Of a stretch of DNA of 64,000 nt, positions 1-64,000 are shown piece after piece (within the stretch, counting starts at the first letter, position 1; each line of letters begins with the position of its first letter). A program made the translations under genes and the position numbers. The notes beneath the pieces were generated by a model. The model saw only the letters and a program-made list of their open reading frames with translations, was not told the origin of the DNA and searched no databases. Origin of the DNA: Haloarcula marina (GTDB taxonomy: Archaea > Halobacteriota > Halobacteria > Halobacteriales > Haloarculaceae); contig NZ_CP100404.1 in the NCBI RefSeq assembly GCF_024218775.1, forward strand, positions 1,612,001 through 1,676,000. The letters run 5' to 3'.

Positions 1-61
1 CCGAGTACGGCGCGTAGGAGGCTTCGACGGCCTCACGCGCGGCTTCCATCAGTTCGTCCAT
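1..61 (-). CDS. cdd: Cytidine deaminase, N-terminal fragment
   Basis: From an ATG at 61 the reverse strand encodes about 20 residues before the window edge. They contain the ARxAVxxSYAPYS pattern that opens homotetrameric cytidine deaminases, zinc enzymes that convert (deoxy)cytidine to (deoxy)uridine in pyrimidine salvage. The catalytic HAE and PCxxC motifs would lie outside the window. It follows glmM by about 46 nt on the same strand and may be co-transcribed. The assignment rests on a short segment. Confidence 0.7.
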   Translation of the reverse strand, partial: MDELMEAAREAVEASYAPYS

Positions 62-107
62 AGACGTGCGTCGGGCGGCCGGGGCAAATAGGCTCCGCTG
101 GAACGGG

Positions 108-1463
108 CTACTCGGTGGCCGCGACGGCAGACTCGACTACTTCACGGACCGAGTCCACAAGCGAGTCCACGTCGTCGCTCTCGGCGTAGATGCGGACGTA
201 CGGTTCCGTCCCGCTGGGTCTGACGAGCGTCCACGAGTCGTCGGGGAAGGTGAGTCGGACGCCGTACTCGGTGGAGACGCTCGCCGCCGGGAACGCGTCG
301 GGGAGCGTCTCGCCAACAGTTTCCATCACCGCGGGCTTGCGTTCGTCGGGGCATTCGACGCTCACCTTGCGGTACGGACGCTCGGAAATCTCCCCTCGAC
401 GGTCGGCCAGCGGTTCGCTCGCGAACAGTTGCGTGAGGACCGCCGCACTCGCCACGCCGTCTATCCAGCCGCCGAAGGGGAGATGGATGTGTTTCCACGG
501 TTCGGCGGCGAAGACGACTTCTGTCTCGGGGCCGCCCGCCGCCCGCTCCCGCGCGACGCCTTCGTGTAGCGCCCCGAGGTGGACCCGTTCCACTCGCCCA
601 CCGGCGGCCGCGACCCGTTCGTCGATGCGGCCGGAGGCGTTCGGCGTCGTCACCACCACGGGGTCCGATGAGTCAGCGGCCCGAGTGTAGTGTGCCGCCA
701 GCATCGCCACGACGGTGTCTTCGTGGACCACATCGCCGTCGCCGTTGACGAGGACGATGCGGTCGGCGTCGCCGTCGTGGCCGAACCCGAAGTCGGCGTC
801 CGTCGCCGTCACGAACGACCGAAAGTTCGCGAGCGTCTCGGGCGTCGGTTTGCTCTCGCGGGCGGGAAAGTGACCGTCGACGTTGGCCTCCGTCGCGACC
901 ACGTCCGCCCCGAGCGCACGGAGGACTTGCGGTGTGGCGACCCCGCTCATCCCGTTGCCACAGTCGACGGCGACGGTCAGGTCAGTCGGTGTTGCGCCGA
1001 AGGATGCGGCGTAGTCCGCGACGGCGGCCCGGTATTCGGGTAGTACGTCTGCCGTGGTGGTGTCGCCCCAGTCGTACCACGCCGCCGGCCCGACAGCGTC
1101 GGCGACGCGCTGTTCGATGCGTCCCTCCGCTTCGCCGTCGTACTCTTGGCCGTCGACGAACAGTTTGAGGCCGTTGTCCGTCGGCGGGTTGTGGCTCGCC
1201 GTCACCATCACGCCGCGGCGCCCGCACGAGGCGAACGCCAGCGCGGGGGTCGGGACCGCACCCAGGCGGGTGACCCTGGTGCCGGTGCTCTCTAAGCCCG
1301 CCGCGACGGCGTCGGCCAGCGCGGGCGAACTCACGCGCCCGTCGTACCCGAGGACGAACGCCTCGCCGTCGCGTCCGGCCGCTTGCCCGACCTGTAGGGC
1401 GAGTTCGGGCGTCACTCGGTCGCCGACATCGCCGCGAATTCCCGCCGTCCCGAACAGTTCCAT
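108..1463 (-). CDS. glmM: Phosphoglucosamine mutase / phosphomannomutase family
   Basis: This 451-residue alpha-D-phosphohexomutase interconverts hexose 6- and 1-phosphates, most likely glucosamine phosphate for UDP-GlcNAc and surface glycans. It starts MELFGTAGIRG, the usual N-terminus, so an open extension upstream of 1463 is ignored. The phosphoserine loop TASHNP puts the catalytic Ser at about residue 90, the metal loop DGDADR is at about 230-235, and the C-terminal phosphate-binding RPSGTEP is present. Length is typical. Substrate preference (GlcN versus Man or Glc) cannot be read from the motifs. Confidence 0.88.
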   Translation of the reverse strand: MELFGTAGIRGDVGDRVTPELALQVGQAAGRDGEAFVLGYDGRVSSPALADAVAAGLESTGTRVTRLGAVPTPALAFASCGRRGVMVTASHNPPTDNGLKLFVDGQEYDGEAEGRIEQRVADAVGPAAWYDWGDTTTADVLPEYRAAVADYAASFGATPTDLTVAVDCGNGMSGVATPQVLRALGADVVATEANVDGHFPARESKPTPETLANFRSFVTATDADFGFGHDGDADRIVLVNGDGDVVHEDTVVAMLAAHYTRAADSSDPVVVTTPNASGRIDERVAAAGGRVERVHLGALHEGVARERAAGGPETEVVFAAEPWKHIHLPFGGWIDGVASAAVLTQLFASEPLADRRGEISERPYRKVSVECPDERKPAVMETVGETLPDAFPAASVSTEYGVRLTFPDDSWTLVRPSGTEPYVRIYAESDDVDSLVDSVREVVESAVAATE

Positions 1464-1583
1464 GCACGGTGGTCCGACCGGTTCCCGCTTAGTTCTCCCG
1501 CTCTCGCGGTCCGAGCGGTGGCGCACATTCTCGCGATGTTGTAATCGGTGGTCGCCATCGGCGACCCGCCGCAGTAAAAAGGT

Positions 1584-2300
1584 CTATAGCAGTTCGTCGA
1601 AGTCGTAGCCCTGGATGTCCACGCCGTCGCTGGTCACGTCGGCGAGGAAGATGCCGTTACCGGAACCGGTGTCACGCTCGGCGGCGGCCTTGATGGACGC
1701 AGCGGCGACTTCGCGGGCTTCCTCGTTGGACATGTCGTCCTCGTAGCGGTCCTCCAAGGTCCCGTAGGCGACGGTGAGGCCCGAGCCAGTGACGGTGTAG
1801 TCGTCTTTCATCACACCGCCGGCCGGGTCGATAGAGTAGACGTGGTGGCCGTCCTCGTCGACGCCGCCGAGGATGGGGTTGATGGCGAAGAAGGGGCCGC
1901 CGCGGGCGAAGTTGCCCGCGAGCGTCGACAGCGCCTGCATGCTCATGTCCTCGCCGCGGCGGGCCTCGTAGAGGTTTACCTCGGCCCGGAGCGAGCGGAT
2001 GAACGACTGCGCGCCGCCGACGCTCCCGACCAGGGTGAGCGCGCCGGTGGGGTGAATCTGCTCGACTTTCTGGACGTTCTTGTTCGAGACGAACCGGCCG
2101 CCCAGCGAAGCGCGCATGTCGGTGGCGATGACGACGCCCTCGTTCGTGGTGATGCCGATGGTCGTCGTGCCCGTCTTGTTCACCTTGTCGGCGTCCTGTT
2201 CGGATTGGTCCGGCAGGGACCCGACTTCGGGTTCGTAGGGACTCGTCTGGAACTCGTCGGCCGTCGGGGGGCGCGAGAACTGAGGGCTCGTGTCTCTCAT
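1584..2300 (-). CDS. psmB: Proteasome beta subunit
   Basis: This 238-residue precursor is the catalytic subunit of the archaeal 20S proteasome and degrades unfolded or tagged proteins inside the barrel. An acidic propeptide of about 44 residues ends at a KTG/TTT junction, so autocatalytic cleavage should expose Thr45 as the N-terminal nucleophile. The rest has the Ntn-hydrolase pattern (GTTTIGI, then ATDMRAS and GSVGGAQ). It is monocistronic-looking, with a TATA-like box about 26 nt before the ATG. No alpha subunit is in the window. Confidence 0.95.
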   Translation of the reverse strand: MRDTSPQFSRPPTADEFQTSPYEPEVGSLPDQSEQDADKVNKTGTTTIGITTNEGVVIATDMRASLGGRFVSNKNVQKVEQIHPTGALTLVGSVGGAQSFIRSLRAEVNLYEARRGEDMSMQALSTLAGNFARGGPFFAINPILGGVDEDGHHVYSIDPAGGVMKDDYTVTGSGLTVAYGTLEDRYEDDMSNEEAREVAAASIKAAAERDTGSGNGIFLADVTSDGVDIQGYDFDELL

Positions 2301-2325
2301 TAACCGCTGATACCACTCGGCCGCT

Positions 2326-2333
2326 GATAAAAC
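2326..2333 (-). promoter_or_regulatory. TATA box of psmB
   Basis: GTTTTATC on the reverse strand lies 26-33 nt before the psmB ATG, the spacing expected of a leaderless haloarchaeal promoter. Confidence 0.6.
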
Positions 2334-2373
2334 CTCTTCTTGTGGTGAGGCTCACCGCCTCCGCCTGATTCGA

Positions 2374-2544
2374 TTACTTGCTCGCCTGTGCGTACGCGTC
2401 GCCGAGCCCCTCCACAGCCCGGTTTATTGGCAGCCGGAGGCCGAGTCGTTCGGTGAACATCGCCACCGGTAGCAGGACGATACCTGCGGCGAGCGTGAGT
2501 TGATACAGTGCGAGCAGTGTGATGGCGTACAGTCGGGTTTCCAT
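2374..2544 (-). CDS. Small membrane protein, 56 aa
   Basis: An ATG at 2544 opens a 56-residue frame with one hydrophobic stretch (about residues 6-31, rich in Leu, Ala, Ile and Val), then a charged segment and a polar C-terminus. It looks like a single-pass or hairpin membrane peptide. I do not recognise a named family, though small proteins of this shape are frequent in haloarchaea. A TATA-rich run (2576-2584) sits 32-40 nt upstream, which supports transcription. It is on the same strand as psmB and 74 nt upstream of it. Function unknown. Confidence 0.6.
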   Translation of the reverse strand: METRLYAITLLALYQLTLAAGIVLLPVAMFTERLGLRLPINRAVEGLGDAYAQASK

Positions 2545-2575
2545 CGTCCCTCACCCGTCGGGACGCGGCATCCCC

Positions 2576-2584
2576 TATATATTT
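2576..2584 (-). promoter_or_regulatory. TATA box of the 56-aa membrane protein
   Basis: The reverse strand reads AAATATATA 32-40 nt before the start at 2544, in an otherwise GC-rich stretch. It could also act in the plus direction. Confidence 0.45.
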
Positions 2585-2818
2585 CTTCGCCCCGACGGAC
2601 GCATATACTAAATCGTTCGTGAAGGATTGGGGCGCCGCTGTCTTGCGATTAAACTGTGATTGCCTGCGAGACAACTGACGTTGGTGAACTGACGGCTCAG
2701 CGATAACTGGGCTATTGGAAAGCCCGGGCGTTCCCATAACTTATGGCGATAGTAACGGTGACGTGCGCACCGTCGGAGAATCAAAACTATGGAGTAGTCG
2801 GGCCCCGAGAGTGTGAAT

Positions 2819-3187
2819 ATGAACTACCTCGTGGCGATGGAAGCCGCCTGGCTGGTCCGTGACGTAGACGACATCGACGACGCTATCGGCGTCGCCGTGA
2901 GCGAAGCGGGCAAGCGCCTCAACCAATCGGAGATGGATTACGTCGAAGTCGAAGTCGGCGCGACCGGCTGCCCGGCCTGCGGCGAACCGTTCGACTCGGC
3001 CTTCATCGCCGCCGACACCGCGCTGGTCGGCCTCGTCCTGGAGATGGAAGTGTTCAACGCGGAGTCCATGGAACACGCCCAGCGCATCGCCAAGAGCGAA
3101 ATTGGAGGCGCGCTCCGGGACGTGCCGCTGAAGGTCATCGAAGTGTTCGAAACCCAAGAGGACGACGACGCCGAGGCCGAAGCGTAG
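2819..3187 (+). CDS. UPF0212 family protein
   Basis: A 122-residue acidic protein matching the conserved archaeal UPF0212 (DUF555) family, function unknown. The family start [16 protein letters not shown] is present, so the ATG at 2819 is preferred to a GTG two codons earlier. A CPACGEPF motif near residue 52 provides one CxxC pair that could bind metal, perhaps between subunits. The C-terminus is Asp/Glu-rich, as in other haloarchaeal proteins. A T6 run follows the stop, so it is probably a single-gene unit. Confidence 0.85.
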
Positions 3188-3210
3188 GCCGGAACTGCCG
3201 ACCCCGGTGG

Positions 3211-3216
3211 TTTTTT
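3211..3216 (+). terminator. T-rich archaeal terminator
   Basis: A T6 run preceded by a GC-rich stretch lies 24 nt after the UPF0212 stop. Archaeal RNA polymerase terminates at short U tracts without needing a hairpin. Confidence 0.45.
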
Positions 3217-3241
3217 GTATTACCTATGGTTATAGCGGCGC

Positions 3242-3784
3242 ATGGAACTGCCGACACCCGAGGACCTGCGGGAGCGGCGAAACGAGTTAGAGTTGACCCA
3301 GAGCGAACTCGCCGAACGCGCCGACGTTTCCCAACCGCTCATCGCGCGCATCGAGGGCGGCGACGTGGACCCGCGTCTGTCGACGCTTCGTCGAATCGTC
3401 ACCGCGTTGGACGAGGCGGAGGGGGGCATCGTCCGGGCACGGGACGTGATGAACACGCCCGTCGTCTCCGTCGAACCGGACGACTCGGTCCACGAGAGCA
3501 AGGAACTGATGGACGAGAAGGGCTACTCGCAGGTACCAGTCATCCGCGACGGCTCTCCGCAGGGACTCATCGGCAACTCGGACATCCGCCAGCGACCCGA
3601 GGAGAGCGTCGGTGACCTTCCCGTCGCCGAAGTGATGCACGAGTCTATCGCGACCGTCGAACCCGACGCGACCATCGACGAGGTAGACGCCTACCTCAAC
3701 CACAACGCCGCCGTGATGGTCGTCGAAGACGGCCGGACGGTCGGCGTTATCACGGAAGCGGACATCGCACGCACCGTTAGCTGA
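3242..3784 (+). CDS. XRE-type HTH plus CBS-pair regulator
   Basis: 180 residues. Residues about 6-58 form a lambda-repressor/XRE helix-turn-helix (LTQSELAERADVSQPLIARIE), and about 67-178 form two CBS repeats (each with a VMxxPVVSVEPDDSV-type start), a module that senses adenine nucleotides. This fusion is a recognised archaeal transcription factor architecture linking DNA binding to energy state. Spacing from UPF0212 is 54 nt, with a T tract and a TATA-like GTTATAG between them, so it likely has its own promoter. The regulated genes are not evident; purM converges on it from the right. Confidence 0.85.
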   Translation: MELPTPEDLRERRNELELTQSELAERADVSQPLIARIEGGDVDPRLSTLRRIVTALDEAEGGIVRARDVMNTPVVSVEPDDSVHESKELMDEKGYSQVPVIRDGSPQGLIGNSDIRQRPEESVGDLPVAEVMHESIATVEPDATIDEVDAYLNHNAAVMVVEDGRTVGVITEADIARTVS

Positions 3785-3823
3785 CGGGGTTGGAAAGCGA
3801 GAAGAAGACCGGGTTTCAGAACG

Positions 3824-4843
3824 CTACTCCCGCAGTTCGAGGCCGCGAATCGAGACGACGCCGTCTCCGTCGTCGTCCTCTTGGACCTGCCCGATGACGC
3901 GTGCGTCCTCGGACCCGTCGACCACTTCTTCGGCGTCCGCCTCGGACATCGCGGCGACGAATCCCGTGCCCATGTTGAACGTCCGGTGCATCTCCTCGTC
4001 GTCGACGCTCCCTTCCGACTGGACGAACTCGAAGACGGCCTGCGGGTCGAAGGCGTCCGTAATCTCGTAGCGGTACTCGCCCATCCGGGTCAGGTTGGTC
4101 CATCCGCCGCCGGTGACGTGGGCGGCGGCGTGGGTCTCGACCTCGCGAAGTGGTTCCAGCACTTCGCTGTAGATTCGCGTCGGCGTCAGCAGTTCCTCTG
4201 CGATGGTCACGTCCGGGTTCGGTGGGAACGGGTCTGTGTACTCGTGGTTTCGAGTCGCCGCTTCGCGGGCGAGCGTCAGGCCGTTCGAGTGGATGCCCGA
4301 GGAGGGCCACCCGACGATGGCGTCACCGGCCTCGGCCTCCCCGGGGAAGACGGCGTCTTTCGGGGCGAGTCCGGCGCAGGTCCCGGCGATGTCGAGGCCC
4401 TTGATTACGTCGGGCATCACCGCCGTCTCGCCGCCGACCAACGCGACGCCAGCGCGCTTCGCGCCCTCGCGCAGACCCGCACCGATTTCCTCGCTCGTCT
4501 CCTCGTCGGGGGATTCGACGGCGAGGTAATCGACGAAGGCGACGGGTTCGACCCCCGCCGCCAGCAGGTCGTTGGCGTTCATCGCCATGCAGTCGATGCC
4601 GATGGTGGAGTAGTCGTCGATGGCCTCGGCGACGAGCAGTTTCGTCCCGACGCCGTCGGTGGCCAGCGCGAGATACTGGTCGCCGATGTCGACGAGTCCG
4701 GCGTAGTCGCCCTCGAACTCACCGGCCGCGCCGATGAGCGCCTTCGTCGCGGCCTCGCTCGCGTCGATGTCGACGCCTGTCTCGGCGTAGGTCAGTCCCT
4801 CTTCCTCGTTTTCCTCTGCGGAATCCTCGCGCTCCTCGGTCAT
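3824..4843 (-). CDS. purM: Phosphoribosylformylglycinamidine cyclo-ligase
   Basis: AIR synthetase, the fifth step of purine biosynthesis: it closes the imidazole ring of FGAM with ATP to give AIR in the cytosol. The 339-residue protein has the family signatures YAETGVDIDA, DGVGTKL near residue 76, GIDCMAMNANDLL and the glycine-rich GGETAVMPDV. The chosen ATG (MTEE) follows a short non-conserved extension that I exclude. The acidic first 20 residues are a halophilic addition. A membrane protease gene lies just upstream on the same strand, 51 nt away. Confidence 0.95.
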   Translation of the reverse strand: MTEEREDSAEENEEEGLTYAETGVDIDASEAATKALIGAAGEFEGDYAGLVDIGDQYLALATDGVGTKLLVAEAIDDYSTIGIDCMAMNANDLLAAGVEPVAFVDYLAVESPDEETSEEIGAGLREGAKRAGVALVGGETAVMPDVIKGLDIAGTCAGLAPKDAVFPGEAEAGDAIVGWPSSGIHSNGLTLAREAATRNHEYTDPFPPNPDVTIAEELLTPTRIYSEVLEPLREVETHAAAHVTGGGWTNLTRMGEYRYEITDAFDPQAVFEFVQSEGSVDDEEMHRTFNMGTGFVAAMSEADAEEVVDGSEDARVIGQVQEDDDGDGVVSIRGLELRE

Positions 4844-4894
4844 ATCCGAGACGGTGCGTGGGTCGGGCAAAAGGGCATCGTTCCCCCGCCCCGG

Positions 4895-5527
4895 TCAGAG
4901 GACGAACAGCGCGGCGACGCCGAGGAGAATCGACGGGACGGCGACGACGGCGTAGACGACGTTGCTCCACTCGCGGACCTTCCGGCCGTCCAGCGGGCCG
5001 AACGGGAGCATGTTGAATCCCGCGAGCAGGAGGTTGATTTGGAGGCCGCGGACCGCTATCTCCCAGACGACCCCGCCGACGATACCGAGCAGTCCCGCGG
5101 CGAACGGAACGAGGAAGACGACGGCTAACAGGATGTTCGTCACCGGCCCGGCCAGCGCGATGAGGCCGTTCTCCTTCAGGGTGATGCGGCCGCGGTGGAC
5201 GACGGCCCCGGGCGCGGCGAAGAGGAAGCCGACCAGCGCGCCGACGATAGCGAAGCCGAGCATCCGGTAGTCGGCGCGGAACGCCGCGAGTTGGCCGAAC
5301 CGGACGGCGACGACTTTGTGGGCGAGTTCGTGGAGGAGGAAGCCGACCCCGACGGTGAGGAGGCTGACGACGAGCGTCTGGACGACGCCGCCCAGCGAGA
5401 GGCCGCCGAACTGGCCGAACAAGATAGTCCGGAGACGCGGTTCCAAGAGGAGCGTGAAGGCGAATCCGAGCGCCAGCCACGCGATGAACAGGTCCCGTAT
5501 TTCGTCGGCGGAGAAGGTCAGGTTCAC
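4895..5527 (-). CDS. Site-2-protease-type M50 metalloprotease
   Basis: A 210-residue polytopic membrane protein of peptidase family M50. The zinc motif HELAH lies at about residues 66-70 in a hydrophobic helix, and the second family motif, NMLPFGPLDG, supplies the Asp ligand near the C-terminus. GPVTNILLA is also typical. These enzymes cut substrates inside the membrane in signalling or quality control. The start is the GTG at 5527, whose GTGA overlaps the TGA of the upstream traB-like gene, so translation is probably coupled. Substrate unknown. Confidence 0.85.
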   Translation of the reverse strand: MNLTFSADEIRDLFIAWLALGFAFTLLLEPRLRTILFGQFGGLSLGGVVQTLVVSLLTVGVGFLLHELAHKVVAVRFGQLAAFRADYRMLGFAIVGALVGFLFAAPGAVVHRGRITLKENGLIALAGPVTNILLAVVFLVPFAAGLLGIVGGVVWEIAVRGLQINLLLAGFNMLPFGPLDGRKVREWSNVVYAVVAVPSILLGVAALFVL

Positions 5528-7044
5528 GCGACCAGCCCCCAGATGAGGTCGGCGCTGTTCTGTGCGCCCTCTATCATCTTCGAGACGACCCACGACACGT
5601 CGCGGTCCTGCGTCGCCAGATAGGGCAGGGCGACGACGGGGAAGGCGAAACTCGCTATCATGCTCCCGATGTTGGTCATCGCCACGATGAGGATGAGGCG
5701 GAACAGCGGCACGGCCCGGAGCCGTTTCACGAGGTCCAGTATCGGGGCTTCCTCGTCGGCCAGAATCTCGTTCAGTTTGCCGATGTCACCGACGTTGACC
5801 GAGATGTAGCGTAACTCGACGTAGCCAGCGAACCATCCCGGCGCGAGCAGGGGGTTGACGCTCGTCATCCAGGCGACGCCGCCGCCCACGAGCGAACTCG
5901 TCCAGTGTGCACCCGCGAGTCGCGCGAGTCCGGCGGCGGCGATTCCGTTGATGAGGAACCACGCCGCGAACACCTGGAGGAGGAACGTGTTCTGGACGCC
6001 CGCCATCGCCAAGAGGACGAAAAAGGAGAGAAAGCCGAGCGTGATGAGGTAGCCGACCGCTTTGTACAGCGAGAAGCGCCCTCCGCTCTCGGTGCCGGTG
6101 AGCGAGTCGATGGGGGGCAACTCCTCGGGGTGGGCCAGGTAGCGCTCGATACCCTCCCGGTGTCCGGCCCCGACGACGGCCACTACGTCGTAGCCCGCCT
6201 CACGGAGGCCGACGAGTCGGTGTGCGATGAATGCGTCGCGCTCGTCGATGAGCGCCTCTGCCCCGCCGGGCGAGAACCGCCGGAACTCCTCCATCATCGC
6301 CGTCACCACGTCCGTCTCGGTCAACTGCTCGATGTCGAACTCCTCCATCTCCTCGCCGCTCCCGCGGAGTCGCACGAGCGCCGCTGCGATGGGGAGACCG
6401 AGAAGCGCCGTCAGCGCGACGCCGACGAGGACGGTGTCGAGGACGGCGGTGACGGACGCCCCGACGGTTGTCGCGACCGCCGCTGGAACGAAGTAGGGAC
6501 CGCCGAACGCCGACGCGGCGACCGCACCTACGAGGCCGAACATCGCCCCGATGGTGAACCCGACGGTCATCGGCGGGCCGAGTTCGGTCAGCAGACTGCC
6601 GACGAGGGTGAGTTTCTCGCGGAGCGTCAGCCGTGCCCAGAACCGCTGGACGGTGGTCTGGATGTCTCGGTCGACGAGGGCGACGCCGAGGCCGAGGCGT
6701 TCGGCGGTGTCGATGGCGGCTTTCATGTCCGCACCGGGTTCGACGTCGAAGCGTTCGCCCATCCGCGTCTGGACGTACGAGAGCATCCAGTAGGCGAGAA
6801 ACTGGAAGACGGTGTTCCCGCGAAGCAGGTCGCTGGCGTCTAAATCGTCCGGCGTCTCGCCTTTCATCTGCTGGTAGCGGCCTTCGTCCAGTTCGACCGC
6901 GACCATATCTGGTCGGTGTTCCTCGATGGCCGACTCGACCTCCGCGACACTGTGTTCGGAGACGTGGGCCGTGCCGACGACTGTGACCGACCCGTCGCCG
7001 CTCGGCTCGGGCGGGCCGTCGTCTACCGACGCGTGTTCGGTCAT
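5524..7044 (-). CDS. TraB family membrane protein
   Basis: About 506 residues. The N-terminal half has the TraB/GumN-like signature: GTAHVSEHSV near residue 25, VAVELDEGRY, and a later GAGHREGIERYL. Several long hydrophobic segments follow (about 190-260 and 330-500). The founding member, Enterococcus TraB, shuts down sex pheromone; the role in archaea is not established, although the domain resembles erythromycin-esterase/EreA-like hydrolases. ATGs at 7047 and 7044 are both possible. It is coupled by a 4-nt overlap to the M50 protease, a pairing that suggests membrane proteolysis. Confidence 0.8.
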   Translation of the reverse strand: MTEHASVDDGPPEPSGDGSVTVVGTAHVSEHSVAEVESAIEEHRPDMVAVELDEGRYQQMKGETPDDLDASDLLRGNTVFQFLAYWMLSYVQTRMGERFDVEPGADMKAAIDTAERLGLGVALVDRDIQTTVQRFWARLTLREKLTLVGSLLTELGPPMTVGFTIGAMFGLVGAVAASAFGGPYFVPAAVATTVGASVTAVLDTVLVGVALTALLGLPIAAALVRLRGSGEEMEEFDIEQLTETDVVTAMMEEFRRFSPGGAEALIDERDAFIAHRLVGLREAGYDVVAVVGAGHREGIERYLAHPEELPPIDSLTGTESGGRFSLYKAVGYLITLGFLSFFVLLAMAGVQNTFLLQVFAAWFLINGIAAAGLARLAGAHWTSSLVGGGVAWMTSVNPLLAPGWFAGYVELRYISVNVGDIGKLNEILADEEAPILDLVKRLRAVPLFRLILIVAMTNIGSMIASFAFPVVALPYLATQDRDVSWVVSKMIEGAQNSADLIWGLVA

Positions 7045-7297
7045 CATCCGCGTTACACAGTCGCGTCCTTTACCCTTGTCGGGTCCCCCGAATCTCACCT
7101 GTTACCGTCGTGAACTACCGCTGTGGTGATGCCAAATCGACGACACGTGTAAGAAAAGCAACGGGTTGGTGCTGCTTAATTCACGACAGCTAACAGCCGG
7201 TAACTACACGACGCGGTCCGCTAACCTCGCTGTAAACTACCGACCACCGAATCAGCAATAGTGATATGTATTGAGTCCGATGGGACTACTCGGAACC

Positions 7298-7573
7298 ATG
7301 TACGACCTGACTGGCTTTCAACGTGACCTGCTGTACGTGATAGCGGGGCTAGACGAACCGCACGGCCTCGCCATCAAGGAGGAACTCGAAGACTACTACG
7401 AGAGCGAGGTGAATCACGGCCGACTGTACCCGAACCTCGACACTCTCGTCGACAAGGGCCTCGTCGAGAAGGGGGAACGGGACCGTCGGACGAACTTCTA
7501 CACGCTGACCCGGCGCGGCAAGCGTGAACTCGACGCCCGGCAGGACTGGGAGTCTCAGTACATCACTGCGTGA
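7298..7573 (+). CDS. PadR family transcriptional regulator
   Basis: A 91-residue winged-helix protein of the PadR family. The start MYDLTGFQRDLLYVIAGL matches the common haloarchaeal form, and the wing and recognition region NHGRLYPNLDTLVDKGLVEKG is intact. It lacks the C-terminal dimerisation coiled coil of long PadRs, like other short archaeal members. The 250-nt upstream region has several AT-rich spots but no clear palindrome. No target is obvious; a thioesterase gene follows 44 nt downstream and may be co-transcribed. Confidence 0.85.
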   Translation: MYDLTGFQRDLLYVIAGLDEPHGLAIKEELEDYYESEVNHGRLYPNLDTLVDKGLVEKGERDRRTNFYTLTRRGKRELDARQDWESQYITA

Positions 7574-7617
7574 CGGCCGTCGACACACTCAACTAGGTGG
7601 GGTTGGGAGCGGAGGGT

Positions 7618-8055
7618 ATGCCGGACCTGCTGGAGACGTATCTTGAGAACCGATGGATGGTCCAACCGAACCACGCGAACCACCTCGGGACGACACACGG
7701 TGGGAACGTCCTGAAGTGGATGGACGAACTCGGCGCGATGTCCGCCATGCGCTTTGCGGGGGAGAGTTGCGTCACGGCCCGGATGGACCAGGTGAACTTC
7801 ACCCGACCGATTCCCGTGGGGGATAACGCCGTCGTCGAGGCGTACGTCTACGACACCGGGACCAGCAGCATCAAGGTCCGCCTGAAGGCCGCCCGGGAGA
7901 ACCCTCGCACCGGCGAGCGCGAACCCACGACCGAGTCGTACTCGGTTTACGTCGCCATCGACGAGGACGGCGACCCGCAACCGGTCCCCGACCTCACGGT
8001 GGATTCGGAGCGCGGTCGGGAGTTGCGCGCCGCCGCCTCCGACGGCGAGCGCTGA
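7618..8055 (+). CDS. Acyl-CoA thioesterase (hotdog fold)
   Basis: 145 residues with a single hotdog domain. The HGGNVLKWMDELGAMSAMRF segment near residue 22 is the usual active-site region (Asp at about residue 31) of YciA/BACH-type acyl-CoA hydrolases, which release CoA from fatty acyl-CoAs. VTARMDQVNFTRPI is also typical. The Asp/Glu-rich tail fits a cytosolic halophilic enzyme. The ATG at 7618 fits family length; an upstream in-frame start would add only seven residues. Confidence 0.85.
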   Translation: MPDLLETYLENRWMVQPNHANHLGTTHGGNVLKWMDELGAMSAMRFAGESCVTARMDQVNFTRPIPVGDNAVVEAYVYDTGTSSIKVRLKAARENPRTGEREPTTESYSVYVAIDEDGDPQPVPDLTVDSERGRELRAAASDGER

Positions 8056-8086
8056 CGTTTATCCCGGTCGCCGCCGAAGGCGACCC

Positions 8087-8542
8087 ATGACACTCGACGT
8101 GCCCGTTCCCGACCGCCCGCAACTGACGAGCGGCGTCGGGGCCGAGGCGTACGACGACGTGGACGTGCAGGGCGACGAGTACCGGCGGGACGAACTCGCG
8201 GACGCCCTCGACGACGGCGCGTGGGCCGACGCCTTCGAAGAATGGGCCCGGGACACACCGCTGACCGAATCCACGTGGGCCATCGTCACCGACCTCGACC
8301 TCGTCGCCGAGTTCGACTTCTTCTGGGACTCCTTCGCGGGCCGCGTCGGCTATCACGCGCCGGGCCTGCCCGAAGACTGGCGAGAGCGGGAAATCCACCC
8401 CGACATCGAATCCTGGGAGACCGTCTCCAGCATCAACGCGGGTCTGACCGAGTTCGGGCAGGTGGTGTGCGACGTGTTGGCCGACGAGTACCTGGACTGG
8501 GAGGCAGAAGAAGTCGACGCCGGGGACCTGCCGGACTTCTAA
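8087..8542 (+). CDS. Conserved haloarchaeal protein, function unknown
   Basis: 151 residues, strongly acidic and rich in Trp and Asp (for example AFEEWARDT and FFWDSFAGRVGYH). No catalytic or metal motif or membrane segment is seen, so it is probably a soluble cytosolic protein. It starts 32 nt after the thioesterase gene, possibly in the same operon, and its stop overlaps the convergent methyltransferase gene by four bases. I do not recognise the family. Confidence 0.7.
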   Translation: MTLDVPVPDRPQLTSGVGAEAYDDVDVQGDEYRRDELADALDDGAWADAFEEWARDTPLTESTWAIVTDLDLVAEFDFFWDSFAGRVGYHAPGLPEDWREREIHPDIESWETVSSINAGLTEFGQVVCDVLADEYLDWEAEEVDAGDLPDF

Positions 8543-9090
8543 ATCCGCCCTTCGAGGACGAACGTCTCGCGCCGGTCCTCTGCGCGGGTCACTTCGATAC
8601 CGACCGCTTCGCACATCTCGACGGCCTCGGCCGCCGAATAGCGCTCCGACAGCGGCGGGCCGCTACTCCCGGTCCCGTCGGCCGTCCAGTCGGCGAACCC
8701 GACGCGGCCCTCGGGAGCAAGCGAGTCCGCGACCGCTTCCATCGCCTCGGGCGTGGCGAACTCGTGGAACGTCATCGTCGAGACGACGGCGTCGAGCGAG
8801 TCGGCTATCGGCATCGACTCGACGCCGCCCGTGACGGGGACGACGTTCTCGGGCATCCCCTTCTCGCGGTACAACTCGTGCATCTCGGCCTGTACGTCGA
8901 GCGCGTACACCGTCTCGACGGCCGCCGCCACGTGGTCGGTGTAGAACCCGGTCCCGCTCCCGAGGTCCGCGACCACGTCGTCCGGCCTCGCGTCGAACAG
9001 TGCGAGCAACTCGTCGACGGAGACGTACTCGTACCGACTCGGGTCCTCTAACTGGTCCGCGCGCGCCGGGTCGAACGTGTGAAAGCCCAT
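8539..9090 (-). CDS. Class I SAM-dependent methyltransferase
   Basis: 183 residues with a Rossmann-type methyltransferase core: motif I VADLGSGTGFYT (about residues 39-50), an acidic residue after strand 2 (ALDVQAEM) and motif IV VVSTMTFHEF. It resembles UbiE/small-molecule methyltransferases of the Methyltransf_11/25 group. The substrate cannot be inferred. It is convergent with the acidic protein gene at 8087-8542, overlapping by four bases at the 3' ends. Confidence 0.85.
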   Translation of the reverse strand: MGFHTFDPARADQLEDPSRYEYVSVDELLALFDARPDDVVADLGSGTGFYTDHVAAAVETVYALDVQAEMHELYREKGMPENVVPVTGGVESMPIADSLDAVVSTMTFHEFATPEAMEAVADSLAPEGRVGFADWTADGTGSSGPPLSERYSAAEAVEMCEAVGIEVTRAEDRRETFVLEGRI

Positions 9091-9230
9091 CCTCAGAGGC
9101 TACCGGTCCGAGGGATAAAACCGTCTCCCCGACCCGTCACGAGACGAGATTCCAGTTCCTTCGTCCATTTTCCTTCGACGCCATTGCGAAAGACCGGCAC
9201 GCTGATAACCGTTCACGTGTACCCTTCACT

Positions 9231-9410
9231 ATGGTAGCTATCGTATCGCCCAGAGAACGGGAGTGTGAACGGTGCGGTCGACGAGACGTATGGGACGACG
9301 ACCTGCAAACGTGGCGCATCGCCGACGATAACGGCGAAAAGCAATCGGGGAATCCGCGATGTCTCCACGAGTGGGACATCAACGGGACGTTCAATCCGCT
9401 GGCTGAATAG
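9231..9410 (+). CDS. HEWD family small zinc-ribbon-like protein
   Basis: 59 residues with the defining CxxCG...HEWDINGTF signature of the haloarchaeal HEWD family. The knuckle CERCGRRDVWDD near residues 12-23, plus a later Cys (RCLHEWD), could form a small metal-binding fold. Function unknown; its size suggests a binding or regulatory role. The ATG at 9231 gives the family length. It stands alone, with a T5 run directly after the stop. Confidence 0.8.
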   Translation: MVAIVSPRERECERCGRRDVWDDDLQTWRIADDNGEKQSGNPRCLHEWDINGTFNPLAE

Positions 9411-9414
9411 TCCC

Positions 9415-9419
9415 TTTTT
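9415..9419 (+). terminator. T-rich terminator after HEWD gene
   Basis: A T5 run starts four bases after the HEWD stop codon and precedes low-complexity intergenic DNA. Confidence 0.35.
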
Positions 9420-9429
9420 ACGCATCGGG

Positions 9430-9538
9430 TGCGCTCGCTTCGCTCGCCCACCGCTCGGCGCGAAAATCTACGCTACAAAGGCTGAACTTCGACCTTTGGC
9501 CTCGCTTGAGTGAACCGCACTCGCTTCACTCGTGCGGA
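9430..9538. repeat. Intergenic CGCTCGCTTCGCTCGC-type and CCGCAC/GTGCGG repeats
   Basis: GCGCTCGCTTCGCTCGCC near 9431 and CCGCAC...GTGCGG (about 9514-9536, loop TCGCTTCACTC) are short imperfect palindromes sharing a CTCGCTTC core. Such motifs are common between haloarchaeal genes, where they probably act in termination or are dispersed repeats. No ORF is convincing between 9411 and 9631. Confidence 0.35.
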
Positions 9539-9631
9539 TGCTTGTTCAGCAGACCGCCCGTGCTGGACAGTCTAACGAATAGCCCAGAAAGCCACGATAA
9601 CGTAGTAGGTGTGGGAGTCGGTCACGCCTCA

Positions 9632-10190
9632 CTAACAGTAGACGGTTCCGAGAACCGTGCAGTCGCACGACGGGAGCGATACGTCGTGGATACTTTTGGA
9701 GTCCGGATAGGCTCGGATACCCACACGCAGTGCAATATAGTAGACGATTGCGCCCGATGCTTCCCCTATCGCATCCTCCTCGGTTGTATCATATGCGGAC
9801 CAATCGAGACCCACTAGATATCCGTTGCCTGCTTCCTCAGTGGGGCCAGCGGTGACATCGACACTGAACGAGTCCGTGTCCTCGGAGATGTTATTCGCGA
9901 GCCAGTGGTTGTACGTTATGGCACGTTCGTATGCTAGAGCGAATTCCTCGGCAGCGGTCTCGCTGTCCTCGCCGGGTGGGTCGGGATACGGTCGTGGCTC
10001 GTAGCCCGCTACTGGGTCGGGCATCGGGCGAGGAGTCTGTGAACACTCCTCCGCAGATGGAACATCGAAGGGCACTGGTGTGTTCTCTGGAGGTGTGTTC
10101 TGTGGGGGAGAGACCGAGGTCAGACAGCCGCTGAGAGAGATACTAAGCGGTCCTGTCGCGGCGACCAGTATCTCGCGTCGATTTAGGCAT
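9632..10190 (-). pseudogene. Tat lipoprotein with frameshift in the signal peptide
   Basis: The continuous frame encodes, in order, NRREILVAATG, a hydrophobic stretch ending SLSGC (lipobox) and about 165 further residues, soluble and without a recognised domain (C-terminus SLPSCDCTVLG). This looks like a haloarchaeal Tat lipoprotein, but the frame has no usable start codon. The only nearby ATG (10190) is in another frame and stops after 15 codons. Removing one A from the AAA at 10182-10184 joins this ATG to the body as M-P-N-R-R-E-I-L. It is thus a one-base frameshift, a sequencing error, or initiation at an unusual codon. A GTG at 10075 would give a form without signal. Confidence 0.6.
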
Positions 10191-10315
10191 CGGCCGGACT
10201 ATGGACAAGTCTGTTAAGTGTCTTGTGAGCACAGTGAACGCTGAACGCACTCTCTGTACTGAAGGAGTAGTCACGAACGAACACCGCGAGTGAGGAAGTA
10301 GAACCTCGCCGTCAG

Positions 10316-13300
10316 TCAGGGTGCGACGCGAATCTGCTCGGTCGCCGCGGACGCGAGTGCTTCGGTCGTATTCGTCGACCCGTCGCTCGTGCCGGACGAC
10401 GAGTCGTCAGCCGTGTTGGTCGACGTGTCGTTCGTCTGCGTTTCGTTGGTCTGGCTATCGCCGTCGGGTTGCGTCTGAATGAGCGGTTCCATCTCGACGG
10501 TCGACGCCGTCTCGTTCTCGCCGATGACCTGTCCCTCACTCACGTCCGTCGTTCCAGCGAACGGGACGAGAGAGCCGTCCTGCGTGCCCGTGGCGGTGAA
10601 CTGGTACTGCGTCTCGGCGCGGACGCTGACGTTCGTGTACCCCTCGTCGGTCCCCCACTGGTCGTAGCCGGTGGTGGAGTACGGTAGGGTCATCTCGAAG
10701 TTGCCGTTCTCGTCTGTCTGGGCCTGCTGGCGGTAGACGAACGTCTCGTTGGTCTGGGCGTTTCGCATCCGGACCGAGGCCGTCACCGTCGAGTTCGCCG
10801 GACCGGTGCCTTCGACCGTCGCCCCGGGGACGCGCTCGAATATTTTGGTCCACGCGGGCGTGTTCGTGCTCATGATGTCCGCGGCGGAGTCACTCATGCA
10901 GAAGTTCTGCTGTTCGAGCGGGAGGGACGTCTCGTTGGCCATACAGCTCTCGTTGCCCGCGGGACGGAACCGGACGCCGATGCTCTGGGCCTCGACGAGC
11001 GTCCCGCGGTTGTAGTTCGTCGACTCGTAGGCGGTGCGCTCGCTAGATCCGACGTAGCGGTAGTGCTCCATCGCCGGAACGCGTTCGGCGGGTATCGTCC
11101 CGAAGCCGCCGACCTGTGAGGTCGTGTCGTTCGCGACGTAGGTGCGGGCCTGTTCGAGCGTGTTGAACTGCTTGATTGCGCGGCCGTCCGAGGGCGTGAC
11201 CCGAACCTGTCGGCCGTTCTGGGTCGCTATCTCCCAGTCGAGGACGACGGGTTGGGGCGTGACGGCGCTCCCGTGGAACTCGTACAGGCGGACGACGGTG
11301 GTGTTGTAGTACGCCTGCGTCCGGTAATTGAAGCGCGCCCCGCTCTGTCGGGAGACGACGGTACCGTAGTAGTCGCTCTCGGAGACGTTAGCGGTGCTGT
11401 AGAAGCGCGGCGGCGCGAAGAACTTCCCGTTGTACTGGCCGTAGACGCTCGTCATCTTCCAGTCGGCGGCCACGTAGCGAGTACTGGCGTCGTCCTCGTC
11501 CAGGTCGTCGAGGACCTGATTCGCCTGTGTTTCGTTCGGCGCGAGCAGGAAGTTCGCGGCGGTGGTGGCGCCCTGCTGGAACGGGTTGGCGTTCGGGATA
11601 CGCTCGCCTTCGACGGTGATGAGGTGGCCGTAGTCCCACCACGACATCACGCCGTACTCGCCGGCACTGTAATCGTAGTCCTCCTGATTCTGGTAGGTCC
11701 CGTAGTACTCCAGACTCTGTTGGTCGCCCGTCCCGTACGCGCCTTCGACCGGCGTGTTCTCTTGCATCCACCCGAGGCCGTCGTTCCAGCCTTGGGCCTC
11801 CTGGCCGGGTCCGGCCGTCGCGCCGATGGCGGCCGCAGACGGCGCGACGAAGATGAGCGGCCCGACGATGGTGAACACGAGGGCGATGACGGTGATGACC
11901 TGGTACGCCTCCACGCCGTCGTCGGCCGAGAAGTCGACCCAGTCGACGACGCGCCCGATGACGTAGCCCGTCAGCACCGCGACGGGGAAGACGAGATAGA
12001 CACCGAAGCGAATCTGCGTGAAGGAGGCGGCGATGATGAACGCGCCCCAGACGACCATCAGGAACTGCTCGGCGGGTGCGTCGCGGTCGAACAGTTGGTT
12101 GAACAGGATGAGGAAGGCGCCGACCCCGGCGACGAACAGCGAGAGGCCGTAGTAGCGGTAGAGGACGCCGGGGTTGCGGAGCGGCGTCGCCTCACCGACG
12201 GAAGTCTGCGTGGCGGACGGACTCGAGGTGAATCCGACGACCCGAAGCACTTGGTCGACGAAGTAGCTGAGCAGGTCCGGGGTCAGAATCGCCATCAGCA
12301 CCGCGCCGACGACGATGATACCGCCGATGGTCACCGGGTAGAGGTTTCGGTCGTAGTCTTCGGCCTCCATGTAGCGAGCCAGCCACGCCATGAACACGCT
12401 CCCGACGCCGATGGCGAGGGCGAGGAGGGGTTGGAGGAGCGAGTGGTCGGTCGCCGTGATGGAGAGCGTCTGGAGGACGGCGAGTTCGAAGACGACGACG
12501 GCACCCATCATCACCGCGCCAGCGATGGCGACGTGTTCGGGGCTGTTCCCGCGGGCGAATTCGATGGTGAGCCACAGGAGGAAGAACACGCCGAGGATAC
12601 CCAGCAGGAGGACCGCGGGCGGCCACGTCCAGAGGTACAGCGCGATGGCGAACCCGGCCATCAGCGAGTAGCCGACGGTGTCGCGCAACGCCGGAACGTC
12701 GCGTTCGAGGAACTGTTCGTACACCGGTTTATCGCGTTCGGCGACGGAGAGGGCGACCATCACGGCCATGACGGCGGTCACTTGGAGGAGGCCTTCGGCG
12801 ACCTGGTGGTCGTAGGTCCCGACGAGACTGCGTTGGAGGAACGTCCCCGCCGAGAGTGCGATGACGACGGCGGCGGTGACGCCGCCGATGCGACCGCCGA
12901 GTCGGCGGCCGATGAAGTACGTCGGTATCGCGCCGAGGGTCCCGATGACGGCCGGCGCGACGATTGCGACAGCGCCGACGGTCTGTTCGGTGGGTGACCC
13001 GAGACCGACGATGAGAGCGATGGTCCCGAACACTTGGTCGAAGAGGGTTCCGAACTGGCCGGAGGCGGTCCCGTACGGGAAGTACGTCCACGGATCGAAC
13101 GGCATCGTCGCGGGCCAGTTTTCGACCACGTACATCGTCGAGCGGAAGTGGTACCACGGGTCTTGCCCGCTGAACAGCACTTCGCCGTCGACGAAGAAGT
13201 TCGAGTAGTTACGGACCCGATTCCACAGCATGAACCCGAGCAGTACCACGAGTGTCGGTATGTGGTACCACTGTTGAACCCAGTCCAGGGCGGACTCGAG

Positions 13301-13339
13301 TTGGGGATTTTCGTCGAGATAACCCCGCGATTGACTCAT
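10316..13339 (-). CDS. aglB: Archaeal oligosaccharyltransferase AglB
   Basis: The 1007-residue STT3-family enzyme transfers the lipid-linked glycan from dolichol phosphate to Asn in N-x-S/T sequons of S-layer and other exported proteins, at the outer face of the membrane. About 13 hydrophobic segments fill the first 500 residues. The first-loop acidic motif GQDPWYHF is at about 58-65, a second acidic loop TYDHQ is present, and the signature WWDYGH lies at about 565. A Thr/Asn-rich beta domain forms the C-terminus. Length fits haloarchaeal AglB. It starts a cluster of glycan genes and diverges from an AglG-like gene. Confidence 0.95.
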   Translation of the reverse strand: MSQSRGYLDENPQLESALDWVQQWYHIPTLVVLLGFMLWNRVRNYSNFFVDGEVLFSGQDPWYHFRSTMYVVENWPATMPFDPWTYFPYGTASGQFGTLFDQVFGTIALIVGLGSPTEQTVGAVAIVAPAVIGTLGAIPTYFIGRRLGGRIGGVTAAVVIALSAGTFLQRSLVGTYDHQVAEGLLQVTAVMAVMVALSVAERDKPVYEQFLERDVPALRDTVGYSLMAGFAIALYLWTWPPAVLLLGILGVFFLLWLTIEFARGNSPEHVAIAGAVMMGAVVVFELAVLQTLSITATDHSLLQPLLALAIGVGSVFMAWLARYMEAEDYDRNLYPVTIGGIIVVGAVLMAILTPDLLSYFVDQVLRVVGFTSSPSATQTSVGEATPLRNPGVLYRYYGLSLFVAGVGAFLILFNQLFDRDAPAEQFLMVVWGAFIIAASFTQIRFGVYLVFPVAVLTGYVIGRVVDWVDFSADDGVEAYQVITVIALVFTIVGPLIFVAPSAAAIGATAGPGQEAQGWNDGLGWMQENTPVEGAYGTGDQQSLEYYGTYQNQEDYDYSAGEYGVMSWWDYGHLITVEGERIPNANPFQQGATTAANFLLAPNETQANQVLDDLDEDDASTRYVAADWKMTSVYGQYNGKFFAPPRFYSTANVSESDYYGTVVSRQSGARFNYRTQAYYNTTVVRLYEFHGSAVTPQPVVLDWEIATQNGRQVRVTPSDGRAIKQFNTLEQARTYVANDTTSQVGGFGTIPAERVPAMEHYRYVGSSERTAYESTNYNRGTLVEAQSIGVRFRPAGNESCMANETSLPLEQQNFCMSDSAADIMSTNTPAWTKIFERVPGATVEGTGPANSTVTASVRMRNAQTNETFVYRQQAQTDENGNFEMTLPYSTTGYDQWGTDEGYTNVSVRAETQYQFTATGTQDGSLVPFAGTTDVSEGQVIGENETASTVEMEPLIQTQPDGDSQTNETQTNDTSTNTADDSSSGTSDGSTNTTEALASAATEQIRVAP

Positions 13340-13434
13340 TGAACGGAGACAGTCCCAACGCGCGCATAAGCCTTTTGACCTCCGGACGGAACCGGATGGA
13401 AACGCCTAACAGCGCCCATAGAGGACGTGCGTGC

Positions 13435-14370
13435 ATGCGCGCCTCGGTCGTCCTGTGTACGCACACGCTTGACCGCTACGGGGACTGTCGGGCGGCGGCC
13501 GAGAGTGTCCTGGACCAGACCCACGACGACGTGGAACTCGTCCTCGTCTCCGACGGAAACGAGGCCGTCTACGAACGGTACGAGGACGACTTCGGCGGCC
13601 GCGAGAACGTCGTGACCCACTGCAACGACGAGAACGTCGGCCTGTTGGACAGTCGGAACAACGGGGCCGAAGTCGCCACCGGCGACGTGGTGGTCTTTCT
13701 GGACGACGATGCCGTCGCAGACGAGGAGTGGCTGGCGAAACTCGTCGCCGCCTACGAGGAGACGGATGCACTCGCCGTCGGCGGGCGGATGGTCCCGGCG
13801 TGGGTCGCCGGGAAACCGTCGTTCCTCCCGGAGGAGTTCTACTGGCTCATCGGCGTCACGCACCGCGGATTCGGCCCGAACGGCGACCCCGACGAGGCTG
13901 GCGAAGTCCGCAACACCTTCGGCTCGAATATCTCCTTCCGCCGGGACGTGTTCCTCGAGTTGGGCGGCTTCGAGGACGACATCGGCGGCCGACAGGGCAC
14001 CAAGAATCTCCAAGGCGGCGAGACGGAACTGTGTGCCCGCCTCGAAAGCGAGTACGACAGCGGCGTCTACTACGTCCCCGACGCCCTCGTCGCCCACAAG
14101 ATATTCGACTACCGGACCGACCCCGGATGGCTCGTCGACCGGGCATTCTGGCAGGGCTACTCGAAGCGGGGCATGGAGGTGTTCGTCCCCGAGTCGACGG
14201 GTGAGGAGTCCGATTTCCTCGGCGACCTCCTCTTTTCGTTCGTCCCCGAGCGACTCGGCGGCCTGGTCACGTCGCCGTCCGTCGCCGCCGTTCTGCAACT
14301 CGTCTTCCTGTTCGTCCTGACTGGGGCCGTCGGCGTCGGCTACCTCTACGGGATGTACGTCTGGGGGTGA
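13435..14370 (+). CDS. aglG: GT2 glycosyltransferase, AglG-like
   Basis: 311 residues. The GT-A fold begins VVLCTHTLDRY, with a nucleotide-binding FLDDDA at 88-93 and a later acceptor-side motif (NISFRRDVFLELGGF). One transmembrane helix ends the protein (about 285-305), anchoring it to the cytoplasmic face. Size, architecture and the place beside aglB match Haloferax AglG, which adds glucuronate to the dolichyl phosphate-linked sugar, but AglI and AglE share this layout, so the sugar is an inference. It is followed after four bases by a GT4 gene. Confidence 0.75.
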   Translation: MRASVVLCTHTLDRYGDCRAAAESVLDQTHDDVELVLVSDGNEAVYERYEDDFGGRENVVTHCNDENVGLLDSRNNGAEVATGDVVVFLDDDAVADEEWLAKLVAAYEETDALAVGGRMVPAWVAGKPSFLPEEFYWLIGVTHRGFGPNGDPDEAGEVRNTFGSNISFRRDVFLELGGFEDDIGGRQGTKNLQGGETELCARLESEYDSGVYYVPDALVAHKIFDYRTDPGWLVDRAFWQGYSKRGMEVFVPESTGEESDFLGDLLFSFVPERLGGLVTSPSVAAVLQLVFLFVLTGAVGVGYLYGMYVWG

Positions 14371-14374
14371 CCGG

Positions 14375-15520
14375 ATGGGCGAGCCACCACTCCCGGACGT
14401 GTGCGTCGTCACGCACCCGCTCGCGGCCGCGGGAGAGAACGCCACTCGGAGCCTCCTGGACATCCTCGGCGCGATAACCGGCGTCGCCCTCGTCACCGCC
14501 GGCCTCCCCGAAGATTCCGAAATCCGCGAGAAGCGCGAACTCGTCGAACTCACGCGGAAGGGCGCGGGCGATTCGGTCCTCGTCGCCGCCGTCCGCTTCC
14601 TCTTGAACCAACTGCGGATGTGTCGCGTCCTCGCCGACCGTGACGAGGAGGTCGTCCTGTTCTACGGGGCCACTTCGTACGTCTTGCCCATCCTCGCGGC
14701 CAAACTGCTGGGGAAGACGGTGGTCGTCGAACCGCGCGGCGACGTGCCGCTAACGCTTCGACTCAACTGGGAACAGCGGATGCCCGACCGCGTAGCGTGG
14801 ACTCTCGCAGGGCTCGTCAAGACCCTCGAACGCGTCGGATTCACACTCGCCGACGGCGTCGTCACGTACACGCCGGAGATGGCCCGTCAACTCGACCTCC
14901 ATCCGGAATCACAGCGAGTCTTCCCGACCGGTGCGCGCTACGTCCGCACCGAGGAATTCGACGTCGAGCGTCCGTACGAGGACCGCGACCGAGTCGTCGG
15001 CTTCCTCGGCCGACTCGACGAGGAGAAGGGGATTCGGGAACTCGCCGCTGTCGCGAAGAACCTCCCGGCGGACGTGACCTTCCGGTTCGTCGGCGACGGC
15101 GACCTCCGGGGGTGGCTGGAGCGGGAACTCGCCGCCGAAATCGATGCCGGACGAGTCGAACTCACGGGCTGGGTCGATCACGACGACGTGCCGACGCAGT
15201 TGAACGACCTCGCCTTGCTCGTCCTGCCGTCCCAACCCACCGAGGGCCTGCCGACGACGATTCTCGAAGCATTGGCCTGCGGGACGCCGGTGTACGCTTC
15301 CCCCGTATCGGGCGTTCCCGACGTGGTGCGGGACGGCGAAACGGGGTTCCATATTCCGTCCCGAGAACCGACGGCGCTCGCCGACGGTATCGAGGAAATC
15401 CTCGCTCGCGACGACCTCGCCAACATCAGCGAGAACGGCCGCGACCTGATAGAGGCGGAGTACAGTTTCGAGGCGGCCTGCGAGCGCTACCGACAAATCC
15501 TGTTCGCGCTTTCGGGCTGA
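14375..15520 (+). CDS. GT4 family glycosyltransferase
   Basis: 381 residues with a GT-B fold. The second domain has VGFLGRLDEEKGI near residue 208, VGDGDLRGWLE, and the donor-binding ExxxxxxxE pattern in EGLPTTILEALACGTPV at about 290. The family uses nucleotide sugars to extend glycans. It begins four bases after the AglG-like gene, so the two are co-translated and probably act on the same lipid-linked glycan. Its sugar and linkage are not visible in sequence. Confidence 0.85.
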   Translation: MGEPPLPDVCVVTHPLAAAGENATRSLLDILGAITGVALVTAGLPEDSEIREKRELVELTRKGAGDSVLVAAVRFLLNQLRMCRVLADRDEEVVLFYGATSYVLPILAAKLLGKTVVVEPRGDVPLTLRLNWEQRMPDRVAWTLAGLVKTLERVGFTLADGVVTYTPEMARQLDLHPESQRVFPTGARYVRTEEFDVERPYEDRDRVVGFLGRLDEEKGIRELAAVAKNLPADVTFRFVGDGDLRGWLERELAAEIDAGRVELTGWVDHDDVPTQLNDLALLVLPSQPTEGLPTTILEALACGTPVYASPVSGVPDVVRDGETGFHIPSREPTALADGIEEILARDDLANISENGRDLIEAEYSFEAACERYRQILFALSG

Positions 15521-15559
15521 CGCGGACCCGGCCGCCGATGCTGCGCCCGTCTGTCGCGG

Positions 15560-16912
15560 TTACTCGGAGTACCCCAGACGGCGGAGTCGCTCTTTCACGT
15601 CCTCGTTCATGTCCGGTCGTTCCACGTCGTCGTCGGCCGTCGCGCGGACGAGTTCCAGATGCTCGTCGATGCGCTTCTGGAGGCGGCGGACCTCGCTCGG
15701 GTCGTCGTCGACGAGATTCGTCCGCTCCTCCGGGTCGTCGACGAGGTCGTACAGTTCTGCGGAGCCGTCTGGCCTGCGGATGAGTTTCCACTCCTCCTCG
15801 CGGACGAAGTGGTTGTCGCCGTCGTCGCTGGTCCAGCCGCCGAAAACGGCGTCGCGGTCCCACTCGCCGTCGAAGACGAGTTTCCGCAGGCTTTCGCCGT
15901 AGAAGTTCCGCGGCACGTCCAGTCCGACAGCGTCGACGAGCGTCGACGGCAGGTCGGTGAGGCCGACGAGTTCGTCGTACTCGCCGTCGTCGTCCCATCC
16001 GGAGACGAACAGCGGGACGTGTATCTTCAGATCCAACGCGTTCGCGCCGCCGAAGTAGCCGTGGTCCAAGAAGTGGTCACCGTGGTCGGCGGTCATCGCC
16101 ATCACGTAGTCGTCGCCCCACTCCCGTTCGGCGGCGTCGATGAGACGGCCGACTTCGGCGTCGTTGAACCGAATCTCGGCGTCGTAGAGGTCGATGAACC
16201 GCTGATACTCCTCGTCGGTCACCGCGTCGGGTTCCTCGATGAACTTCCGACGGAGTTTGATGGAGTCGGTGTCGCTGACCACGTCGTCCCGGAAGTGGCG
16301 CTGGTACTCCTCGGGCGGGAGGAACGGGTGGTGAACGTCCATGTAGTGGACCCAGAGGAACGTCGGGCGGTCGTCGTCGGTCGCTTCCAGCCACTCGATT
16401 GCGCGGTCGGTCATCTCGTCGGCGGGGACGTGGTAGGACCCGACGTTGATGCCCCCCTCCGATTCGAGTTTGTCGTATCCCCACTGGAGCAGGGAGTACA
16501 CCGGCGTCTCCTGTAGGTTCGTCTTGGCCCACTTGCGGGCCGACGCGAGCATCCCCTGGTCCGGTGCGGAGTCGTAGAAGGCGTCCCAGCCCCGGTCGTA
16601 GCCGAACTGGCCGGAGACGTAGAGGTTGGAGTGGAAGCCGCCAGTCTGGTACCCAGCGTCGTCGAATACCTCCGACACGACCGTCTGTGAGTCCGAGACT
16701 CTGTCGTGGCCGCCGTACATCAGCGGCGTCACACCGGTCAGGATACCCGGGAACGAGAACATCGTGCTGCCGCCGTGGGCGAACGCGTTCATGAAGCGAC
16801 TGCCCTCGCTGGCGAGGCGGTCGATGTTCGGCGTCGTGTCCCGCTCGTACCCGTGATAGCCGACGTGGTCGGCCCGGAGTGAGTCTATCGTGACGAGGAG
16901 GACGTTGTCCAT
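15560..16912 (-). CDS. Sulfatase-like alkaline phosphatase superfamily enzyme
   Basis: 450 residues starting MDNVLLVTIDSLRADH, the first metal-binding strand (Asp10) of the sulfatase/AlkP fold, with a later MTADHGDHFLDHG metal site. Counting back from the conserved LTG, the nucleophile position holds Thr50 (TMFSFPGILTG) rather than the Cys or Ser of a formylglycine CxPxR motif. That favours a phospho-type transfer or hydrolysis, as in LtaS-like enzymes, over true sulfatase chemistry. It has no signal peptide. It lies inside the glycan cluster, converging with the GT4 gene. Confidence 0.8.
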   Translation of the reverse strand: MDNVLLVTIDSLRADHVGYHGYERDTTPNIDRLASEGSRFMNAFAHGGSTMFSFPGILTGVTPLMYGGHDRVSDSQTVVSEVFDDAGYQTGGFHSNLYVSGQFGYDRGWDAFYDSAPDQGMLASARKWAKTNLQETPVYSLLQWGYDKLESEGGINVGSYHVPADEMTDRAIEWLEATDDDRPTFLWVHYMDVHHPFLPPEEYQRHFRDDVVSDTDSIKLRRKFIEEPDAVTDEEYQRFIDLYDAEIRFNDAEVGRLIDAAEREWGDDYVMAMTADHGDHFLDHGYFGGANALDLKIHVPLFVSGWDDDGEYDELVGLTDLPSTLVDAVGLDVPRNFYGESLRKLVFDGEWDRDAVFGGWTSDDGDNHFVREEEWKLIRRPDGSAELYDLVDDPEERTNLVDDDPSEVRRLQKRIDEHLELVRATADDDVERPDMNEDVKERLRRLGYSE

Positions 16913-16960
16913 ACGGGCCGGTGTGCCAGCGTTCCGGTTAAGTATGCTGATACGCCGTGG

Positions 16961-18403
16961 CTACGCTATCGCCGCGGTCAGCGATTGCACTTTCTCGCGC
17001 ACGCGCCCGGAGAGGCCGACGAGTGCGCCGACGTAGACCACCGCGCCAATACCCACCAGCATGAGGGTTCCGGAGCGACGGAACGGCACTATCGGTCGGG
17101 CGAAGACGACGACGGCGGTCATCAGTGCGGCCGCGACCACTTCGATACCGACTTCGCGGAGGGGGAGCGACGGGCGACCGATAAGCCGGGTCAACGTCCG
17201 GTAGCCGAGGACGGCCCGAAGGGCCGACGCGGTGGCCGTCGCGATAGCCGCCCCTATCCAGCCGAACTGCCAGACCAGTAGGACGTTCAGCGTGAGGTTC
17301 GTCGCGATGAACGCGACGTTGACGCGGTAGGCCGCCCGCGGTTCGTCGACGGCGTTGATGACGTTCAGGAACTGCGAGGCGTACACGTCTGCGGCGTACG
17401 CGAGGACGAGGACGACGAGAATCGGCTGACCGATACCGAACGAGGGACGGTAGAACTGGAGGACTCGCTCGCCGATGACCAGCGCCCCGGCCAGTCCGGG
17501 GATGACGAACACGCCCGAGAAGAGCAACCCCTCCTCTAAGATGTGCCGGATGTAGTCGTAGTCGCCCTGTTCCGAGAGGTCGCTGACCTCCGGGAAGAGG
17601 GTCCGGCGAATCGAGAGGCTCACCATCCCTAGCAGCGAGGCGATGCCCCACGCGGCCTCGTAGATGCCGATGAGTCCCGCGCCGACGAAAAAGGAGAGGA
17701 CGATGGTGTCCATCCACCCGAAGACGTTGCTCCGGAGCGTGCTCATCCACGCGTAGCGGGCGTAGCTGACGAGTTCGCGTATCTCCTCGCGCGTGGGCAC
17801 GCTCGGACGGAGTTCGCTGGTCAGAAGCCCGACGACGGCCGCGACGGCGAGCGCCGCGGCGTGACTGGCGACCAGCGCGGAGACGCCGAAACTGAGGACG
17901 ACCAGCGTGACTTGGGCCGTCGACCGGGTGATGCGCTCGAACGCCTGCAACCATCCGGCCCACGCGACTCGTTTCTGCCCTTCGAGGCCTGCGGCGACGG
18001 TGCTGTACGCGACGGTGCTGACCACGAGTGCGGCGAGTTCGAGGTTGTACTGGACGAGAATCTGGAAGAACGTCTGGGAGGGATTCGGCGAAACGCGGGC
18101 GACGAGTTCGCCGCCGAGCAACACGGCACTCGCGAGGACGACGCCGACGAGGGCGTTCAGCACGACGCCAGCACCGAGGTAGCCCTCGGGGTCACGGCCC
18201 TCGCTGATTCGCTTGCGGACGGCGTTGCCGACGGCGCGAATCGGAATCGCCAACCAGAAGAAGCCGATGCCGACGATGACGGCGTACTGGCCGAGCACTT
18301 CCTCGCCCAGTAGGTAGGAGATGACCCACGTGACGGCGAAGCCAGCGCCCGAGACGACGACCTGTGACCCGAAGTGCAACAGCGTCGTCTTCCCCAGCCG
18401 CAT
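16961..18403 (-). CDS. Wzx/MATE-like flippase for lipid-linked glycans
   Basis: About 480 residues with 12-14 hydrophobic helices, in the polysaccharide transporter (MOP) superfamily. The start MRLGKTTLLHFGSQVVVSGAG resembles archaeal O-antigen-type flippases, and the position between glycosyltransferases and an AglB gene suggests it moves the dolichyl-linked glycan across the membrane, like Haloferax AglR. A GTG one codon earlier is also possible. The gene lies 48 nt upstream of the sulfatase-like gene on the same strand. Confidence 0.85.
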   Translation of the reverse strand: MRLGKTTLLHFGSQVVVSGAGFAVTWVISYLLGEEVLGQYAVIVGIGFFWLAIPIRAVGNAVRKRISEGRDPEGYLGAGVVLNALVGVVLASAVLLGGELVARVSPNPSQTFFQILVQYNLELAALVVSTVAYSTVAAGLEGQKRVAWAGWLQAFERITRSTAQVTLVVLSFGVSALVASHAAALAVAAVVGLLTSELRPSVPTREEIRELVSYARYAWMSTLRSNVFGWMDTIVLSFFVGAGLIGIYEAAWGIASLLGMVSLSIRRTLFPEVSDLSEQGDYDYIRHILEEGLLFSGVFVIPGLAGALVIGERVLQFYRPSFGIGQPILVVLVLAYAADVYASQFLNVINAVDEPRAAYRVNVAFIATNLTLNVLLVWQFGWIGAAIATATASALRAVLGYRTLTRLIGRPSLPLREVGIEVVAAALMTAVVVFARPIVPFRRSGTLMLVGIGAVVYVGALVGLSGRVREKVQSLTAAIA

Positions 18404-18464
18404 CACGACTCGCTCCTCATATCCCCTCTGCCGGGTCGCGCCACATGAACCTTTCCAGCGACGG

Positions 18465-20297
18465 TCACTCCTCGACGAGGAACTCGTGGTACCACGCGAC
18501 GTAGGTGAGGACTTTCCAGAGCGTCATCCCGTGGTCCGCGTCGCCGTGGCGGTGCGCCCGCCGGAGGTCGAACACGCGGTCGCTGTCGATGTAGGGGGCC
18601 GTCTCGACGTGTGTCTCGGTCAGCCACCCCGCGATGGCCTCGTGGTCCTCCCGAAACCACTCGCTGACGGGGACGTTGAACCCGTGCTTGTCCCGGTCGA
18701 GGATGCGCGCGGGAACCACGTCGTCGACGGCGTCGGTCAGCGCCCGCTTGTAGCCGTCGAGTTTGTACTCCGTGGGGACGTTGTAAGCGTATTCGACGAG
18801 TTCGTGGTCGAGGAACGGGACGCGCGCCTCCAGCGACGCGGCCATGCTCGCCCGGTCGACCTTATAAAGAAGGTCGTCCGGGAGCCAGTAGCTGATGTCG
18901 TAGGCGGTGAGTCGCTGAAGCGTATCGTTCCCCGCTCGCGCCGTCGCCGTCTCGACTTTCCCGATGAGGCCGCTCGACGCTGTGTCGTGGCCGGTCGAGA
19001 GATACGTCTCCGGTCGCTCGTCGGCGTACCGCCGGGCCGACTCCAGTATCGCGCGCTCGTCGCTCTCCAGACTCGCGGCGTAGCGCAGCGGTCGGCGGAG
19101 CGGCCCGGCGTGTTCGGCAACTGCGCCGACGGCGTCGAAGGTGGGACTCGGGACGTGGCGTGCGTACTGTCGGTGCTTCGGGAGCAGTCTGTGCCGGTGA
19201 TAGCCCGCGAACAGTTCGTCGGCCCCCTCGCCGGTGAGGACGCATTTCACGTTCTCGGCGGCGTACTCCGAGAGGAGCATCGTCGGGAGCGCCGCCGCGT
19301 CGGCCAGCGGTTCGCCGTAGTGGGCGACGAGGTCCGAGAACACCGACATATCGTCGATATCGACGGTGAGTTCGTGGTGGTCCGTCCCGAAGTGGTCCGC
19401 GACGAAGCGGGCCTCCTCGCTCTCGTCGGCCTCGGCCTGCTGGAACCCCACCGAGAACGTCTGCAAGTCGCCGTCGTAGCGCTCGCTGGCGAGGCCGACG
19501 ATGGCCGAGGAGTCGAGGCCCCCGGAGAGGAACGCCCCGACCGGCACGTCGGCCATCAGACGGCGCTCGACGGACAGTTCGAGGAGGTCACGGACCTGCC
19601 CGGCGATGTCGCCCCGGGACCCGCGCACCGGCGACGGCGACAGTTCCCAGTAGCGGCGGCGCTCGACGCCCTCGTCGGTGACCAGCAGCGACGTGCCGGG
19701 GTCGACCTTTTCGACGGCCGACAGCAGGGTCTCCGACCCGGGCGTGTACCGCACCGAGAAGAAGTTGTGGACGGCCCGGGGGTCGACCTCCCGGGTCACA
19801 CCCGCACGGAGCAACTGCCGGAGTTCGCTGGCGAAGGCGAACCCGTCGTCGACGGTGGCGACGTACAGCGGCTTGATGCCCAAGCGGTCGCGAGCGAGGA
19901 ACACCGATTCGTCGGTTTCGTCGTAGACGGCGAAGGCGAACATCCCGTTGAGCCGTTCGGGGAGCGACTGGCCCCACTCCTCCCACCCGTGGACCAGCAC
20001 CTCGGTGTCGCTGTCGGTGGTGAAGCGGTGGCCGACCGACTCCAGTTCGGCCCGGAGCGAGTCGCGGTTGTATATCTCGCCGTTGAACACGACGGCGACG
20101 GTGTCGTCCTCGTTGTAGATGGGTTGGCTCCCGCCCGCGAGGTCCACGATAGAGAGGCGGCGCATCCCCAGCATGACGCCCGCCTTCTCGTCGATGTGGC
20201 GGCCGCCCTCGTCGGGGCCGCGGTGGCGGATGCAAGACAGCATCTCGTCCAGACGCCCTTCGTCGACCCACCCGTGGACCCCAGCGATGCCGCACAT
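18465..20297 (-). CDS. asnB: Asparagine synthase (glutamine-hydrolysing) family
   Basis: 610 residues. The N-terminal class II glutamine amidotransferase domain starts MCGIAG, leaving Cys1 as nucleophile. The C-terminal synthetase domain has the PP-loop FLSGGLDSSAIVG near residue 257. It transfers glutamine nitrogen to a carboxyl group activated as an acyl-adenylate. Stand-alone AsnB makes asparagine, but paralogues in surface-sugar clusters are thought to amidate uronic acids, which fits its place between a flippase and a glycosyltransferase. The start is set by Cys1. Its ATG overlaps the stop of the upstream GT gene by one base. Confidence 0.85.
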   Translation of the reverse strand: MCGIAGVHGWVDEGRLDEMLSCIRHRGPDEGGRHIDEKAGVMLGMRRLSIVDLAGGSQPIYNEDDTVAVVFNGEIYNRDSLRAELESVGHRFTTDSDTEVLVHGWEEWGQSLPERLNGMFAFAVYDETDESVFLARDRLGIKPLYVATVDDGFAFASELRQLLRAGVTREVDPRAVHNFFSVRYTPGSETLLSAVEKVDPGTSLLVTDEGVERRRYWELSPSPVRGSRGDIAGQVRDLLELSVERRLMADVPVGAFLSGGLDSSAIVGLASERYDGDLQTFSVGFQQAEADESEEARFVADHFGTDHHELTVDIDDMSVFSDLVAHYGEPLADAAALPTMLLSEYAAENVKCVLTGEGADELFAGYHRHRLLPKHRQYARHVPSPTFDAVGAVAEHAGPLRRPLRYAASLESDERAILESARRYADERPETYLSTGHDTASSGLIGKVETATARAGNDTLQRLTAYDISYWLPDDLLYKVDRASMAASLEARVPFLDHELVEYAYNVPTEYKLDGYKRALTDAVDDVVPARILDRDKHGFNVPVSEWFREDHEAIAGWLTETHVETAPYIDSDRVFDLRRAHRHGDADHGMTLWKVLTYVAWYHEFLVEE

Positions 20298-21376
20298 CAG
20301 GACGCACCTCCCACGGCGCGAACGTCGGCGTAGACGCCTTCCAGCGAGTCCACGATGGCGTCCCAACTGTGGTTCGCTTCGACGTGTTCGCGGGCGTTCT
20401 CCGAGAGGCGAGCGTGCGTCTCGTCGTCGGTAAACAGCGTCTCGACGCGTTCACGAATCGCCTCGGGGTCCTCCATCGGGACGATGTATCCCGTCTCGCC
20501 GTCGGTGACGAGGTCCGGCAGACCGCCGGAGTCGGTGACGACGGGCGGGAGGCCGACGGCCATCGCCTCCAGGACGGTGTTGGGCAGGCCTTCGCCCTCT
20601 CGGGAGGGTTGCACGAAGACGCGGCCGTCGGCGAGGTAGTCGACGACTTCTTCGGGGTCCACGAGGCCGACGAACTCCGCGTCGACGTCGAGCGAGTTGG
20701 CCTGCCGTTCGAGCGATTCGCGCTCGGGTCCGTCGCCGACGACGGTTAGCGAGCGGTCGGTTCCGGCGAGTGCGTCGAGGAGTACGTCGAGTCCCTTCCA
20801 GCGTTCGAGGCGGGCGACGAAGACGACGTCTTCGCCGTCGGCCCGCCCCTCCGGGAGGGCGACGCCGTTGCCCAACACCCGCACGTCTCGCGGGTCGAAC
20901 TCCGACCGAACGTCGGCCGCGATGTCGCTTCCCTGTACCAGTACCGTCGTATCGCGGAGGACGCGGTCGATGCTCCACCGCTTGCCGGGCGTGTCTTTCA
21001 TGAAGTAGTAGTCGCCGCCGCGTATCCACGCGAAGTACGGCAGGCCGCGCAGTTTCGAGACGAGGTAGCCCACGAAGCCGTTCGGATACACCATCATGCA
21101 CTGGAGCACGTCGAACCGCTTCGCGTCCCGGAGGAGCAACAGCGTCGCCCCGAGGACGAAGGTGAGCGTGCTGACGAACGGCGAGGACCGCACGTTGGGG
21201 ACGCGAACCACGTCGTAGGGGTGGTCGTCGTCGGGCGTCGCCTCGCCGTAGGACTTCGTGTAGACGGTCACGTCGTGGCCGCGCGACTGGAGGGCGTCGG
21301 CCATCCGCAGCGACTGCGTTTCGGTGCCGCCGACGACGTTCGGCGGGAACTCCTTGACGAGTAGCGCGACCCTCAT
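20297..21376 (-). CDS. GT4 family glycosyltransferase
   Basis: 359 residues, GT-B fold. The start MRVALLVKEFPPNVVGGTETQ has the glycine-rich loop of the acceptor domain. VFVARLERWKGLDVLLDAL and EGLPNTVLEAMAVGLPPV (donor-binding E-x7-E) mark the second domain. An open frame extends 43 codons upstream but lacks family similarity. It precedes asnB with a TGATG overlap and diverges from the sulfatase-like gene at 21511; the 134-nt gap contains a TTATAATGG element on the minus strand that may be its TATA box. Confidence 0.85.
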   Translation of the reverse strand: MRVALLVKEFPPNVVGGTETQSLRMADALQSRGHDVTVYTKSYGEATPDDDHPYDVVRVPNVRSSPFVSTLTFVLGATLLLLRDAKRFDVLQCMMVYPNGFVGYLVSKLRGLPYFAWIRGGDYYFMKDTPGKRWSIDRVLRDTTVLVQGSDIAADVRSEFDPRDVRVLGNGVALPEGRADGEDVVFVARLERWKGLDVLLDALAGTDRSLTVVGDGPERESLERQANSLDVDAEFVGLVDPEEVVDYLADGRVFVQPSREGEGLPNTVLEAMAVGLPPVVTDSGGLPDLVTDGETGYIVPMEDPEAIRERVETLFTDDETHARLSENAREHVEANHSWDAIVDSLEGVYADVRAVGGAS

Positions 21377-21510
21377 TGTCACCGGATGCGCCCTCCACCC
21401 ATTATAACCTCGTGATTGCGCGCTGGTGGGGCCACCGTCAGACCGGGCGGGAGGGTCATTTGGGAGGGGAACTGTTTTGTAGCAAACCGCTATACTTCGC
21501 GGCAAGCCAG

Positions 21511-22854
21511 ATGACCAGCGTCGCCCTCGTCGTCCTCGATACCTTGCGCAAAGACAGCTACGACGAGTTCTTCGACTGGATGCCAGGGGTCCAGTTCGAC
21601 AACGCGTGGTCGCCGTGTTCGTGGACCGTGCCCGCCCACGGTGCGCTGTTCACGGGCCGGTATCCGAGCGAAACCGGGGTGTACGCTCAGGCCGAGCAAC
21701 TCGACTACGAGGGGGATGTGCTCGCGGAACTGCTCTCCGAGGCAGGCTACACGACGAGCGCGTTCAGCGCGAACGCGAACATCTCTCGCCCGTTCCAGTT
21801 CGACCGCGGGTTCGACGAGTTCGAGACGACGTGGAAGGCGAGCAGATACGACGACGACGTGGTCGACTGGGGGACGTTCATCTCCGAACACGGGACGAGC
21901 GGGTTCGGCCGCTACCTCTACGCCGTGAAGGAACTGTTCGGCCCCGATGTGGACACGCTCCGCTCGCTTCGGCGGGGGCTGAAACTGAAAGCCGACGACA
22001 TGGGCATCTCGACGCTCACGGGCGACGACGACGGGGCGGCACAGTTACGAGAGACGCTCCGGAACCGGTCGTTCGACGACGAGGCGTTCTTTTTCGCGAA
22101 CCTGATGGAGGCCCACGCGCCGTACGACCCGCCCGAGGAGTATCGGACCACCGACGTCGACTACAGCCCCAACATCGAGGACACCATCTCCGAGTCGGGG
22201 CCGGCGGCCGACCACGCGGGGATTCGGCAGGCCTACGACGACAGCGTCCGGTATCTCGCGGACGTGTACCGGGACGTGTTCGCCGAGTTGCGCGACGCGT
22301 TCGACGTGGTCGTCACCCTCAGCGACCACGGCGAGATGTTCGGCGAGTACGGCGCGTGGGAACACACGCACGGCATCTACCCTCAACTGGTCCACGTGCC
22401 GCTGTCAATCTACTACGACGGCGTCGAGGACCGGCGCACGGACCTCCCCGTCTCGCTCTGCGACGTGTTCACCACCGTTCTCGCGGCCAGCGGCCTCGAC
22501 ATCGACGAGTACCCCGGGCAGGACCTGCTCGACGACCCCGAACCGCGCGACCTGCTGGTCGAACGACACGGCCTGAAGGCCGGGCACAAGCACCTCCTCG
22601 AAGAGCGGGGGTACGACGAGGCGGTCATCGACCGCTACGACACCGAACTGTGGGGGAGCGCCCAACCCGTCGATTACTACGGTTGGGAGACGCTCGACGG
22701 GTTCGAGTCCGTCGGACGGGCCGAGCGAGACGACCCCAGAGCGCGGTTGGACGACCTCCGGAGTGGCCTCGAACGCGCCGCGGTCGTCACCGGCGGGGAA
22801 GTCGACGTCCCCGACCACGTCGCCGACCGACTGGAAGAACTCGGCTATCGATAG
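21511..22854 (+). CDS. Sulfatase-like AlkP superfamily enzyme
   Basis: 447 residues. MTSVALVVLDTLRKDSYD carries the first metal-binding Asp (residue 10) and VVTLSDHGEMFGEYG the second metal site. The nucleophile position is Thr39 in SWTVPAHGALFTG, not formylglycine Cys or Ser. It ends RLEELGYR, a tail shared with the next gene (RLRELGYKV) and with the enzyme at 15560 (RLRRLGYSE). Sulfatase-type families are found in archaeal N-glycan clusters, but the substrate is unknown. The start is the ATG at 21511; an upstream in-frame extension is not conserved-looking. Confidence 0.8.
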   Translation: MTSVALVVLDTLRKDSYDEFFDWMPGVQFDNAWSPCSWTVPAHGALFTGRYPSETGVYAQAEQLDYEGDVLAELLSEAGYTTSAFSANANISRPFQFDRGFDEFETTWKASRYDDDVVDWGTFISEHGTSGFGRYLYAVKELFGPDVDTLRSLRRGLKLKADDMGISTLTGDDDGAAQLRETLRNRSFDDEAFFFANLMEAHAPYDPPEEYRTTDVDYSPNIEDTISESGPAADHAGIRQAYDDSVRYLADVYRDVFAELRDAFDVVVTLSDHGEMFGEYGAWEHTHGIYPQLVHVPLSIYYDGVEDRRTDLPVSLCDVFTTVLAASGLDIDEYPGQDLLDDPEPRDLLVERHGLKAGHKHLLEERGYDEAVIDRYDTELWGSAQPVDYYGWETLDGFESVGRAERDDPRARLDDLRSGLERAAVVTGGEVDVPDHVADRLEELGYR

Positions 22855-22928
22855 GGCGACGGGCGGCGTCCCGAGACGCCGACCTTTCGACGGAATTAAG
22901 CGACGGACCACCGGACCACAAGGCGTTG

Positions 22929-23813
22929 ATGTACGGGCTGAGCGAACTCAAAGAGGCGCTTTCCAATCCGCATCTGGTGTTACGAGAGCTGAATCGCGCG
23001 TACCACCGCCGCCTGTACACTCGCCCGTACAACACCGACGGCATCGACATCTTCGAGGCCGACTGGGACAACCTCATCATCCTCGACGCGTGTCGGTACG
23101 ACACCTTCTGCGAAGTGACGGATTTCGAGGGCGTGGAGTCGCGCATCTCTCGGGGGGCCGCGACCCCGGAGTTCGTGCGCGGAAACTTCGCCGGGAAGGA
23201 CCTCCACGACGTGGTCTACGCGACGACCAATAGCTGGTACTTCCGTCTCAACGAGGAGATAGACACCGAGGTCCACGCGGCCCTCTACGGCGACCAGAGC
23301 GACCCGCCGGAACTGACCGAGACGGCGCTGGGCGCGCTGGACGAGTACCCCAACAAACGCCTGTTGATTCACTTCATCCCGCCCCATCACCCGTTCAAGG
23401 GACCGACGGCAGACCGCGTCTTCCCGTCCTACGAGGAGCAGTCAGATGCGCTCTTCGAGCGCATCCAGCAGGGCGAACTCGACATCGACGACGAGACGCT
23501 TCGACAGGCCTACGTCGAGAATCTGGAGTGGGTGCTCCCCGAAGTCCACCGCCTCCTCGACGAACTCGACGGCAAGACGGTGGTCACCGCCGACCACGGC
23601 GAACTGCTCGGCGACCGGACCGCGCCGGTTCCGATAGCGGACTACGGCCACCACGTCGGCCTGTACGACGAGCACCTCGTGCGGGTCCCGTGGTACGAGT
23701 CGACGAACGGCACCCGTCGTCGCATCGTCCCGGAACCGCCGGTGTCGGACGAGGCGGAGGTCGGACAGGAGAAGGTCGACCAGCGACTCCGCGAACTCGG
23801 CTACAAGGTGTAA
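22929..23813 (+). CDS. Short divergent AlkP-superfamily protein
   Basis: 294 residues, shorter than usual. An N-terminal segment (about 1-45) has no family match. NLIILDACRYDTF (Asp53) is the first metal strand, Thr79 in GAATPEF the possible nucleophile, and VVTADHGELLGD with a following GHHVGLYDEHL the second metal site. It ends RLRELGYKV like its neighbours. It begins 74 nt after the previous gene and is probably co-transcribed. It may be a phosphotransferase or phosphatase acting on glycans; nothing identifies the substrate. Confidence 0.7.
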   Translation: MYGLSELKEALSNPHLVLRELNRAYHRRLYTRPYNTDGIDIFEADWDNLIILDACRYDTFCEVTDFEGVESRISRGAATPEFVRGNFAGKDLHDVVYATTNSWYFRLNEEIDTEVHAALYGDQSDPPELTETALGALDEYPNKRLLIHFIPPHHPFKGPTADRVFPSYEEQSDALFERIQQGELDIDDETLRQAYVENLEWVLPEVHRLLDELDGKTVVTADHGELLGDRTAPVPIADYGHHVGLYDEHLVRVPWYESTNGTRRRIVPEPPVSDEAEVGQEKVDQRLRELGYKV

Positions 23814-23820
23814 CCTCAGT

Positions 23821-24660
23821 TCAGGGTTCCGGGACGCTCTCGTGCTCCCAGACGAGGTCGAAGTAGCGTTTCATCCCCGCGACGAACGACCCGTTCTCGG
23901 TAAGCGCGGCCTGTCGCATGTGGTTCGGCACGTCCGGTTCCTCGACGAGGAGGATCGCCTCGCCGCCCTCGTAGTCCATGCTCGGGTCGACCAGCGTGCC
24001 GCGCCACGGCAGTTTCTCGGTGCTGAATCGAACCCCGATGTCGGGGTACTCGCTGGCCAGACGGTCGACGATGTCGGCCTGAACGGCGGCCTTCTCGGGT
24101 GGGAGTCGGTCGGGGTGTAAGAAGAGGACGGCCACGTCGACGTCTCTCTCGACGGCGTCGGCGAGCGCCCGGTCGACGCTGTCTTGGTAGGCGTAACTGT
24201 TCGTGATGATTCGGAGCGTCTCGGTAGCGTCGTCGTACAGTCGTCGTGTCTCTCGCTCGCTCGGGTCACCCACGTCGACGACGTGGAACAGTTCGGCCGT
24301 CGGCGAGATGTCTCCGCTCGCACGCTCGTAGCGAGGCCGATACTCGGCGAGGAAGGCGTCGCGCTGAGCCTCCACGTCGCCCGCGAACGATTCGTAGGAC
24401 TGCCGCCGGTTCTCGACGGCGCGGTCCAGAATCTCTTCGGGCGATTTGGGCTGATACTCCTTCGGTCGGCCGGGAATCACCTTGACGAACCCGCGGTCGG
24501 CGAGCGAATCGAGGACGCCGTAAATGCGTGCTTTCGGAATCCCCGTCGCCTCGGCGAGGTTCGGGGCGGTAGTCCGGCCGAGCGACAGCAGTTCCTCTAC
24601 CGCCGTCGTCTCGTACTCGGTCAGCCCAACGCGCTCGAACACGTCGGACGGGTCGGTCAT
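23821..24660 (-). CDS. TrmB family transcriptional regulator
   Basis: 279 residues. A winged-helix TrmB DNA-binding domain fills about residues 8-75 (VGLTEYETTAVEELL, then GIPKARIYGVLDSL), followed by an amphipathic helix and a C-terminal PLD-like effector domain. Haloarchaeal TrmB proteins such as the glucose-responsive Halobacterium TrmB control sugar and energy metabolism. The MTDP start avoids a non-conserved N-terminal extension. It converges with the AlkP-type gene (7 nt) and diverges from a 38-residue ORF and the zinc dehydrogenase, so it could regulate those. Confidence 0.85.
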   Translation of the reverse strand: MTDPSDVFERVGLTEYETTAVEELLSLGRTTAPNLAEATGIPKARIYGVLDSLADRGFVKVIPGRPKEYQPKSPEEILDRAVENRRQSYESFAGDVEAQRDAFLAEYRPRYERASGDISPTAELFHVVDVGDPSERETRRLYDDATETLRIITNSYAYQDSVDRALADAVERDVDVAVLFLHPDRLPPEKAAVQADIVDRLASEYPDIGVRFSTEKLPWRGTLVDPSMDYEGGEAILLVEEPDVPNHMRQAALTENGSFVAGMKRYFDLVWEHESVPEP

Positions 24661-24747
24661 ACCACCCCGTTCACGCTGGAGAAGGTAAAACGCGCGGGAG
24701 TATCGCCGGAAGATATTTACCCGATGCCCGGCATAGTTACTCGCATC

Positions 24748-24864
24748 GTGAGTAAACAAAAGCGGGGAGAGAGTGACCGGGACGACGCACGTTTCGAGGA
24801 GTTAGACGACGGCTGTGGCTGCACTGAAGTCTGGGAACATCTCAGCGAACAACGAGACGAGTGA
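24748..24864 (+). CDS. Small acidic protein, 38 aa
   Basis: A GTG at 24748 (an in-frame ATG at 24724 is the alternative) opens a 38-residue frame: a basic start, then a DDARFEELDDGCGC segment and TEVWEHLSEQR. The two Cys in GCGC may bind metal. The GCTE[VI]WEHLSE pattern recalls small conserved haloarchaeal proteins I cannot name. It lies between TrmB (divergent) and the zinc dehydrogenase. Function unknown. Confidence 0.55.
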   Translation: MSKQKRGESDRDDARFEELDDGCGCTEVWEHLSEQRDE

Positions 24865-24948
24865 GTCTTCTCGCTGACGAGTGGTACGTAATCCATACGT
24901 ATCTAAATCGTACGGCACAGTAGCTGAATCACTAATGTAACGATTATC

Positions 24949-24954
24949 TATAAA
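24949..24954 (+). promoter_or_regulatory. TATA box of the zinc dehydrogenase gene
   Basis: TATAAA lies 40-45 nt before the ATG at 24994, implying a short leader of about 15 nt that contains the TTTGAC/GTCAAA repeat. Confidence 0.5.
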
Positions 24955-24970
24955 TGTCTACCAACCGGAG

Positions 24971-24990
24971 TTTGACCCGGAGTTGTCAAA
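24971..24990 (+). promoter_or_regulatory. Operator-like inverted repeat TTTGAC-N8-GTCAAA
   Basis: Perfect 6-base arms (24971-24976 and 24985-24990) around an 8-base loop, lying between the TATA box and the start codon of the formaldehyde dehydrogenase-type gene. The same stretch also holds a direct repeat of CCGGAGTT. A repressor bound here would block initiation. Confidence 0.4.
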
Positions 24991-24993
24991 GAA

Positions 24994-26157
24994 ATGTCCA
25001 TGCAAGCTGTCGTATACAAAGGCCCGCACGAAGTCGCCGTCGAAGAGGTAGACGAACCGGAACTGCAACATCCGAACGACGTTCTCATCGACATCACGAC
25101 CAGTTGTATCTGTGGGTCCGACCTCCACATGTACGAGGGGCGGACGGCCGCCGAACCGGGTATCGTGTTCGGTCACGAGAACATGGGTATCGTCACGGAA
25201 GTCGGCGACGCCGTCACCTCGCTGGAGGTGGGCGACCGCGTCGTCGCGCCGTTCAACGTCGCCTGCGGGTTCTGTGAGAACTGCGAGGACGGGTACACAG
25301 GGTTCTGTACCAACGTCAACCCCGGATTCGCCGGTGGGGCCTACGGCTACGTCGCGATGGGGCCGTATAAGGGCGGACAGGCCGAGAAACTCCGCATCCC
25401 GTACGCCGACTTCAACGCGCTGAAACTCCCGGAGGGCGACGAGCACGAGGACGCGTTCGCGCTGCTCGCCGACATCTTCCCGACGGGGTGGCACGGCACG
25501 GAACTGGCGAACCTCGAACCCGGAGATTCCGTCGCTATCTACGGTGCCGGGCCGGTCGGCCTGATGGCCGCCTACAGCGCGAAAATCAAAGGCGCGGCCG
25601 AAATCTACTCCATCGACCGTGTGCCGAGCAGACTGGAACTCGCCGAGGAGCACTGCGACGCCACCGCCATCAACTTCGAGGAGGGCGACCCGGTCGAGCA
25701 GATCAAGAACGAACACGGCGGGGAAGTCGACAAGGGCGTCGACGCCGTCGGCTATCAGGCCATCGACCCCGAGAAGGAGGCTGACGACGCGTACGACCCG
25801 GCCCGCGAGAACCCGGCCGTCGTCCTCAACAACCTCATCCGGACGGTCAAACCGACCGGCCAACTCGGCATCCCAGGCCTCTACGTTCCGGAGGACCCCG
25901 GCGCGCCCGACGACATGGCCGCGCAGGGCCGACTCGGCATCGACTTCGGCCTCCTCTTCGAGAAGGGGCAGAAACTCGGCACCGGCCAGTGTAACGTGAA
26001 GTCCTACAACCGCGAACTCCGCGACCTCATCATCGAGGGCCGCGCCGACCCGAGTTGGGTCGTCTCCCACCGCGTGGGCCTCGACGAGGCCCCGGAGATG
26101 TACGAGAAGTTCGACGACCGCGAAGAGGGCGTCACGAAGGTCCTGCTGGAACCCTAA
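24994..26157 (+). CDS. Zinc-dependent alcohol/formaldehyde dehydrogenase (MDR)
   Basis: 387 residues, medium-chain dehydrogenase/reductase superfamily. The catalytic zinc site uses Cys40 in CGSDLHMYEGR and His61-Glu62 (GHEN). A structural zinc loop has four Cys (91, 94, 97, 105). The NAD(P) fold has GAGPVGLMAA near 175. The CGSDxHMxxGR form is that of glutathione-independent formaldehyde dehydrogenases, so oxidation of formaldehyde to formate is likely, though other alcohols are possible. The formate dehydrogenase operon converges on it from the right, consistent with C1 oxidation. Confidence 0.85.
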   Translation: MSMQAVVYKGPHEVAVEEVDEPELQHPNDVLIDITTSCICGSDLHMYEGRTAAEPGIVFGHENMGIVTEVGDAVTSLEVGDRVVAPFNVACGFCENCEDGYTGFCTNVNPGFAGGAYGYVAMGPYKGGQAEKLRIPYADFNALKLPEGDEHEDAFALLADIFPTGWHGTELANLEPGDSVAIYGAGPVGLMAAYSAKIKGAAEIYSIDRVPSRLELAEEHCDATAINFEEGDPVEQIKNEHGGEVDKGVDAVGYQAIDPEKEADDAYDPARENPAVVLNNLIRTVKPTGQLGIPGLYVPEDPGAPDDMAAQGRLGIDFGLLFEKGQKLGTGQCNVKSYNRELRDLIIEGRADPSWVVSHRVGLDEAPEMYEKFDDREEGVTKVLLEP

Positions 26158-26169
26158 CCCCACTCGCCG

Positions 26170-26175
26170 TTTTTT
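26170..26175 (+). terminator. T-rich terminator after the zinc dehydrogenase
   Basis: A T6 run after a GC-rich segment, 13 nt past the stop codon. Confidence 0.4.
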
Positions 26176-26217
26176 CGACCGGAACCGCTATGCCGGAGCA
26201 GTCGCTACGTTGACACG

Positions 26218-26376
26218 ATGTGCCAGTACTGTAGCTACCGATTTCAGGAGGGGTGGTCGCGCCTGCTGGAGTACGACGAGGTCTATCAGACCGCCGTGTC
26301 CGGCGAGTCAGACTCGACCTACGGCTTTCACGAATCCTGGGACGACCTGAAAGAGGACGTGGGCTACGGCGCGTAG
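26218..26376 (+). CDS. Small CxxC protein, 52 aa
   Basis: An ATG at 26218 opens 52 residues starting MCQYCSYRFQ and ending DVGYGA. It is rich in Tyr, Trp, Glu and Asp and has a single CxxC that could bind zinc as a dimer. No family is recognised. Its stop touches the stop of the convergent CobW gene without overlap. It follows the zinc dehydrogenase by 60 nt and has a T6 run upstream, so it may be transcribed separately. Confidence 0.55.
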   Translation: MCQYCSYRFQEGWSRLLEYDEVYQTAVSGESDSTYGFHESWDDLKEDVGYGA

Positions 26377-27534
26377 TCAGGACTCTCGCGGGAACGGGTC
26401 CGATTCGTAGGCCGCGTTCCGTTCCTCGTCGGCGGCGAGACAATCGTCCAGCCTCGCAGTCAGCGCCGCTTCGTCCATCCCCTGCCCGATGAAGACGAGT
26501 CGCGTCGCCGGGTCGTCGTCGCCCCACTCGCCGATAGGCCCCGCCTGTACCGCCGGTCCCGCTTGACTCACGCCGAGGACCGTCTCTGGCCGACTGGCGA
26601 CCCACGCAAAGCCCTTCGCACGGACGACGCGCCCGTCCCAGTCGTCCAGAAACGCGTCGAACCGCTCGGGGTGGAACGGTCGTTCGCGGCGATAGACGAA
26701 CGATTCGACGCCGTGGGCCTCGGCGGCGGACTGCCCGCCGTGGTCGTGGTCGTGGCCGTGGGTGTCCCCGGCCTCGTGTCCGGCGTCGCCCTCGCTATCG
26801 CCGCTCCCTTGCGCCCCCGCGAGCGCCCGTTTCCACCCCTGTTGCCGACGCGTCTCCTCGAAGTCGAACGCGCCGGTGCCGAGCACCGCGTCCGGGTCGA
26901 CCTCGCTGTACGTCGTCCGATAGATGGTCGCTCGCGGTTGGAGTTCCCGAATCGAGGCTTCGATGTCGTCGAGGGCGTCGTCGGGGACCATGTCGCACTT
27001 GTTCAGCAACAGCACGTCGCAGAACTCTATCTGGTCGACCAGCACCTCTGTCAGCGGGCGTTCGGGGTCGGGCGCGGCGTCCGGCAGGGATTCCTCGGGG
27101 TCGAAGGCCTTCCAGAAGCCGTAGGCGTCGACGACCGAGACGGTCGTATCGAGTCGGAACTGCTCGGGAAGCGCCCCTTCCTCCGTCCCCATCGTGAGCG
27201 TGCGAGCGATTGGTTGCGGTTCGCTGATGCCCGACGCCTCGACGACGAGGTAGTCGAACGACCGCTCCTCGGCCAACCGCGTCACCGAGGTCACGAGGTC
27301 GTCCTGTAAGCGACAGCAGATACACCCGTTCGAGAGGTCGACGATGCCGTCCTCTGTGTCGCCCTCCAGCAGTTCGGCGTCGACGTTCACCTCGCCCATG
27401 TCGTTGACGACGACGGCGATGCGGCGGTCACCGGAATCGCTCAGTAGTCGGTTGACGAGCGTCGTCTTCCCGGCCCCGAGCGGTCCGCTGACGACGGTAA
27501 TCGGAATCGTGTCACTGGACGTGGCAGAACTCAT
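26377..27534 (-). CDS. CobW/COG0523 family GTPase, likely metal chaperone
   Basis: 385 residues, G3E P-loop GTPase. Walker A GPLGAGKTT is at 17-25, the metal-binding CxCC (C71, C73, C74) follows, and NKCD gives guanine specificity. A His/Asp-rich insert (HGHDHDHGG) near 250 is typical of COG0523 zinc or cobalt chaperones. The C-terminal CobW_C domain is present. It begins 53 nt after the second molybdopterin oxidoreductase on the same strand, so it may be the last gene of that operon; the nearby dehydrogenase is a possible zinc client. Confidence 0.88.
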   Translation of the reverse strand: MSSATSSDTIPITVVSGPLGAGKTTLVNRLLSDSGDRRIAVVVNDMGEVNVDAELLEGDTEDGIVDLSNGCICCRLQDDLVTSVTRLAEERSFDYLVVEASGISEPQPIARTLTMGTEEGALPEQFRLDTTVSVVDAYGFWKAFDPEESLPDAAPDPERPLTEVLVDQIEFCDVLLLNKCDMVPDDALDDIEASIRELQPRATIYRTTYSEVDPDAVLGTGAFDFEETRRQQGWKRALAGAQGSGDSEGDAGHEAGDTHGHDHDHGGQSAAEAHGVESFVYRRERPFHPERFDAFLDDWDGRVVRAKGFAWVASRPETVLGVSQAGPAVQAGPIGEWGDDDPATRLVFIGQGMDEAALTARLDDCLAADEERNAAYESDPFPRES

Positions 27535-27587
27535 AGTCAGATGACACGTCCCGCGGCGTAATCAATCCACGGTCGGGGGGTGGGCGC

Positions 27588-29546
27588 TCACTCCTGCGTG
27601 GCAGGCGCCGACCGAAGGGGCCGAACGGCGACGTTCGGGTCCCCCCGACGTTCCAGCGGGTCAGCGATGGCGGCGTGCATCACCGCGGTCCCGCGCCGAA
27701 CGTCGTCGGTCGTCTCGGCGACGGCTTCGACCACCGTCTCGCCGTCGGTGACGGCGACTGTTTCGCCGGTCGCTACGTCGCGCGCCGCGGCGTCGTCGGG
27801 GTGTATCCGCACGCGGTCCCGTTCGCCGCGCGTCGCCGCGTCGTCGTTCGCTCGCCCGACCGAGACGAGACGCAGGCCGTCGTCGTCACCGGCGTCGACG
27901 GGCGGTTGGACGCCGACGAAGCGTGCGCGGCCGTCCGCCGTCTCGAAACCGTCCTCGTACAGGGTCGACCCGGCGTCCCCGGGCCACTGTCGGCTGGATT
28001 TCGTCTCGCCCACCGACAGTCCCGCGTAGGCCGGACTCACGTCCGCCAGTTCGTCGAACGCCTCGTCAGGCCCGTCGAAGTCGAACTGCGCCGGGGCCGT
28101 CAGCCGCGACCCCAGTTCCCGCAGTACCTCGAAGTCCGGTCGCGCGTCGCCCGGCGGGTCGCGGACGGGCCGGACCCGCTGGACCGTCCGGTCGAGGTTG
28201 GTGACGGTCCCGCGCTTCTCGACGCCAGTCGCGGCGGGCAACACCACGTCTGCGTACGGCGTCGTGGCCGTCTCGGCCGCGTCGACGAGGACGAGCGTAT
28301 CCAGTCCACCGAGGCGTCGGTCCAGCCACTCGTCCGGCCGCTTCGAGACGGCCGGGTTCTCGCCGACGACCAGCGCGGCCCGGACCGCGTCGCCGAACGC
28401 ACCGACGAGGGCTTTCGCGTCGAGTCCCGGTCGCTTTGGCGGGTCGACGCCCCAAACCGACCCGACTCGCTCGCGGGCGTCGGCATCGGTGACGGAGACG
28501 TGGCCCGGTAGTTTGTCCGGCACGCACCCCGCGTCCGTCGCGCCCTGTTCGTTGACCAGGCCGCGGAAGACGTACAGGCCCGTCCCGGGCCGCCCGACGT
28601 TGCCGGTCAGCAACAGCAGGTTCAGAAGCGCGTCGGGGGCAGACACCGGTGGCTGGCCGTCGATGCCGGTCCCGACGACGGCAGCGGTCCGGTCCCGCTC
28701 GCAGAGGAGTTCCGCGACCCGGTCGACGGCGGCGTCGTCGACCCCCGCGACGGCCGCCGCGTCCCCCCGTTCGAGCGCGGTCAGTTCCTCGCGGTACCGG
28801 TCGGCGTCGCGGGTTCGGTCCGCAACGAACGACTCGGCGACGCCGCCGCGCGCGTCGACTCGCGCGCTCAGGTGGTCCAGTAACAGCGCGTCCGTCCCGG
28901 GCCGAGGCGCGAGGTGGACGTCCGCGAGTCGCGTCGTCTCGTTGCCGACCGGGTCGAGGTGGACGAGCGTCGCGCCGTCTCGGACCGCGGGCCGGACGAA
29001 CGAGTCGAACGCCATCGGTTGACGCGCCGCCGGATTCGCGCCGACGACGAGAATCACGTCGGCCGAGCGCAGGCCGTCGAGGCCGTTCGTCGAAGCGGGC
29101 CACCCGAGACGGTCGGCCAATGCCCGCGCCGTCTGGTCGTGACACAGGCGGGCGCGGTTGTCGACGTTGTTGGTCCCGCAGAGTCGCGCGAGTTTCTGGA
29201 GGAGGTAGTTCTCCTCGTTCGTACAGCGGGGCGCGCCGAGGAAGGCCAGCGAGTCCGGACCCGTAGCGTCACGGGCGTCGGCGAGGCCCTCGGCGGCGGC
29301 GGCCATCGCCGTCTCCCACGAGACGGGCGTCAGTTCCCCGTCTCGACGAACGCGGGGGCGGCGCAGTCGCTCGGCCTCGGGCGGCCGCCCGAACGTCGTT
29401 GCACCTCGCCGACAGAGGCGGCCGTCCGGGTTCGCGGGCCCCTTCCGGCCACGCGCCCGGTCCGGGTCGGGTCCGCGAGTTAGCTGACAGCCGACGCCGC
29501 ACTCGGGGCAGGTGGTCGGCGGCGGGTCCGACTCGTCTCCGACCAT
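27588..29546 (-). CDS. Molybdopterin oxidoreductase, second formate dehydrogenase-like subunit
   Basis: 652 residues of the molybdopterin (DMSO reductase/FDH alpha) family. A [4Fe-4S] motif C13-x2-C16-x3-C20-x24-C45 is followed by RLCHDQTA, where Cys135-His136 occupy the molybdenum ligand and catalytic His positions of formate dehydrogenases. The C-terminal molydopterin-binding domain is present but the protein is about 110 residues shorter than its neighbour FdhF. It begins six nt after the DUF1641 gene. It may be a second formate dehydrogenase or a nitrate reductase-like enzyme. Confidence 0.8.
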   Translation of the reverse strand: MVGDESDPPPTTCPECGVGCQLTRGPDPDRARGRKGPANPDGRLCRRGATTFGRPPEAERLRRPRVRRDGELTPVSWETAMAAAAEGLADARDATGPDSLAFLGAPRCTNEENYLLQKLARLCGTNNVDNRARLCHDQTARALADRLGWPASTNGLDGLRSADVILVVGANPAARQPMAFDSFVRPAVRDGATLVHLDPVGNETTRLADVHLAPRPGTDALLLDHLSARVDARGGVAESFVADRTRDADRYREELTALERGDAAAVAGVDDAAVDRVAELLCERDRTAAVVGTGIDGQPPVSAPDALLNLLLLTGNVGRPGTGLYVFRGLVNEQGATDAGCVPDKLPGHVSVTDADARERVGSVWGVDPPKRPGLDAKALVGAFGDAVRAALVVGENPAVSKRPDEWLDRRLGGLDTLVLVDAAETATTPYADVVLPAATGVEKRGTVTNLDRTVQRVRPVRDPPGDARPDFEVLRELGSRLTAPAQFDFDGPDEAFDELADVSPAYAGLSVGETKSSRQWPGDAGSTLYEDGFETADGRARFVGVQPPVDAGDDDGLRLVSVGRANDDAATRGERDRVRIHPDDAAARDVATGETVAVTDGETVVEAVAETTDDVRRGTAVMHAAIADPLERRGDPNVAVRPLRSAPATQE

Positions 29547-29552
29547 CGCGGC

Positions 29553-30290
29553 TTACCGCTCCCGTACCCTGCGGCCCTGTGCTTTCAGGAGCGTCACGAG
29601 GTACCCGAGTCCGGCCCGGGCGTCGCGACTCCGGAGCGCGGAGACGGCACCGAGGAGTCCCATCGGCTCCGATTCGTGCTGTGCCTCGCCGAGCGCACCG
29701 AGTACCGTGTCGACGCCCGCCACCGTCTCCGCGTCGAGACGAAGCGCCGACAGCGCCCGGGCGTTGTCGATGAGCGGTTCGAGGTTCCCCTCGCGCTGGA
29801 GCGACAGGACCACGTCCAGCGCTTCGAACAGGTCAGTCCCGTCTTCCTCCAACAGCGTTCCGAGTTGGGCCAGTTGCTCGTCGGAGAGCGATTCGGAGAG
29901 GGTTGTCCCGATGTCGACCACGCGGTCGAGGTGCCCCTCCCGTTCCAGTTCCACGACGGCGTCGACCGCCGCGGAGAGTTCGTCGGCGTCGTCGCCGACC
30001 TGTGTCGCCAGCGCCGCGGCTCCCTCCGTCGTTAAGCCATCCGCCGCCTCCACGAGGTGTGCCGCCGATTGGGTCAGATTGGCGATTTCCTCCTCGTCGG
30101 CGGTGGCGGCGACGAGAATCGCCGTCGTCAACGCGTCGTCCAGTTCGTCGCTGGCCTCGACGGCCGCCGCGAGTTCCTCGCCGTGGGCCGCCAACGCGTC
30201 TTCGAGCGCCGTCTCGCCGTTCGTCGACGGTCGCTCTTTCCGCGCGCGATTCGTCGCTTCCTCGGGAACCGTTCGCTGTGGGTCCGCCAT
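29553..30290 (-). CDS. DUF1641 domain protein
   Basis: 245 residues, alpha-helical and acidic (for example ADEEEIANLTQSAAHLVEAAD). The family accompanies FdhF-type formate dehydrogenases in bacteria and archaea, so an accessory or complex-assembly role is inferred, not shown. It has no signal peptide or metal motif. It begins immediately after fdhF (stop at 30292, start at 30290) and is followed after six nt by the second molybdopterin enzyme. Confidence 0.8.
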   Translation of the reverse strand: MADPQRTVPEEATNRARKERPSTNGETALEDALAAHGEELAAAVEASDELDDALTTAILVAATADEEEIANLTQSAAHLVEAADGLTTEGAAALATQVGDDADELSAAVDAVVELEREGHLDRVVDIGTTLSESLSDEQLAQLGTLLEEDGTDLFEALDVVLSLQREGNLEPLIDNARALSALRLDAETVAGVDTVLGALGEAQHESEPMGLLGAVSALRSRDARAGLGYLVTLLKAQGRRVRER

Positions 30291-30291
30291 C

Positions 30292-32580
30292 TCAGTCGTC
30301 CCCCGCGGCCCGCGGTTGCTCGCGTTCGTCTTCGTCGGCCGTCTCGTGGTGGCCGTCGACGCGTTCGATGCTGACCGCCGAGACTTTGTACTCCGGGGTC
30401 GCCGCCGCCGGGTCCAAGTGGTCCTCGTCGGTGAGTCGGTTCACCGCGCTCTCGGCGAAGTGGATGGGCGCGAAGACGGTATCCGGGCCGACCCGGTCGG
30501 TGACTTGGGCCGGAACGACGATTTCGCCGCGCCGCGACCGGATTCGGACCTCGTCGCCGCTCTCGATGCCGTACTCCGCCGCGGTGTCGGGGTGAATCTC
30601 CACGAAGTCGCTGGGGGTGTACTGCATGATTCCCTCCTCGCGGTGGGTCATCGTCCCCGTGTGGTACTGATAGAGGACCCGGCCTGTCGTCAGGGTGAAC
30701 GGGTACTCGTCGTCGGGCGTCTCGGCGGGGGCGCTGAAGCCGATGCCCTGCAGGTGCGCGAGGCCGTCGTCGGTGTTGAACGCGTCCTCGTAGAGCCGTT
30801 TCGTTCCGGGGTGGTCCTCGTGGGGACACGGCCACTGGAGGCCACCCTCGCTGTCGACGCGTTCGTGGGTGACGCCCCCGTAGAGGGGCGTCAGCGCGTT
30901 CACCTCGTCCATTATCTCCGCGCTGGACGCGTAGTTCCAGTCACGCCCCATCCGGTTGGCGAGGTCCTGGAGAATCTCCCAGTCCGAGCGCGAGTCGCCC
31001 TTCGGCGGCATCACCTGCTTGACCATCTGGACGGTCCGGTCGGTGTTGGTGAACGTGCCCGTCTTCTCCACGAACGAACACGCGGGGAGGACCACGTCGG
31101 CGTACTCGGCCGTCTCGTTGTGGAACAGGTCCTGTACCACGAGGAAGTCGAGGTCGCGCAGAATCTCCTCGGCGTGGTTGACGCCGGGTTCGGAGAGCGC
31201 GGCGTTCTCGCCGATGATGTACATCCCGCGAACGTCGCCGCGGTGGGCGGCGAGGAACATCTGGGTGGTGTAGTGGCCGTACTCCGGCGAGATGTCGCAG
31301 TCCCACGCCTCCTCGAACTTCGCGCGAATCTCGTCGTCAGCGATGTCCTGATACCCCGGGAAATTGTCCGGAAGCGGCCCCATGTCGCCGCCCCCGCCCT
31401 GGACGTTGTTCTGACCGCGGAACGGCGAGACGCCGGTCCCCGGTTTCCCGAGGTTGCCGGTTATCGCCGCGAGGTTCGCCATCGCGATGACGTTCTCCGT
31501 GCCGTGGGAGTGTTCGGTCAGGCCGAGCGTCCATCCGAAGACGCAGGTGTCGGCGGCCCCGAGTGTCTCGGCGGCCGACGCGATCTCCTCGGGCGGGACG
31601 CCGGTGACCTCCTCGACGCGTTCGGGCGTGAACTCCTGCACGGACGCTTTCACGTCCTCGAACCCGCTCGTCCGTTCCGCGACGAACGCCTCGTCGTAGA
31701 GGTCGTTCTCGATGATGTACCGGGTGATGCCGTTAATCCAGACGGCGTCGTAGCCCGGTTGGACGCGGCTGTACTGGGTCGCGTACTCGGCGATTTGGAC
31801 CTCGCGCGGGTCGAAGACCAGCAGGTCCGCGCCGTCCCTGACGTTCTGCTTGATGCGGGTCGCCAGTACGGGATGGGCCTCCGTCGTGTTGGACCCGGTC
31901 AAGAGGTAGCAGTCGGTCTGTTCGATGTCCTCGGTGCTGACCGAGGCCGCCCCGTAGCCGTACGTCTGGGCGAGGCCAGCGACGGTAGAGGAGTGACAGA
32001 GACGGTTGCAGTTGTCGACGCTGTTCGTGCCGAGCACCTGTCGGGCGAACTTGCCCATCAGGTAGTTCTCTTCGTTGGTCGCCTTCGAGGAGGCGATGAG
32101 TGACAGGGCTTCCCCACCGTGTTCCTCCTTGATTGCGCCGAGTCCTTCGGCGACGCGGTTCAGCGCTTCGTCCCACGACGCGGTGCGGAAGGACCCGTCC
32201 TCGGCCCTGACGAGCGGTTTGGTCAGGCGGTCGTCGGAGTTGACGAACCCGTAGCTGAACTTCCCCTTCACGCAGGTGGAGATGCCGTTGACCGGGGCGT
32301 TCTCGTCGTCGGTGGGTCTGGCGGCGAGAATCTCCTCGCCATCCGAGTAGAGGTCGAATCGGCACCCGACGGCGCAGTACCCGCAGGTCGTGTCCGCGAC
32401 GGTCAGTTCGCTGAGACGTTTGTCGCCCACGGCGCTGGCAACCTCGAACAATTTTCCTTCCGGGAGCGTCTCGGCGGCGACCCCCTCCGCGACGTGTTCG
32501 ACATTCTGCAGTGCCTGTGCCCTCGCTCGCTCCATGAATCCGGCGACACCCGACTTCTCGCCCTCGCCGTCCGAACTCAC
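30292..32580 (-). CDS. fdhF: Formate dehydrogenase alpha subunit
   Basis: 762 residues. It catalyses formate to CO2 with molybdenum or tungsten bis-MGD. An N-terminal helical segment (about 1-55) precedes a [4Fe-4S] cluster formed by C66, C69, C73 and C103. RLCHSST carries Cys185-His186 as metal ligand and proton acceptor, so it is a Cys rather than selenocysteine enzyme. The GTG at 32580 overlaps the preceding TGA as GTGA, supporting coupling. Electrons should pass to the NuoG-like protein encoded upstream. Confidence 0.85.
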   Translation of the reverse strand: MSSDGEGEKSGVAGFMERARAQALQNVEHVAEGVAAETLPEGKLFEVASAVGDKRLSELTVADTTCGYCAVGCRFDLYSDGEEILAARPTDDENAPVNGISTCVKGKFSYGFVNSDDRLTKPLVRAEDGSFRTASWDEALNRVAEGLGAIKEEHGGEALSLIASSKATNEENYLMGKFARQVLGTNSVDNCNRLCHSSTVAGLAQTYGYGAASVSTEDIEQTDCYLLTGSNTTEAHPVLATRIKQNVRDGADLLVFDPREVQIAEYATQYSRVQPGYDAVWINGITRYIIENDLYDEAFVAERTSGFEDVKASVQEFTPERVEEVTGVPPEEIASAAETLGAADTCVFGWTLGLTEHSHGTENVIAMANLAAITGNLGKPGTGVSPFRGQNNVQGGGGDMGPLPDNFPGYQDIADDEIRAKFEEAWDCDISPEYGHYTTQMFLAAHRGDVRGMYIIGENAALSEPGVNHAEEILRDLDFLVVQDLFHNETAEYADVVLPACSFVEKTGTFTNTDRTVQMVKQVMPPKGDSRSDWEILQDLANRMGRDWNYASSAEIMDEVNALTPLYGGVTHERVDSEGGLQWPCPHEDHPGTKRLYEDAFNTDDGLAHLQGIGFSAPAETPDDEYPFTLTTGRVLYQYHTGTMTHREEGIMQYTPSDFVEIHPDTAAEYGIESGDEVRIRSRRGEIVVPAQVTDRVGPDTVFAPIHFAESAVNRLTDEDHLDPAAATPEYKVSAVSIERVDGHHETADEDEREQPRAAGDD

Positions 32581-33533
32581 GGCCACTCACCCCCGTCGGG
32601 GTCCTCGGGGACGCCGGGCGTCGCGTCGCCCCCGTCGCCCGTTTCGTTCTCGGTCGCCGCCTCCTCTTTCGCCCGTTGGGCGCGCTTCTTCGGCGTCATC
32701 GGCCCCTTCGAGCGACCGGTGTTCTCGTAGGCCTTCCCGATACTGTTCTTCTGGGTGAACCCCGGCAGGGGGATAGTCGTCGCGTCCTCGATGCCCTTCT
32801 CGACGAGCGACCCGGTCGGGCACACCGTCGCGCAGTGTCCGCAGGAGACACAGGTCGACGCCTCCATCGTCTCGGCGTCGCTCTGGAAGCCGATGCGAGT
32901 GTCCTGCCCGGACCCCTCCATCCGCAGGACGCCTTCCACCTGCACGTCGTTGCAGGCCTCGACACAGCGGTTGCAGAGGATGCATTTGTTGCGGTCTATC
33001 TGGATGAACGACGACGTGTCGTCCAGCGGTTCGTAGGCGTCCCGGTCGTCGAAGACGCCGTATCGCGGTTCCTCCACGTCCTCCTCGATGGCGGCGTCCT
33101 GCAGTTCACACCGGCCGTTCTTCCCGCAGGTCGTACAGCGGAGGTTGTGGTTCGACAGCACCAAATCGAGGTTCACGCTCCGAGCGGTGGCCGCGCCGTC
33201 CGCGTCGGTGCTGACCACGGCCCCGTCTTCGGCCGGGAAACTGCAGGCCGGGACGACGCCGTGGGCGTCCGTCTCGACCATGCAGGTCCGGCACTCGCTC
33301 CGCGGGCCGATGCCCTCGCGGCCGTAGTGGCAGAGGGCCGGAACAGAGTCGTCGGTGTCGACGGCCTCGACGGCGTCGATGAGCGTCGACCCCGCGGCGA
33401 CGGTCACTTCCGTTCCGTCGACGGTCACCGTCGCCCGGTCCGCGCTTCCAAGGGGCGGGTCCGTCGCCGTCCCCGGCGCGATGTCTTCTGTCAGCGGCGG
33501 TGCGTCCGTCGTGTCGTGGGATTCGGAACTCAT
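32577..33533 (-). CDS. NuoG-like iron-sulfur subunit (formate dehydrogenase electron chain)
   Basis: 318 residues, arranged as in the N-terminal half of complex I NuoG/FdhA. A 2Fe-2S domain (CHYGREG...ECRTC...PAC) is followed by a His-Cys 4Fe-4S motif (NHNLRCTTCGKNGRC) and an eight-Cys ferredoxin pair (CILCNRCVEAC, CVSCGHCATVC). The long acidic, basic-interspersed C-terminus is unusual. It would carry electrons between FdhF and the NuoF-like protein. It starts one nt after the NuoF-like stop. Confidence 0.85.
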   Translation of the reverse strand: MSSESHDTTDAPPLTEDIAPGTATDPPLGSADRATVTVDGTEVTVAAGSTLIDAVEAVDTDDSVPALCHYGREGIGPRSECRTCMVETDAHGVVPACSFPAEDGAVVSTDADGAATARSVNLDLVLSNHNLRCTTCGKNGRCELQDAAIEEDVEEPRYGVFDDRDAYEPLDDTSSFIQIDRNKCILCNRCVEACNDVQVEGVLRMEGSGQDTRIGFQSDAETMEASTCVSCGHCATVCPTGSLVEKGIEDATTIPLPGFTQKNSIGKAYENTGRSKGPMTPKKRAQRAKEEAATENETGDGGDATPGVPEDPDGGEWP

Positions 33534-33534
33534 G

Positions 33535-35025
33535 TCAGTGGGAAACCTCCAGCATGTCGGGGCAACTCCCGGCCGGACAGCGGCCCTCGGCGTGGGCCGC
33601 GAGTTCGGCGCCGAACGATTCCATCGCCGTCCGCGCGGGGCGTCCGGCGTCGACGCCGAACGCGCAGATGCTCGTCTCGGCCATCACGTCGGTCAGTTCG
33701 TCGACGGCGTCGGGGTCGTACGCCCCGTCGTAGATGTCGCGGAGCAGTTCCGCGAGTTGGGTCGTCCCCTCGCGGCAGGGCACACAGCGCCCGCAGTTGG
33801 CGTCGGCGGCGAACTGCGCGCGCTTCCCGACGAACGAGAGGAGACAGCGGTCGTCGGTGAGCAGTTCGACGCGGCCATCGGTCCCGAGGCCCGCCGCCGT
33901 GAGGGCCTCGGGCGTCGGCCGCACGTCCAGCGAGTCGGTGAGGCCGCCGAAGCGGCCGCCGACGCAGGCCGCTTTGAACTCGCCCGTGAGCGACACCGCG
34001 TCCAGCGCCGTCGACAGCGGCGCGTCCGCGGAGAGTTCGACGGTCGCCGAGGTATCCACGTCCCCGTCGACGGTGACGACGCGGGTCTCGGGCGGTTCGT
34101 CGCGGCGGAGGGTCACGGAGAGGTGGGCGAGGGTCCGCGGCGTGTGGACCAGGGTCGGGTGGCCGTCGAGGCCGACCGAGTCCGGACCGGGCGGCCGGAG
34201 TCGCGCTTCGAGGCGGTGGTTCCCCTCGATGGCTTCGAGCGCCATCGTCGGTTCGGCGGCCCGGTAGACGGCGGGGCCGGTGTGGACTTCGACGGCGGCG
34301 GCCGGGTCCGGGTAGCCGTCGGCGGCCGCCCGGACTCGCTCGGCCGCTCGCTCGTCGGCCTCGGAGAGATAGACGACCAGTCGCTCCGCGTCAACCGCGT
34401 CCGTCAGGGCCATCGCGCCGTCGAGGACTTCCATCGGCGCGCTGGCGAGGAGGAGCGAGTCCGTCGTCGACCCGTGGCCGTTCACCACGACGGCGGGTGC
34501 CTCGTCGACTTCGGCGGCCGTCTCCCAGGCCTCGACCAGCGGGCGGTCCCGACACCAGTCGCCCCACCCGCGACCGAGGAGAGTCGCGCCCGCGTCGAAC
34601 ACCGCATCCGCCTCTGCGTCGGCGAACCCACCGGCGTCGGCGTGGTCGCCCGCGCTCTCAGGCCGTCGCCAGCCACAGCCACCGAGAACGGGCCGGTCCG
34701 TATCGAGGCCGGGGAGGTCGACGGGCGGGAGTGACGTGGCCGCAGGGTCGTGGTCCGCGACGGCGTCCGGGTCGGCCGCCGTCACGTCCGCGTCGGCGAG
34801 GCAGGCCGACGCGATGTCCGCGATGCGGTCGTCGGAACACCGGGCGTAGAAACCGCTCCGGCCGTCGCGCGTGACCACGACGAGTGGTTCGAGTGCCGGT
34901 ACGCCAGTGGACCCGACGCGCGCGACGGTGCCGCCGACGCCCGCGTCGACCGTCACCGCCACGTCGTCGTGGTCCGACGCCGCGACCCGGACGACCGTGT
35001 CGCCCCGGTCTGTGAGAGATGTCAT
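33535..35025 (-). CDS. NuoF-like flavoprotein subunit, divergent
   Basis: 496 residues aligned by eye with complex I NuoF. The C-terminal 4Fe-4S region CGRCVPCREGT and SICAFG is intact. The usual FMN loop GRGGAGFPTG is replaced by GRGWGDWCRD, the NADEGEPG loop by NGHGSTTDS and the GEETAL motif by AAEPTMAL. Thus the N-terminal two thirds look like NuoF without normal flavin or NADH sites. First gene of the formate dehydrogenase operon. What it reduces is uncertain. Confidence 0.75.
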   Translation of the reverse strand: MTSLTDRGDTVVRVAASDHDDVAVTVDAGVGGTVARVGSTGVPALEPLVVVTRDGRSGFYARCSDDRIADIASACLADADVTAADPDAVADHDPAATSLPPVDLPGLDTDRPVLGGCGWRRPESAGDHADAGGFADAEADAVFDAGATLLGRGWGDWCRDRPLVEAWETAAEVDEAPAVVVNGHGSTTDSLLLASAPMEVLDGAMALTDAVDAERLVVYLSEADERAAERVRAAADGYPDPAAAVEVHTGPAVYRAAEPTMALEAIEGNHRLEARLRPPGPDSVGLDGHPTLVHTPRTLAHLSVTLRRDEPPETRVVTVDGDVDTSATVELSADAPLSTALDAVSLTGEFKAACVGGRFGGLTDSLDVRPTPEALTAAGLGTDGRVELLTDDRCLLSFVGKRAQFAADANCGRCVPCREGTTQLAELLRDIYDGAYDPDAVDELTDVMAETSICAFGVDAGRPARTAMESFGAELAAHAEGRCPAGSCPDMLEVSH

Positions 35026-35062
35026 GAATTACCGTGCCAACTAGTGTCAGTATCGGTGAGTG

Positions 35063-35068
35063 TATAAA
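35063..35068 (-). promoter_or_regulatory. TATA box of the formate dehydrogenase operon
   Basis: The reverse strand reads TTTATA 38-43 nt before the first operon start at 35025, between this gene and the divergent aglJ. The region from 35026 to 35178 thus holds both promoters. Confidence 0.5.
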
Positions 35069-35143
35069 TCTCCCGCACGGCGGGGGTAAATCGGCGTGCC
35101 GCCCCGCATGTTCCGGGCCGTGAAACGGTCGGCCACGGACCCG

Positions 35144-35151
35144 TATTTATT
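35144..35151 (+). promoter_or_regulatory. TATA box of aglJ
   Basis: TATTTATT lies 28-35 nt before the ATG at 35179, as expected for a leaderless haloarchaeal transcript; this also supports the chosen start. Confidence 0.55.
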
Positions 35152-35178
35152 TGAGTGCGCGTGGCCGACGTTGTGCCA

Positions 35179-36210
35179 ATGGCTGACCGCGACGACGTCT
35201 GCGTGCTGCTCCCGGCCTTCAACGAGGCCGAGACCATCGAATCAGTCGTCAGTGGGTTCCGCGAGGAGGGGTTCGAGAACGTCCTCGTCATCGACGGCGG
35301 GTCGACCGACGGAACACAGGACCTCGCGACCGCCGCTGGCGCTCGCGTCGTCGAGCAGTCGGGGAGCGGGAAAGGACAGGCGATACGGGAGGCCGTCGAG
35401 CGCCACGTCGACGCCGACTACGTGTTGATGGCCGACGCCGACGAGACGTACCGCCCCGACGAGGCCGACCGGATGCTCGAACCGCTGTTCGAAGGCCGGG
35501 CCGGGCACGTCATCGGTAACCGTTTCGCGAACATGCAACCCGGCGCGATGACCCGCCTCAACCAGACGGGCAACGCCGTCATCAACTGGGCCTTCTCCAT
35601 CATCCACGGCCACGACCTCACCGACATCCTCTCCGGCTACCGAGCGTTCACCCGCGACTCGTTCCAGCGCCTCTCGCTGTCCTCCGAGGGGTTCGGCATC
35701 GAGACGGAGATGGCCGTCGAGTGCGTCAAACACGGCGTCCACACGGAAGTCGTCCCCATCACCTACGAGCCACGGCCCGACGAGTCCGAGACGAATCTCC
35801 GGCCGTTCCGCGACGGCGGGACCATCATCGTCACGCTCTACCGGATGGCGAAGACCAACAACCCGCTCTTTTACTTCGGGAGCGTCGGGTTCGGCTCTAT
35901 CGGCGTCGGCCTCGCGCTGGGCGCGTACGTCGCCTACGACTGGGTGGTCAACAGCATCTCCCACGAGGTCATCGCGATGGTCGGCGGCGTCGCCATCCTG
36001 CTGGGCATCCAACTCCTGATGTTCGCCGTCCTCTCGGACATGATTGTGACGGTCAACCGCGAGCAGACCCGGCGGTTGGAGGACATCGCCAACCGCGTCG
36101 GGACGCGAACGGGCGCGCGAACCGTGCCACCGTCCGACCACGGCGCCGACGAGAGCGGCGAGGACTCGGACGCCGAACCGGCCGTCGCGACGGGCGACCA
36201 ACAGCGCTAG
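35179..36210 (+). CDS. aglJ: AglJ-type dolichyl-phosphate hexosyltransferase
   Basis: 343 residues, GT2. The start VCVLLPAFNEAETIESVV, VIDGGSTDGTQ and MADADETY (DxD, about 85-92) define the GT-A domain; two hydrophobic helices follow near 230-290. The tail is Asp/Glu-rich with Arg near the end. It matches AglJ, which puts the first sugar on dolichol phosphate in N-glycan synthesis, membrane-bound at the cytosolic face. It is separated from aglB by over 20 kb. A start eight codons upstream is also open, but the leaderless TATA spacing favours 35179. Confidence 0.88.
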   Translation: MADRDDVCVLLPAFNEAETIESVVSGFREEGFENVLVIDGGSTDGTQDLATAAGARVVEQSGSGKGQAIREAVERHVDADYVLMADADETYRPDEADRMLEPLFEGRAGHVIGNRFANMQPGAMTRLNQTGNAVINWAFSIIHGHDLTDILSGYRAFTRDSFQRLSLSSEGFGIETEMAVECVKHGVHTEVVPITYEPRPDESETNLRPFRDGGTIIVTLYRMAKTNNPLFYFGSVGFGSIGVGLALGAYVAYDWVVNSISHEVIAMVGGVAILLGIQLLMFAVLSDMIVTVNREQTRRLEDIANRVGTRTGARTVPPSDHGADESGEDSDAEPAVATGDQQR

Positions 36211-36533
36211 AAGGGGACGAGCGAGCGGAGTTGCGAGAGGATGCTGTTGGCCGCGGCCTGTCGCTTGCGCTCGAAGACGGGATGGAGAGCGTTCAGTAGT
36301 TCCTGTTCGTCGTCGTAGCGCTTGACCGTGGCTTCGCCGAGCGCCTCGTCGAGTGTGACGGTGTGGCCCGTCGCGTCGTACGGAATTTCGACGTGTCCCA
36401 ACCGCTCGCTGACCGCTTCGGCGTCGGTGGGGTACTCGACGTCCACGTCGGCGAGTCGGGCGTCCAGCGCCGCGATGCCGAACTCGATAACGTCCGGTTC
36501 GTCACTGTCGTTCGCTGGTGGCCGTACTCCCAT
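36207..36533 (-). CDS. DUF5789 family protein
   Basis: 108 residues, a conserved haloarchaeal family with unknown function. The characteristic EFGIAALDARL and VPYDATGHTVTL-like blocks and the ELLNALHPVFERKR segment are present. No metal or membrane motif. It overlaps the aglJ 3' end by four bases in convergent orientation, and an HxlR gene lies 49 nt upstream on the same strand. Confidence 0.75.
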   Translation of the reverse strand: MGVRPPANDSDEPDVIEFGIAALDARLADVDVEYPTDAEAVSERLGHVEIPYDATGHTVTLDEALGEATVKRYDDEQELLNALHPVFERKRQAAANSILSQLRSLVPF

Positions 36534-36582
36534 TGCTCATCTATTCGTGGTAGTGGGTGGAAAAGCCTGTGTTCTCGTCGGG

Positions 36583-36933
36583 TCAGTTCTCACACGAGGC
36601 GAGCCACTCGTTGGCCCACCCCTCGATTTCGGTGAAGACGGGACACAGCGACTCGCCTTTCGGCGTGAGGCGGTAGTACGTCGCGACGGGCGCGTCCTCT
36701 TCGAGGCGGCGCTCGACGAAGTCCATCTCCTGTAAGTCGTCCAGCACGCGCGACAGCGTCCGGGAACTCGCGTCCGTCGCCCGCTTCAGTTCGTTGAATC
36801 GCCGCTCACCGGTTTGCAGTTCGTTGAGGACGATGAGCCGCCACTTCGAGCCGATTTGTTCGAGCGACTCGATGAGCGCGCACGGGCCGTTTTCCTCGGG
36901 TTCGGCCGAATCTGAGAAGACTTCTGATGACAT
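36583..36933 (-). CDS. HxlR family transcriptional regulator
   Basis: 116 residues, winged helix of the HxlR type: CALIESLEQIGSKWRLIVLNELQ is the family N-terminus with a Cys near residue 18, then RRFNELKRA and SSRTLSRVLDDLQ (recognition helix). Several family members sense quinones or aldehydes through Cys. A palindrome at 36976-36991 sits directly upstream between it and the divergent DoxX gene, so it likely regulates both. The start excludes an unconserved 20-codon extension. Confidence 0.85.
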   Translation of the reverse strand: MSSEVFSDSAEPEENGPCALIESLEQIGSKWRLIVLNELQTGERRFNELKRATDASSRTLSRVLDDLQEMDFVERRLEEDAPVATYYRLTPKGESLCPVFTEIEGWANEWLASCEN

Positions 36934-36967
36934 GCGTGTTACCTGGTCACCTCTATGTCCGGGAAGC

Positions 36968-36975
36968 GATATATA
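36968..36975. promoter_or_regulatory. Shared TATA region for hxlR and doxX
   Basis: An ATATATAG block lies 35-42 nt from the HxlR start and about 27 nt before an upstream ATG at 37002, so it may serve both directions. Confidence 0.45.
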
Positions 36976-36991
36976 GGTTCGCATCCGAACC
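36976..36991. promoter_or_regulatory. Palindromic operator GGTTCG-CATC-CGAACC
   Basis: Perfect 6-base arms around a 4-base centre, beside the TATA block and between the divergent hxlR and doxX genes. This is the position of an autoregulated HxlR-type operator. Confidence 0.5.
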
Positions 36992-37001
36992 AAGTAACGT
37001 A

Positions 37002-37076
37002 ATGAAACCGCATTTCGATGTTCGGTTCGACTGCTCGCTCAGCACCGCGGCCGCCGTCACGGAGGTGTCAGCGTAA
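37002..37076 (+). CDS. Possible 24-aa upstream ORF coupled to DoxX
   Basis: An ATG at 37002 opens 24 codons ending with TAA whose last base is the first base of the DoxX ATG (TAATG). A GGAGGTG ribosome-binding-like motif lies within the ORF, about nine nt before the DoxX start. It is a candidate leader peptide or just an in-frame stretch; composition is unremarkable (rich in Ala, Val and Thr). Confidence 0.35.
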   Translation: MKPHFDVRFDCSLSTAAAVTEVSA

Positions 37077-37495
37077 TGGTGTTCGAAGCCGCTGGCGCGG
37101 CCGAACTGTTCCTCGTCGCGCGCCTGCTGTTCGGCGGCGTCCTCGCGTTCATGGGGCTGAATCACTTCATGAACGCCGAGTCGATGGCTCCCTACGCCGA
37201 GGCGAAGGGGCTCCCGCTCCCGAAAGCGTCTGTGTACGTAAGCGGTGGCCTGCTGGCCGTCAGCGGTGTGCTCGTCATCCTCGGCGCGTACGTCGTCGTC
37301 GCCGCGGGCGCGCTCGCAACCTTCCTGCTCGCCTCTGCGGTCACGATGCACGATTTCTGGGCGGTCCCCGAAGACCAACAGCAAAACGAGATGACGCAGT
37401 TCCTGAAGAACGTCGTGATGGCGGGCGGCGCGCTCGTCGTCCTGACGCTCGCTGGCACCGCGTGGCCGTACAGCGTCGGCCTCTCGCTGGTCTGA
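37076..37495 (+). CDS. DoxX family membrane protein
   Basis: 139 residues with four hydrophobic helices, DoxX/DUF417-type. The N-terminal ELFLVARLLFGGVLAFMGLNHF is characteristic. The family is membrane-bound and tied to quinone or thiosulfate oxidation and oxidative-stress functions, with few proven roles. It is divergent from an HxlR regulator, a pairing frequently seen, with a shared palindrome between them. Confidence 0.85.
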   Translation: MVFEAAGAAELFLVARLLFGGVLAFMGLNHFMNAESMAPYAEAKGLPLPKASVYVSGGLLAVSGVLVILGAYVVVAAGALATFLLASAVTMHDFWAVPEDQQQNEMTQFLKNVVMAGGALVVLTLAGTAWPYSVGLSLV

Positions 37496-37586
37496 GCGAC
37501 GACGGACGCCTGGCCGCGACGGTCACTTCCTTCGTGCGCTCCGAACGCCGTCAGCCATAAGCCGACACCCGCCCGAGTACCGCTAC

Positions 37587-39239
37587 ATGATGCAGGTGTG
37601 GGTGCCGGAGGCGTTGGCAGCGGCGCCGTTTCGACCGGCGGCAGTCGTCCTCGCCGTCGTCGTCGGGATGGTCGGCCTCCGCCGGCTCACCGGCGACCGA
37701 TTGACCGCCCCGCTCCGCCGTCGACTGCTGTTCGGGGTGCCGTGGGGGACGCTACTCACGATGGCTGGCGTCCTCGCTATCTACCTGTTCGTCCAGGGGG
37801 CGTGGTGGTATCACCATCCGCTCGTGACGCCGTTCCGGACGTGGTCGTACTTCTACCCGCTCGGAATGTTGACCGGTCCGTTCACCCACAGCGGGCAGGC
37901 CCACATCACGGGAAACCTGCTGGGAACCCTGTTGTACGGGACCGTCGTCGAGTACGTCTGGGGCCACTACCCCGAGGAGCGCGGCGTCCAGACGTTCACC
38001 TCGCTGTCGACGAACCCGTTCGCACGCATCCTGGCCGTCCCGGCGGCGATGGCCGTCGTCGGCGTGTTCACCGGCCTGTTCGCCGTCGGCCCCGTCGTGG
38101 GCTTCTCGGGCGTGGTGTTCGCGCTGGCCGGGTTCGCCCTGGTGACGCGACCGTATCTCTTCCTGGGCGCGCTCTTGGGAAGCCGAATTGTGAACCAGAT
38201 ATACACGGCGCTGTTGTACCCCGAACCGACCGTCGGCGGGACCACCCGGTTCGTGACACCGTGGTGGGCTAACATCGCGATTCAGGGCCACGCCATCGGC
38301 TTGCTCGCGGGCATCGTCGTCGCGGGCGCGTACCTCTGGCACCGCCAGGAGCGACCCGCGACGACGCGGGTGTTCTTCGCGACGCTCGTTTACGCCGTCT
38401 CGAACGGCCTCTGGGCGGTCTACGTTCCGGTCGGGGGCGGCCGTTTCACGCTGTTCCGGTGGCTGGGGACGGCGCTGGTGTTCGTCCTCGCCCTCCTCGT
38501 CGCCGCCGCCACGGCCCAACTCCACCACCGACTCCCGCGGTTCGAACGGGATTGGCACTCGGTGGCCGGAGTGGTCCTCCTCGTCGCCTTCGGCGCGCTC
38601 TGTCTCGCGTCGGTGCCCGCCAACACGGTCGCCATCGGTCCCGACAACGTCCCCCAGGACGGCGTGACGGTGCGGGACTACGTCGTCACCTACGACGAGG
38701 ACGTGCGCAACGAATACGTCGCCAGCATCTCCCTCCCGTTGGGACTCGGTGACGACCGGACGAACGTCTCCGAGAGCGGCGTCATCGTCGCGAGCGACCA
38801 GCGCGAGGTGTGGATAGCCGCGGTACCGAAGGGGCGGTTGGCGCTGGACCAGCGCGCAACCGTCGTCGTCGGCGGCGTCGGGTGGCGAGAGACCGTCGTC
38901 GCCTCTCGAACCGGGTGGCGCGTCCTCGGGAACGACACGGTGTATCGCGTCCAACTCCGCCGCGAGGGGGGCGACCCACAGACCGCGTTCACCTCTGCGC
39001 CGTCGACGGCCGACGCCCGACTCGACGGTCGAAACGTCACGCTCAGGCCCGGGAGCGGAGGGTTCGAACTGAAGGTCACTCGGAAGAACGGCACGTCCGT
39101 CGTCGGCCCCCTGCCCGCCAACATGACCACCGAAACGGTCGGCGGCCTCACGTTCCTGCGCAACCGAACGGACCTGTACGCCAGTGTGAACCAGACGCGG
39201 GTGAAAATCGCACAGAAGCAGACGCCGCCCGAGCGCTAG
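37587..39239 (+). CDS. Rhomboid intramembrane serine protease with C-terminal ectodomain
   Basis: 550 residues. The rhomboid core occupies about 45-330: HITGN (His106, Asn110) in the first part, GFSG with the nucleophile Ser174, and GHAIGLL near 232 with the catalytic His. A helix near 330-350 is followed by about 200 residues of predicted exposed beta-rich sequence, absent from minimal rhomboids. Substrates unknown. It starts ATG-ATG at 37587. Its stop overlaps the convergent methylase gene by three bases. Confidence 0.85.
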   Translation: MMQVWVPEALAAAPFRPAAVVLAVVVGMVGLRRLTGDRLTAPLRRRLLFGVPWGTLLTMAGVLAIYLFVQGAWWYHHPLVTPFRTWSYFYPLGMLTGPFTHSGQAHITGNLLGTLLYGTVVEYVWGHYPEERGVQTFTSLSTNPFARILAVPAAMAVVGVFTGLFAVGPVVGFSGVVFALAGFALVTRPYLFLGALLGSRIVNQIYTALLYPEPTVGGTTRFVTPWWANIAIQGHAIGLLAGIVVAGAYLWHRQERPATTRVFFATLVYAVSNGLWAVYVPVGGGRFTLFRWLGTALVFVLALLVAAATAQLHHRLPRFERDWHSVAGVVLLVAFGALCLASVPANTVAIGPDNVPQDGVTVRDYVVTYDEDVRNEYVASISLPLGLGDDRTNVSESGVIVASDQREVWIAAVPKGRLALDQRATVVVGGVGWRETVVASRTGWRVLGNDTVYRVQLRREGGDPQTAFTSAPSTADARLDGRNVTLRPGSGGFELKVTRKNGTSVVGPLPANMTTETVGGLTFLRNRTDLYASVNQTRVKIAQKQTPPER

Positions 39240-39859
39240 GCCCAGACGATTCGGTACACTTCGGCGGTGATGTGGCGTTTATCTGCCTCGTGGAAGTCGA
39301 ACTGCCGCGGGAGTTCGAACTCCGTCTCGAAGGCGTGGGTCACGTCGCCGCCGTTGTCGCTGGCGAACGACTCCACGAACTCGCGACTTCCCTCGTTGTG
39401 GACGGAGTAGGAGACGGCGGCGATGTCGGCGGCAGTCGCCAAGAAACTGCGGTCGGCGTGTTCGTTCCCCGACTGCGCGCCGAACGGCGGGTTCATCACC
39501 ACCGTCGTGTCGGACGGGGGGCAGAGCGGCGCTCGCGTCGCGTCCGCGCGCACCCACGAGACGGACGTCGTCGATCCGACCTTGCGCTCGTTCTGCCGGG
39601 CCGTCGCCAACGGCGCGGGGTCGATGTCCACACCGACGACGGCAGTCGGCGCTCTGAGCGCCGCCCCGAGCGCCAGCATCCCGGTCCCACACCCCAAGTC
39701 GACGACGGTGCGGTCTTGCACGTCGCCTTGCAGGTCAGCCGTGTGAATCAGGTGGGCCGCCAGTTCCGGCGGCGTCCGGTACTGTTCGAGGCTGGCCTGT
39801 GGGTTGTCGAACCCCGCGACGACACCGAGTTGCTGGGCGAGCGCACTCTTTGTCGGCAT
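39236..39859 (-). CDS. METTL5-like RNA N6-adenine methyltransferase
   Basis: 207 residues. Motif I VVDLGCGTGMLALGA near 48 binds SAM and the NPPF tetrapeptide near 125 is the catalytic site for N6-adenine methylation. The start MPTKSALAQQL and EQYRTPPELAAHLI match the archaeal relatives of METTL5, which methylates an adenosine of small-subunit rRNA; this target is inferred from the family. It converges with the rhomboid gene. Confidence 0.85.
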   Translation of the reverse strand: MPTKSALAQQLGVVAGFDNPQASLEQYRTPPELAAHLIHTADLQGDVQDRTVVDLGCGTGMLALGAALRAPTAVVGVDIDPAPLATARQNERKVGSTTSVSWVRADATRAPLCPPSDTTVVMNPPFGAQSGNEHADRSFLATAADIAAVSYSVHNEGSREFVESFASDNGGDVTHAFETEFELPRQFDFHEADKRHITAEVYRIVWA

Positions 39860-40060
39860 CACCTGCAATACGCCAAACTCATGTAAAAACTTTTGGTGAT
39901 GCCTCGTAGTTATTCCGGACGCGCCAGTTCACGGTCGCGGTCCCTCGCTGCGGTCCACCCGGTAGGGACGACACTACGGGGGTTCGGGACAGCAGAGGAC
40001 GAACGGAAAACCGCCCTGTTCAGTGGTCGAAAGCGGAGTCCGGCCCGGCGGTCGAAGGCC

Positions 40061-41107
40061 TTACCACGTGCCGTGGAACGTGTCGAACTCCAGCGACTCC
40101 AGCGGTTTCTCGCCGACGGCGATTTCGTACTCACCGGGGGTGAGCATCGGCCGCTTGAACTGCGGGCCGTCGTCGGTCGTGATTCTCGGACACCCGGTGT
40201 TGACGTAGGCGTCCATCCCGAAGTTGGTCAGGCGGTCCGGCGTGACTTCGTCCATCGTGATGAGGTAGGCGTCGTCGTTGTTCTCGACGATTTCTTGGGC
40301 TTTCTCCCATCGGCCCTGCCCGATTTTGGTGCAGAAGATGACGCCCCACGTCTCGGCGTCCATCGCCTTGTGGACCGAGGCGTAGCGCTGTTTCATGAAC
40401 TTCTCCGTGTCGGCGATAGTGAGAGAGTTGTTCACCGGGTCGGCGATGACGACCTTCTTCTCGGGGTGTTCCATCGCCAGTCCGAGGGGATGGAACTTCC
40501 CGCCGCCGACGTAGAGAATCTGGTCGGCGTCCACGTCCGCAGAAGCGTAGTTACACCCGAGGACCTGCCCCTCGTGGGTCAGTCGGTCGTCGCCCTTGCG
40601 GGTGTGGACCTCGTAGCCGCGCTCTTCCAGCCACGAGCGCATCTCGTCGAACTTGTTCATGTGCTGGGCCGTCGTCACCAGTCCCACGTCGGGGTCCTCG
40701 TCGGGACTCGTCAGTTCCTCCTCGGCGGCCTGTTCCATCATCGGGAAGACGTCGACGTTCGAGAACAGCGGGACGTAGATAATCTTGTCCGACTCCTTCA
40801 TCGGCGAGTGACCAAAGTGGACGAACACGTCGGTCCGGCGCATCAGATAGGTGTCGAGGTCGCAGGCTCCGTAACACGGCTGTCCGGACATCATCACGCT
40901 CACGTCGTCGGGGAGTTCCTCGCGCAGGTCGTCGGCGACGGCGGGACCGCGCCGCTTCAGGCCCTCGGGGAACTGGAGGCCGACCGTGGAGGCGTCGCGC
41001 TCTTCGACGGCGTCGACGATGCGGTCGACTTCGTAGTCCCACTCCCGGTCGTGCTTGAGCGAGAGGCCCGTGTTGCGGAGGTCACCCTCGGTACGCTCTT
41101 GACTCAT
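40061..41107 (-). CDS. dph2: Diphthamide biosynthesis enzyme Dph2
   Basis: 348 residues. Dph2 is a non-canonical radical SAM enzyme that transfers a 3-amino-3-carboxypropyl group to a His in elongation factor 2. Its three Cys ligands appear in QPCYGACD (about residue 82), LGCNY (about 185) and TGCPR (about 304). Length matches the family. The start at 41107 removes an 85-codon upstream extension. A 200-nt gap without genes separates it from the METTL5-like gene on the same strand. Confidence 0.93.
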   Translation of the reverse strand: MSQERTEGDLRNTGLSLKHDREWDYEVDRIVDAVEERDASTVGLQFPEGLKRRGPAVADDLREELPDDVSVMMSGQPCYGACDLDTYLMRRTDVFVHFGHSPMKESDKIIYVPLFSNVDVFPMMEQAAEEELTSPDEDPDVGLVTTAQHMNKFDEMRSWLEERGYEVHTRKGDDRLTHEGQVLGCNYASADVDADQILYVGGGKFHPLGLAMEHPEKKVVIADPVNNSLTIADTEKFMKQRYASVHKAMDAETWGVIFCTKIGQGRWEKAQEIVENNDDAYLITMDEVTPDRLTNFGMDAYVNTGCPRITTDDGPQFKRPMLTPGEYEIAVGEKPLESLEFDTFHGTW

Positions 41108-41230
41108 TGGCACGACGTATCCGTTCGAGGTGTATAACCTCGGTGTTTCTTGCCGGGAGGCCCTGTGTAGCCGTCTCACCGTCGGCGTCGACTGCCCCGT
41201 TGCTCGCCACCGGACCGCGCACAGACGGCA

Positions 41231-41250
41231 GGTTTCGGCAGGTTTCGGCA
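41231..41250 (+). repeat. Direct repeat of GGTTTCGGCA
   Basis: Two exact 10-base copies in tandem, preceded by GGCA and followed by GG, 33 nt before the YlbF start and just before a CTATACC element. It could be a slippage product or a regulator site. Confidence 0.45.
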
Positions 41251-41282
41251 GGCCTATACCGCGCCAGTTCCAACCCCGGAGC

Positions 41283-41681
41283 ATGAGCATCGAGAGTGAC
41301 ACCGCCGCCGACCCCGTCGATTCGAGCGTCGACGAACTCGCCGCCGAGTTCGGGCAGGCCATCGCGGAACTGCCCGTCTATCAGCGCTACGCCGAGGCCA
41401 AGGAAGCGGTCGAGAACGACGAGGAAGCCCAGGAGGCGATTCAGGAGTTCGAGCAACTGCGCGAAGAGTTCCAGTTGGCCCGACAAACCGGCCGCGCCTC
41501 CCAAGAGGACCTCCGCAAACTGCAGGCCGCACAGGAGGACCTCCACGAGATTGAGGTGATGAGCGAGTATCTGCAGGTCCAGAACGACCTCGAACTCCGC
41601 CTGCAGGAACTGAACGAACTCGTCTCCGAGCAACTCGTCGTCGACTTCGGTGGGAAGGCCGGCGGTTGCTGCGAGGACTGA
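41283..41681 (+). CDS. YlbF/YmcA family protein
   Basis: 132 residues, alpha-helical and Glu-rich with heptad character (EAQEAIQEFEQLREEFQLARQ). It ends with GGCCED. Bacterial YlbF and YmcA form a complex that modulates RNase Y and competence or sporulation; the archaeal role is unknown. ATG at 41283; the CTATACC element at 41253 gives leaderless spacing. It diverges from dph2. Confidence 0.8.
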   Translation: MSIESDTAADPVDSSVDELAAEFGQAIAELPVYQRYAEAKEAVENDEEAQEAIQEFEQLREEFQLARQTGRASQEDLRKLQAAQEDLHEIEVMSEYLQVQNDLELRLQELNELVSEQLVVDFGGKAGGCCED

Positions 41682-41750
41682 GGCTCGCCCGCTCGTCGCC
41701 GTCCTGGTGACGCACCGTCCCCACGGGATGTGTGACGAACATCCACAACG

Positions 41751-41757
41751 TATTTTT
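41751..41757 (+). promoter_or_regulatory. TATA box of the MFS gene
   Basis: TATTTTT lies 24-30 nt before the GTG at 41781, a leaderless spacing that favours this start. Confidence 0.5.
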
Positions 41758-41780
41758 GCCCCACTGTTCGACGGTGCCCT

Positions 41781-43133
41781 GTGCGCGAACTGCTCCGTAA
41801 CCGGACGTTTTGCCGCCTCCTCGCCGGTCGCCTCGTGACGAACGCGGGCGACAGTATCTACTACGTCGCGGCGCTGTGGTTGGTCCACGACCTGGCTCAG
41901 TCGACGCTCTATACGGGCATCGCGTCGTTTCTCGTGATGGCCCCCGGCATGTTGCAGTTCGCCGTCGGTCCCCTCGTCGACGACGTAGAGGTTCGGTGGG
42001 CGCTCGTCGTCACTCAGGCGATACAGGGGTTGCTCGTGCTGACGATTCCGGCCGCCGAATGGCTGGGCGTTCTGTCCGTCGAACTCGTCTTGGTGGTCAT
42101 CCCGCTGGCGTCGCTCGTCAATCTGGTCACTTACCCCGCGCAGTCGTCGGCGCTCCCGCGCGCCGTCGACCGGGAGAACCTCCCGACGGCCAACGCGGTG
42201 TTCAACACGGCCCACGAGGGCGTCAACATGACGTTCAACGCCGTGGGCGGGATTCTGGTTGGGATGGCCGCCGTCGGTGCGGTGGGGGCGTTCCTCGTCG
42301 ACGCGGCGACGTTCGGCGTCGCCATCCTCCTGTTCGTCGGCCTCACCCTTCCAGAGCGACGGTCGGGCACCGACGTCGATTCGGACGGGGCGGCGAGCGT
42401 CGAGACGGCGACGACTGACGGCGGAGCGGACCCGTCGGACGAGAACAGCGAGGGCGACGGTTCAGAATCCGTCGGCGAGCGAGTCCGACGGTACACCGGA
42501 GATTTTCGCGACGGCATCGCATACCTCCGTGGGACGGCGTTCGTCCCCGTGTTGCTCCCGCAGGTGTTCATCAGTTTCGCGACGGGGATGCTGCTGGCGA
42601 TACTCCCGGCGTTCGCCGCGATGCGCGGCGGGTCGGGATTGTACGGCGTGCTGCTGTCGGCGCTCGCGGCGGGCGCGTTGGTCGGGTCCGTCCTCTCGGC
42701 GCGCCTGGACGGCGTGCCCTACGGCTACCTCATGCTCGGCGGGACTGCGCTCACCGGTCTCGCGTGGATAGGCGCGGCGCTGTCGACGTGGACGCCCGCC
42801 GTCGTCGCGTTCTTCGCGCTCGCTATCGTCTACTCCGGGGGTAACAGTGTCCTGTTCGATACGCTCGTCCAGACCGTCGTCCCGGAGGCCAAACTTGGCC
42901 GGGTTACGAGCGCGATGACGACCCTCCAGGGCACCGCGACGCCGTTCGGGTCGCTGGTCGGCGGCGCGGCGGCGGCCGTCGTCGGCCCCGTCCCGCTGGT
43001 GATAGCCGTCGGCGTCGCGAACCTGCTGGGCACGCTGTACTTCGCGCTGTCGGCCTCGCTGCGCACGCTCCCGGCCGTTAGAGACGTCGAGTACGGCGAC
43101 GACCGAATCGAACAGTTCCGCAGTGGTCCGTAA
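41781..43133 (+). CDS. MFS transporter
   Basis: 450 residues with about 12 hydrophobic helices and an acidic cytoplasmic loop near 190-235. It resembles the MFS_3/enterobactin exporter-like group (start CRLLAGRLVTNAGDSIYYVAALWLV). Export of a small molecule is likely; the substrate is unknown. GTG start set by the TATA box. The following MBL-fold gene starts 32 nt later and may be in the same operon. Confidence 0.85.
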   Translation: MRELLRNRTFCRLLAGRLVTNAGDSIYYVAALWLVHDLAQSTLYTGIASFLVMAPGMLQFAVGPLVDDVEVRWALVVTQAIQGLLVLTIPAAEWLGVLSVELVLVVIPLASLVNLVTYPAQSSALPRAVDRENLPTANAVFNTAHEGVNMTFNAVGGILVGMAAVGAVGAFLVDAATFGVAILLFVGLTLPERRSGTDVDSDGAASVETATTDGGADPSDENSEGDGSESVGERVRRYTGDFRDGIAYLRGTAFVPVLLPQVFISFATGMLLAILPAFAAMRGGSGLYGVLLSALAAGALVGSVLSARLDGVPYGYLMLGGTALTGLAWIGAALSTWTPAVVAFFALAIVYSGGNSVLFDTLVQTVVPEAKLGRVTSAMTTLQGTATPFGSLVGGAAAAVVGPVPLVIAVGVANLLGTLYFALSASLRTLPAVRDVEYGDDRIEQFRSGP

Positions 43134-43165
43134 CGACTTAGCCATACCCGTTCGCACGACAGAAC

Positions 43166-43996
43166 ATGACAGTCGAATCTGACTGGGACGATTGGCTCCT
43201 GCGCGCCGTCGAAGACGCCGACCCCGACGGACTGGCGATTTGGTACCTCGGCTGTAACGGCTTCATCGTCAAGTCAAGCGGCGACACGACGGTGTTCATC
43301 GACCCCTATCTCGGCATCGGCGACCCGCCCCGGACCGTCCGAATGGTCCCCGTGCCGTTCGAACCGGGCGACGTGCAGGAGGCCGACGCCGTCCTCGGCA
43401 CGCACGAACACACCGACCACGTTCACGGCTCCTCGCAGGCCCCCATCCTCGCCAGCACGGGCGCGGACTACTACACGACCGACAGCGGCCACGAGGTCAT
43501 CCACGACGAGGCGTGGCTGGAGAACTGGTCGGTCACCGACGACCAACTCCACGAAATCGAGGAGGGCGACACGCTCGAAATCGGCGACATAACTATCCAC
43601 GTCGAACCGGCCAACGACCCCGACGCCGACCATCCCGTTTCGTTCGTCTTCGAACACGAGGCCGGGACCTTCTTCCACGGCGGCGACGCTCGCCCGGGCG
43701 ACTTCGAGACGGTCGGCGAACGATACGACATCGACCTCGGCGTCCTCGCGTTCGGTGCCGTCGGCATGATAGACGACCCGGACACCGGCGAACCACAGCG
43801 GACCCAGTGGTACAGCGACGAGAACATGATTATCCAGGCCGCCAACGAACTCCAGTTGGACACGCTCCTGCCGAGCCACTGGGACATGTGGAAAGGCATG
43901 ACTACGGAACCGACGGTCCTGCACAACCACGCCAACAGCTTCGACCACCCGGAATCGCTCGAAATCGCCGAAATCGGCGACCGCGTGGACTTGTAG
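43166..43996 (+). CDS. MBL-fold metal-dependent hydrolase, UlaG-like
   Basis: 276 residues. The metal-binding HxHxDH motif is THEHTDHVHG near residues 76-85, and further His and Asp ligands follow (FFHGGDARPGD, LLPSHWDMW). It is close to UlaG/RomA-type lactonases that cleave sugar lactones or phosphorylated compounds. The substrate is unknown. It is cytosolic and sits between the MFS gene and a coiled-coil protein gene. Confidence 0.85.
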   Translation: MTVESDWDDWLLRAVEDADPDGLAIWYLGCNGFIVKSSGDTTVFIDPYLGIGDPPRTVRMVPVPFEPGDVQEADAVLGTHEHTDHVHGSSQAPILASTGADYYTTDSGHEVIHDEAWLENWSVTDDQLHEIEEGDTLEIGDITIHVEPANDPDADHPVSFVFEHEAGTFFHGGDARPGDFETVGERYDIDLGVLAFGAVGMIDDPDTGEPQRTQWYSDENMIIQAANELQLDTLLPSHWDMWKGMTTEPTVLHNHANSFDHPESLEIAEIGDRVDL

Positions 43997-44033
43997 GGTT
44001 GGATTAATTTAACTTTTTGTAACAGTAAGCAGG

Positions 44034-44040
44034 TTTATTA
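44034..44040 (+). promoter_or_regulatory. TATA box of the coiled-coil gene
   Basis: TTTATTA lies 25-31 nt before the ATG at 44065, as for leaderless genes. Confidence 0.5.
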
Positions 44041-44048
44041 CTGCTTGG

Positions 44049-44064
44049 GTATGGACTACCATAC
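44049..44064. promoter_or_regulatory. Palindrome GTATGG-ACTA-CCATAC at a start codon
   Basis: Perfect 6-base arms around a 4-base centre, ending at the base before the ATG of the coiled-coil gene and lying between its TATA box and the start. It could be an operator. Confidence 0.45.
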
Positions 44065-45231
44065 ATGAGTGACTCGCAAGTGTACGAGGAGGTTACCGTC
44101 GTCTCGGACGGCGTCACCGTCACCAAACGGTTCGAGGCCGACGAGTTTCCCGTCCCGGCCATCGCGTTCAACGTCGCGTCACAGCGCTCCGAACCCGTGA
44201 CGCTCCGTCTCGTCGATACCGTTCCCGACGACGTCGCCGTCGAAGACCTCGGTTTTCACCCCGAGTACGGTTCGGAGTACTGGGACATCAACGACGACCA
44301 GATCGCCTTCGTGAAGGAGATAGAACCGGACGCGGACTACACCACGGTGTACGGCATCCGCGCGACGGGCACGGACGACGTGGAAAAGTTCCTCACCGAA
44401 CCGGAGATAGAGAGCGTCGACCCGCCGCTCGACGAGGAGGACGCCGACCTCATCGGGAGCGGCGGCGACGCCGTCCGGGACGTCATCGCGGGCGACGCCA
44501 GTAGCGTCCCGGGCCTCGATGACGAAACCGAGGATGAGGACATCGAGACGCTCGAACTCAAGGACCCGAACAACCCCAGCGCGGGCGCGACGGCCAACGG
44601 GGACGGCGAGAGCGGCGGCGATTCGGAGGCGGCGGGTGACGCCGACGCCGATACCGAGGTGGAGACCGGGAACGTCGTGGCGGCGATGGCCGAGGAAATC
44701 CGCCAACAGAACGTCTCGGCAGACGACGTGAAGCTACTCAAGCGCGCATTGGACGCGGTATCCGACGACGATGAGACGAGCGGTGTCAACGACGCTCGAA
44801 TACAGCGAATACAGGGCGATATCGCTGACCTTCGAGCATACACCGACGCGCTCGAAGAATTCCTCGAAGAAAACGGCACTGGTGACCAGGTAATCTCCGA
44901 ATTCGGCGACCGACTCGACGAATTCGACCAGAAACTCGGTGAGTTCGAATCCGAACTCGGCAGAGCGCGGTCGACCGCAGAAAACGCGGCCGAGGACGTG
45001 GCCGAACTGGACGAGACCGTCGACGGCGTCACCGACGAGATGGCGTCGGTCTCCGAAGAAGTGGACGAGATGGATACCACCCTCGAAGAGATGGAGACGG
45101 AACTCGACGAGATGCGAGAGGAGATGGGCGATGGCGAACTCGACGACCGACTTTCGGACGTGGAATCGGAGATAGAAGCCCTCAACGAGTGGCGCGAACA
45201 GCTCTCCTCGGTCATCGGCGGCGGCAACTAA
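44065..45231 (+). CDS. Coiled-coil protein with beta-rich N-terminal domain
   Basis: 388 residues. Residues about 1-110 look like a beta-sandwich domain (VTKRFEADEFPVPAIAFNV, DADYTTVYGIRATG). A negatively charged linker follows to about 200, then a long coiled coil (about 250-375, ELDETVDGVTDEMASVSEEVDEMD and following). No signal peptide. It could scaffold or tether partners. It precedes the HisG-fold protein by 39 nt. I do not recognise the family. Confidence 0.75.
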   Translation: MSDSQVYEEVTVVSDGVTVTKRFEADEFPVPAIAFNVASQRSEPVTLRLVDTVPDDVAVEDLGFHPEYGSEYWDINDDQIAFVKEIEPDADYTTVYGIRATGTDDVEKFLTEPEIESVDPPLDEEDADLIGSGGDAVRDVIAGDASSVPGLDDETEDEDIETLELKDPNNPSAGATANGDGESGGDSEAAGDADADTEVETGNVVAAMAEEIRQQNVSADDVKLLKRALDAVSDDDETSGVNDARIQRIQGDIADLRAYTDALEEFLEENGTGDQVISEFGDRLDEFDQKLGEFESELGRARSTAENAAEDVAELDETVDGVTDEMASVSEEVDEMDTTLEEMETELDEMREEMGDGELDDRLSDVESEIEALNEWREQLSSVIGGGN

Positions 45232-45270
45232 TCGAACTGGTTTTATTCGTCCCGGCTGTGGGTAGGCGTA

Positions 45271-46167
45271 ATGACGACGACCAGAGTGGCCGTCCCGCGC
45301 AAGGGACGACCCCTCGAGGCCGTACTGGAACGCCTTGCGAACCGAACCGGGACGACCGAGTTGGCTGACGACATCATTTCCACGCTCCGGTACGAGAAGG
45401 CCATCACCAAAGGCAACCAGACCGCCGAGGAGGACGTGTACCATCGCCTCGCCGACTATTCCTCGCTCGCGGACCCGTACGAACCCGAGTACACGCTGCT
45501 GCGCGACGACCGGGACGGGATGCCGCGCCGCGTCGTGTTCGACAGCGTCACCGTGCCGACCGACCACGGCGACGTGCAACTCATCGGCCGCGAGGAACCG
45601 TTCCGCGCGCTTCGGACCCACGAGTTCGCGCTGGGGTTCGACAGCGCCGACCTCGTCCTCGAAGAGGTGGTCCAACTGCGGGACGAAGCGCTCACCAGCA
45701 TCGGCGAGATAAACGACCGCATCGACCCGCTGGATACCGACGTGCGCGTCGCCACCGGACTCGGGGACACGGTCTACCACACGCTCCTCGCGACCCCCGA
45801 CGTGGTCGACTCGCAGGACCGCCCGCTCGATAGGGCGTTCGTCACGAACTACGCTGGTGATCTCTGCATCTCGCCACGCTACGAGCGGTTGGTCGAGGCG
45901 GTGCTCGGGACCGCCGCGCTCGACGACATCACGTTCACGTACCCGGACAACGGCAACGAGGAGGAGGCGGACATCGCGGCGACGGGCATCGGCGTCTACC
46001 TCACCGTCACCGGGTCGACGGCGCGGGACCACAACCTCGAACTCGGCGAGCGACTGTTTCCCAGCGAGACGGTCCTCCTGGAAAACGCGCGCGAACGGAC
46101 CGAGACGACGGGACAGGTCGCCGACCTGTTTTCCGAACCCGAGGAGACGGCGCTCCGGTCGGTCTAG
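45271..46167 (+). CDS. HisG-fold protein of unknown function
   Basis: 298 residues resembling ATP phosphoribosyltransferase HisG by eye. RVAVPRKGRPLEAVLERL is like the HisG N-terminus. YTLLRDDRDGMPR, RVATGLGDTVY and TGSTARDHNLELGERL match the pyrophosphate/PRPP loop region, where HisG has TGTTL. The HisG-type pattern is partial, so catalytic activity is doubtful. It has a separate TTTTA box 26-30 nt before its ATG, so may be transcribed alone as well as with the coiled-coil gene. True HisG genes lie with histidine genes, none of which is here. Confidence 0.6.
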   Translation: MTTTRVAVPRKGRPLEAVLERLANRTGTTELADDIISTLRYEKAITKGNQTAEEDVYHRLADYSSLADPYEPEYTLLRDDRDGMPRRVVFDSVTVPTDHGDVQLIGREEPFRALRTHEFALGFDSADLVLEEVVQLRDEALTSIGEINDRIDPLDTDVRVATGLGDTVYHTLLATPDVVDSQDRPLDRAFVTNYAGDLCISPRYERLVEAVLGTAALDDITFTYPDNGNEEEADIAATGIGVYLTVTGSTARDHNLELGERLFPSETVLLENARERTETTGQVADLFSEPEETALRSV

Positions 46168-46739
46168 CGACGGCGCTCGGCCTTGTAATGTAGCCCCGCA
46201 CAGACGCCGACGGCGAGCAGGAGGCCCGTACAGACCGCGGAGAGGGGGAGGAGCGGTGTCGCGGCCGTCGCCGCGAACAGGACCGCCCCGACGATGGTAA
46301 TGCCGGCGTAATACCGGTACCACGGGGTCCGGTCGTCGAATTCGTGGTCGAGGTAGGGGGCGAGGTCCGCGGCGGCGGTCCCCGCTCGCACCGTCCCGCC
46401 GTCCCGGTCGAACTCGACTACCGCGAGTTTGTCCATCTTCGGGAGATGACACTGATGGAGGGAAACGTACACGCGCTTTCGCTGTTTTTGCGTCACTGCG
46501 TCGGCGGTCGTCCCCTGCTCTATCGCCGCGACGTGTTCTGACAGCGACCCGACCGAGGTTTCGTCGGCGGCGTCGAGGAGGAACCTGACCGCGTGCCGCC
46601 GCCGGTCGTTTTTCAACACGTCGAAGACGGTTCCGAGCGGGAGTGATTCCCGTCCCGACTGGTCGGGCCCGGACCTGTCAGGACTCGCCGCTGTCGAGAC
46701 GGCGTTCGGACCGGCGGGGGGAGACTCCGTATCGCTCAC
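46164..46739 (-). CDS. DUF7344-type winged-helix membrane protein
   Basis: 191 residues. A Ser/Pro-rich head is followed by a winged-helix domain (about 35-140) with the KQRKRVYVSLHQCHLPKMDKLAVV-type core shared with the gene at 47031. Two transmembrane helices end the protein (about 145-185). It appears to be a membrane-anchored DNA-binding regulator, perhaps sensing membrane or external state. Start GTG at 46739. Overlaps the convergent HisG-fold gene by four bases. The divergent DUF7344 gene at 47031 shares the intergenic region. Confidence 0.75.
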   Translation of the reverse strand: MSDTESPPAGPNAVSTAASPDRSGPDQSGRESLPLGTVFDVLKNDRRRHAVRFLLDAADETSVGSLSEHVAAIEQGTTADAVTQKQRKRVYVSLHQCHLPKMDKLAVVEFDRDGGTVRAGTAAADLAPYLDHEFDDRTPWYRYYAGITIVGAVLFAATAATPLLPLSAVCTGLLLAVGVCAGLHYKAERRR

Positions 46740-46827
46740 GTGTATCTGGCCTCTGTGACTCGCTGTCGGGAATTCCGTGTGTAAAACCTGACATTCCAGG
46801 CATATAGTTCTTACATTTATATGACTG

Positions 46828-46853
46828 GTTTCGAACAGTCGAAACTACTGTTC
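46828..46853. promoter_or_regulatory. Two overlapping inverted repeats between DUF7344 genes
   Basis: GTTTCGA-ACAG-TCGAAAC (46828-46845) and GAACAGT-CGAAACT-ACTGTTC (46833-46853) each have perfect 7-base arms and share bases, so only one pairing can form at a time. They lie near a TTTATAT element (46816-46822) between the two divergent DUF7344 genes; a good candidate operator. Confidence 0.5.
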
Positions 46854-47030
46854 TGGGTTTTGGGTCGGGGCTCCATCACGCCGATTTCGAAAGAAGACGA
46901 AGGAAGTAATCCCACCTATCCGTGCGGTAACGACGCTGTAACAAATGTGTATCCGGCAATCGGTACGTTCGTGTCGTCTCTGACGACAGCAGTATGAACA
47001 GCTCACACACCAACCGCAGGGACGGATGCG

Positions 47031-47555
47031 ATGGAACAAAACAACACAGAACTCTCACGCGACCGCGTCTTCGACATACTCAGTAGTCCACGCCGTCGGT
47101 ACGTCCTCTACTTCCTCAGGACCGAACCGAACCCGATTCAGTTGACCGACCTGGCCGAACACGTTGCGGCCTGGGAAAACGACACGACGGTTGAAGAACT
47201 CTCCACGCAACAACGAAAGCGCGTGTACGTCTCGCTGTACCAGACGCATCTCCCCAAACTGGCCGAGTCAGGACTGGTCGAGTACGATGAGGACTCCGGT
47301 GAAGTATCTATCGCCCAGAAGGCGTCGGAGATAGACCCCTACCTCGGCGACCAGGAGGACGAACCGCCGTGGTATCTGTTCTACCTCGGTCTCGCCGCGG
47401 TGAGTCTGGTACTCGTCGCGGCGTCGCTGGCGGGCTTGGGGATTGCGGAAGGAATAACCGCGGTGGTCGTGGTGGGGGCGTTCGTCGTTTTGACCGTCGT
47501 TCACACGGTATATAGACGGCGTCAGCGCCCGCCGCCGGCGGAGTTCAGCGAATGA
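47031..47555 (+). CDS. DUF7344-type winged-helix membrane protein
   Basis: 174 residues. A winged helix (about 8-105: DRVFDILSSPRRRYVLYFL, QQRKRVYVSLYQTHLPKLAESG) is followed by two transmembrane helices (about 115-165). It has the same architecture as the divergent gene at 46164-46739, with which it shares an operator-like inverted repeat. Likely a membrane-bound transcription factor; ligand unknown. ATG at 47031. Confidence 0.78.
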   Translation: MEQNNTELSRDRVFDILSSPRRRYVLYFLRTEPNPIQLTDLAEHVAAWENDTTVEELSTQQRKRVYVSLYQTHLPKLAESGLVEYDEDSGEVSIAQKASEIDPYLGDQEDEPPWYLFYLGLAAVSLVLVAASLAGLGIAEGITAVVVVGAFVVLTVVHTVYRRRQRPPPAEFSE

Positions 47556-47573
47556 ATCAGGGCGGCCCGGGTC

Positions 47574-47681
47574 TCACTCCTCTCCTTCGGGAAGCAGTAA
47601 TTCGGGCTTGCGAAGGTACGTCGGCGTCTCCGCGAACTCGGCCATCCGTTCGAGGTCTTGCTCCGTAAGATGTTTTGGCAT
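47574..47681 (-). CDS. Small protein, 35 aa
   Basis: An ATG at 47681 opens a 35-residue acidic frame beginning MPKHLTEQDLERMAEF and ending in Glu, with an amphipathic helix pattern (DLERMAEFAETP). It is antisense to nothing else credible and lies downstream of the convergent DUF7344 gene. Coding is supported only by codon character and shape. Function unknown. Confidence 0.45.
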   Translation of the reverse strand: MPKHLTEQDLERMAEFAETPTYLRKPELLLPEGEE

Positions 47682-47892
47682 CACCAGTCCGAAACCCCGG
47701 ATAGGAGATAGTTATAAACTCTATAGGCTCGGAATGCGGTCTTTACTCGACCGCCTGAGTCTCGGTCCGAATCTACACCGTACTTCCTTCCACTGGAATG
47801 GCCGCCGATACGGCGACCATTACAATACGACCGTGGCCGTCAGCGGTGGGTGTGCAATCGCTTGTTCGGCGCGTCCGGTGGGGTCGGTAGTC

Positions 47893-48456
47893 GTGTGGCC
47901 GTGGGAACACCTCGCCGTCGGCTATCTTTGCTTCTCGCTGTTGCTCCGCGTTCGGGGCCGACGGCCGCGAACGATGGGCGTCGTCGCCGTCGCGGTCGGT
48001 TCGCAGTTTCCCGATTTAGTCGACAAGCCGCTGGGATGGGGGACGACCCTGCTCCCGTCGGGCACGTCGCTCGCGCACTCGCTCCTGTTCGCCGTTCCGG
48101 TATCGATACTCGTCGTCCTCGCGACGCGTGACCGATACCCTTCAGCGGGGACGGGATTCGCGCTCGCGTACCTCGCGCACCTCCCCTGTGACGCTCTCTA
48201 CGGCCTCGCCTTCGGTCACCACCCACGGCTGGGATTCCTCCTGTGGCCGCTTGTCCCCATCGAACCGTCGCCGCCGACGAACGTCCTCGCGCGGGCCGCG
48301 GAACTGTTCACCGAGTTCGTCGCCGTCTTGGGGACGCCGCTGGGGCTTCGATTCCTCCTCCTCGAAGCGCTTCTGGTCGGCGGGACGGCCCTCCTCTGGT
48401 ACGCCGACGGCCATCCGGGCCTCGAACTCGTTCCCGGCACCGCCGTCGGTGAGTGA
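47893..48456 (+). CDS. YdjM/DUF457-like membrane metal-dependent hydrolase
   Basis: 187 residues with four or five hydrophobic segments. The WPWEHLAVGYL start and SQFPDLVDKP, AHSLLF and AHLPCDALYG motifs belong to the membrane-bound LexA-regulated/DUF457 family with conserved His and Asp residues, possible metal ligands. The GTG at 47893 gives the usual start; an ATG at 47734 would add 53 residues without family likeness. Role unknown. Confidence 0.75.
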   Translation: MWPWEHLAVGYLCFSLLLRVRGRRPRTMGVVAVAVGSQFPDLVDKPLGWGTTLLPSGTSLAHSLLFAVPVSILVVLATRDRYPSAGTGFALAYLAHLPCDALYGLAFGHHPRLGFLLWPLVPIEPSPPTNVLARAAELFTEFVAVLGTPLGLRFLLLEALLVGGTALLWYADGHPGLELVPGTAVGE

Positions 48457-48522
48457 ACGCCGGCTACATTGTTCCGGCCGCGGGATATGTTATTAGAAAA
48501 AATACAATTGTCTGACGGAATC

Positions 48523-48529
48523 TTTATAC
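48523..48529 (+). promoter_or_regulatory. TATA box of the HalOD1 gene
   Basis: TTTATAC lies 28-34 nt before the ATG at 48557, within an AT-rich gap. Confidence 0.5.
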
Positions 48530-48556
48530 CAATCGCTGTCAATTCAAAATCAACAA

Positions 48557-48898
48557 ATGGCTGACAAGGACTCGGCAGCTATCAGTGAGGTCGATACCGG
48601 CGATATTGAACCGACGCCGCTCGACTCGGAACCGTCGTACGACCCGCGGACCGATACGTACACCACGGCGTTCGACGCCGACCGCACCGACGCGGGGTAC
48701 GCGCTCGTCGAGGCGCTTGCGAAGGTCCGGTGCTGTGACGTGAAAGAGCTCCCGCCGCTGTCGGATTCGCTGGACCCGGATGCGCTGACGATGCTAATCG
48801 GTGAGGCCGATGCGCCAATCAGCGTTGACGTGATCATCGATGGGTTCCGCGCAACGATTCGAAGCGACGGGCGAATCGAAATCGAACCGCCGAACTGA
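48557..48898 (+). CDS. HalOD1 domain protein
   Basis: 113 residues. The C-terminal part carries the HalOD1 output-domain pattern (ALAKVRCCDVKELPPLSDSLDPDALTML, then a beta hairpin), common in haloarchaeal signalling proteins, after a short acidic N-terminus. The domain's partner and output are unknown; the protein has no sensor of its own. Leaderless TATA box at 48523. Confidence 0.8.
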   Translation: MADKDSAAISEVDTGDIEPTPLDSEPSYDPRTDTYTTAFDADRTDAGYALVEALAKVRCCDVKELPPLSDSLDPDALTMLIGEADAPISVDVIIDGFRATIRSDGRIEIEPPN

Positions 48899-48946
48899 GT
48901 TCGTTCGAGAAAGGGAGGGCCGAAACGACCGAGTCAGCGGGTGGAG

Positions 48947-51055
48947 TTAGGGCTTATTTTCGCGACGTCGACCGAGGACGAGGAGTCCCGCGGTCAGCGC
49001 GAGGACTGCGACGACGACGCCGAACCCGGGACCGCTACCCGCGGTGGTCTCGGTGGCGTCCGTCGTGACGGGCGTCGAACTGTCCTCGGTCGGCGTGGGC
49101 GTCTCCGCTTGCTCGACGGTGAGCGTGCCGACCGATTCGCCGCCGACGGTCACCTCGTGGTCGCCCGCCGAGGGGGAAATCGACGCGGTCACCGTCTGCT
49201 CGCTCCCCGGCGAGACGGTCACGGTCTGCTGGCGCACCGTCTGCCCGTCGACCTCGAAGTTCACGGTGTGGTCGACGGCGGCGGACCCGCTGTTCGTGAC
49301 CGTCGCAGTCACCGTCGCCGACTCACCGGCCGTCATCGAGGTGGTCGAGAGCGACCCGGTGCTGGTGACCGGTGTGACCGTTCCGAGGGCGACGGTCGAG
49401 AACTGGTCGGTCGTCGCGCTGTAGGTCACGTTGTCGGGCGTCGAGGAGACGCGAGTGGTCGGGAGCGGTTCCCAGTCACCGGTTTCGGACTGTCGGTAGA
49501 CGACGACGCTCGCCTCGCTCGTGTTTAGCGCGCTCCGGTTCACCTCGATGGTGACCGTGCCGTCCGTCATCGCCGTAGTTGCGTCCGTCCCGTTGGACTG
49601 GAGCGACGGCGAGAGCGCGAAGCCGTGTTGGACCGACAGGCCCTCGGCAGGCGGCCCGTCAGCGCCGAGGGGCGTCGAGGTGGCTTCGAGCCACATGGTC
49701 CCCGACCCTGACGCGTTGACCGTCACCGTCCGCAGAGTCGAGCCGTTGGTTCGGACGCGGAACTCGAAGGGGACCGTCTCGCCGCTGGTGGTGTTCTGCT
49801 TGATACCCATCTCGGTTCCGTCGGCGAGCGAGACGGTGTTGCCGTCGGGCGAGTCCGGGGGCACGATTGTCAGCGTCTCGGTCGTTTCGTTCGGCAGTCC
49901 CACGCTGTGTTTGCCGGTCTGGTTGGGGGTCAGCGTGACCTGCATGGTCCGCTTCGTGTACGGTTCGACCGTGCCGTTGAACCGGGCGGCCTCCGCGCCG
50001 TTGACCAGCACGCTCTCGTTGAACGTTCCGGCGGCGTCGCCGTAGTTGGCGACGGTGACGCTGTAGGTGACGGGCGTCCCGAGCGTCGCCGAAGTCACGT
50101 CGAGACCGTTGCTCATCAGATTCAGCGACGACTCGGGCGGGCCGATCGGGGCGTGTCCGCCACCGTCTGTGTGGCCGCTCGTCTCGCTGGTCGGCTCGTC
50201 GGTGGTCTGGTCGTCCACGGACCCCGCCAGCCGCGTCTCTAAGACGTACGCGAACTCGCCGTCCTCGTCACCGCTTCCCACGATGAGGCGGTAGGAACGC
50301 TCTTGCTCGACGGTGTATTCGAGCGTCACGTCCCGTCCGGCGTAGGGCGCGACTTCCTGTGCGACGACCTGGCCCTCTCTGTCGATGAGGTACAGCGCGG
50401 AGTCGACGGAGCCGTGCATGGTGATTTCCACCTCGTCGCCGGGTTCGGCGTCGAACCGGTACTCGTCGTAGGCCCCGCCGAAGCGCGTGCTCTCGGAGCT
50501 CTCGTCGTCGACGACGCCCACTCTGGTTTCACCGATACTCACGGACGACTTCTCGTCGACAGTCAGGTTTTCGAGCGAGAGGAGGTACTCGTAGCTCTTC
50601 TCGGGGAAGTGGCTGGTCACCTGAATCGTGTACGTGCCGTCCTCGGGGAGTCGAGCGACCACTTGGGAGTTGTTGCCCGGGCCGCCGTCCTCGTTCATCG
50701 ACACTTCCGTGCCGTCGGGACCGACGAGGACCAACGACGTGTCCGTCGGGCCGTACAGCTCGATATCGACCACGTCACCGGCGCTCCCCTCGAAGGACAC
50801 CGGTTCGTAGTAGAAGTCGCCGGTGTGACCGTTGTCGACCGGAGCCTCTCGCACCGGGTCGACGCTATCGACCGCGCCCGACACCGTCTCACCGTAAGCA
50901 ATTTCGCGTGTATCTTGGGTCGACTGTGCCGCAGCGACCATCGTCGTACTCGCAATCGGCCCGGCGAAGACGACGGCGAGGACCACTGCCACGACGGCGA
51001 GGCGCGTACTCGCTCGGCGTCTCCGACCCGAGCGGCTGTGTGTCTGTTCTGACAT
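48947..51055 (-). CDS. PGF-CTERM surface protein with PPC and CARDB-like domains
   Basis: 702 residues. An N-terminal Arg-rich stretch plus hydrophobic segment (about 10-40) is a signal peptide. Two pre-peptidase C-terminal-like domains (GDFYYEPVSFEGSAGDVVDIELYG; about 60-280) precede CARDB-type adhesion domains with N-x-T/S sequons. A C-terminal TTAGSGPGFG-hydrophobic-RRR block is the PGF-CTERM signal, processed by archaeosortase A for lipid anchoring. Thus it is likely an N-glycosylated, membrane-anchored surface protein. The ATG at 51055 follows a GTG one codon upstream. Confidence 0.85.
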   Translation of the reverse strand: MSEQTHSRSGRRRRASTRLAVVAVVLAVVFAGPIASTTMVAAAQSTQDTREIAYGETVSGAVDSVDPVREAPVDNGHTGDFYYEPVSFEGSAGDVVDIELYGPTDTSLVLVGPDGTEVSMNEDGGPGNNSQVVARLPEDGTYTIQVTSHFPEKSYEYLLSLENLTVDEKSSVSIGETRVGVVDDESSESTRFGGAYDEYRFDAEPGDEVEITMHGSVDSALYLIDREGQVVAQEVAPYAGRDVTLEYTVEQERSYRLIVGSGDEDGEFAYVLETRLAGSVDDQTTDEPTSETSGHTDGGGHAPIGPPESSLNLMSNGLDVTSATLGTPVTYSVTVANYGDAAGTFNESVLVNGAEAARFNGTVEPYTKRTMQVTLTPNQTGKHSVGLPNETTETLTIVPPDSPDGNTVSLADGTEMGIKQNTTSGETVPFEFRVRTNGSTLRTVTVNASGSGTMWLEATSTPLGADGPPAEGLSVQHGFALSPSLQSNGTDATTAMTDGTVTIEVNRSALNTSEASVVVYRQSETGDWEPLPTTRVSSTPDNVTYSATTDQFSTVALGTVTPVTSTGSLSTTSMTAGESATVTATVTNSGSAAVDHTVNFEVDGQTVRQQTVTVSPGSEQTVTASISPSAGDHEVTVGGESVGTLTVEQAETPTPTEDSSTPVTTDATETTAGSGPGFGVVVAVLALTAGLLVLGRRRENKP

Positions 51056-51252
51056 CACGGGTGAGGAGACGATACTTCGGTATAGTTACCCACTCTGTAC
51101 GGGACTATCGTCGGTGATAGGCCGCGAAGTCACCAACTTCGCTCGAAATCCGGTTCTAGGCTCGGATTTATAGCGATAATCGCGAGTATCGAGAACGTCA
51201 GTGACTGGTTATTGGGTTCGTTACCATACTTTGTCCACACTGCGTTTCACGA

Positions 51253-51606
51253 GTGTCACTCGACTTCACCGCCGAGCGAGCGTTCGTCGGCGACGACAGC
51301 ATCGGGCTGGATTATTTCCTCTGGGGAGTCGTCCTCGCCGCCGCGAGCGCGGACGTGGCGCTGACGCTGCTCGGGTTGTCGATGTGTTTCAGCGAAGCGA
51401 ACCCGGTCGCGCAGATGGCACTCGACACCGGCGGCGGGGCCGGACTGTTCGTGCTGAAGGCGGCCGCGCTCGGCGCGCTGTTCGCCGTCTACCGGTACGC
51501 ATCGTCGCGGTATCGCCGCGCCGCGCTCGTCGCGTTCTCACTCCCGCAACTGTTCGCGGTCGGACACAACACGCTCCTCATCGTGAAGCACGCCCACGTC
51601 TGTTAG
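51253..51606 (+). CDS. Small membrane protein, DUF5658-like
   Basis: 117 residues with three or four hydrophobic helices (about 18-38, 60-80, 85-112). SMCFSEANPVAQMAL resembles the ENP motif region of DUF5658 proteins, whose role is unknown. GTG start at 51253. It converges with the gene at 51603-52139, overlapping by four bases. Confidence 0.65.
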   Translation: MSLDFTAERAFVGDDSIGLDYFLWGVVLAAASADVALTLLGLSMCFSEANPVAQMALDTGGGAGLFVLKAAALGALFAVYRYASSRYRRAALVAFSLPQLFAVGHNTLLIVKHAHVC

Positions 51607-52139
51607 GTCTGTTCGTCCGCGAGGACGGCCGAGGCGACAGCTTCGTTCGCCGACGACTCCAGCCAGTCGAGGGCGTCCTCCGGGGTGAACGACTCGCCGT
51701 CGACGAGACACGGGAAGACGCTGACGAGTTCGTCCTCCGCGTAGAGTGCGAGACACCGACACGGCGGGACGATTCGCCGGAACGATTCGTCGGTGATGCT
51801 GGAAGTCACCTTCGAGATTCTGAAAAACGGTGCGATGGAGACGTCGCGCGTGGCCGCGAGCGCGTAGAAATCACCGATAGCCGAGACGACGTGCTTGCCG
51901 GTCCCGATTTCGGCGAGCGCGCTCCCGGTACAGATACTGTCTCCCCAGACGAACAGGTCGAGGTCGGTGAGCACGTCATCGTCGACCAGACTCCTCAACC
52001 GTTCGGCCAACTCGTCCTGTTGTTGCTTGCTCCCCACCGGTGCGAGTGAGTGGACGAACATCTCTGCCCGGAGCGGTGTCTCTCTCGAAGGCAGCAGTGA
52101 CCGGAGGATGTCCGATGACTCACGTGAACTCTCTGGCAT
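51603..52139 (-). CDS. Haloarchaeal HTH-domain-type regulatory protein
   Basis: 178 residues. The AEMFVHSLAPVG...QQQDELAERLRSLVDDDVLTDLDLFVWGD region, and the later PCRCLALYAEDELVSVFPC, match a family of small haloarchaeal proteins annotated as HTH-domain regulators; the fold looks thioredoxin/Spx-like rather than classic HTH, so annotation is tentative. A TATA box lies 25-32 nt upstream. Role unknown. Confidence 0.65.
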   Translation of the reverse strand: MPESSRESSDILRSLLPSRETPLRAEMFVHSLAPVGSKQQQDELAERLRSLVDDDVLTDLDLFVWGDSICTGSALAEIGTGKHVVSAIGDFYALAATRDVSIAPFFRISKVTSSITDESFRRIVPPCRCLALYAEDELVSVFPCLVDGESFTPEDALDWLESSANEAVASAVLADEQT

Positions 52140-52163
52140 CACCAACACATCCCACCAGTGAAG

Positions 52164-52171
52164 TATTAAAA
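52164..52171 (-). promoter_or_regulatory. TATA box of the gene at 51603-52139
   Basis: The reverse strand reads TTTTAATA 25-32 nt before the ATG at 52139, giving a leaderless arrangement. Confidence 0.5.
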
Positions 52172-52223
52172 GGGAAGGACCTTTTCACCCGACTAAGTCC
52201 GGCCTACAAGCCTTCTATCTCCG

Positions 52224-52400
52224 AATAATTGGACATAAGCGGTCTGAAAACGGGAGAGCGAACAGCGCAGGTGAGACGGCGGTGCGTACCGCCGATGATG
52301 GCCTGAGTGGGGGTGGGTGAGTTGGCAAGGGATGGACCGGTAGGCCAGTACGTGCAGGTGCCGCCCTCCCGGACAGTACGTGGTCGGCCTGTTCGTATTG
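52224..52400 (+). other. Intergenic segment with stem-loops, possible small RNA
   Basis: The stretch 52140-52535 has no convincing gene. An AATAATT element (about 52225) could be a TATA box; about 50 nt later the hairpin GGCGGT-GCGT-ACCGCC (52278-52293) and the longer stem TGGCCT/AGGCCA (52299-52304, 52342-52347) with a G-rich loop suggest a structured transcript. CAGTACGTG occurs twice (near 52346 and 52374). This is weak evidence for a noncoding RNA and could be coincidental structure. Confidence 0.25.
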
Positions 52401-52535
52401 TTATACCCTCGCTATCCGGGTAGGCCCGTCGTATGCGGCCGTTGCCGGGCCGACGGACCGAGGGTCGGGGAGCGACGCTGTCGGGCCGGAAGGAGACGTA
52501 TAACTACTGCTTACCGCGGTCGTTCCTCCGATGTG

Positions 52536-52628
52536 ATGCTCTTTCCCAAACGCATCATCGTCCCGAGTATCGCCCTCGTCTTGGTTGCCCTCGCTTACCG
52601 CACCCGTCGGTCGAATGCAGACGAATGA
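52536..52628 (+). CDS. Possible single-pass membrane peptide, 30 aa
   Basis: An ATG at 52536 gives MLFPKRIIVPSIALVLVALAY followed by a basic/acidic tail, 30 residues with one hydrophobic segment. A GTG one codon earlier is also possible. It lies just upstream of the soluble DUF7344-type gene. Size and weak support leave it as a candidate. Confidence 0.35.
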   Translation: MLFPKRIIVPSIALVLVALAYRTRRSNADE

Positions 52629-52685
52629 GTCGGTCCCGCGGTCGGTCGTTCGACGGCACAGTCGACTCCCGAGGGGGTGCGTAGA

Positions 52686-53030
52686 GTGAGTCACGACGCC
52701 GCCGAAGAAACAGTAGCGGAGCGACCGAAGTGCGTCTGGGACGACCAGACGCTCTCGCTGCTGGCGTCGGCGCGACGGCGAACGGTCGTCGCCGTCCTCG
52801 CCGAGGCCGCCGACACGACCCACACGCTCGACTCGCTGGCCGCCCGCGTCGCCGAGCGAGAGGCAGTCGACGGTGGCGAGGATATGCCGACTCACCGCGT
52901 TACCGCCGACTTGCACCACGTGCACCTCCCGAAACTCGACGCCGCGGGCGTCCTCGAATACGACTCCGACCAGCGGACCGTCGTCGCCCGCGAAACGGCA
53001 CGTCTCGAGTCGCTGCTCGACGTGTTCTGA
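52686..53030 (+). CDS. Soluble DUF7344-type winged-helix protein
   Basis: 114 residues. LLASARRRTVVAVLAEA, THRVTADLHHVHLPKLDAAGVLEYD is the same domain pattern as in the two membrane DUF7344 proteins at 46164 and 47031, but no transmembrane helix follows. Probably a DNA-binding regulator. GTG start at 52686. Its targets are not apparent. Confidence 0.72.
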   Translation: MSHDAAEETVAERPKCVWDDQTLSLLASARRRTVVAVLAEAADTTHTLDSLAARVAEREAVDGGEDMPTHRVTADLHHVHLPKLDAAGVLEYDSDQRTVVARETARLESLLDVF

Positions 53031-53091
53031 GCGGCCAGCGCCGTGGAGAATTTTTGCGCCGAGAGAAGACGGGACGGGTAGCCGCGGCGTC

Positions 53092-54093
53092 TCAGCCGAA
53101 GCGCCTGTAGAGTCGCGCCATCGTGCCGATGGCTTTCGAGCTCCGTTCGAGCGAGTGGTACTGCGTCAGCGTCGGCGCGAACTTCGACTTGTACCGGGAC
53201 AACCGCGGGTTGTTCGCGCCCACGAGGTCGTACGACGCCAGCCCCCGACCGGCGGCCTCGCGGATGACGTGCCAGTGGAGCAGGTCGTTCACGTCGTACT
53301 CCACGTCGGTCTTGACGGTCCCCTGCCAGCCGTAGGCGCGCCGGTCGTCTTCGAGGACGATACTCCCGCCCGCGAAGGTGCCGTCGACCGAACAGACGTA
53401 CGGTCGGACGTAGCCCTCGGGGAGGGCCTCGTAGAGGTCGGCGACGAAGTCGGCAGTCACGGTAAACGAGATGTCCTGTTCGGCATGTCGGTTCCGGACC
53501 TGCGTGATGATGCTCTGGGCGGCGGTCACGTCACCTTCGGTAATCGAGCAGGCGTCCTGGGCGTCGCGGATGTTCGACCGCGCGTCCCCGCTGAAGCGGT
53601 CGAACAGGGCGTCGGGGTCCGTCTCCAAGTCGACGACGTAGGTGAACCGGGGCGTCTCCTCGAACAACTCCCAATCGAAGGGGCGCGTGTCGGGTGCCGT
53701 GATGGAGGTTCGGACGTGGACGTAGTGGGGGTCGTGCGTCTCGTCGAGCCACTCGATAGACTCCTCGACGAACCGACGACGGCGGCGCTCGACGCTGTTG
53801 GTTTTCATCCCCGGTTGGGACACTATCACCGGTCCCATGTAGCTCACTTTCAGGCTCGGCGGCGGCGAGAATGCGGTGGTTATCGGCCCCTTCCGGATGA
53901 CGAACAGCGGAAACAGCCCGACTATCTGCTCGCCCTTGTAGCCGACCAGCGGATAGAGGCTCGCGTTCGCGTACTTGGCGAACACTTCGAGGGCCTCGAA
54001 CCGGTGGAACGGGGTTCGCTCCGGCGTCCGTCCGAGCGCCTCGTTCCACGCGTCGCGGTCACTACTGGAGAGGGCTTCTACCTCTATACTCAT
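53092..54093 (-). CDS. FemAB/GNAT-like acyltransferase
   Basis: 333 residues with a tandem GNAT-type fold. The C-terminal GGSIVLEDDRRAYGWQG and DLLHWHVIREAAGRGLASYDLVG segments match the BioF2-like/FemAB family, which transfers aminoacyl or acyl groups to surface sugars or peptides. The N-terminus (SSSDRDAWNEALGRTPERTPFHRFEAL) is typical of the family. Position in an envelope gene region supports a cell-surface role. Acceptor unknown. Confidence 0.8.
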   Translation of the reverse strand: MSIEVEALSSSDRDAWNEALGRTPERTPFHRFEALEVFAKYANASLYPLVGYKGEQIVGLFPLFVIRKGPITTAFSPPPSLKVSYMGPVIVSQPGMKTNSVERRRRRFVEESIEWLDETHDPHYVHVRTSITAPDTRPFDWELFEETPRFTYVVDLETDPDALFDRFSGDARSNIRDAQDACSITEGDVTAAQSIITQVRNRHAEQDISFTVTADFVADLYEALPEGYVRPYVCSVDGTFAGGSIVLEDDRRAYGWQGTVKTDVEYDVNDLLHWHVIREAAGRGLASYDLVGANNPRLSRYKSKFAPTLTQYHSLERSSKAIGTMARLYRRFG

Positions 54094-54255
54094 CTATCCA
54101 TCCCTCGCGGTGTACCCCGATTTCGAGGGCCGTAACACGCCAACATCGGTTGTCAATACTGGCGATTCTGCGGGGTAAGTTATACCCCTCCTAACGGTTC
54201 GACGCCCATCCTGAATCCGACGCCGCAGAGCGCAGTCCGCGGGAAGTATGTGAGC

Positions 54256-54265
54256 CATAACAAAG
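54256..54265 (+). promoter_or_regulatory. CATAACAAAG element
   Basis: It resembles ATAACAAT elements before the surface genes at 61-63 kb and lies about 77-100 nt before the DUF1616 start; the same word occurs reversed at 59449-59458 before the PKD gene. Confidence 0.3.
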
Positions 54266-54356
54266 CGACGAACCGGATATGGCGTAATCGAACAATGGCT
54301 ATCGCGATGTTTCGGGGCGAGTATGTTCGAACGATGGACCAGTGGGGGACAGAGGT

Positions 54357-55361
54357 GTGAGCGTTTCGGAGACCGCTCGCCGCCTCGCGGCCTCGACGCT
54401 CGAGACGGTACCAGTGGACCTCTTGGTCCTCGTGGCTTACGTCGTCTTCGCGACGGCAACCGTTGGGGCGGGCGTCGGCGGGACGGTGGTGTTGTTCCTC
54501 GTCGGGGGCGTCCTCGTGCTGTTCGCGCCGGGGTACGCCGTCGTCGCGGCGCTGTTCCCCGGCCGCCCGACCACTCGGGACGCGGGCGAGGGGGCTATCG
54601 CCCTCTCACTCGGGTCGGCGCACGACGGCTTGCTGGCCCGCGAGCGACTCGCGCTGTCGTTCGGCGTGAGCGTCACGCTGATCCCCCTCCTGGCCGTCAC
54701 CCTCGGCGCGTTCGGTGTCCAGTTGACGACCGAGTCCGTCCTTGCGACGGTGTGGCTCATCGTCGGGAGCGGCGTCGTTATCGGAGCGGTCCGCCGACTC
54801 GCGCTCCCACCGAACGAACGCTTCGACGCGCTGACCATCGCCCGACAGTCGAGCGGCGAGGGCCTCTTGGCGGGTGACGCGCTGACGAAGGCGCTCACGG
54901 TCTGTCTCCTCGTCTGCGTCGTCGCCGCCGTTGGTTCACTGTCGGTGGCCCTGGCCGGTGCTGACCAGTCGATGTCCTTCACCAGCGCGTCGCTGCTGAC
55001 CGAGTCGTCCGACGGCGAGTTCATCGCCGGTGGCTATCCGACCAACGGCAGCGTCGGGGAGTCCCAACCGCTCGCCGTCAGAGTGACCAACCACCACGAC
55101 AGCGCCGCGAACTACACGGTGGTTGCGAAGTTACAACGGGTCGACGGCGGGTCGGTCCTCGCCAGCGACGAACTGTTCCGGACCGGACAGCACGTCGGCG
55201 TCGACGAGACGTGGACCTACGACCACACCGTCACGCCGACGATGGCGGGGCAAGACCTCCGACTCGTCTACTACGTCGTCCGCGGCCCCGTCCCGGACCA
55301 GATAAACGAAGGCTCCGCCGACCGGGTCCTGTACCTCCGCATAGACGTTTCGCCGAACTAA
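54357..55361 (+). CDS. DUF1616 membrane protein
   Basis: 334 residues counted from a GTG at 54357 (another GTG lies at 54342). Helices at about 22-45, 48-68, 100-122 and 170-195 are followed by an extracellular beta-rich domain (about 200-334). DUF1616 proteins are archaeal membrane proteins found beside polysaccharide and surface-protein genes, function unknown. The CATAACAAAG element lies upstream. Sequons such as NYT suggest surface exposure. Confidence 0.78.
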   Translation: MSVSETARRLAASTLETVPVDLLVLVAYVVFATATVGAGVGGTVVLFLVGGVLVLFAPGYAVVAALFPGRPTTRDAGEGAIALSLGSAHDGLLARERLALSFGVSVTLIPLLAVTLGAFGVQLTTESVLATVWLIVGSGVVIGAVRRLALPPNERFDALTIARQSSGEGLLAGDALTKALTVCLLVCVVAAVGSLSVALAGADQSMSFTSASLLTESSDGEFIAGGYPTNGSVGESQPLAVRVTNHHDSAANYTVVAKLQRVDGGSVLASDELFRTGQHVGVDETWTYDHTVTPTMAGQDLRLVYYVVRGPVPDQINEGSADRVLYLRIDVSPN

Positions 55362-55415
55362 GGCGCGTCGCGGTCTCTTTTCGCCCATCGCTGCACTCCG
55401 GTCAGCCGAAGACGA

Positions 55416-55438
55416 CTAGCAGGACATAGGGCTGCTAG
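55416..55438 (+). terminator. Hairpin CTAGCAG-N9-CTGCTAG
   Basis: Perfect 7-base arms at 55416-55422 and 55432-55438, 54 nt after the DUF1616 stop. AGCGTC-GACT-GACGCT lies about 35 nt later. Possible transcription end or RNA structure; no T-tract follows. Confidence 0.3.
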
Positions 55439-55547
55439 CTCCGTTGTGTGGCTGCCACGCCCATCGGATAGCGTCGACTGACGCTGTGCGTGTGGCTGCG
55501 TCCTAGCCGTCAGAAGACCTATCAGCGCTCGTCGGTAGCACGCACGT

Positions 55548-55955
55548 ATGCAGGTGTCTCCGGCCGGGTCGGTCGCGTATCTGACCGCGCTCGCGCTGTT
55601 CGTCGTCGCGTGGGTCGCCGTGGGCTACGCCTTCTACGCGGACGCGTCGGCCCGCGGGACCCGATGGCCGCTGTTCTGGAGCGTCGTCTCGGTGCTGTTC
55701 CTCCCGGCCGCCGCGTACTATCTGGTGTCGGTCCGTCGCAGGCGCACTCGGTCGTCGCCGGTCACCCGAACCGAACGAGCGGCGCGCGTCGTCGGCGTGG
55801 CCAGCATCGGTGCGACGGTGGTGGGGTCCGTCCTGGCGCCGCCGGACCCGCTCTCGGCGGCGGTGCTCACCCTCGGCGCGTTCGCCGTGTTGCTCCCGAC
55901 TGTGTATTTCCTTGCAGTCCGTCGGTGGGGCGGACCGCGGCTAGTCGACCTGTGA
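55548..55955 (+). CDS. Small polytopic membrane protein, 135 aa
   Basis: 135 residues with four hydrophobic helices (about 8-29, 44-62, 80-100 and 104-124) separated by basic loops such as RRRRTRSS, topology-inside signals. No family recognised. It precedes the convergent PKD protein gene by 92 nt. Confidence 0.6.
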   Translation: MQVSPAGSVAYLTALALFVVAWVAVGYAFYADASARGTRWPLFWSVVSVLFLPAAAYYLVSVRRRRTRSSPVTRTERAARVVGVASIGATVVGSVLAPPDPLSAAVLTLGAFAVLLPTVYFLAVRRWGGPRLVDL

Positions 55956-56047
55956 GAACACGGCAACGAGAACCCAGAAAACGGAAGCGAACCGAACAGG
56001 ACGAACCGGTGCCGAGTGCGACGAGGCGGAACGAAATCGAGGGACCG

Positions 56048-59000
56048 CTACAACTGCCGGGTCAGGACGACGATACCGCCGACGACCACGCCGACGCCGC
56101 CCACCGCGAGGAGCGCGAGCGTCAACGGCGACCGGGAACCGCCGTCCCCGGACCCGCCGCTCCCGCCGACGAACGTCTCCTCGGTCTGGGTCACCTCGCC
56201 GTCGACGGTCACCGTTGCGTTCTGTCCGTTGACGCTGAGGGCGTACTCGCCGGGGCGCTCGATGCGCTGTTCGAACGTCACGGTCCGGGACTCGCCGGGT
56301 TCTAACTGCATCCGTTCGGTTTCGACGACGTCGCCGAAGGCGACGAACTCCGCGCTGACGTTCCCGGCGGCGGTCCCGTCGTTGGTGAACGTCGCGTTCA
56401 CCCGGACCGTTTCGCCGGGTGCGACGCGGGACTTGGCGACGCTGACCGACGGCGACCCGATGCTCGCCACCGATTCGGCCACTTCGAGGGTGCGGCTCTG
56501 CCCGGCGAGCGAGAGTTCCTGCGTCCCCGCGCGAGTCGGCGTGATCGTGAACGACAGGTCCGCCGTCCCTCCAGCGGGGACGGTCACCTGCTCGGAGGCG
56601 ACGACGCGGCCGCCGAGGACCGTCGTCACCGTCTCGGTCCCGTCGCGGTGACCGGTGTTCGACAGCGTCGCGGTGACGATGAGCGGCTGTCCCACGACGG
56701 GTGACCCGGCGGTTCCGATGCTCTCACCGCTGACCTGCGGCGTGGCGACGCCGAGCGCCATCGGGGCGGCGGGGTCGGCGGTGACGTTCATCACCACGGT
56801 CGACCCGTTCCGGACGACGGTTCCTTCGGCGGGTTCCCACTCGGACCCGCTCCACGTCGCGGGCGTGAGCGACCCGACCGACCCCCCCTGACTCCGGACC
56901 CACTCGCGGTCGATTGCGAGTTGGTAGGTCACCGAGGACGCGCTTCCACCGGATACCGATGGGCCAAGGGCGAGGGGCGTCCGGTCGGTTCCGTTCGGCG
57001 GTTCTGTCGTCCCGTTCCACTCGTCGCGCACCGTGACCGTGGTGTCGGCGGAGACGTTCGAGAAGGCGACCCGGCGGACGCGGACTTCGCTCGGGCCCAG
57101 CGTCCCGTCGTCGAGGCGCGTCTCGAACCGGTCGGTCGCCTCGGCGAACGTGACGTTCAGGGTGCCGACCGTCTGGGTCACGGTGGTCTGCTCAGACTCG
57201 GGTTCCGGCGTCGGTTCCGGGGCGGGTGGGAGGGACGACCCGCCGCTGCCGCCGCTGTCGCCGCTATCGTCGTCGTCACTGCCCCCGCCACCGCCGCCGG
57301 AGCTACCGCCGCTGTCACTGCCGCCACCGCCGCCGCTGCTGGCCTGTCGTTCGACGGTGACCGCAGTCGTCGCGGACGCCGTCTGTCCGAAACGGCCGGT
57401 CGCGGTGTAGCTCACGGTGTACGTTCCGGGGTCGTCGAAGACGTGCCTGACCGACGTGCCGACGTTGGTCGCCGTCTCCCCGTCGCCGAAGTCGATACTG
57501 CGGTCGACCACTCGTTCGGACGGCGACGCCCCGAGGGAGAACCCCACCGATTCACCGGGTTCGGACTGACTCGCGTCGGCCCGTATCGTGGCCGAGAGGC
57601 GTTCGTCGACCGTCACCGAGACGGGTGCGCTCGCGGTATCTGTTCGGTTCGCGCCGTCGACGACGGTCACCGACACGGTCTGGTTGCCGACGGTCCCGAA
57701 CGTCGTGGTCAGCGTCGGCGTCGTGGTGACGTTTTCGGGGGTTCCGTCACCGTTCAGGTCCCACTCGTAGGTCGCGCTCCCGCGTGGAGCGGTCGAGTTC
57801 GAGGCGTCGAGGGTTACGCTCGTTCCCGCCTGTACGGTCGCGGGCGCGCTGAGGCTGGCCGTCGGGTCTCGGTTCTCGTTGAGGCCGACCGTGACCGTCG
57901 CTGTCGCGGTATCTGTTCGGTTCGCGCCGTCGACGACGGTCACCGACACGGTCTGGTTGCCGACGGTCCCGAACGTCGTGGTCAGCGTCGGCGTCGTCGT
58001 GACGTTTTCGGGGGTCCCGTCACCGTTCAGGTCCCACTCGTAGGTCGCGCTTCCGCGCGGAGCGGTCGAGTTCGAGGCGTCGAGGGTCGCGCTCGTCCCC
58101 GCCTGTACGGTCGCGGGTGCGCTGAGACTGGCCGTCGGGTCTCGGCTCTCGTTGAGGCCGACCGTGACGGTCGCTGTCGCACTGTCGCGTTCCCCGGTCG
58201 ATTCGGTCACGTTCAGCGTGACGTTGAACTGTCCCGTCTGCGCGTACGTGTGTGACACCTGCTGTCCGGTGGCGGTCGTCCCGTCGCCGAAGGTCCACTC
58301 GTAGGTCGCTCCGGGGCTGGCCGTCGAGTTGGAGCCGTCGAAGGCCACCGGCTCAGAGACGGTCGCTTGCGTCGGGGCGTTGATGGTCGCGGACACCGTC
58401 CCCGCCGTGACGTTCACCGTCGCCGTGGCTTCGCTCCGCAACCGCGTCGTGTCCTCGACGACGACGCGAACGGTCCGCTGGCCGATGGTGTCGTAGGTCT
58501 GCTGGAGCGTCGGCGTCGTCGTCGTGTTGTCGATGGTGCCGTCGTTGTCCACGTCCCAGTAGTAGCGGTAGATGCCGTCTGGGTCCGTGCTCGCGCTGGC
58601 GTCGAGCGTGACCGTCGTTCCGGGGGTCGCCGTCTCCGGGGTCACCGTCAGGTCCGCGTTCGGGGCCGTGTTGGTGGGACAACCGCCCTGCCGGACGGTC
58701 ACCGACTCGGACTTCGAGAGCGGCGCGAGCCGTTCGTCGGGGCCGCGCGCCGCCCACGAGAGGTTGCCGTCGGCGTAGGGGGAGTCGAGTTCTCGAGCTG
58801 CGTACGTGTCGTTCCCGAAGGCCGCTTGGATGGTGATACCGCTGTCGTTGACGTGGCCCATGCCGGAGAGCGCCCCGCCGTCAGTTCGTTCGGGTGCCCA
58901 GACCCAGTCGACGCGACTCCGCGTCTCGCCGTGGATGAACCGGTCGTCAGCCTCCTCGCTGTAGTTGTCGTCCTCGACGGACCAACTGGCCTGCTCGGGG

Positions 59001-59392
59001 ATGTTCTGGATGTCCATCGAAACCGCGCCACCTTCGGGGCTGTCGTCGTTGCGCCGGTCGTGGAGGAAGAGGAGGCTGTCGGCGTTCTCCCCACGGTAGA
59101 CGTAGAACTGGCTAACCTGCGAGACCTGCCGGTCGTCGGTCCCGTGAGAGCTAAAGTCAGAGTTCGGGGAACTCCGATAGTCGTAGTACGACGTGACGTT
59201 TTGGGAGGCGTCGCCGACTATCGTCAGCGGGATACATCGGTCGCCTTGCTCCACGCTGTACGCGTCCGGGCGGTTCTCGACGTTCCCGACGTTCCCCGCG
59301 GCCATCCCGACGGGACCGAACGGAGCGAAACTGGCTGCGACAACCAGTAGTACACAGGCGATGCTCCCGATAGCAGCAGTCTCACGTTCCAT
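56048..59392 (-). CDS. Large surface protein with PKD repeats and PGF-pre-PGF domain
   Basis: 1114 residues. Signal peptide (about 1-30), an N-terminal domain (to about 240) ending in a CPTN segment, then five PKD-type beta-sandwich repeats (about 245-640) carrying DASxSTDP or FDGSNSTAS/EWDLNGDG patterns. A Gly/Ser/Asp linker (about 680-720) leads to a PGF-pre-PGF-like domain, CARDB-like beta domains and a C-terminal transmembrane helix (about 1093-1112). Numerous N-x-S/T sequons support N-glycosylation. Two PKD repeats are near-identical (see repeat). Likely an envelope or adhesive protein. Confidence 0.82.
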   Translation of the reverse strand: MERETAAIGSIACVLLVVAASFAPFGPVGMAAGNVGNVENRPDAYSVEQGDRCIPLTIVGDASQNVTSYYDYRSSPNSDFSSHGTDDRQVSQVSQFYVYRGENADSLLFLHDRRNDDSPEGGAVSMDIQNIPEQASWSVEDDNYSEEADDRFIHGETRSRVDWVWAPERTDGGALSGMGHVNDSGITIQAAFGNDTYAARELDSPYADGNLSWAARGPDERLAPLSKSESVTVRQGGCPTNTAPNADLTVTPETATPGTTVTLDASASTDPDGIYRYYWDVDNDGTIDNTTTTPTLQQTYDTIGQRTVRVVVEDTTRLRSEATATVNVTAGTVSATINAPTQATVSEPVAFDGSNSTASPGATYEWTFGDGTTATGQQVSHTYAQTGQFNVTLNVTESTGERDSATATVTVGLNESRDPTASLSAPATVQAGTSATLDASNSTAPRGSATYEWDLNGDGTPENVTTTPTLTTTFGTVGNQTVSVTVVDGANRTDTATATVTVGLNENRDPTASLSAPATVQAGTSVTLDASNSTAPRGSATYEWDLNGDGTPENVTTTPTLTTTFGTVGNQTVSVTVVDGANRTDTASAPVSVTVDERLSATIRADASQSEPGESVGFSLGASPSERVVDRSIDFGDGETATNVGTSVRHVFDDPGTYTVSYTATGRFGQTASATTAVTVERQASSGGGGGSDSGGSSGGGGGGSDDDDSGDSGGSGGSSLPPAPEPTPEPESEQTTVTQTVGTLNVTFAEATDRFETRLDDGTLGPSEVRVRRVAFSNVSADTTVTVRDEWNGTTEPPNGTDRTPLALGPSVSGGSASSVTYQLAIDREWVRSQGGSVGSLTPATWSGSEWEPAEGTVVRNGSTVVMNVTADPAAPMALGVATPQVSGESIGTAGSPVVGQPLIVTATLSNTGHRDGTETVTTVLGGRVVASEQVTVPAGGTADLSFTITPTRAGTQELSLAGQSRTLEVAESVASIGSPSVSVAKSRVAPGETVRVNATFTNDGTAAGNVSAEFVAFGDVVETERMQLEPGESRTVTFEQRIERPGEYALSVNGQNATVTVDGEVTQTEETFVGGSGGSGDGGSRSPLTLALLAVGGVGVVVGGIVVLTRQL
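57636..58181 (-). repeat. Tandem 273-bp duplication encoding two PKD repeats
   Basis: Copies 57636-57908 and 57909-58181 align with only scattered substitutions, unlike the other PKD repeats in this gene, implying recent duplication or conversion. The period of 91 codons is exactly one PKD unit. Confidence 0.8.
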
Positions 59393-59448
59393 GGTGGTCT
59401 GACGGGCTGGTGCCCGACTGAGTATGGTCGGATTTCAGAAGAATCCGG

Positions 59449-59458
59449 CTTTGTTATG
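59449..59458 (-). promoter_or_regulatory. CATAACAAAG element of the PKD protein gene
   Basis: On the reverse strand CATAACAAAG lies 57-66 nt before the start at 59392; the same word occurs at 54256 before DUF1616. Confidence 0.3.
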
Positions 59459-59646
59459 GATAGCCGTCTCAGCGGCGGAACCGGTTACAACTACCTTACG
59501 GCCGGATAAGAGGTGCCGTCCGATTCGACTACAGTGCTCGATACACACTGCTTACTCGCCGGTAACTGCAGCGATTGTCTGGCAGCGGAACACCAGACGC
59601 TGAATCTCGTCGTCTTCGATACGTGCGCCGTCGGCAGAGACCCGGT

Positions 59647-60119
59647 TCAGTTCCCGCCCCCGGAACTGTCCTCGCCGAAGCGGGCCTCGACGACTATCTC
59701 GTCGTCCTCGGCGACCCAGGACGCCCGCTCGGGAATCTCCGTTACAGCCAGCGACAACGCGGCACCCCGTTCTCTCGTTTCGCTAATCGGAGGGAAGACG
59801 AGGCGTCGCCGCGTTCCCCGCGGTAGACGTACAGTTGGCCCACGCCCGAGACCTGCCGGTCGTCGGTTCCGTGGGAACTGTAGTCCGAATCGGAGGCGTT
59901 ACGGTAGTCGTAGTACTCGCCGACCGTCTCCGTCAGGTCGCCAACGATAGCGGATACCACTGCTCGCCCTGCACCACGCTGTACGCGACCGGTCGGTTCT
60001 TGCCGGTCGAAACGGCCCGATTGGCAGGGCCGACGACGCCCGCGGATGCGACCAGCACGGGAAACACGAGGGCCACGTCGACGGCACCCTCCGCTGCTCG
60101 GATACTGCCGCGACGGCAA
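59647..60119 (-). pseudogene. Decayed paralogue of the PKD protein N-terminus
   Basis: Three different reverse frames carry parts similar to residues about 15-150 of the 1114-residue protein: VLVASAGVVGPANRAV...NRPVAYSVVQGEQWYPL, then EYYDYRNASDSDYSSHGTDD and QVSGVGQLYVYRGE, then ALSLAVTEIPERASWVAEDD. Comparison with the intact gene indicates a net 4-base loss near 59945 and further shifts near 59785-59810. No start codon or PKD part remains. It lies about 255 nt before the intact gene's start on the same strand, so this is a degraded duplicate. Confidence 0.72.
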
Positions 60120-60176
60120 GCTATCTGAGCATATTCGTGTTTCCCGACAGGAATGTGTCCGTTATCGGTCGAGCGT

Positions 60177-61286
60177 CTACAGGGAGTCCGTGTTCAGCGC
60201 TATCTGTTCGCCCTCGTCGGGACGGACGGCCGCCCGGCGAATTTCCTCCATGACGCGGAGCGTCCACGTGCCCTCCTCGATGGGGACGGGCATCGGGTCG
60301 CCGTTCATGATGGCCTCTGCCTCCACGTCTATCTGGTAGTAGTGCGAGTCGAGGTCGCGCTCGTACTCCCAGTCGTCGTAGTACGAGCGCTTGCCGACGG
60401 CGACGATGTTCTCCAGCGTCCCCCTGACGCGGCCGAGGATGTGGTCGACGTTCATCATCGCGCGGGCCTTCGGCGATGCCTGATAGTCCTTGTCCAGCAC
60501 CGTCACCGACTGCGAGACCACGTCGATATCGAGACTTCCGCGCTCGCCGTGGACGGTCAGCGTCTTGTGGGGAATATCGCTTGCGAGGACCGTCCCGCTA
60601 CACAGCACGCCGTCGCCGCTGGTGTACTGGAACTGGGCGCTGTCGTAGTCGAATCCCTGCTCGTACTCCTGTGTGAGGGCGGTCTGGGCCTGAATGCCGT
60701 CCTCGGCGGCCGGATAGCCCCCGAGTTTGAGGACGAGATAGATGGGGTGGGGAAGCCCCTCCTCGAACTCGCCGCCGGGGAGGTCGAACGCCCACGCGCC
60801 CCGCTTCACTTCGTCGGGGTACGTCTCCCCGGCGTAGAGCATGTTGACCGAGCGGAGCTCGCCGATGACCCCGGCGTCGATGAGACGCGCCGCCTTCCGA
60901 ATCGCGGGGTCGTAGTTGTGGTTGTGGACGACCGACGCCTTCGCGTCGTGTTCCTCGACGAGCGCCTCCAGTTCCTCGGCCTCTGCGGCCGACGTGGTGA
61001 CGGGTTTCTCTATTTGGACGGCGATGTCGTCTTCGATAGCCATCCGGGCCAAGTCCAGATGCGTCTGTACGGGCGTACAGAGGTGAATCCAATCCAGGTC
61101 CTCGCGGGCGAGCATCCCCTCGAAGTCGGCGTACGCGCCGATATCGTACTCGGTAGCTTTCTTCCGCGCACGCGATTCGTCGAGGTCACAGATGCCGACG
61201 AGGTCCGTCTTCGGACACTTCTTCAGGCCGGAGAGGTGAAAGTCCGACACCACTCCACCGCCGACGACCGCAGTTTTCAGTGTCAT
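60177..61286 (-). CDS. Gfo/Idh/MocA family oxidoreductase
   Basis: 369 residues. N-terminal Rossmann domain starts MTLKTAVVGGGVVSDFH. The EKP motif (VQIEKPVT) with the conserved Lys near 94 and the later HNHNYDPAIRKA segment match NAD(P)-dependent sugar dehydrogenases of this family, which often act on nucleotide sugars. A nearby GT2 and beta-helix protein suggest a surface-glycan role. ATG at 61286, with ATAACAATAC 27-36 nt upstream. Confidence 0.85.
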   Translation of the reverse strand: MTLKTAVVGGGVVSDFHLSGLKKCPKTDLVGICDLDESRARKKATEYDIGAYADFEGMLAREDLDWIHLCTPVQTHLDLARMAIEDDIAVQIEKPVTTSAAEAEELEALVEEHDAKASVVHNHNYDPAIRKAARLIDAGVIGELRSVNMLYAGETYPDEVKRGAWAFDLPGGEFEEGLPHPIYLVLKLGGYPAAEDGIQAQTALTQEYEQGFDYDSAQFQYTSGDGVLCSGTVLASDIPHKTLTVHGERGSLDIDVVSQSVTVLDKDYQASPKARAMMNVDHILGRVRGTLENIVAVGKRSYYDDWEYERDLDSHYYQIDVEAEAIMNGDPMPVPIEEGTWTLRVMEEIRRAAVRPDEGEQIALNTDSL

Positions 61287-61312
61287 CGTCACATCTCCTC
61301 GCTCGTATGGGT

Positions 61313-61320
61313 ATTGTTAT
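61313..61320 (-). promoter_or_regulatory. ATAACAAT promoter element of the oxidoreductase gene
   Basis: On the reverse strand ATAACAAT lies 27-34 nt before the start at 61286; the identical word occurs at 61443 and 62592. Confidence 0.45.
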
Positions 61321-61442
61321 AGGCGCTATGTGGGCTGGTATGTACCTCTTACCGCGTTTCGGGTCCCCTACGTTGACTCTCCGTGCGCGTGGATTCGGCG
61401 GGTGCGACACTCGAAGAGCCGCTTCCTGGGGACAGGCCGACC

Positions 61443-61450
61443 ATAACAAT
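61443..61450 (+). promoter_or_regulatory. ATAACAAT promoter element of the GT2 gene
   Basis: ATAACAAT ends 22 nt before a GTG at 61473, the start that such a leaderless promoter would use. A second GTG at 61521 is the alternative start. Confidence 0.45.
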
Positions 61451-61472
61451 GCCGTGAACAGTCCGAGTTCGG

Positions 61473-62558
61473 GTGAAGAATGGGTTACGAACACCTCCAC
61501 CGAACCGGGATGTGGTGACTGTGTACGAGGATGCCACAGTCGCCGTCGTCGTCCCGGCGTACAACGAAGAGGGCTTGGTTGGACGAACGATTGAGACGAT
61601 TCCCGCCTACGTCGACCGGATATACGTCGTCGAGGACGGCTCGACCGACGGGACGTGGGACGAAATCCGGCGCACTGCGCAGGCGGTCAACGAAGCCACC
61701 AATCGAACCAACGGATTCGAACGTCGTGTCGTCCCGATTCAGCACGACCGGAACCGCGGTGTCGGCGGCGCGATCAAGACCGGGTATCTCGCTGCGCGCG
61801 AGGACCGCATCGACGTGACGGCGGTCATGGGCGGCGACGCCCAGATGCAACCCGAACTCCTCGAAGGGGTCATTCGACCCATCGTCGAGGACGAGGCCGA
61901 CTACGTGAAGGGCAACCGCCTCCTCTCGCGCGAACACGCCAGCGGGATGCCGAGATTTCGGTACGTCGGCAACCGCATCCTGACGTGGCTCACCCGAATC
62001 GCCAGCGGCTACTGGTCCATCGGCGACCCGCAGAACGGCTACACCGCCATCTCGCTGCACGCGCTCGAGACGACCGGTATCGAGGAGATGTACGAGTACT
62101 ACGGCTACTGTAACGACATCTTGGTCCGGTTGAACGTCGCCGGGATGCGCGTCCTCGACGTGCCCCGGCCCGCGAACTACGGCGAGGAAGAGAGCCACAT
62201 CACCTACCGCTCGTACATCCCGAAGGTCTCCGGGATGCTCCTCCGAGATTTCCTCTGGCGCCTTCGGACGAAACACACGGCCGAGGGGCCGTACTCGATG
62301 CTCGGGCTATTCGCGGCATCGGCGCTCGCGGGTCTCGGCGGCGTCGCCGACACGATTCGCCGCAGCGACTCTGCGGGCGAGGCGCTGGGCCGCCTGCTCG
62401 TGACCCTCCTCCTCAGCGGGACGTTCCTCGTGGCCGCGCTTCTCATCGACCGGGGGAACGAGTCACACCTGGACGGCCGAGCGACGACTGACGCCGCCGA
62501 GCAGCCCGCGACGACGGACGAATCACGGAGCGTCCCCGCGGCGACCGGACAGGACTGA
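61473..62558 (+). CDS. GT2 family glycosyltransferase, DPM1/AglD-like
   Basis: 361 residues if starting at 61473; starts at 61512 and 61521 are also possible. The GT-A core is VAVVVPAYNEEGLVGRTIE, VVEDGSTDGT and a GGDAQMQPE acceptor block (DxD-equivalent) near 122. A hydrophobic segment near 285-330 anchors it. It resembles dolichyl-phosphate sugar synthases that charge a lipid carrier. It diverges from the oxidoreductase gene and both share an ATAACAAT element upstream. Confidence 0.82.
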   Translation: MKNGLRTPPPNRDVVTVYEDATVAVVVPAYNEEGLVGRTIETIPAYVDRIYVVEDGSTDGTWDEIRRTAQAVNEATNRTNGFERRVVPIQHDRNRGVGGAIKTGYLAAREDRIDVTAVMGGDAQMQPELLEGVIRPIVEDEADYVKGNRLLSREHASGMPRFRYVGNRILTWLTRIASGYWSIGDPQNGYTAISLHALETTGIEEMYEYYGYCNDILVRLNVAGMRVLDVPRPANYGEEESHITYRSYIPKVSGMLLRDFLWRLRTKHTAEGPYSMLGLFAASALAGLGGVADTIRRSDSAGEALGRLLVTLLLSGTFLVAALLIDRGNESHLDGRATTDAAEQPATTDESRSVPAATGQD

Positions 62559-62591
62559 TTCCAGCAGCGCCTTACTTGGCATACGGCATCT

Positions 62592-62599
62592 ATAACAAT
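62592..62599 (+). promoter_or_regulatory. ATAACAAT promoter element of the beta-helix gene
   Basis: ATAACAAT lies 25-32 nt before the ATG at 62624, the third copy of this word at leaderless spacing within 1.3 kb. Confidence 0.45.
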
Positions 62600-62623
62600 T
62601 CCCCGCTCTCCGTCAGAGAGCGT

Positions 62624-64000
62624 ATGGCCGGTAACTGGACGCGGCGAGAGTTGCTCGCCCGACTCGGGGCAGCGGGCGGTTTGGGGGCGCTCGCTGGATG
62701 TCCAGGCGACGGGGAGACGGAGTCACCGACGGAAACGGAGACGGCGTCCCCCACGGACCCGCAACGGTCACCGGATTCGACCGACGGGGGGGAGACCCCG
62801 ACGGCGTCCGCCTCGACGACGACCCCACAACCGCCGACCGCGTCTGACTACGACCGCGTCGTCGACGTTGTCGAGGCCGGGGCCGACCCGAACGGTCGCG
62901 AAACCGTGCTCCCGGTCCTGAACGACATCGACCCGAACGATACGCTGGTCGAGTTCCCGCCGGGGGAGTACTTCATCGACGGCCAGTGGCGGCTTCACGA
63001 GTTCCAGAATTTCGCCGTCCGAGGGCCGGAGGCGACGATTACGACCGTTCCGAACTTCACCGGACCGCTGTTCGGGTTCGGCGGGACCGGGGACGCCTCG
63101 AACCTCGCCGTCGAAGGGTTCACCTTCGACTTCCGACAGCGTGACACCGGCCCGCGTCCACTCTACGGCAGGGTGAGAGACGGCCTCTACGTCGGCGACG
63201 TGACCGTCCGCGGCGAGTTCGACATCGACCAAGACGGGATGCGCTTCGACGTCACCGCGCCGGGCGGTACCGGCGTCGTCCGTAACCTCCGGATGCCCGA
63301 CGGCGGGCACCCGCGGTACCCGAATACCGGGTGTTACGTCGGCGAGACGCACCGCGGCCACCTCCGGTTCGAGGAGTGTCGCATCGACGGCTTCCCCGAC
63401 AACGGCCTGTACGCCTCGCCCGCCGTCGGCCGCGTCGACGTACTCGGCGGCGAGTACCGGAACAGCGGCGTCTCGAACGTCCGAGTGAGCGGTCCCGCGA
63501 CGGTCCGCGGCGTGACCGTTCGCTGCAACGAGGCGCGCGCCGGTGTTCCGAACATGCGGGGCATCCGCCTCCGCGAGGGGAGTGATATCCTCGTCGACAA
63601 CTGCCGGGTCGTGATGGACCGCGTCACGGAGAGCGACGGGGCCATCACCTGCGCCGAGTGGCTGGAGTCCGCCACCGTCAGGAACACGCACGTGACCGTC
63701 CGGGCCGACGGCGTCCGGGCGCTGTGGGCGAAAGCGCCGCGGTCACCGCTGTCGGGGAACCGGCAGTACCCGTTGCAGGTCCGAAATCTCACCGTCGACG
63801 GGTCGGCGGCGACGGACGCCGCGGTGATGGTGGCCGAGCGGCCGGGAACGCTGTTGGAGACTCTCTGCATCTGTCAGTCGGGAGCGGCCCGCGACGGCGT
63901 CCACCTGCTCGACTCCGGCCAGTCGACGCTCTCGGGTGCGAACATCACCGTCACCGGGACGCCGTTAGTGACGACCCGGTCGCCGCTCTCCAGACAGAAC
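62624..64000 (+). CDS. Tat lipoprotein with right-handed beta-helix, partial
   Basis: 459 residues before the window edge, no stop yet. TRRELLARLG...GALAGC is a Tat signal peptide with lipobox (Cys26), followed by a Thr/Ser/Pro linker. From about 65 a parallel beta-helix (pectate-lyase-like/PbH1 repeats) runs on, with YFIDGQWRLHEF and repeated Val/Asn ladders. Such proteins bind or cut polysaccharides at the cell surface. Length is unknown because it runs off the edge. Confidence 0.8.
   Translation, partial: MAGNWTRRELLARLGAAGGLGALAGCPGDGETESPTETETASPTDPQRSPDSTDGGETPTASASTTTPQPPTASDYDRVVDVVEAGADPNGRETVLPVLNDIDPNDTLVEFPPGEYFIDGQWRLHEFQNFAVRGPEATITTVPNFTGPLFGFGGTGDASNLAVEGFTFDFRQRDTGPRPLYGRVRDGLYVGDVTVRGEFDIDQDGMRFDVTAPGGTGVVRNLRMPDGGHPRYPNTGCYVGETHRGHLRFEECRIDGFPDNGLYASPAVGRVDVLGGEYRNSGVSNVRVSGPATVRGVTVRCNEARAGVPNMRGIRLREGSDILVDNCRVVMDRVTESDGAITCAEWLESATVRNTHVTVRADGVRALWAKAPRSPLSGNRQYPLQVRNLTVDGSAATDAAVMVAERPGTLLETLCICQSGAARDGVHLLDSGQSTLSGANITVTGTPLVTTRSPLSRQN

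Follow-up and report, generated by a model that had tools for sequence, protein, structure and literature searches.

The haloarchaeal gene at 33535-35025 of the window (by which we mean the whole stretch of 64,000 nt that was analysed) encodes a NuoF-like subunit of a predicted formate dehydrogenase, and judged from the sequences it is close to certain that this subunit has lost its FMN and NADH functions and with them the coupling to NAD. As the best explanation, to which we give a probability of roughly 0.55, we propose that a de-flavinated descendant of a HydB/BfuB-type diaphorase has been kept on the Fe-S arm of the formate dehydrogenase as a structural or docking subunit, while the electrons leave the enzyme to an acceptor other than NAD.

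The operon and its neighbours

The host genome belongs to the class Halobacteria and comprises 3.74 Mb. The genes of the operon, from the NuoF-like gene to the CobW gene, follow each other nearly without gaps on the minus strand:

33535..35025, minus strand: NuoF/HydB (BfuB)-like subunit, de-flavinated, 496 aa and stop, encoded in the formate dehydrogenase operon (Pfam/NCBIfam, AlphaFold, Foldseek)
32577..33533, minus strand: NuoG-N/HoxU-like subunit, 318 aa, with 2Fe-2S, His-Cys3 4Fe-4S and 2x 4Fe-4S sites
30292..32586, minus strand: FdhA, predicted Mo/W-bisPGD formate dehydrogenase catalytic subunit (TIGR01591, 817 bits, cut-off 666; C197-H198, R390)
29553..30290, minus strand: DUF1641 protein, Pfam family of ForE (PF07849, 36.2 bits, cut-off 21)
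27588..29546, minus strand: another FdhA-like molybdopterin oxidoreductase, shorter (652 aa) and scoring below the cut-off of TIGR01591
26377..27534, minus strand: CobW-type GTPase, metallochaperone-like, a recurrent neighbour
24994..26157, plus strand: zinc alcohol/formaldehyde dehydrogenase beyond the CobW gene, a recurrent neighbour

The formaldehyde dehydrogenase and CobW genes recur beside these operons, also in Haloarcula marismortui, where the counterpart of the zinc dehydrogenase is annotated as glutathione-independent formaldehyde dehydrogenase. Based on this recurrence, formate from the breakdown of C1 compounds or methyl groups is the likely substrate. The second FdhA-like protein, encoded in most operons of the type found in the window, has Cys-His and FRG motifs and one 4Fe-4S cluster, and is devoid of a NuoG-type arm. 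The genome has another copy of this operon, with NuoF, HoxU, FdhA and DUF1641 genes, on a second replicon (locus L033:2058-7518; genome G000, contig C2); its NuoF is about 60-61% identical to the window copy, and the operon is near-identical to a plasmid copy of Haloarcula marina. In our literature searches, no study of a haloarchaeal formate dehydrogenase of this kind was found.

Loss of the FMN and NADH residues

The sites of the window NuoF-like protein which are relevant for its function are the following:

34534..34575, minus strand: former FMN loop, residues 151-164 (GRGWGDWCRDRPLV), with a four-residue insertion and with bulky W/R and D for loop glycines
34456..34482, minus strand: former NADE(x)EPG loop, now NGHGSTTDS, residues 182-190
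34237..34260, minus strand: former GEETAL motif, now AAEPTMAL, residues 256-263
34132..34146, minus strand: HTPRT in place of NNVET, residues 294-298 (H294 nearly and R297 fully invariant in the variants)
33844..33846, minus strand: C394, first ligand of the Cys3His (zinc or "B2") site
33775..33795, minus strand: CGRCVPC (C411, C414, C417), ligands of the B1/N3-type 4Fe-4S cluster, present here
33664..33666, minus strand: C454, fourth ligand of the B1/N3-type cluster
33562..33594, minus strand: H478, C483 and C488, completing the Cys3His site known from bifurcating HydB (PMC9499530, PMC9304861)

The initial annotation had read GRGWGDWCRD (residues 151-160), NGHGSTTDS and AAEPTMAL as replacements of the FMN loop, the NADEGEPG loop and the GEETAL motif, and all three were found in their places. 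Accordingly, the features of NuoF were recovered in part only: the FMN loop GRGGAGFPTG, NADExEPG, GEETAL and NNVET are all missing from the window protein, while the N3 4Fe-4S motif CxxCxxC...C is there (C411/C414/C417/C454). The cysteines of an N-terminal thioredoxin-like 2Fe-2S domain and a C-terminal ferredoxin domain are also absent. PF10589 was matched with 70.5 bits and the FMN domain PF01512 weakly, with 44.6 bits (cut-off 31.2); the NCBIfam NuoF model gave 84.5 bits, far below its cut-off of 558.65. The AlphaFold (AF2) model is confident (pLDDT 90.9, pTM 0.92), and its Foldseek matches are NfnB, HydB and FdsB.

A homologue exists in 113 of 292 Halobacteria genomes. The homologues fall into two groups: the first comprises most of them, the second a minority at about 24-33% identity, whose examined members are encoded in NiFe-hydrogenase operons and have the canonical motifs GRGGGGFPTG, N(A/C)DEGDPG, GEET and NNVET; such haloarchaeal HydBs thus keep the FMN and NADH motifs. 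Our alignment, which also drew on 80 named loci of GTDB genomes, comprised 104 distinct variant sequences, E. coli NuoF and canonical relatives. Since the same replacements were found in the paralogue on contig C2 of the same genome and in 102 further haloarchaeal homologues, the loss of the motifs is more than a chance event in one protein. The FMN loop, 10 residues long in canonical proteins, has grown to 14 in the variants (to 13 in one of them); G64 of E. coli NuoF is replaced by R, W or F and G66 by D without exception (104/104). The NADH-contacting K72 is also replaced, with no Lys among the common residues at this position, E183 (the second Glu of GEET) is kept in three of the 104 sequences, and NN has become H(T/S) in nearly all of them (N217 to H in 103/104). 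When seven canonical ligand positions were scored, the variants kept none (n=57), one (n=46) or two (n=1), and the canonical relatives six to seven. In FdsB, NADH is contacted by F152, K157, E258, E259 and K276 (PMC7171172), which correspond to F67, K72, E182, E183 and K200 of E. coli NuoF; the window protein keeps only the E182 position, and this first Glu is also the only one of the five that is commonly kept in the variants.

We considered the possibility that the FMN and NADH ligands are conserved at shifted positions, and rejected it: no displaced canonical motif emerged from the alignment with E. coli NuoF and the haloarchaeal HydBs, and the confident AlphaFold model has the same fold. 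NAD reduction via a separate NuoE/FdsG-type protein was rejected as well, since PF01257 has no match in the whole genome of the host. The earlier proposal that the operon does not simply reduce NAD is thus borne out by the loop rebuilt in all 104 variants, by four lost NADH-contact positions out of five, and by the genome devoid of a NuoE/FdsG-type protein. Outside the Halobacteria, three homologues were inspected, and all were canonical.

Descent from bifurcating HydB/BfuB proteins

Among PDB sequences, the top matches of the NuoF-like protein are HydB and NfnB of bifurcating enzymes. The Cys3His site of A. mobile HydB (C438, H525, C531, C536) corresponds to C394, H478, C483 and C488, of which the first three are present in 104/104 variants and the last in 102/104, while E. 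coli NuoF is devoid of this site. The preserved Cys3His site marks the subunit as a descendant of HydB/BfuB and not of NuoF or FdsB, so that the designation NuoF-like in the initial annotation needs refinement with regard to the ancestry. From the set of features of bifurcating BfuB/HydB proteins, the Cys3His (B2/Zn) site with its hallmark histidine was detected, and the FMN site, the C-terminal 2x 4Fe-4S domain, the N-terminal 2Fe-2S cluster and a BfuC partner were not. The thioredoxin-like N-terminal domain of FdsB has no cluster either (PMC7171172), and therefore this particular loss is not special.

The nature of the Cys3His site is disputed: a penta-coordinate 2Fe-2S cluster was placed there in the model of A. 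mobile HydABCSL (PMC8880783, PMC9304861), and a zinc ion in that of T. maritima HydABC (PMC9499530). At the position of the proposed fifth ligand, all variants have a tyrosine (Tyr432), which would fit a four-ligand site better.

The remaining 4Fe-4S cluster is optional

In 33 of the 104 variants the ligands of the B1/N3 4Fe-4S cluster are lost, 28 of them having Ser or Gly for two cysteines and five having Gly for one. Thus, the statement that the C-terminal 4Fe-4S region is intact applies to the window protein, but not to the family, in which this cluster is optional. The 28 sequences form one supported clade including Haloferax and Haloarcula species, and at least four changes were counted for N3 loss on a quick maximum-likelihood tree. 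All operons in which the loss was seen are devoid of DUF1641, while every scored locus with DUF1641 has kept N3. The Cys3His site persists in all members without N3, one gapped residue aside. Further, the Fe-S ligands are invariant in the HoxU-like part (100/100 loci, including 31 without N3) and in FdhA (69/69). As a third of the family can do without the 4Fe-4S ligands, we favour the structural role, which was one of the options originally suggested; ferredoxin as the acceptor, also named there, is considered below as a less probable alternative.

The structural reading has two caveats. In window-type operons N3 may still carry electrons, as it is kept in all scored loci with DUF1641. In addition, pocket residues retained in the variants (GRG; N90 in 99, Y/F178 in 100 and E182 in 87 of 104) may leave room for another ligand.

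FdhA and the missing FdhD

The best PDB match of FdhA is B. subtilis YjgC (ForC1), but FdhA carries the Cys-His motif known from FdsA and not the Cys-Gln of ForC. CH was found in 92/92 and RGQ in 83/92 FdhA sequences; the active-site residues C197-H198 and R390 and the Fe4S4 cysteines are present in 69/69 loci, in line with the assignment to TIGR01591. FdhD is regarded as crucial for formate dehydrogenase activity. However, this sulfurtransferase (FdhD/NarQ, PF02634) was found neither in the host genome nor in the 292 Halobacteria genomes, many of which encode FdhA with an intact active site; the same search detected it in archaea such as Methanosarcina and Sulfolobus. Either another sulfurtransferase serves these enzymes or the enzymes differ, and for this reason formate dehydrogenase activity is here a prediction.

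Operon types and the electron acceptor

Two types of operons were distinguished. In the window type, the HoxU and FdhA genes are split and are accompanied by DUF1641 and usually by a second FdhA gene; in the other type, HoxU is fused to FdhA and DUF1641 is missing. DUF1641 is present in 31 of 39 split loci, which define the window type, and missing from eight; these counts refer to loci of at least 12 kb, as many 4.4-kb loci end before the genes in question and inflate the number of changes on the tree.

In B. subtilis, the DUF1641 protein ForE mediates menaquinone reduction (PMC8808070). Haloarchaea have no NuoEFG, use menaquinone in respiration and ferredoxin for the oxidation of 2-oxoacids (PMC8305020). 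By analogy, the acceptor in window-type operons is probably menaquinone, reached via the ForE-like DUF1641 protein, a likeness based on a Pfam domain of 39 residues. A phmmer search of the DUF1641 protein against PDB gave no meaningful match, ForE included, and its structure model is poor (pLDDT 58.8).

We rejected the assumption that DUF1641 is a partner of formate dehydrogenases only, because no FdhA was seen near DUF1641 in ten further haloarchaeal loci, and in most of them DUF1641 adjoins a sulfide:quinone-reductase-like gene (five of these proteins were checked by HMM, one of them also against PDB). These neighbours suggest that DUF1641 serves quinone-linked enzymes more generally. In these loci (L156-L165, around 7700-8300) DUF1641 mostly follows a gene similar to type III sulfide:quinone reductase, often together with small TusA-like ORFs.

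The system is best read as a formate dehydrogenase arm whose end has been capped. Formate, probably originating from formaldehyde oxidation by the neighbouring dehydrogenase, would be oxidised at the Mo/W site of FdhA, and the electrons would pass the clusters of FdhA and of the HoxU-like subunit and exit there to a one-electron or quinone acceptor instead of NAD. In window-type operons this would most likely be menaquinone, with the DUF1641 protein acting like B. subtilis ForE. The NuoF-like subunit would cap the end of the chain, hold the complex together or position the acceptor.

Operons without DUF1641 need another acceptor, perhaps ferredoxin. No conserved extra partner was found in them, save an acidic ORF of about 110 aa (DIGKPIFTAE... 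near its start) after FdhA in some split loci (L082:12091-12456, L090:11873-12208, L091:11914-12246, L094:11799-12143); two of these ORFs were compared with Pfam and gave no match.

An unlikely, but the most serious, alternative is that the enzymes are generally linked to ferredoxin. Electrons would then pass directly from N3, or from the 2Fe-2S cluster in the HoxU-like subunit, to a plant-type ferredoxin of the haloarchaeal kind, docked where FMN and NADH or the C-terminal ferredoxin domain of HydB once sat. The ancestral BfuB proteins interact with ferredoxin (PMC9304861), haloarchaeal 2-oxoacid oxidation runs on it (PMC8305020), the genome has four Fer2 ferredoxin-type matches, and viologens reach the B6 4Fe-4S cluster of an NAD-linked formate dehydrogenase without FMN (PMC13335904). 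However, the ferredoxin-like domain (B3/B4) is absent, N3 is lost in 33 relatives, a ferredoxin gene was not seen in any examined operon, and the re-oxidation of ferredoxin in haloarchaea is itself unsettled.

Fate of the former FMN pocket

D156, E264, R297 and R315 are invariant in the variants, E273 and H294 are present in 103/104, and all six are absent from the canonical relatives. It is tempting to speculate that the rebuilt pocket (D156/E264/E273/H294/R297) is a site for an acceptor or regulator new to NuoF homologues, for example a quinone head group or the surface of a ferredoxin, but this idea is tentative and its probability low. If true, a diaphorase fold would have been turned from flavin and NAD chemistry to flavin-free electron exit with a replaceable 4Fe-4S cluster. 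Similarly doubtful is the suggestion that the pocket still binds FMN in a non-canonical manner, or another nucleotide or an anion held by D156/H294/R297/E264/E273. It would account for the new residues and for the retained GRG, N182, Y254 and T260; the exchanges of Gly for Trp/Arg and for Asp in the FMN loop and the loss of NN, Lys and the second Glu disfavour it, as does the shortened loop after the old NADE motif in window-type members.

That the subunit is a useless ex-diaphorase on its way out is very improbable. The losses were stepwise (FMN, then N3 in several lineages), and dN/dS of its gene exceeds that of the HoxU/FdhA gene by a factor of about two to three. Orphan and truncated copies exist as well: two variants, L047:3063-4499 (strongly diverged) and L081:6902-8455, have no HoxU or FdhA detected nearby and are possibly relics or in independent use, and in Natronorubrum thiooxidans (L133:6881-7315) a truncated ORF of 144 aa lies upstream of an intact fused HoxU-FdhA gene, possibly a natural test of the need for the subunit or a sequencing frameshift. 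However, dN/dS amounts to 0.09-0.40 in 19 close pairs, pairs without N3 included, which is far below 1. New invariant residues across 104 sequences, the preserved Cys3His site and a HoxU gene adjoining in 89 of 93 loci also speak against decay. Finally, NAD linkage via another flavoprotein recruited in trans is a general possibility with hardly any credibility, as no support for it was found, the examined operons revealed no conserved flavoprotein gene and the genome has no NuoE-type partner.

Why the subunit is of interest

RefSeq labels these proteins only as "NADH-ubiquinone oxidoreductase-F iron-sulfur binding region domain-containing protein", which would suggest NAD-linked formate oxidation in many haloarchaea. 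The sequences say otherwise, and therefore a different acceptor is needed in models of formate and C1 metabolism in haloarchaea. Further, the family presents, on a single fold, a natural series of cofactor losses: FMN, NADH and then the 4Fe-4S cluster disappeared, and Cys3His alone was left. The stripped subunit may thus be a ready-made test of the disputed metal site: in a homologue from Haloferax or Haloarcula, Cys3His should be the sole metal site, making the question of zinc versus 2Fe-2S testable.

Comparison with known systems

Like FdsABGD of Rhodobacter capsulatus and Cupriavidus necator, the system combines FdhA, a NuoG-type Fe-S arm and a NuoF-like subunit of about 500 aa, which shares with FdsB the thioredoxin-like N-terminal domain without a 2Fe-2S cluster of its own. 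However, FdsB has FdsG as its partner and binds both FMN and NADH, while the haloarchaeal subunit is devoid of the corresponding residues, is encoded in a genome without PF01257 and has the Cys3His site, which is absent from non-bifurcating homologues.

The best matches in sequence and fold are HydB/BfuB proteins (NiFe-HydABCSL of A. mobile, HydABC of T. maritima, NfnB), with which the subunit shares the Cys3His zinc/B2 site and, in most members, the B1 ligands. In contrast to them, it lacks the FMN and NADH motifs, the C-terminal B3/B4 ferredoxin domain, the N-terminal B5 cysteines and BfuC. HydB of the haloarchaeal NiFe-hydrogenases (e.g. L048-L052, Halorhabdus-type NiFe-Bfu) comes from the same class of organisms and is a homologous subunit located beside a NuoG/HoxU-like one, but nothing of the FMN and NADH motifs, the B1 ligands or the C-terminal 2x 4Fe-4S domain has been lost from it.

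Finally, the menaquinone-linked ForCE of Bacillus subtilis resembles the window operon in the best PDB match of FdhA (YjgC), in the DUF1641 gene and in having no NAD-binding subunit. ForC, however, consists of a single fused chain, has CQ/RGH in its active site and lacks a NuoF-like partner, whereas the window operon has split chains, CH/RGQ and the extra de-flavinated subunit. By its defining features, the system is not a member of NuoF, FdsB, BfuB or ForCE, although it has parts from all of them.
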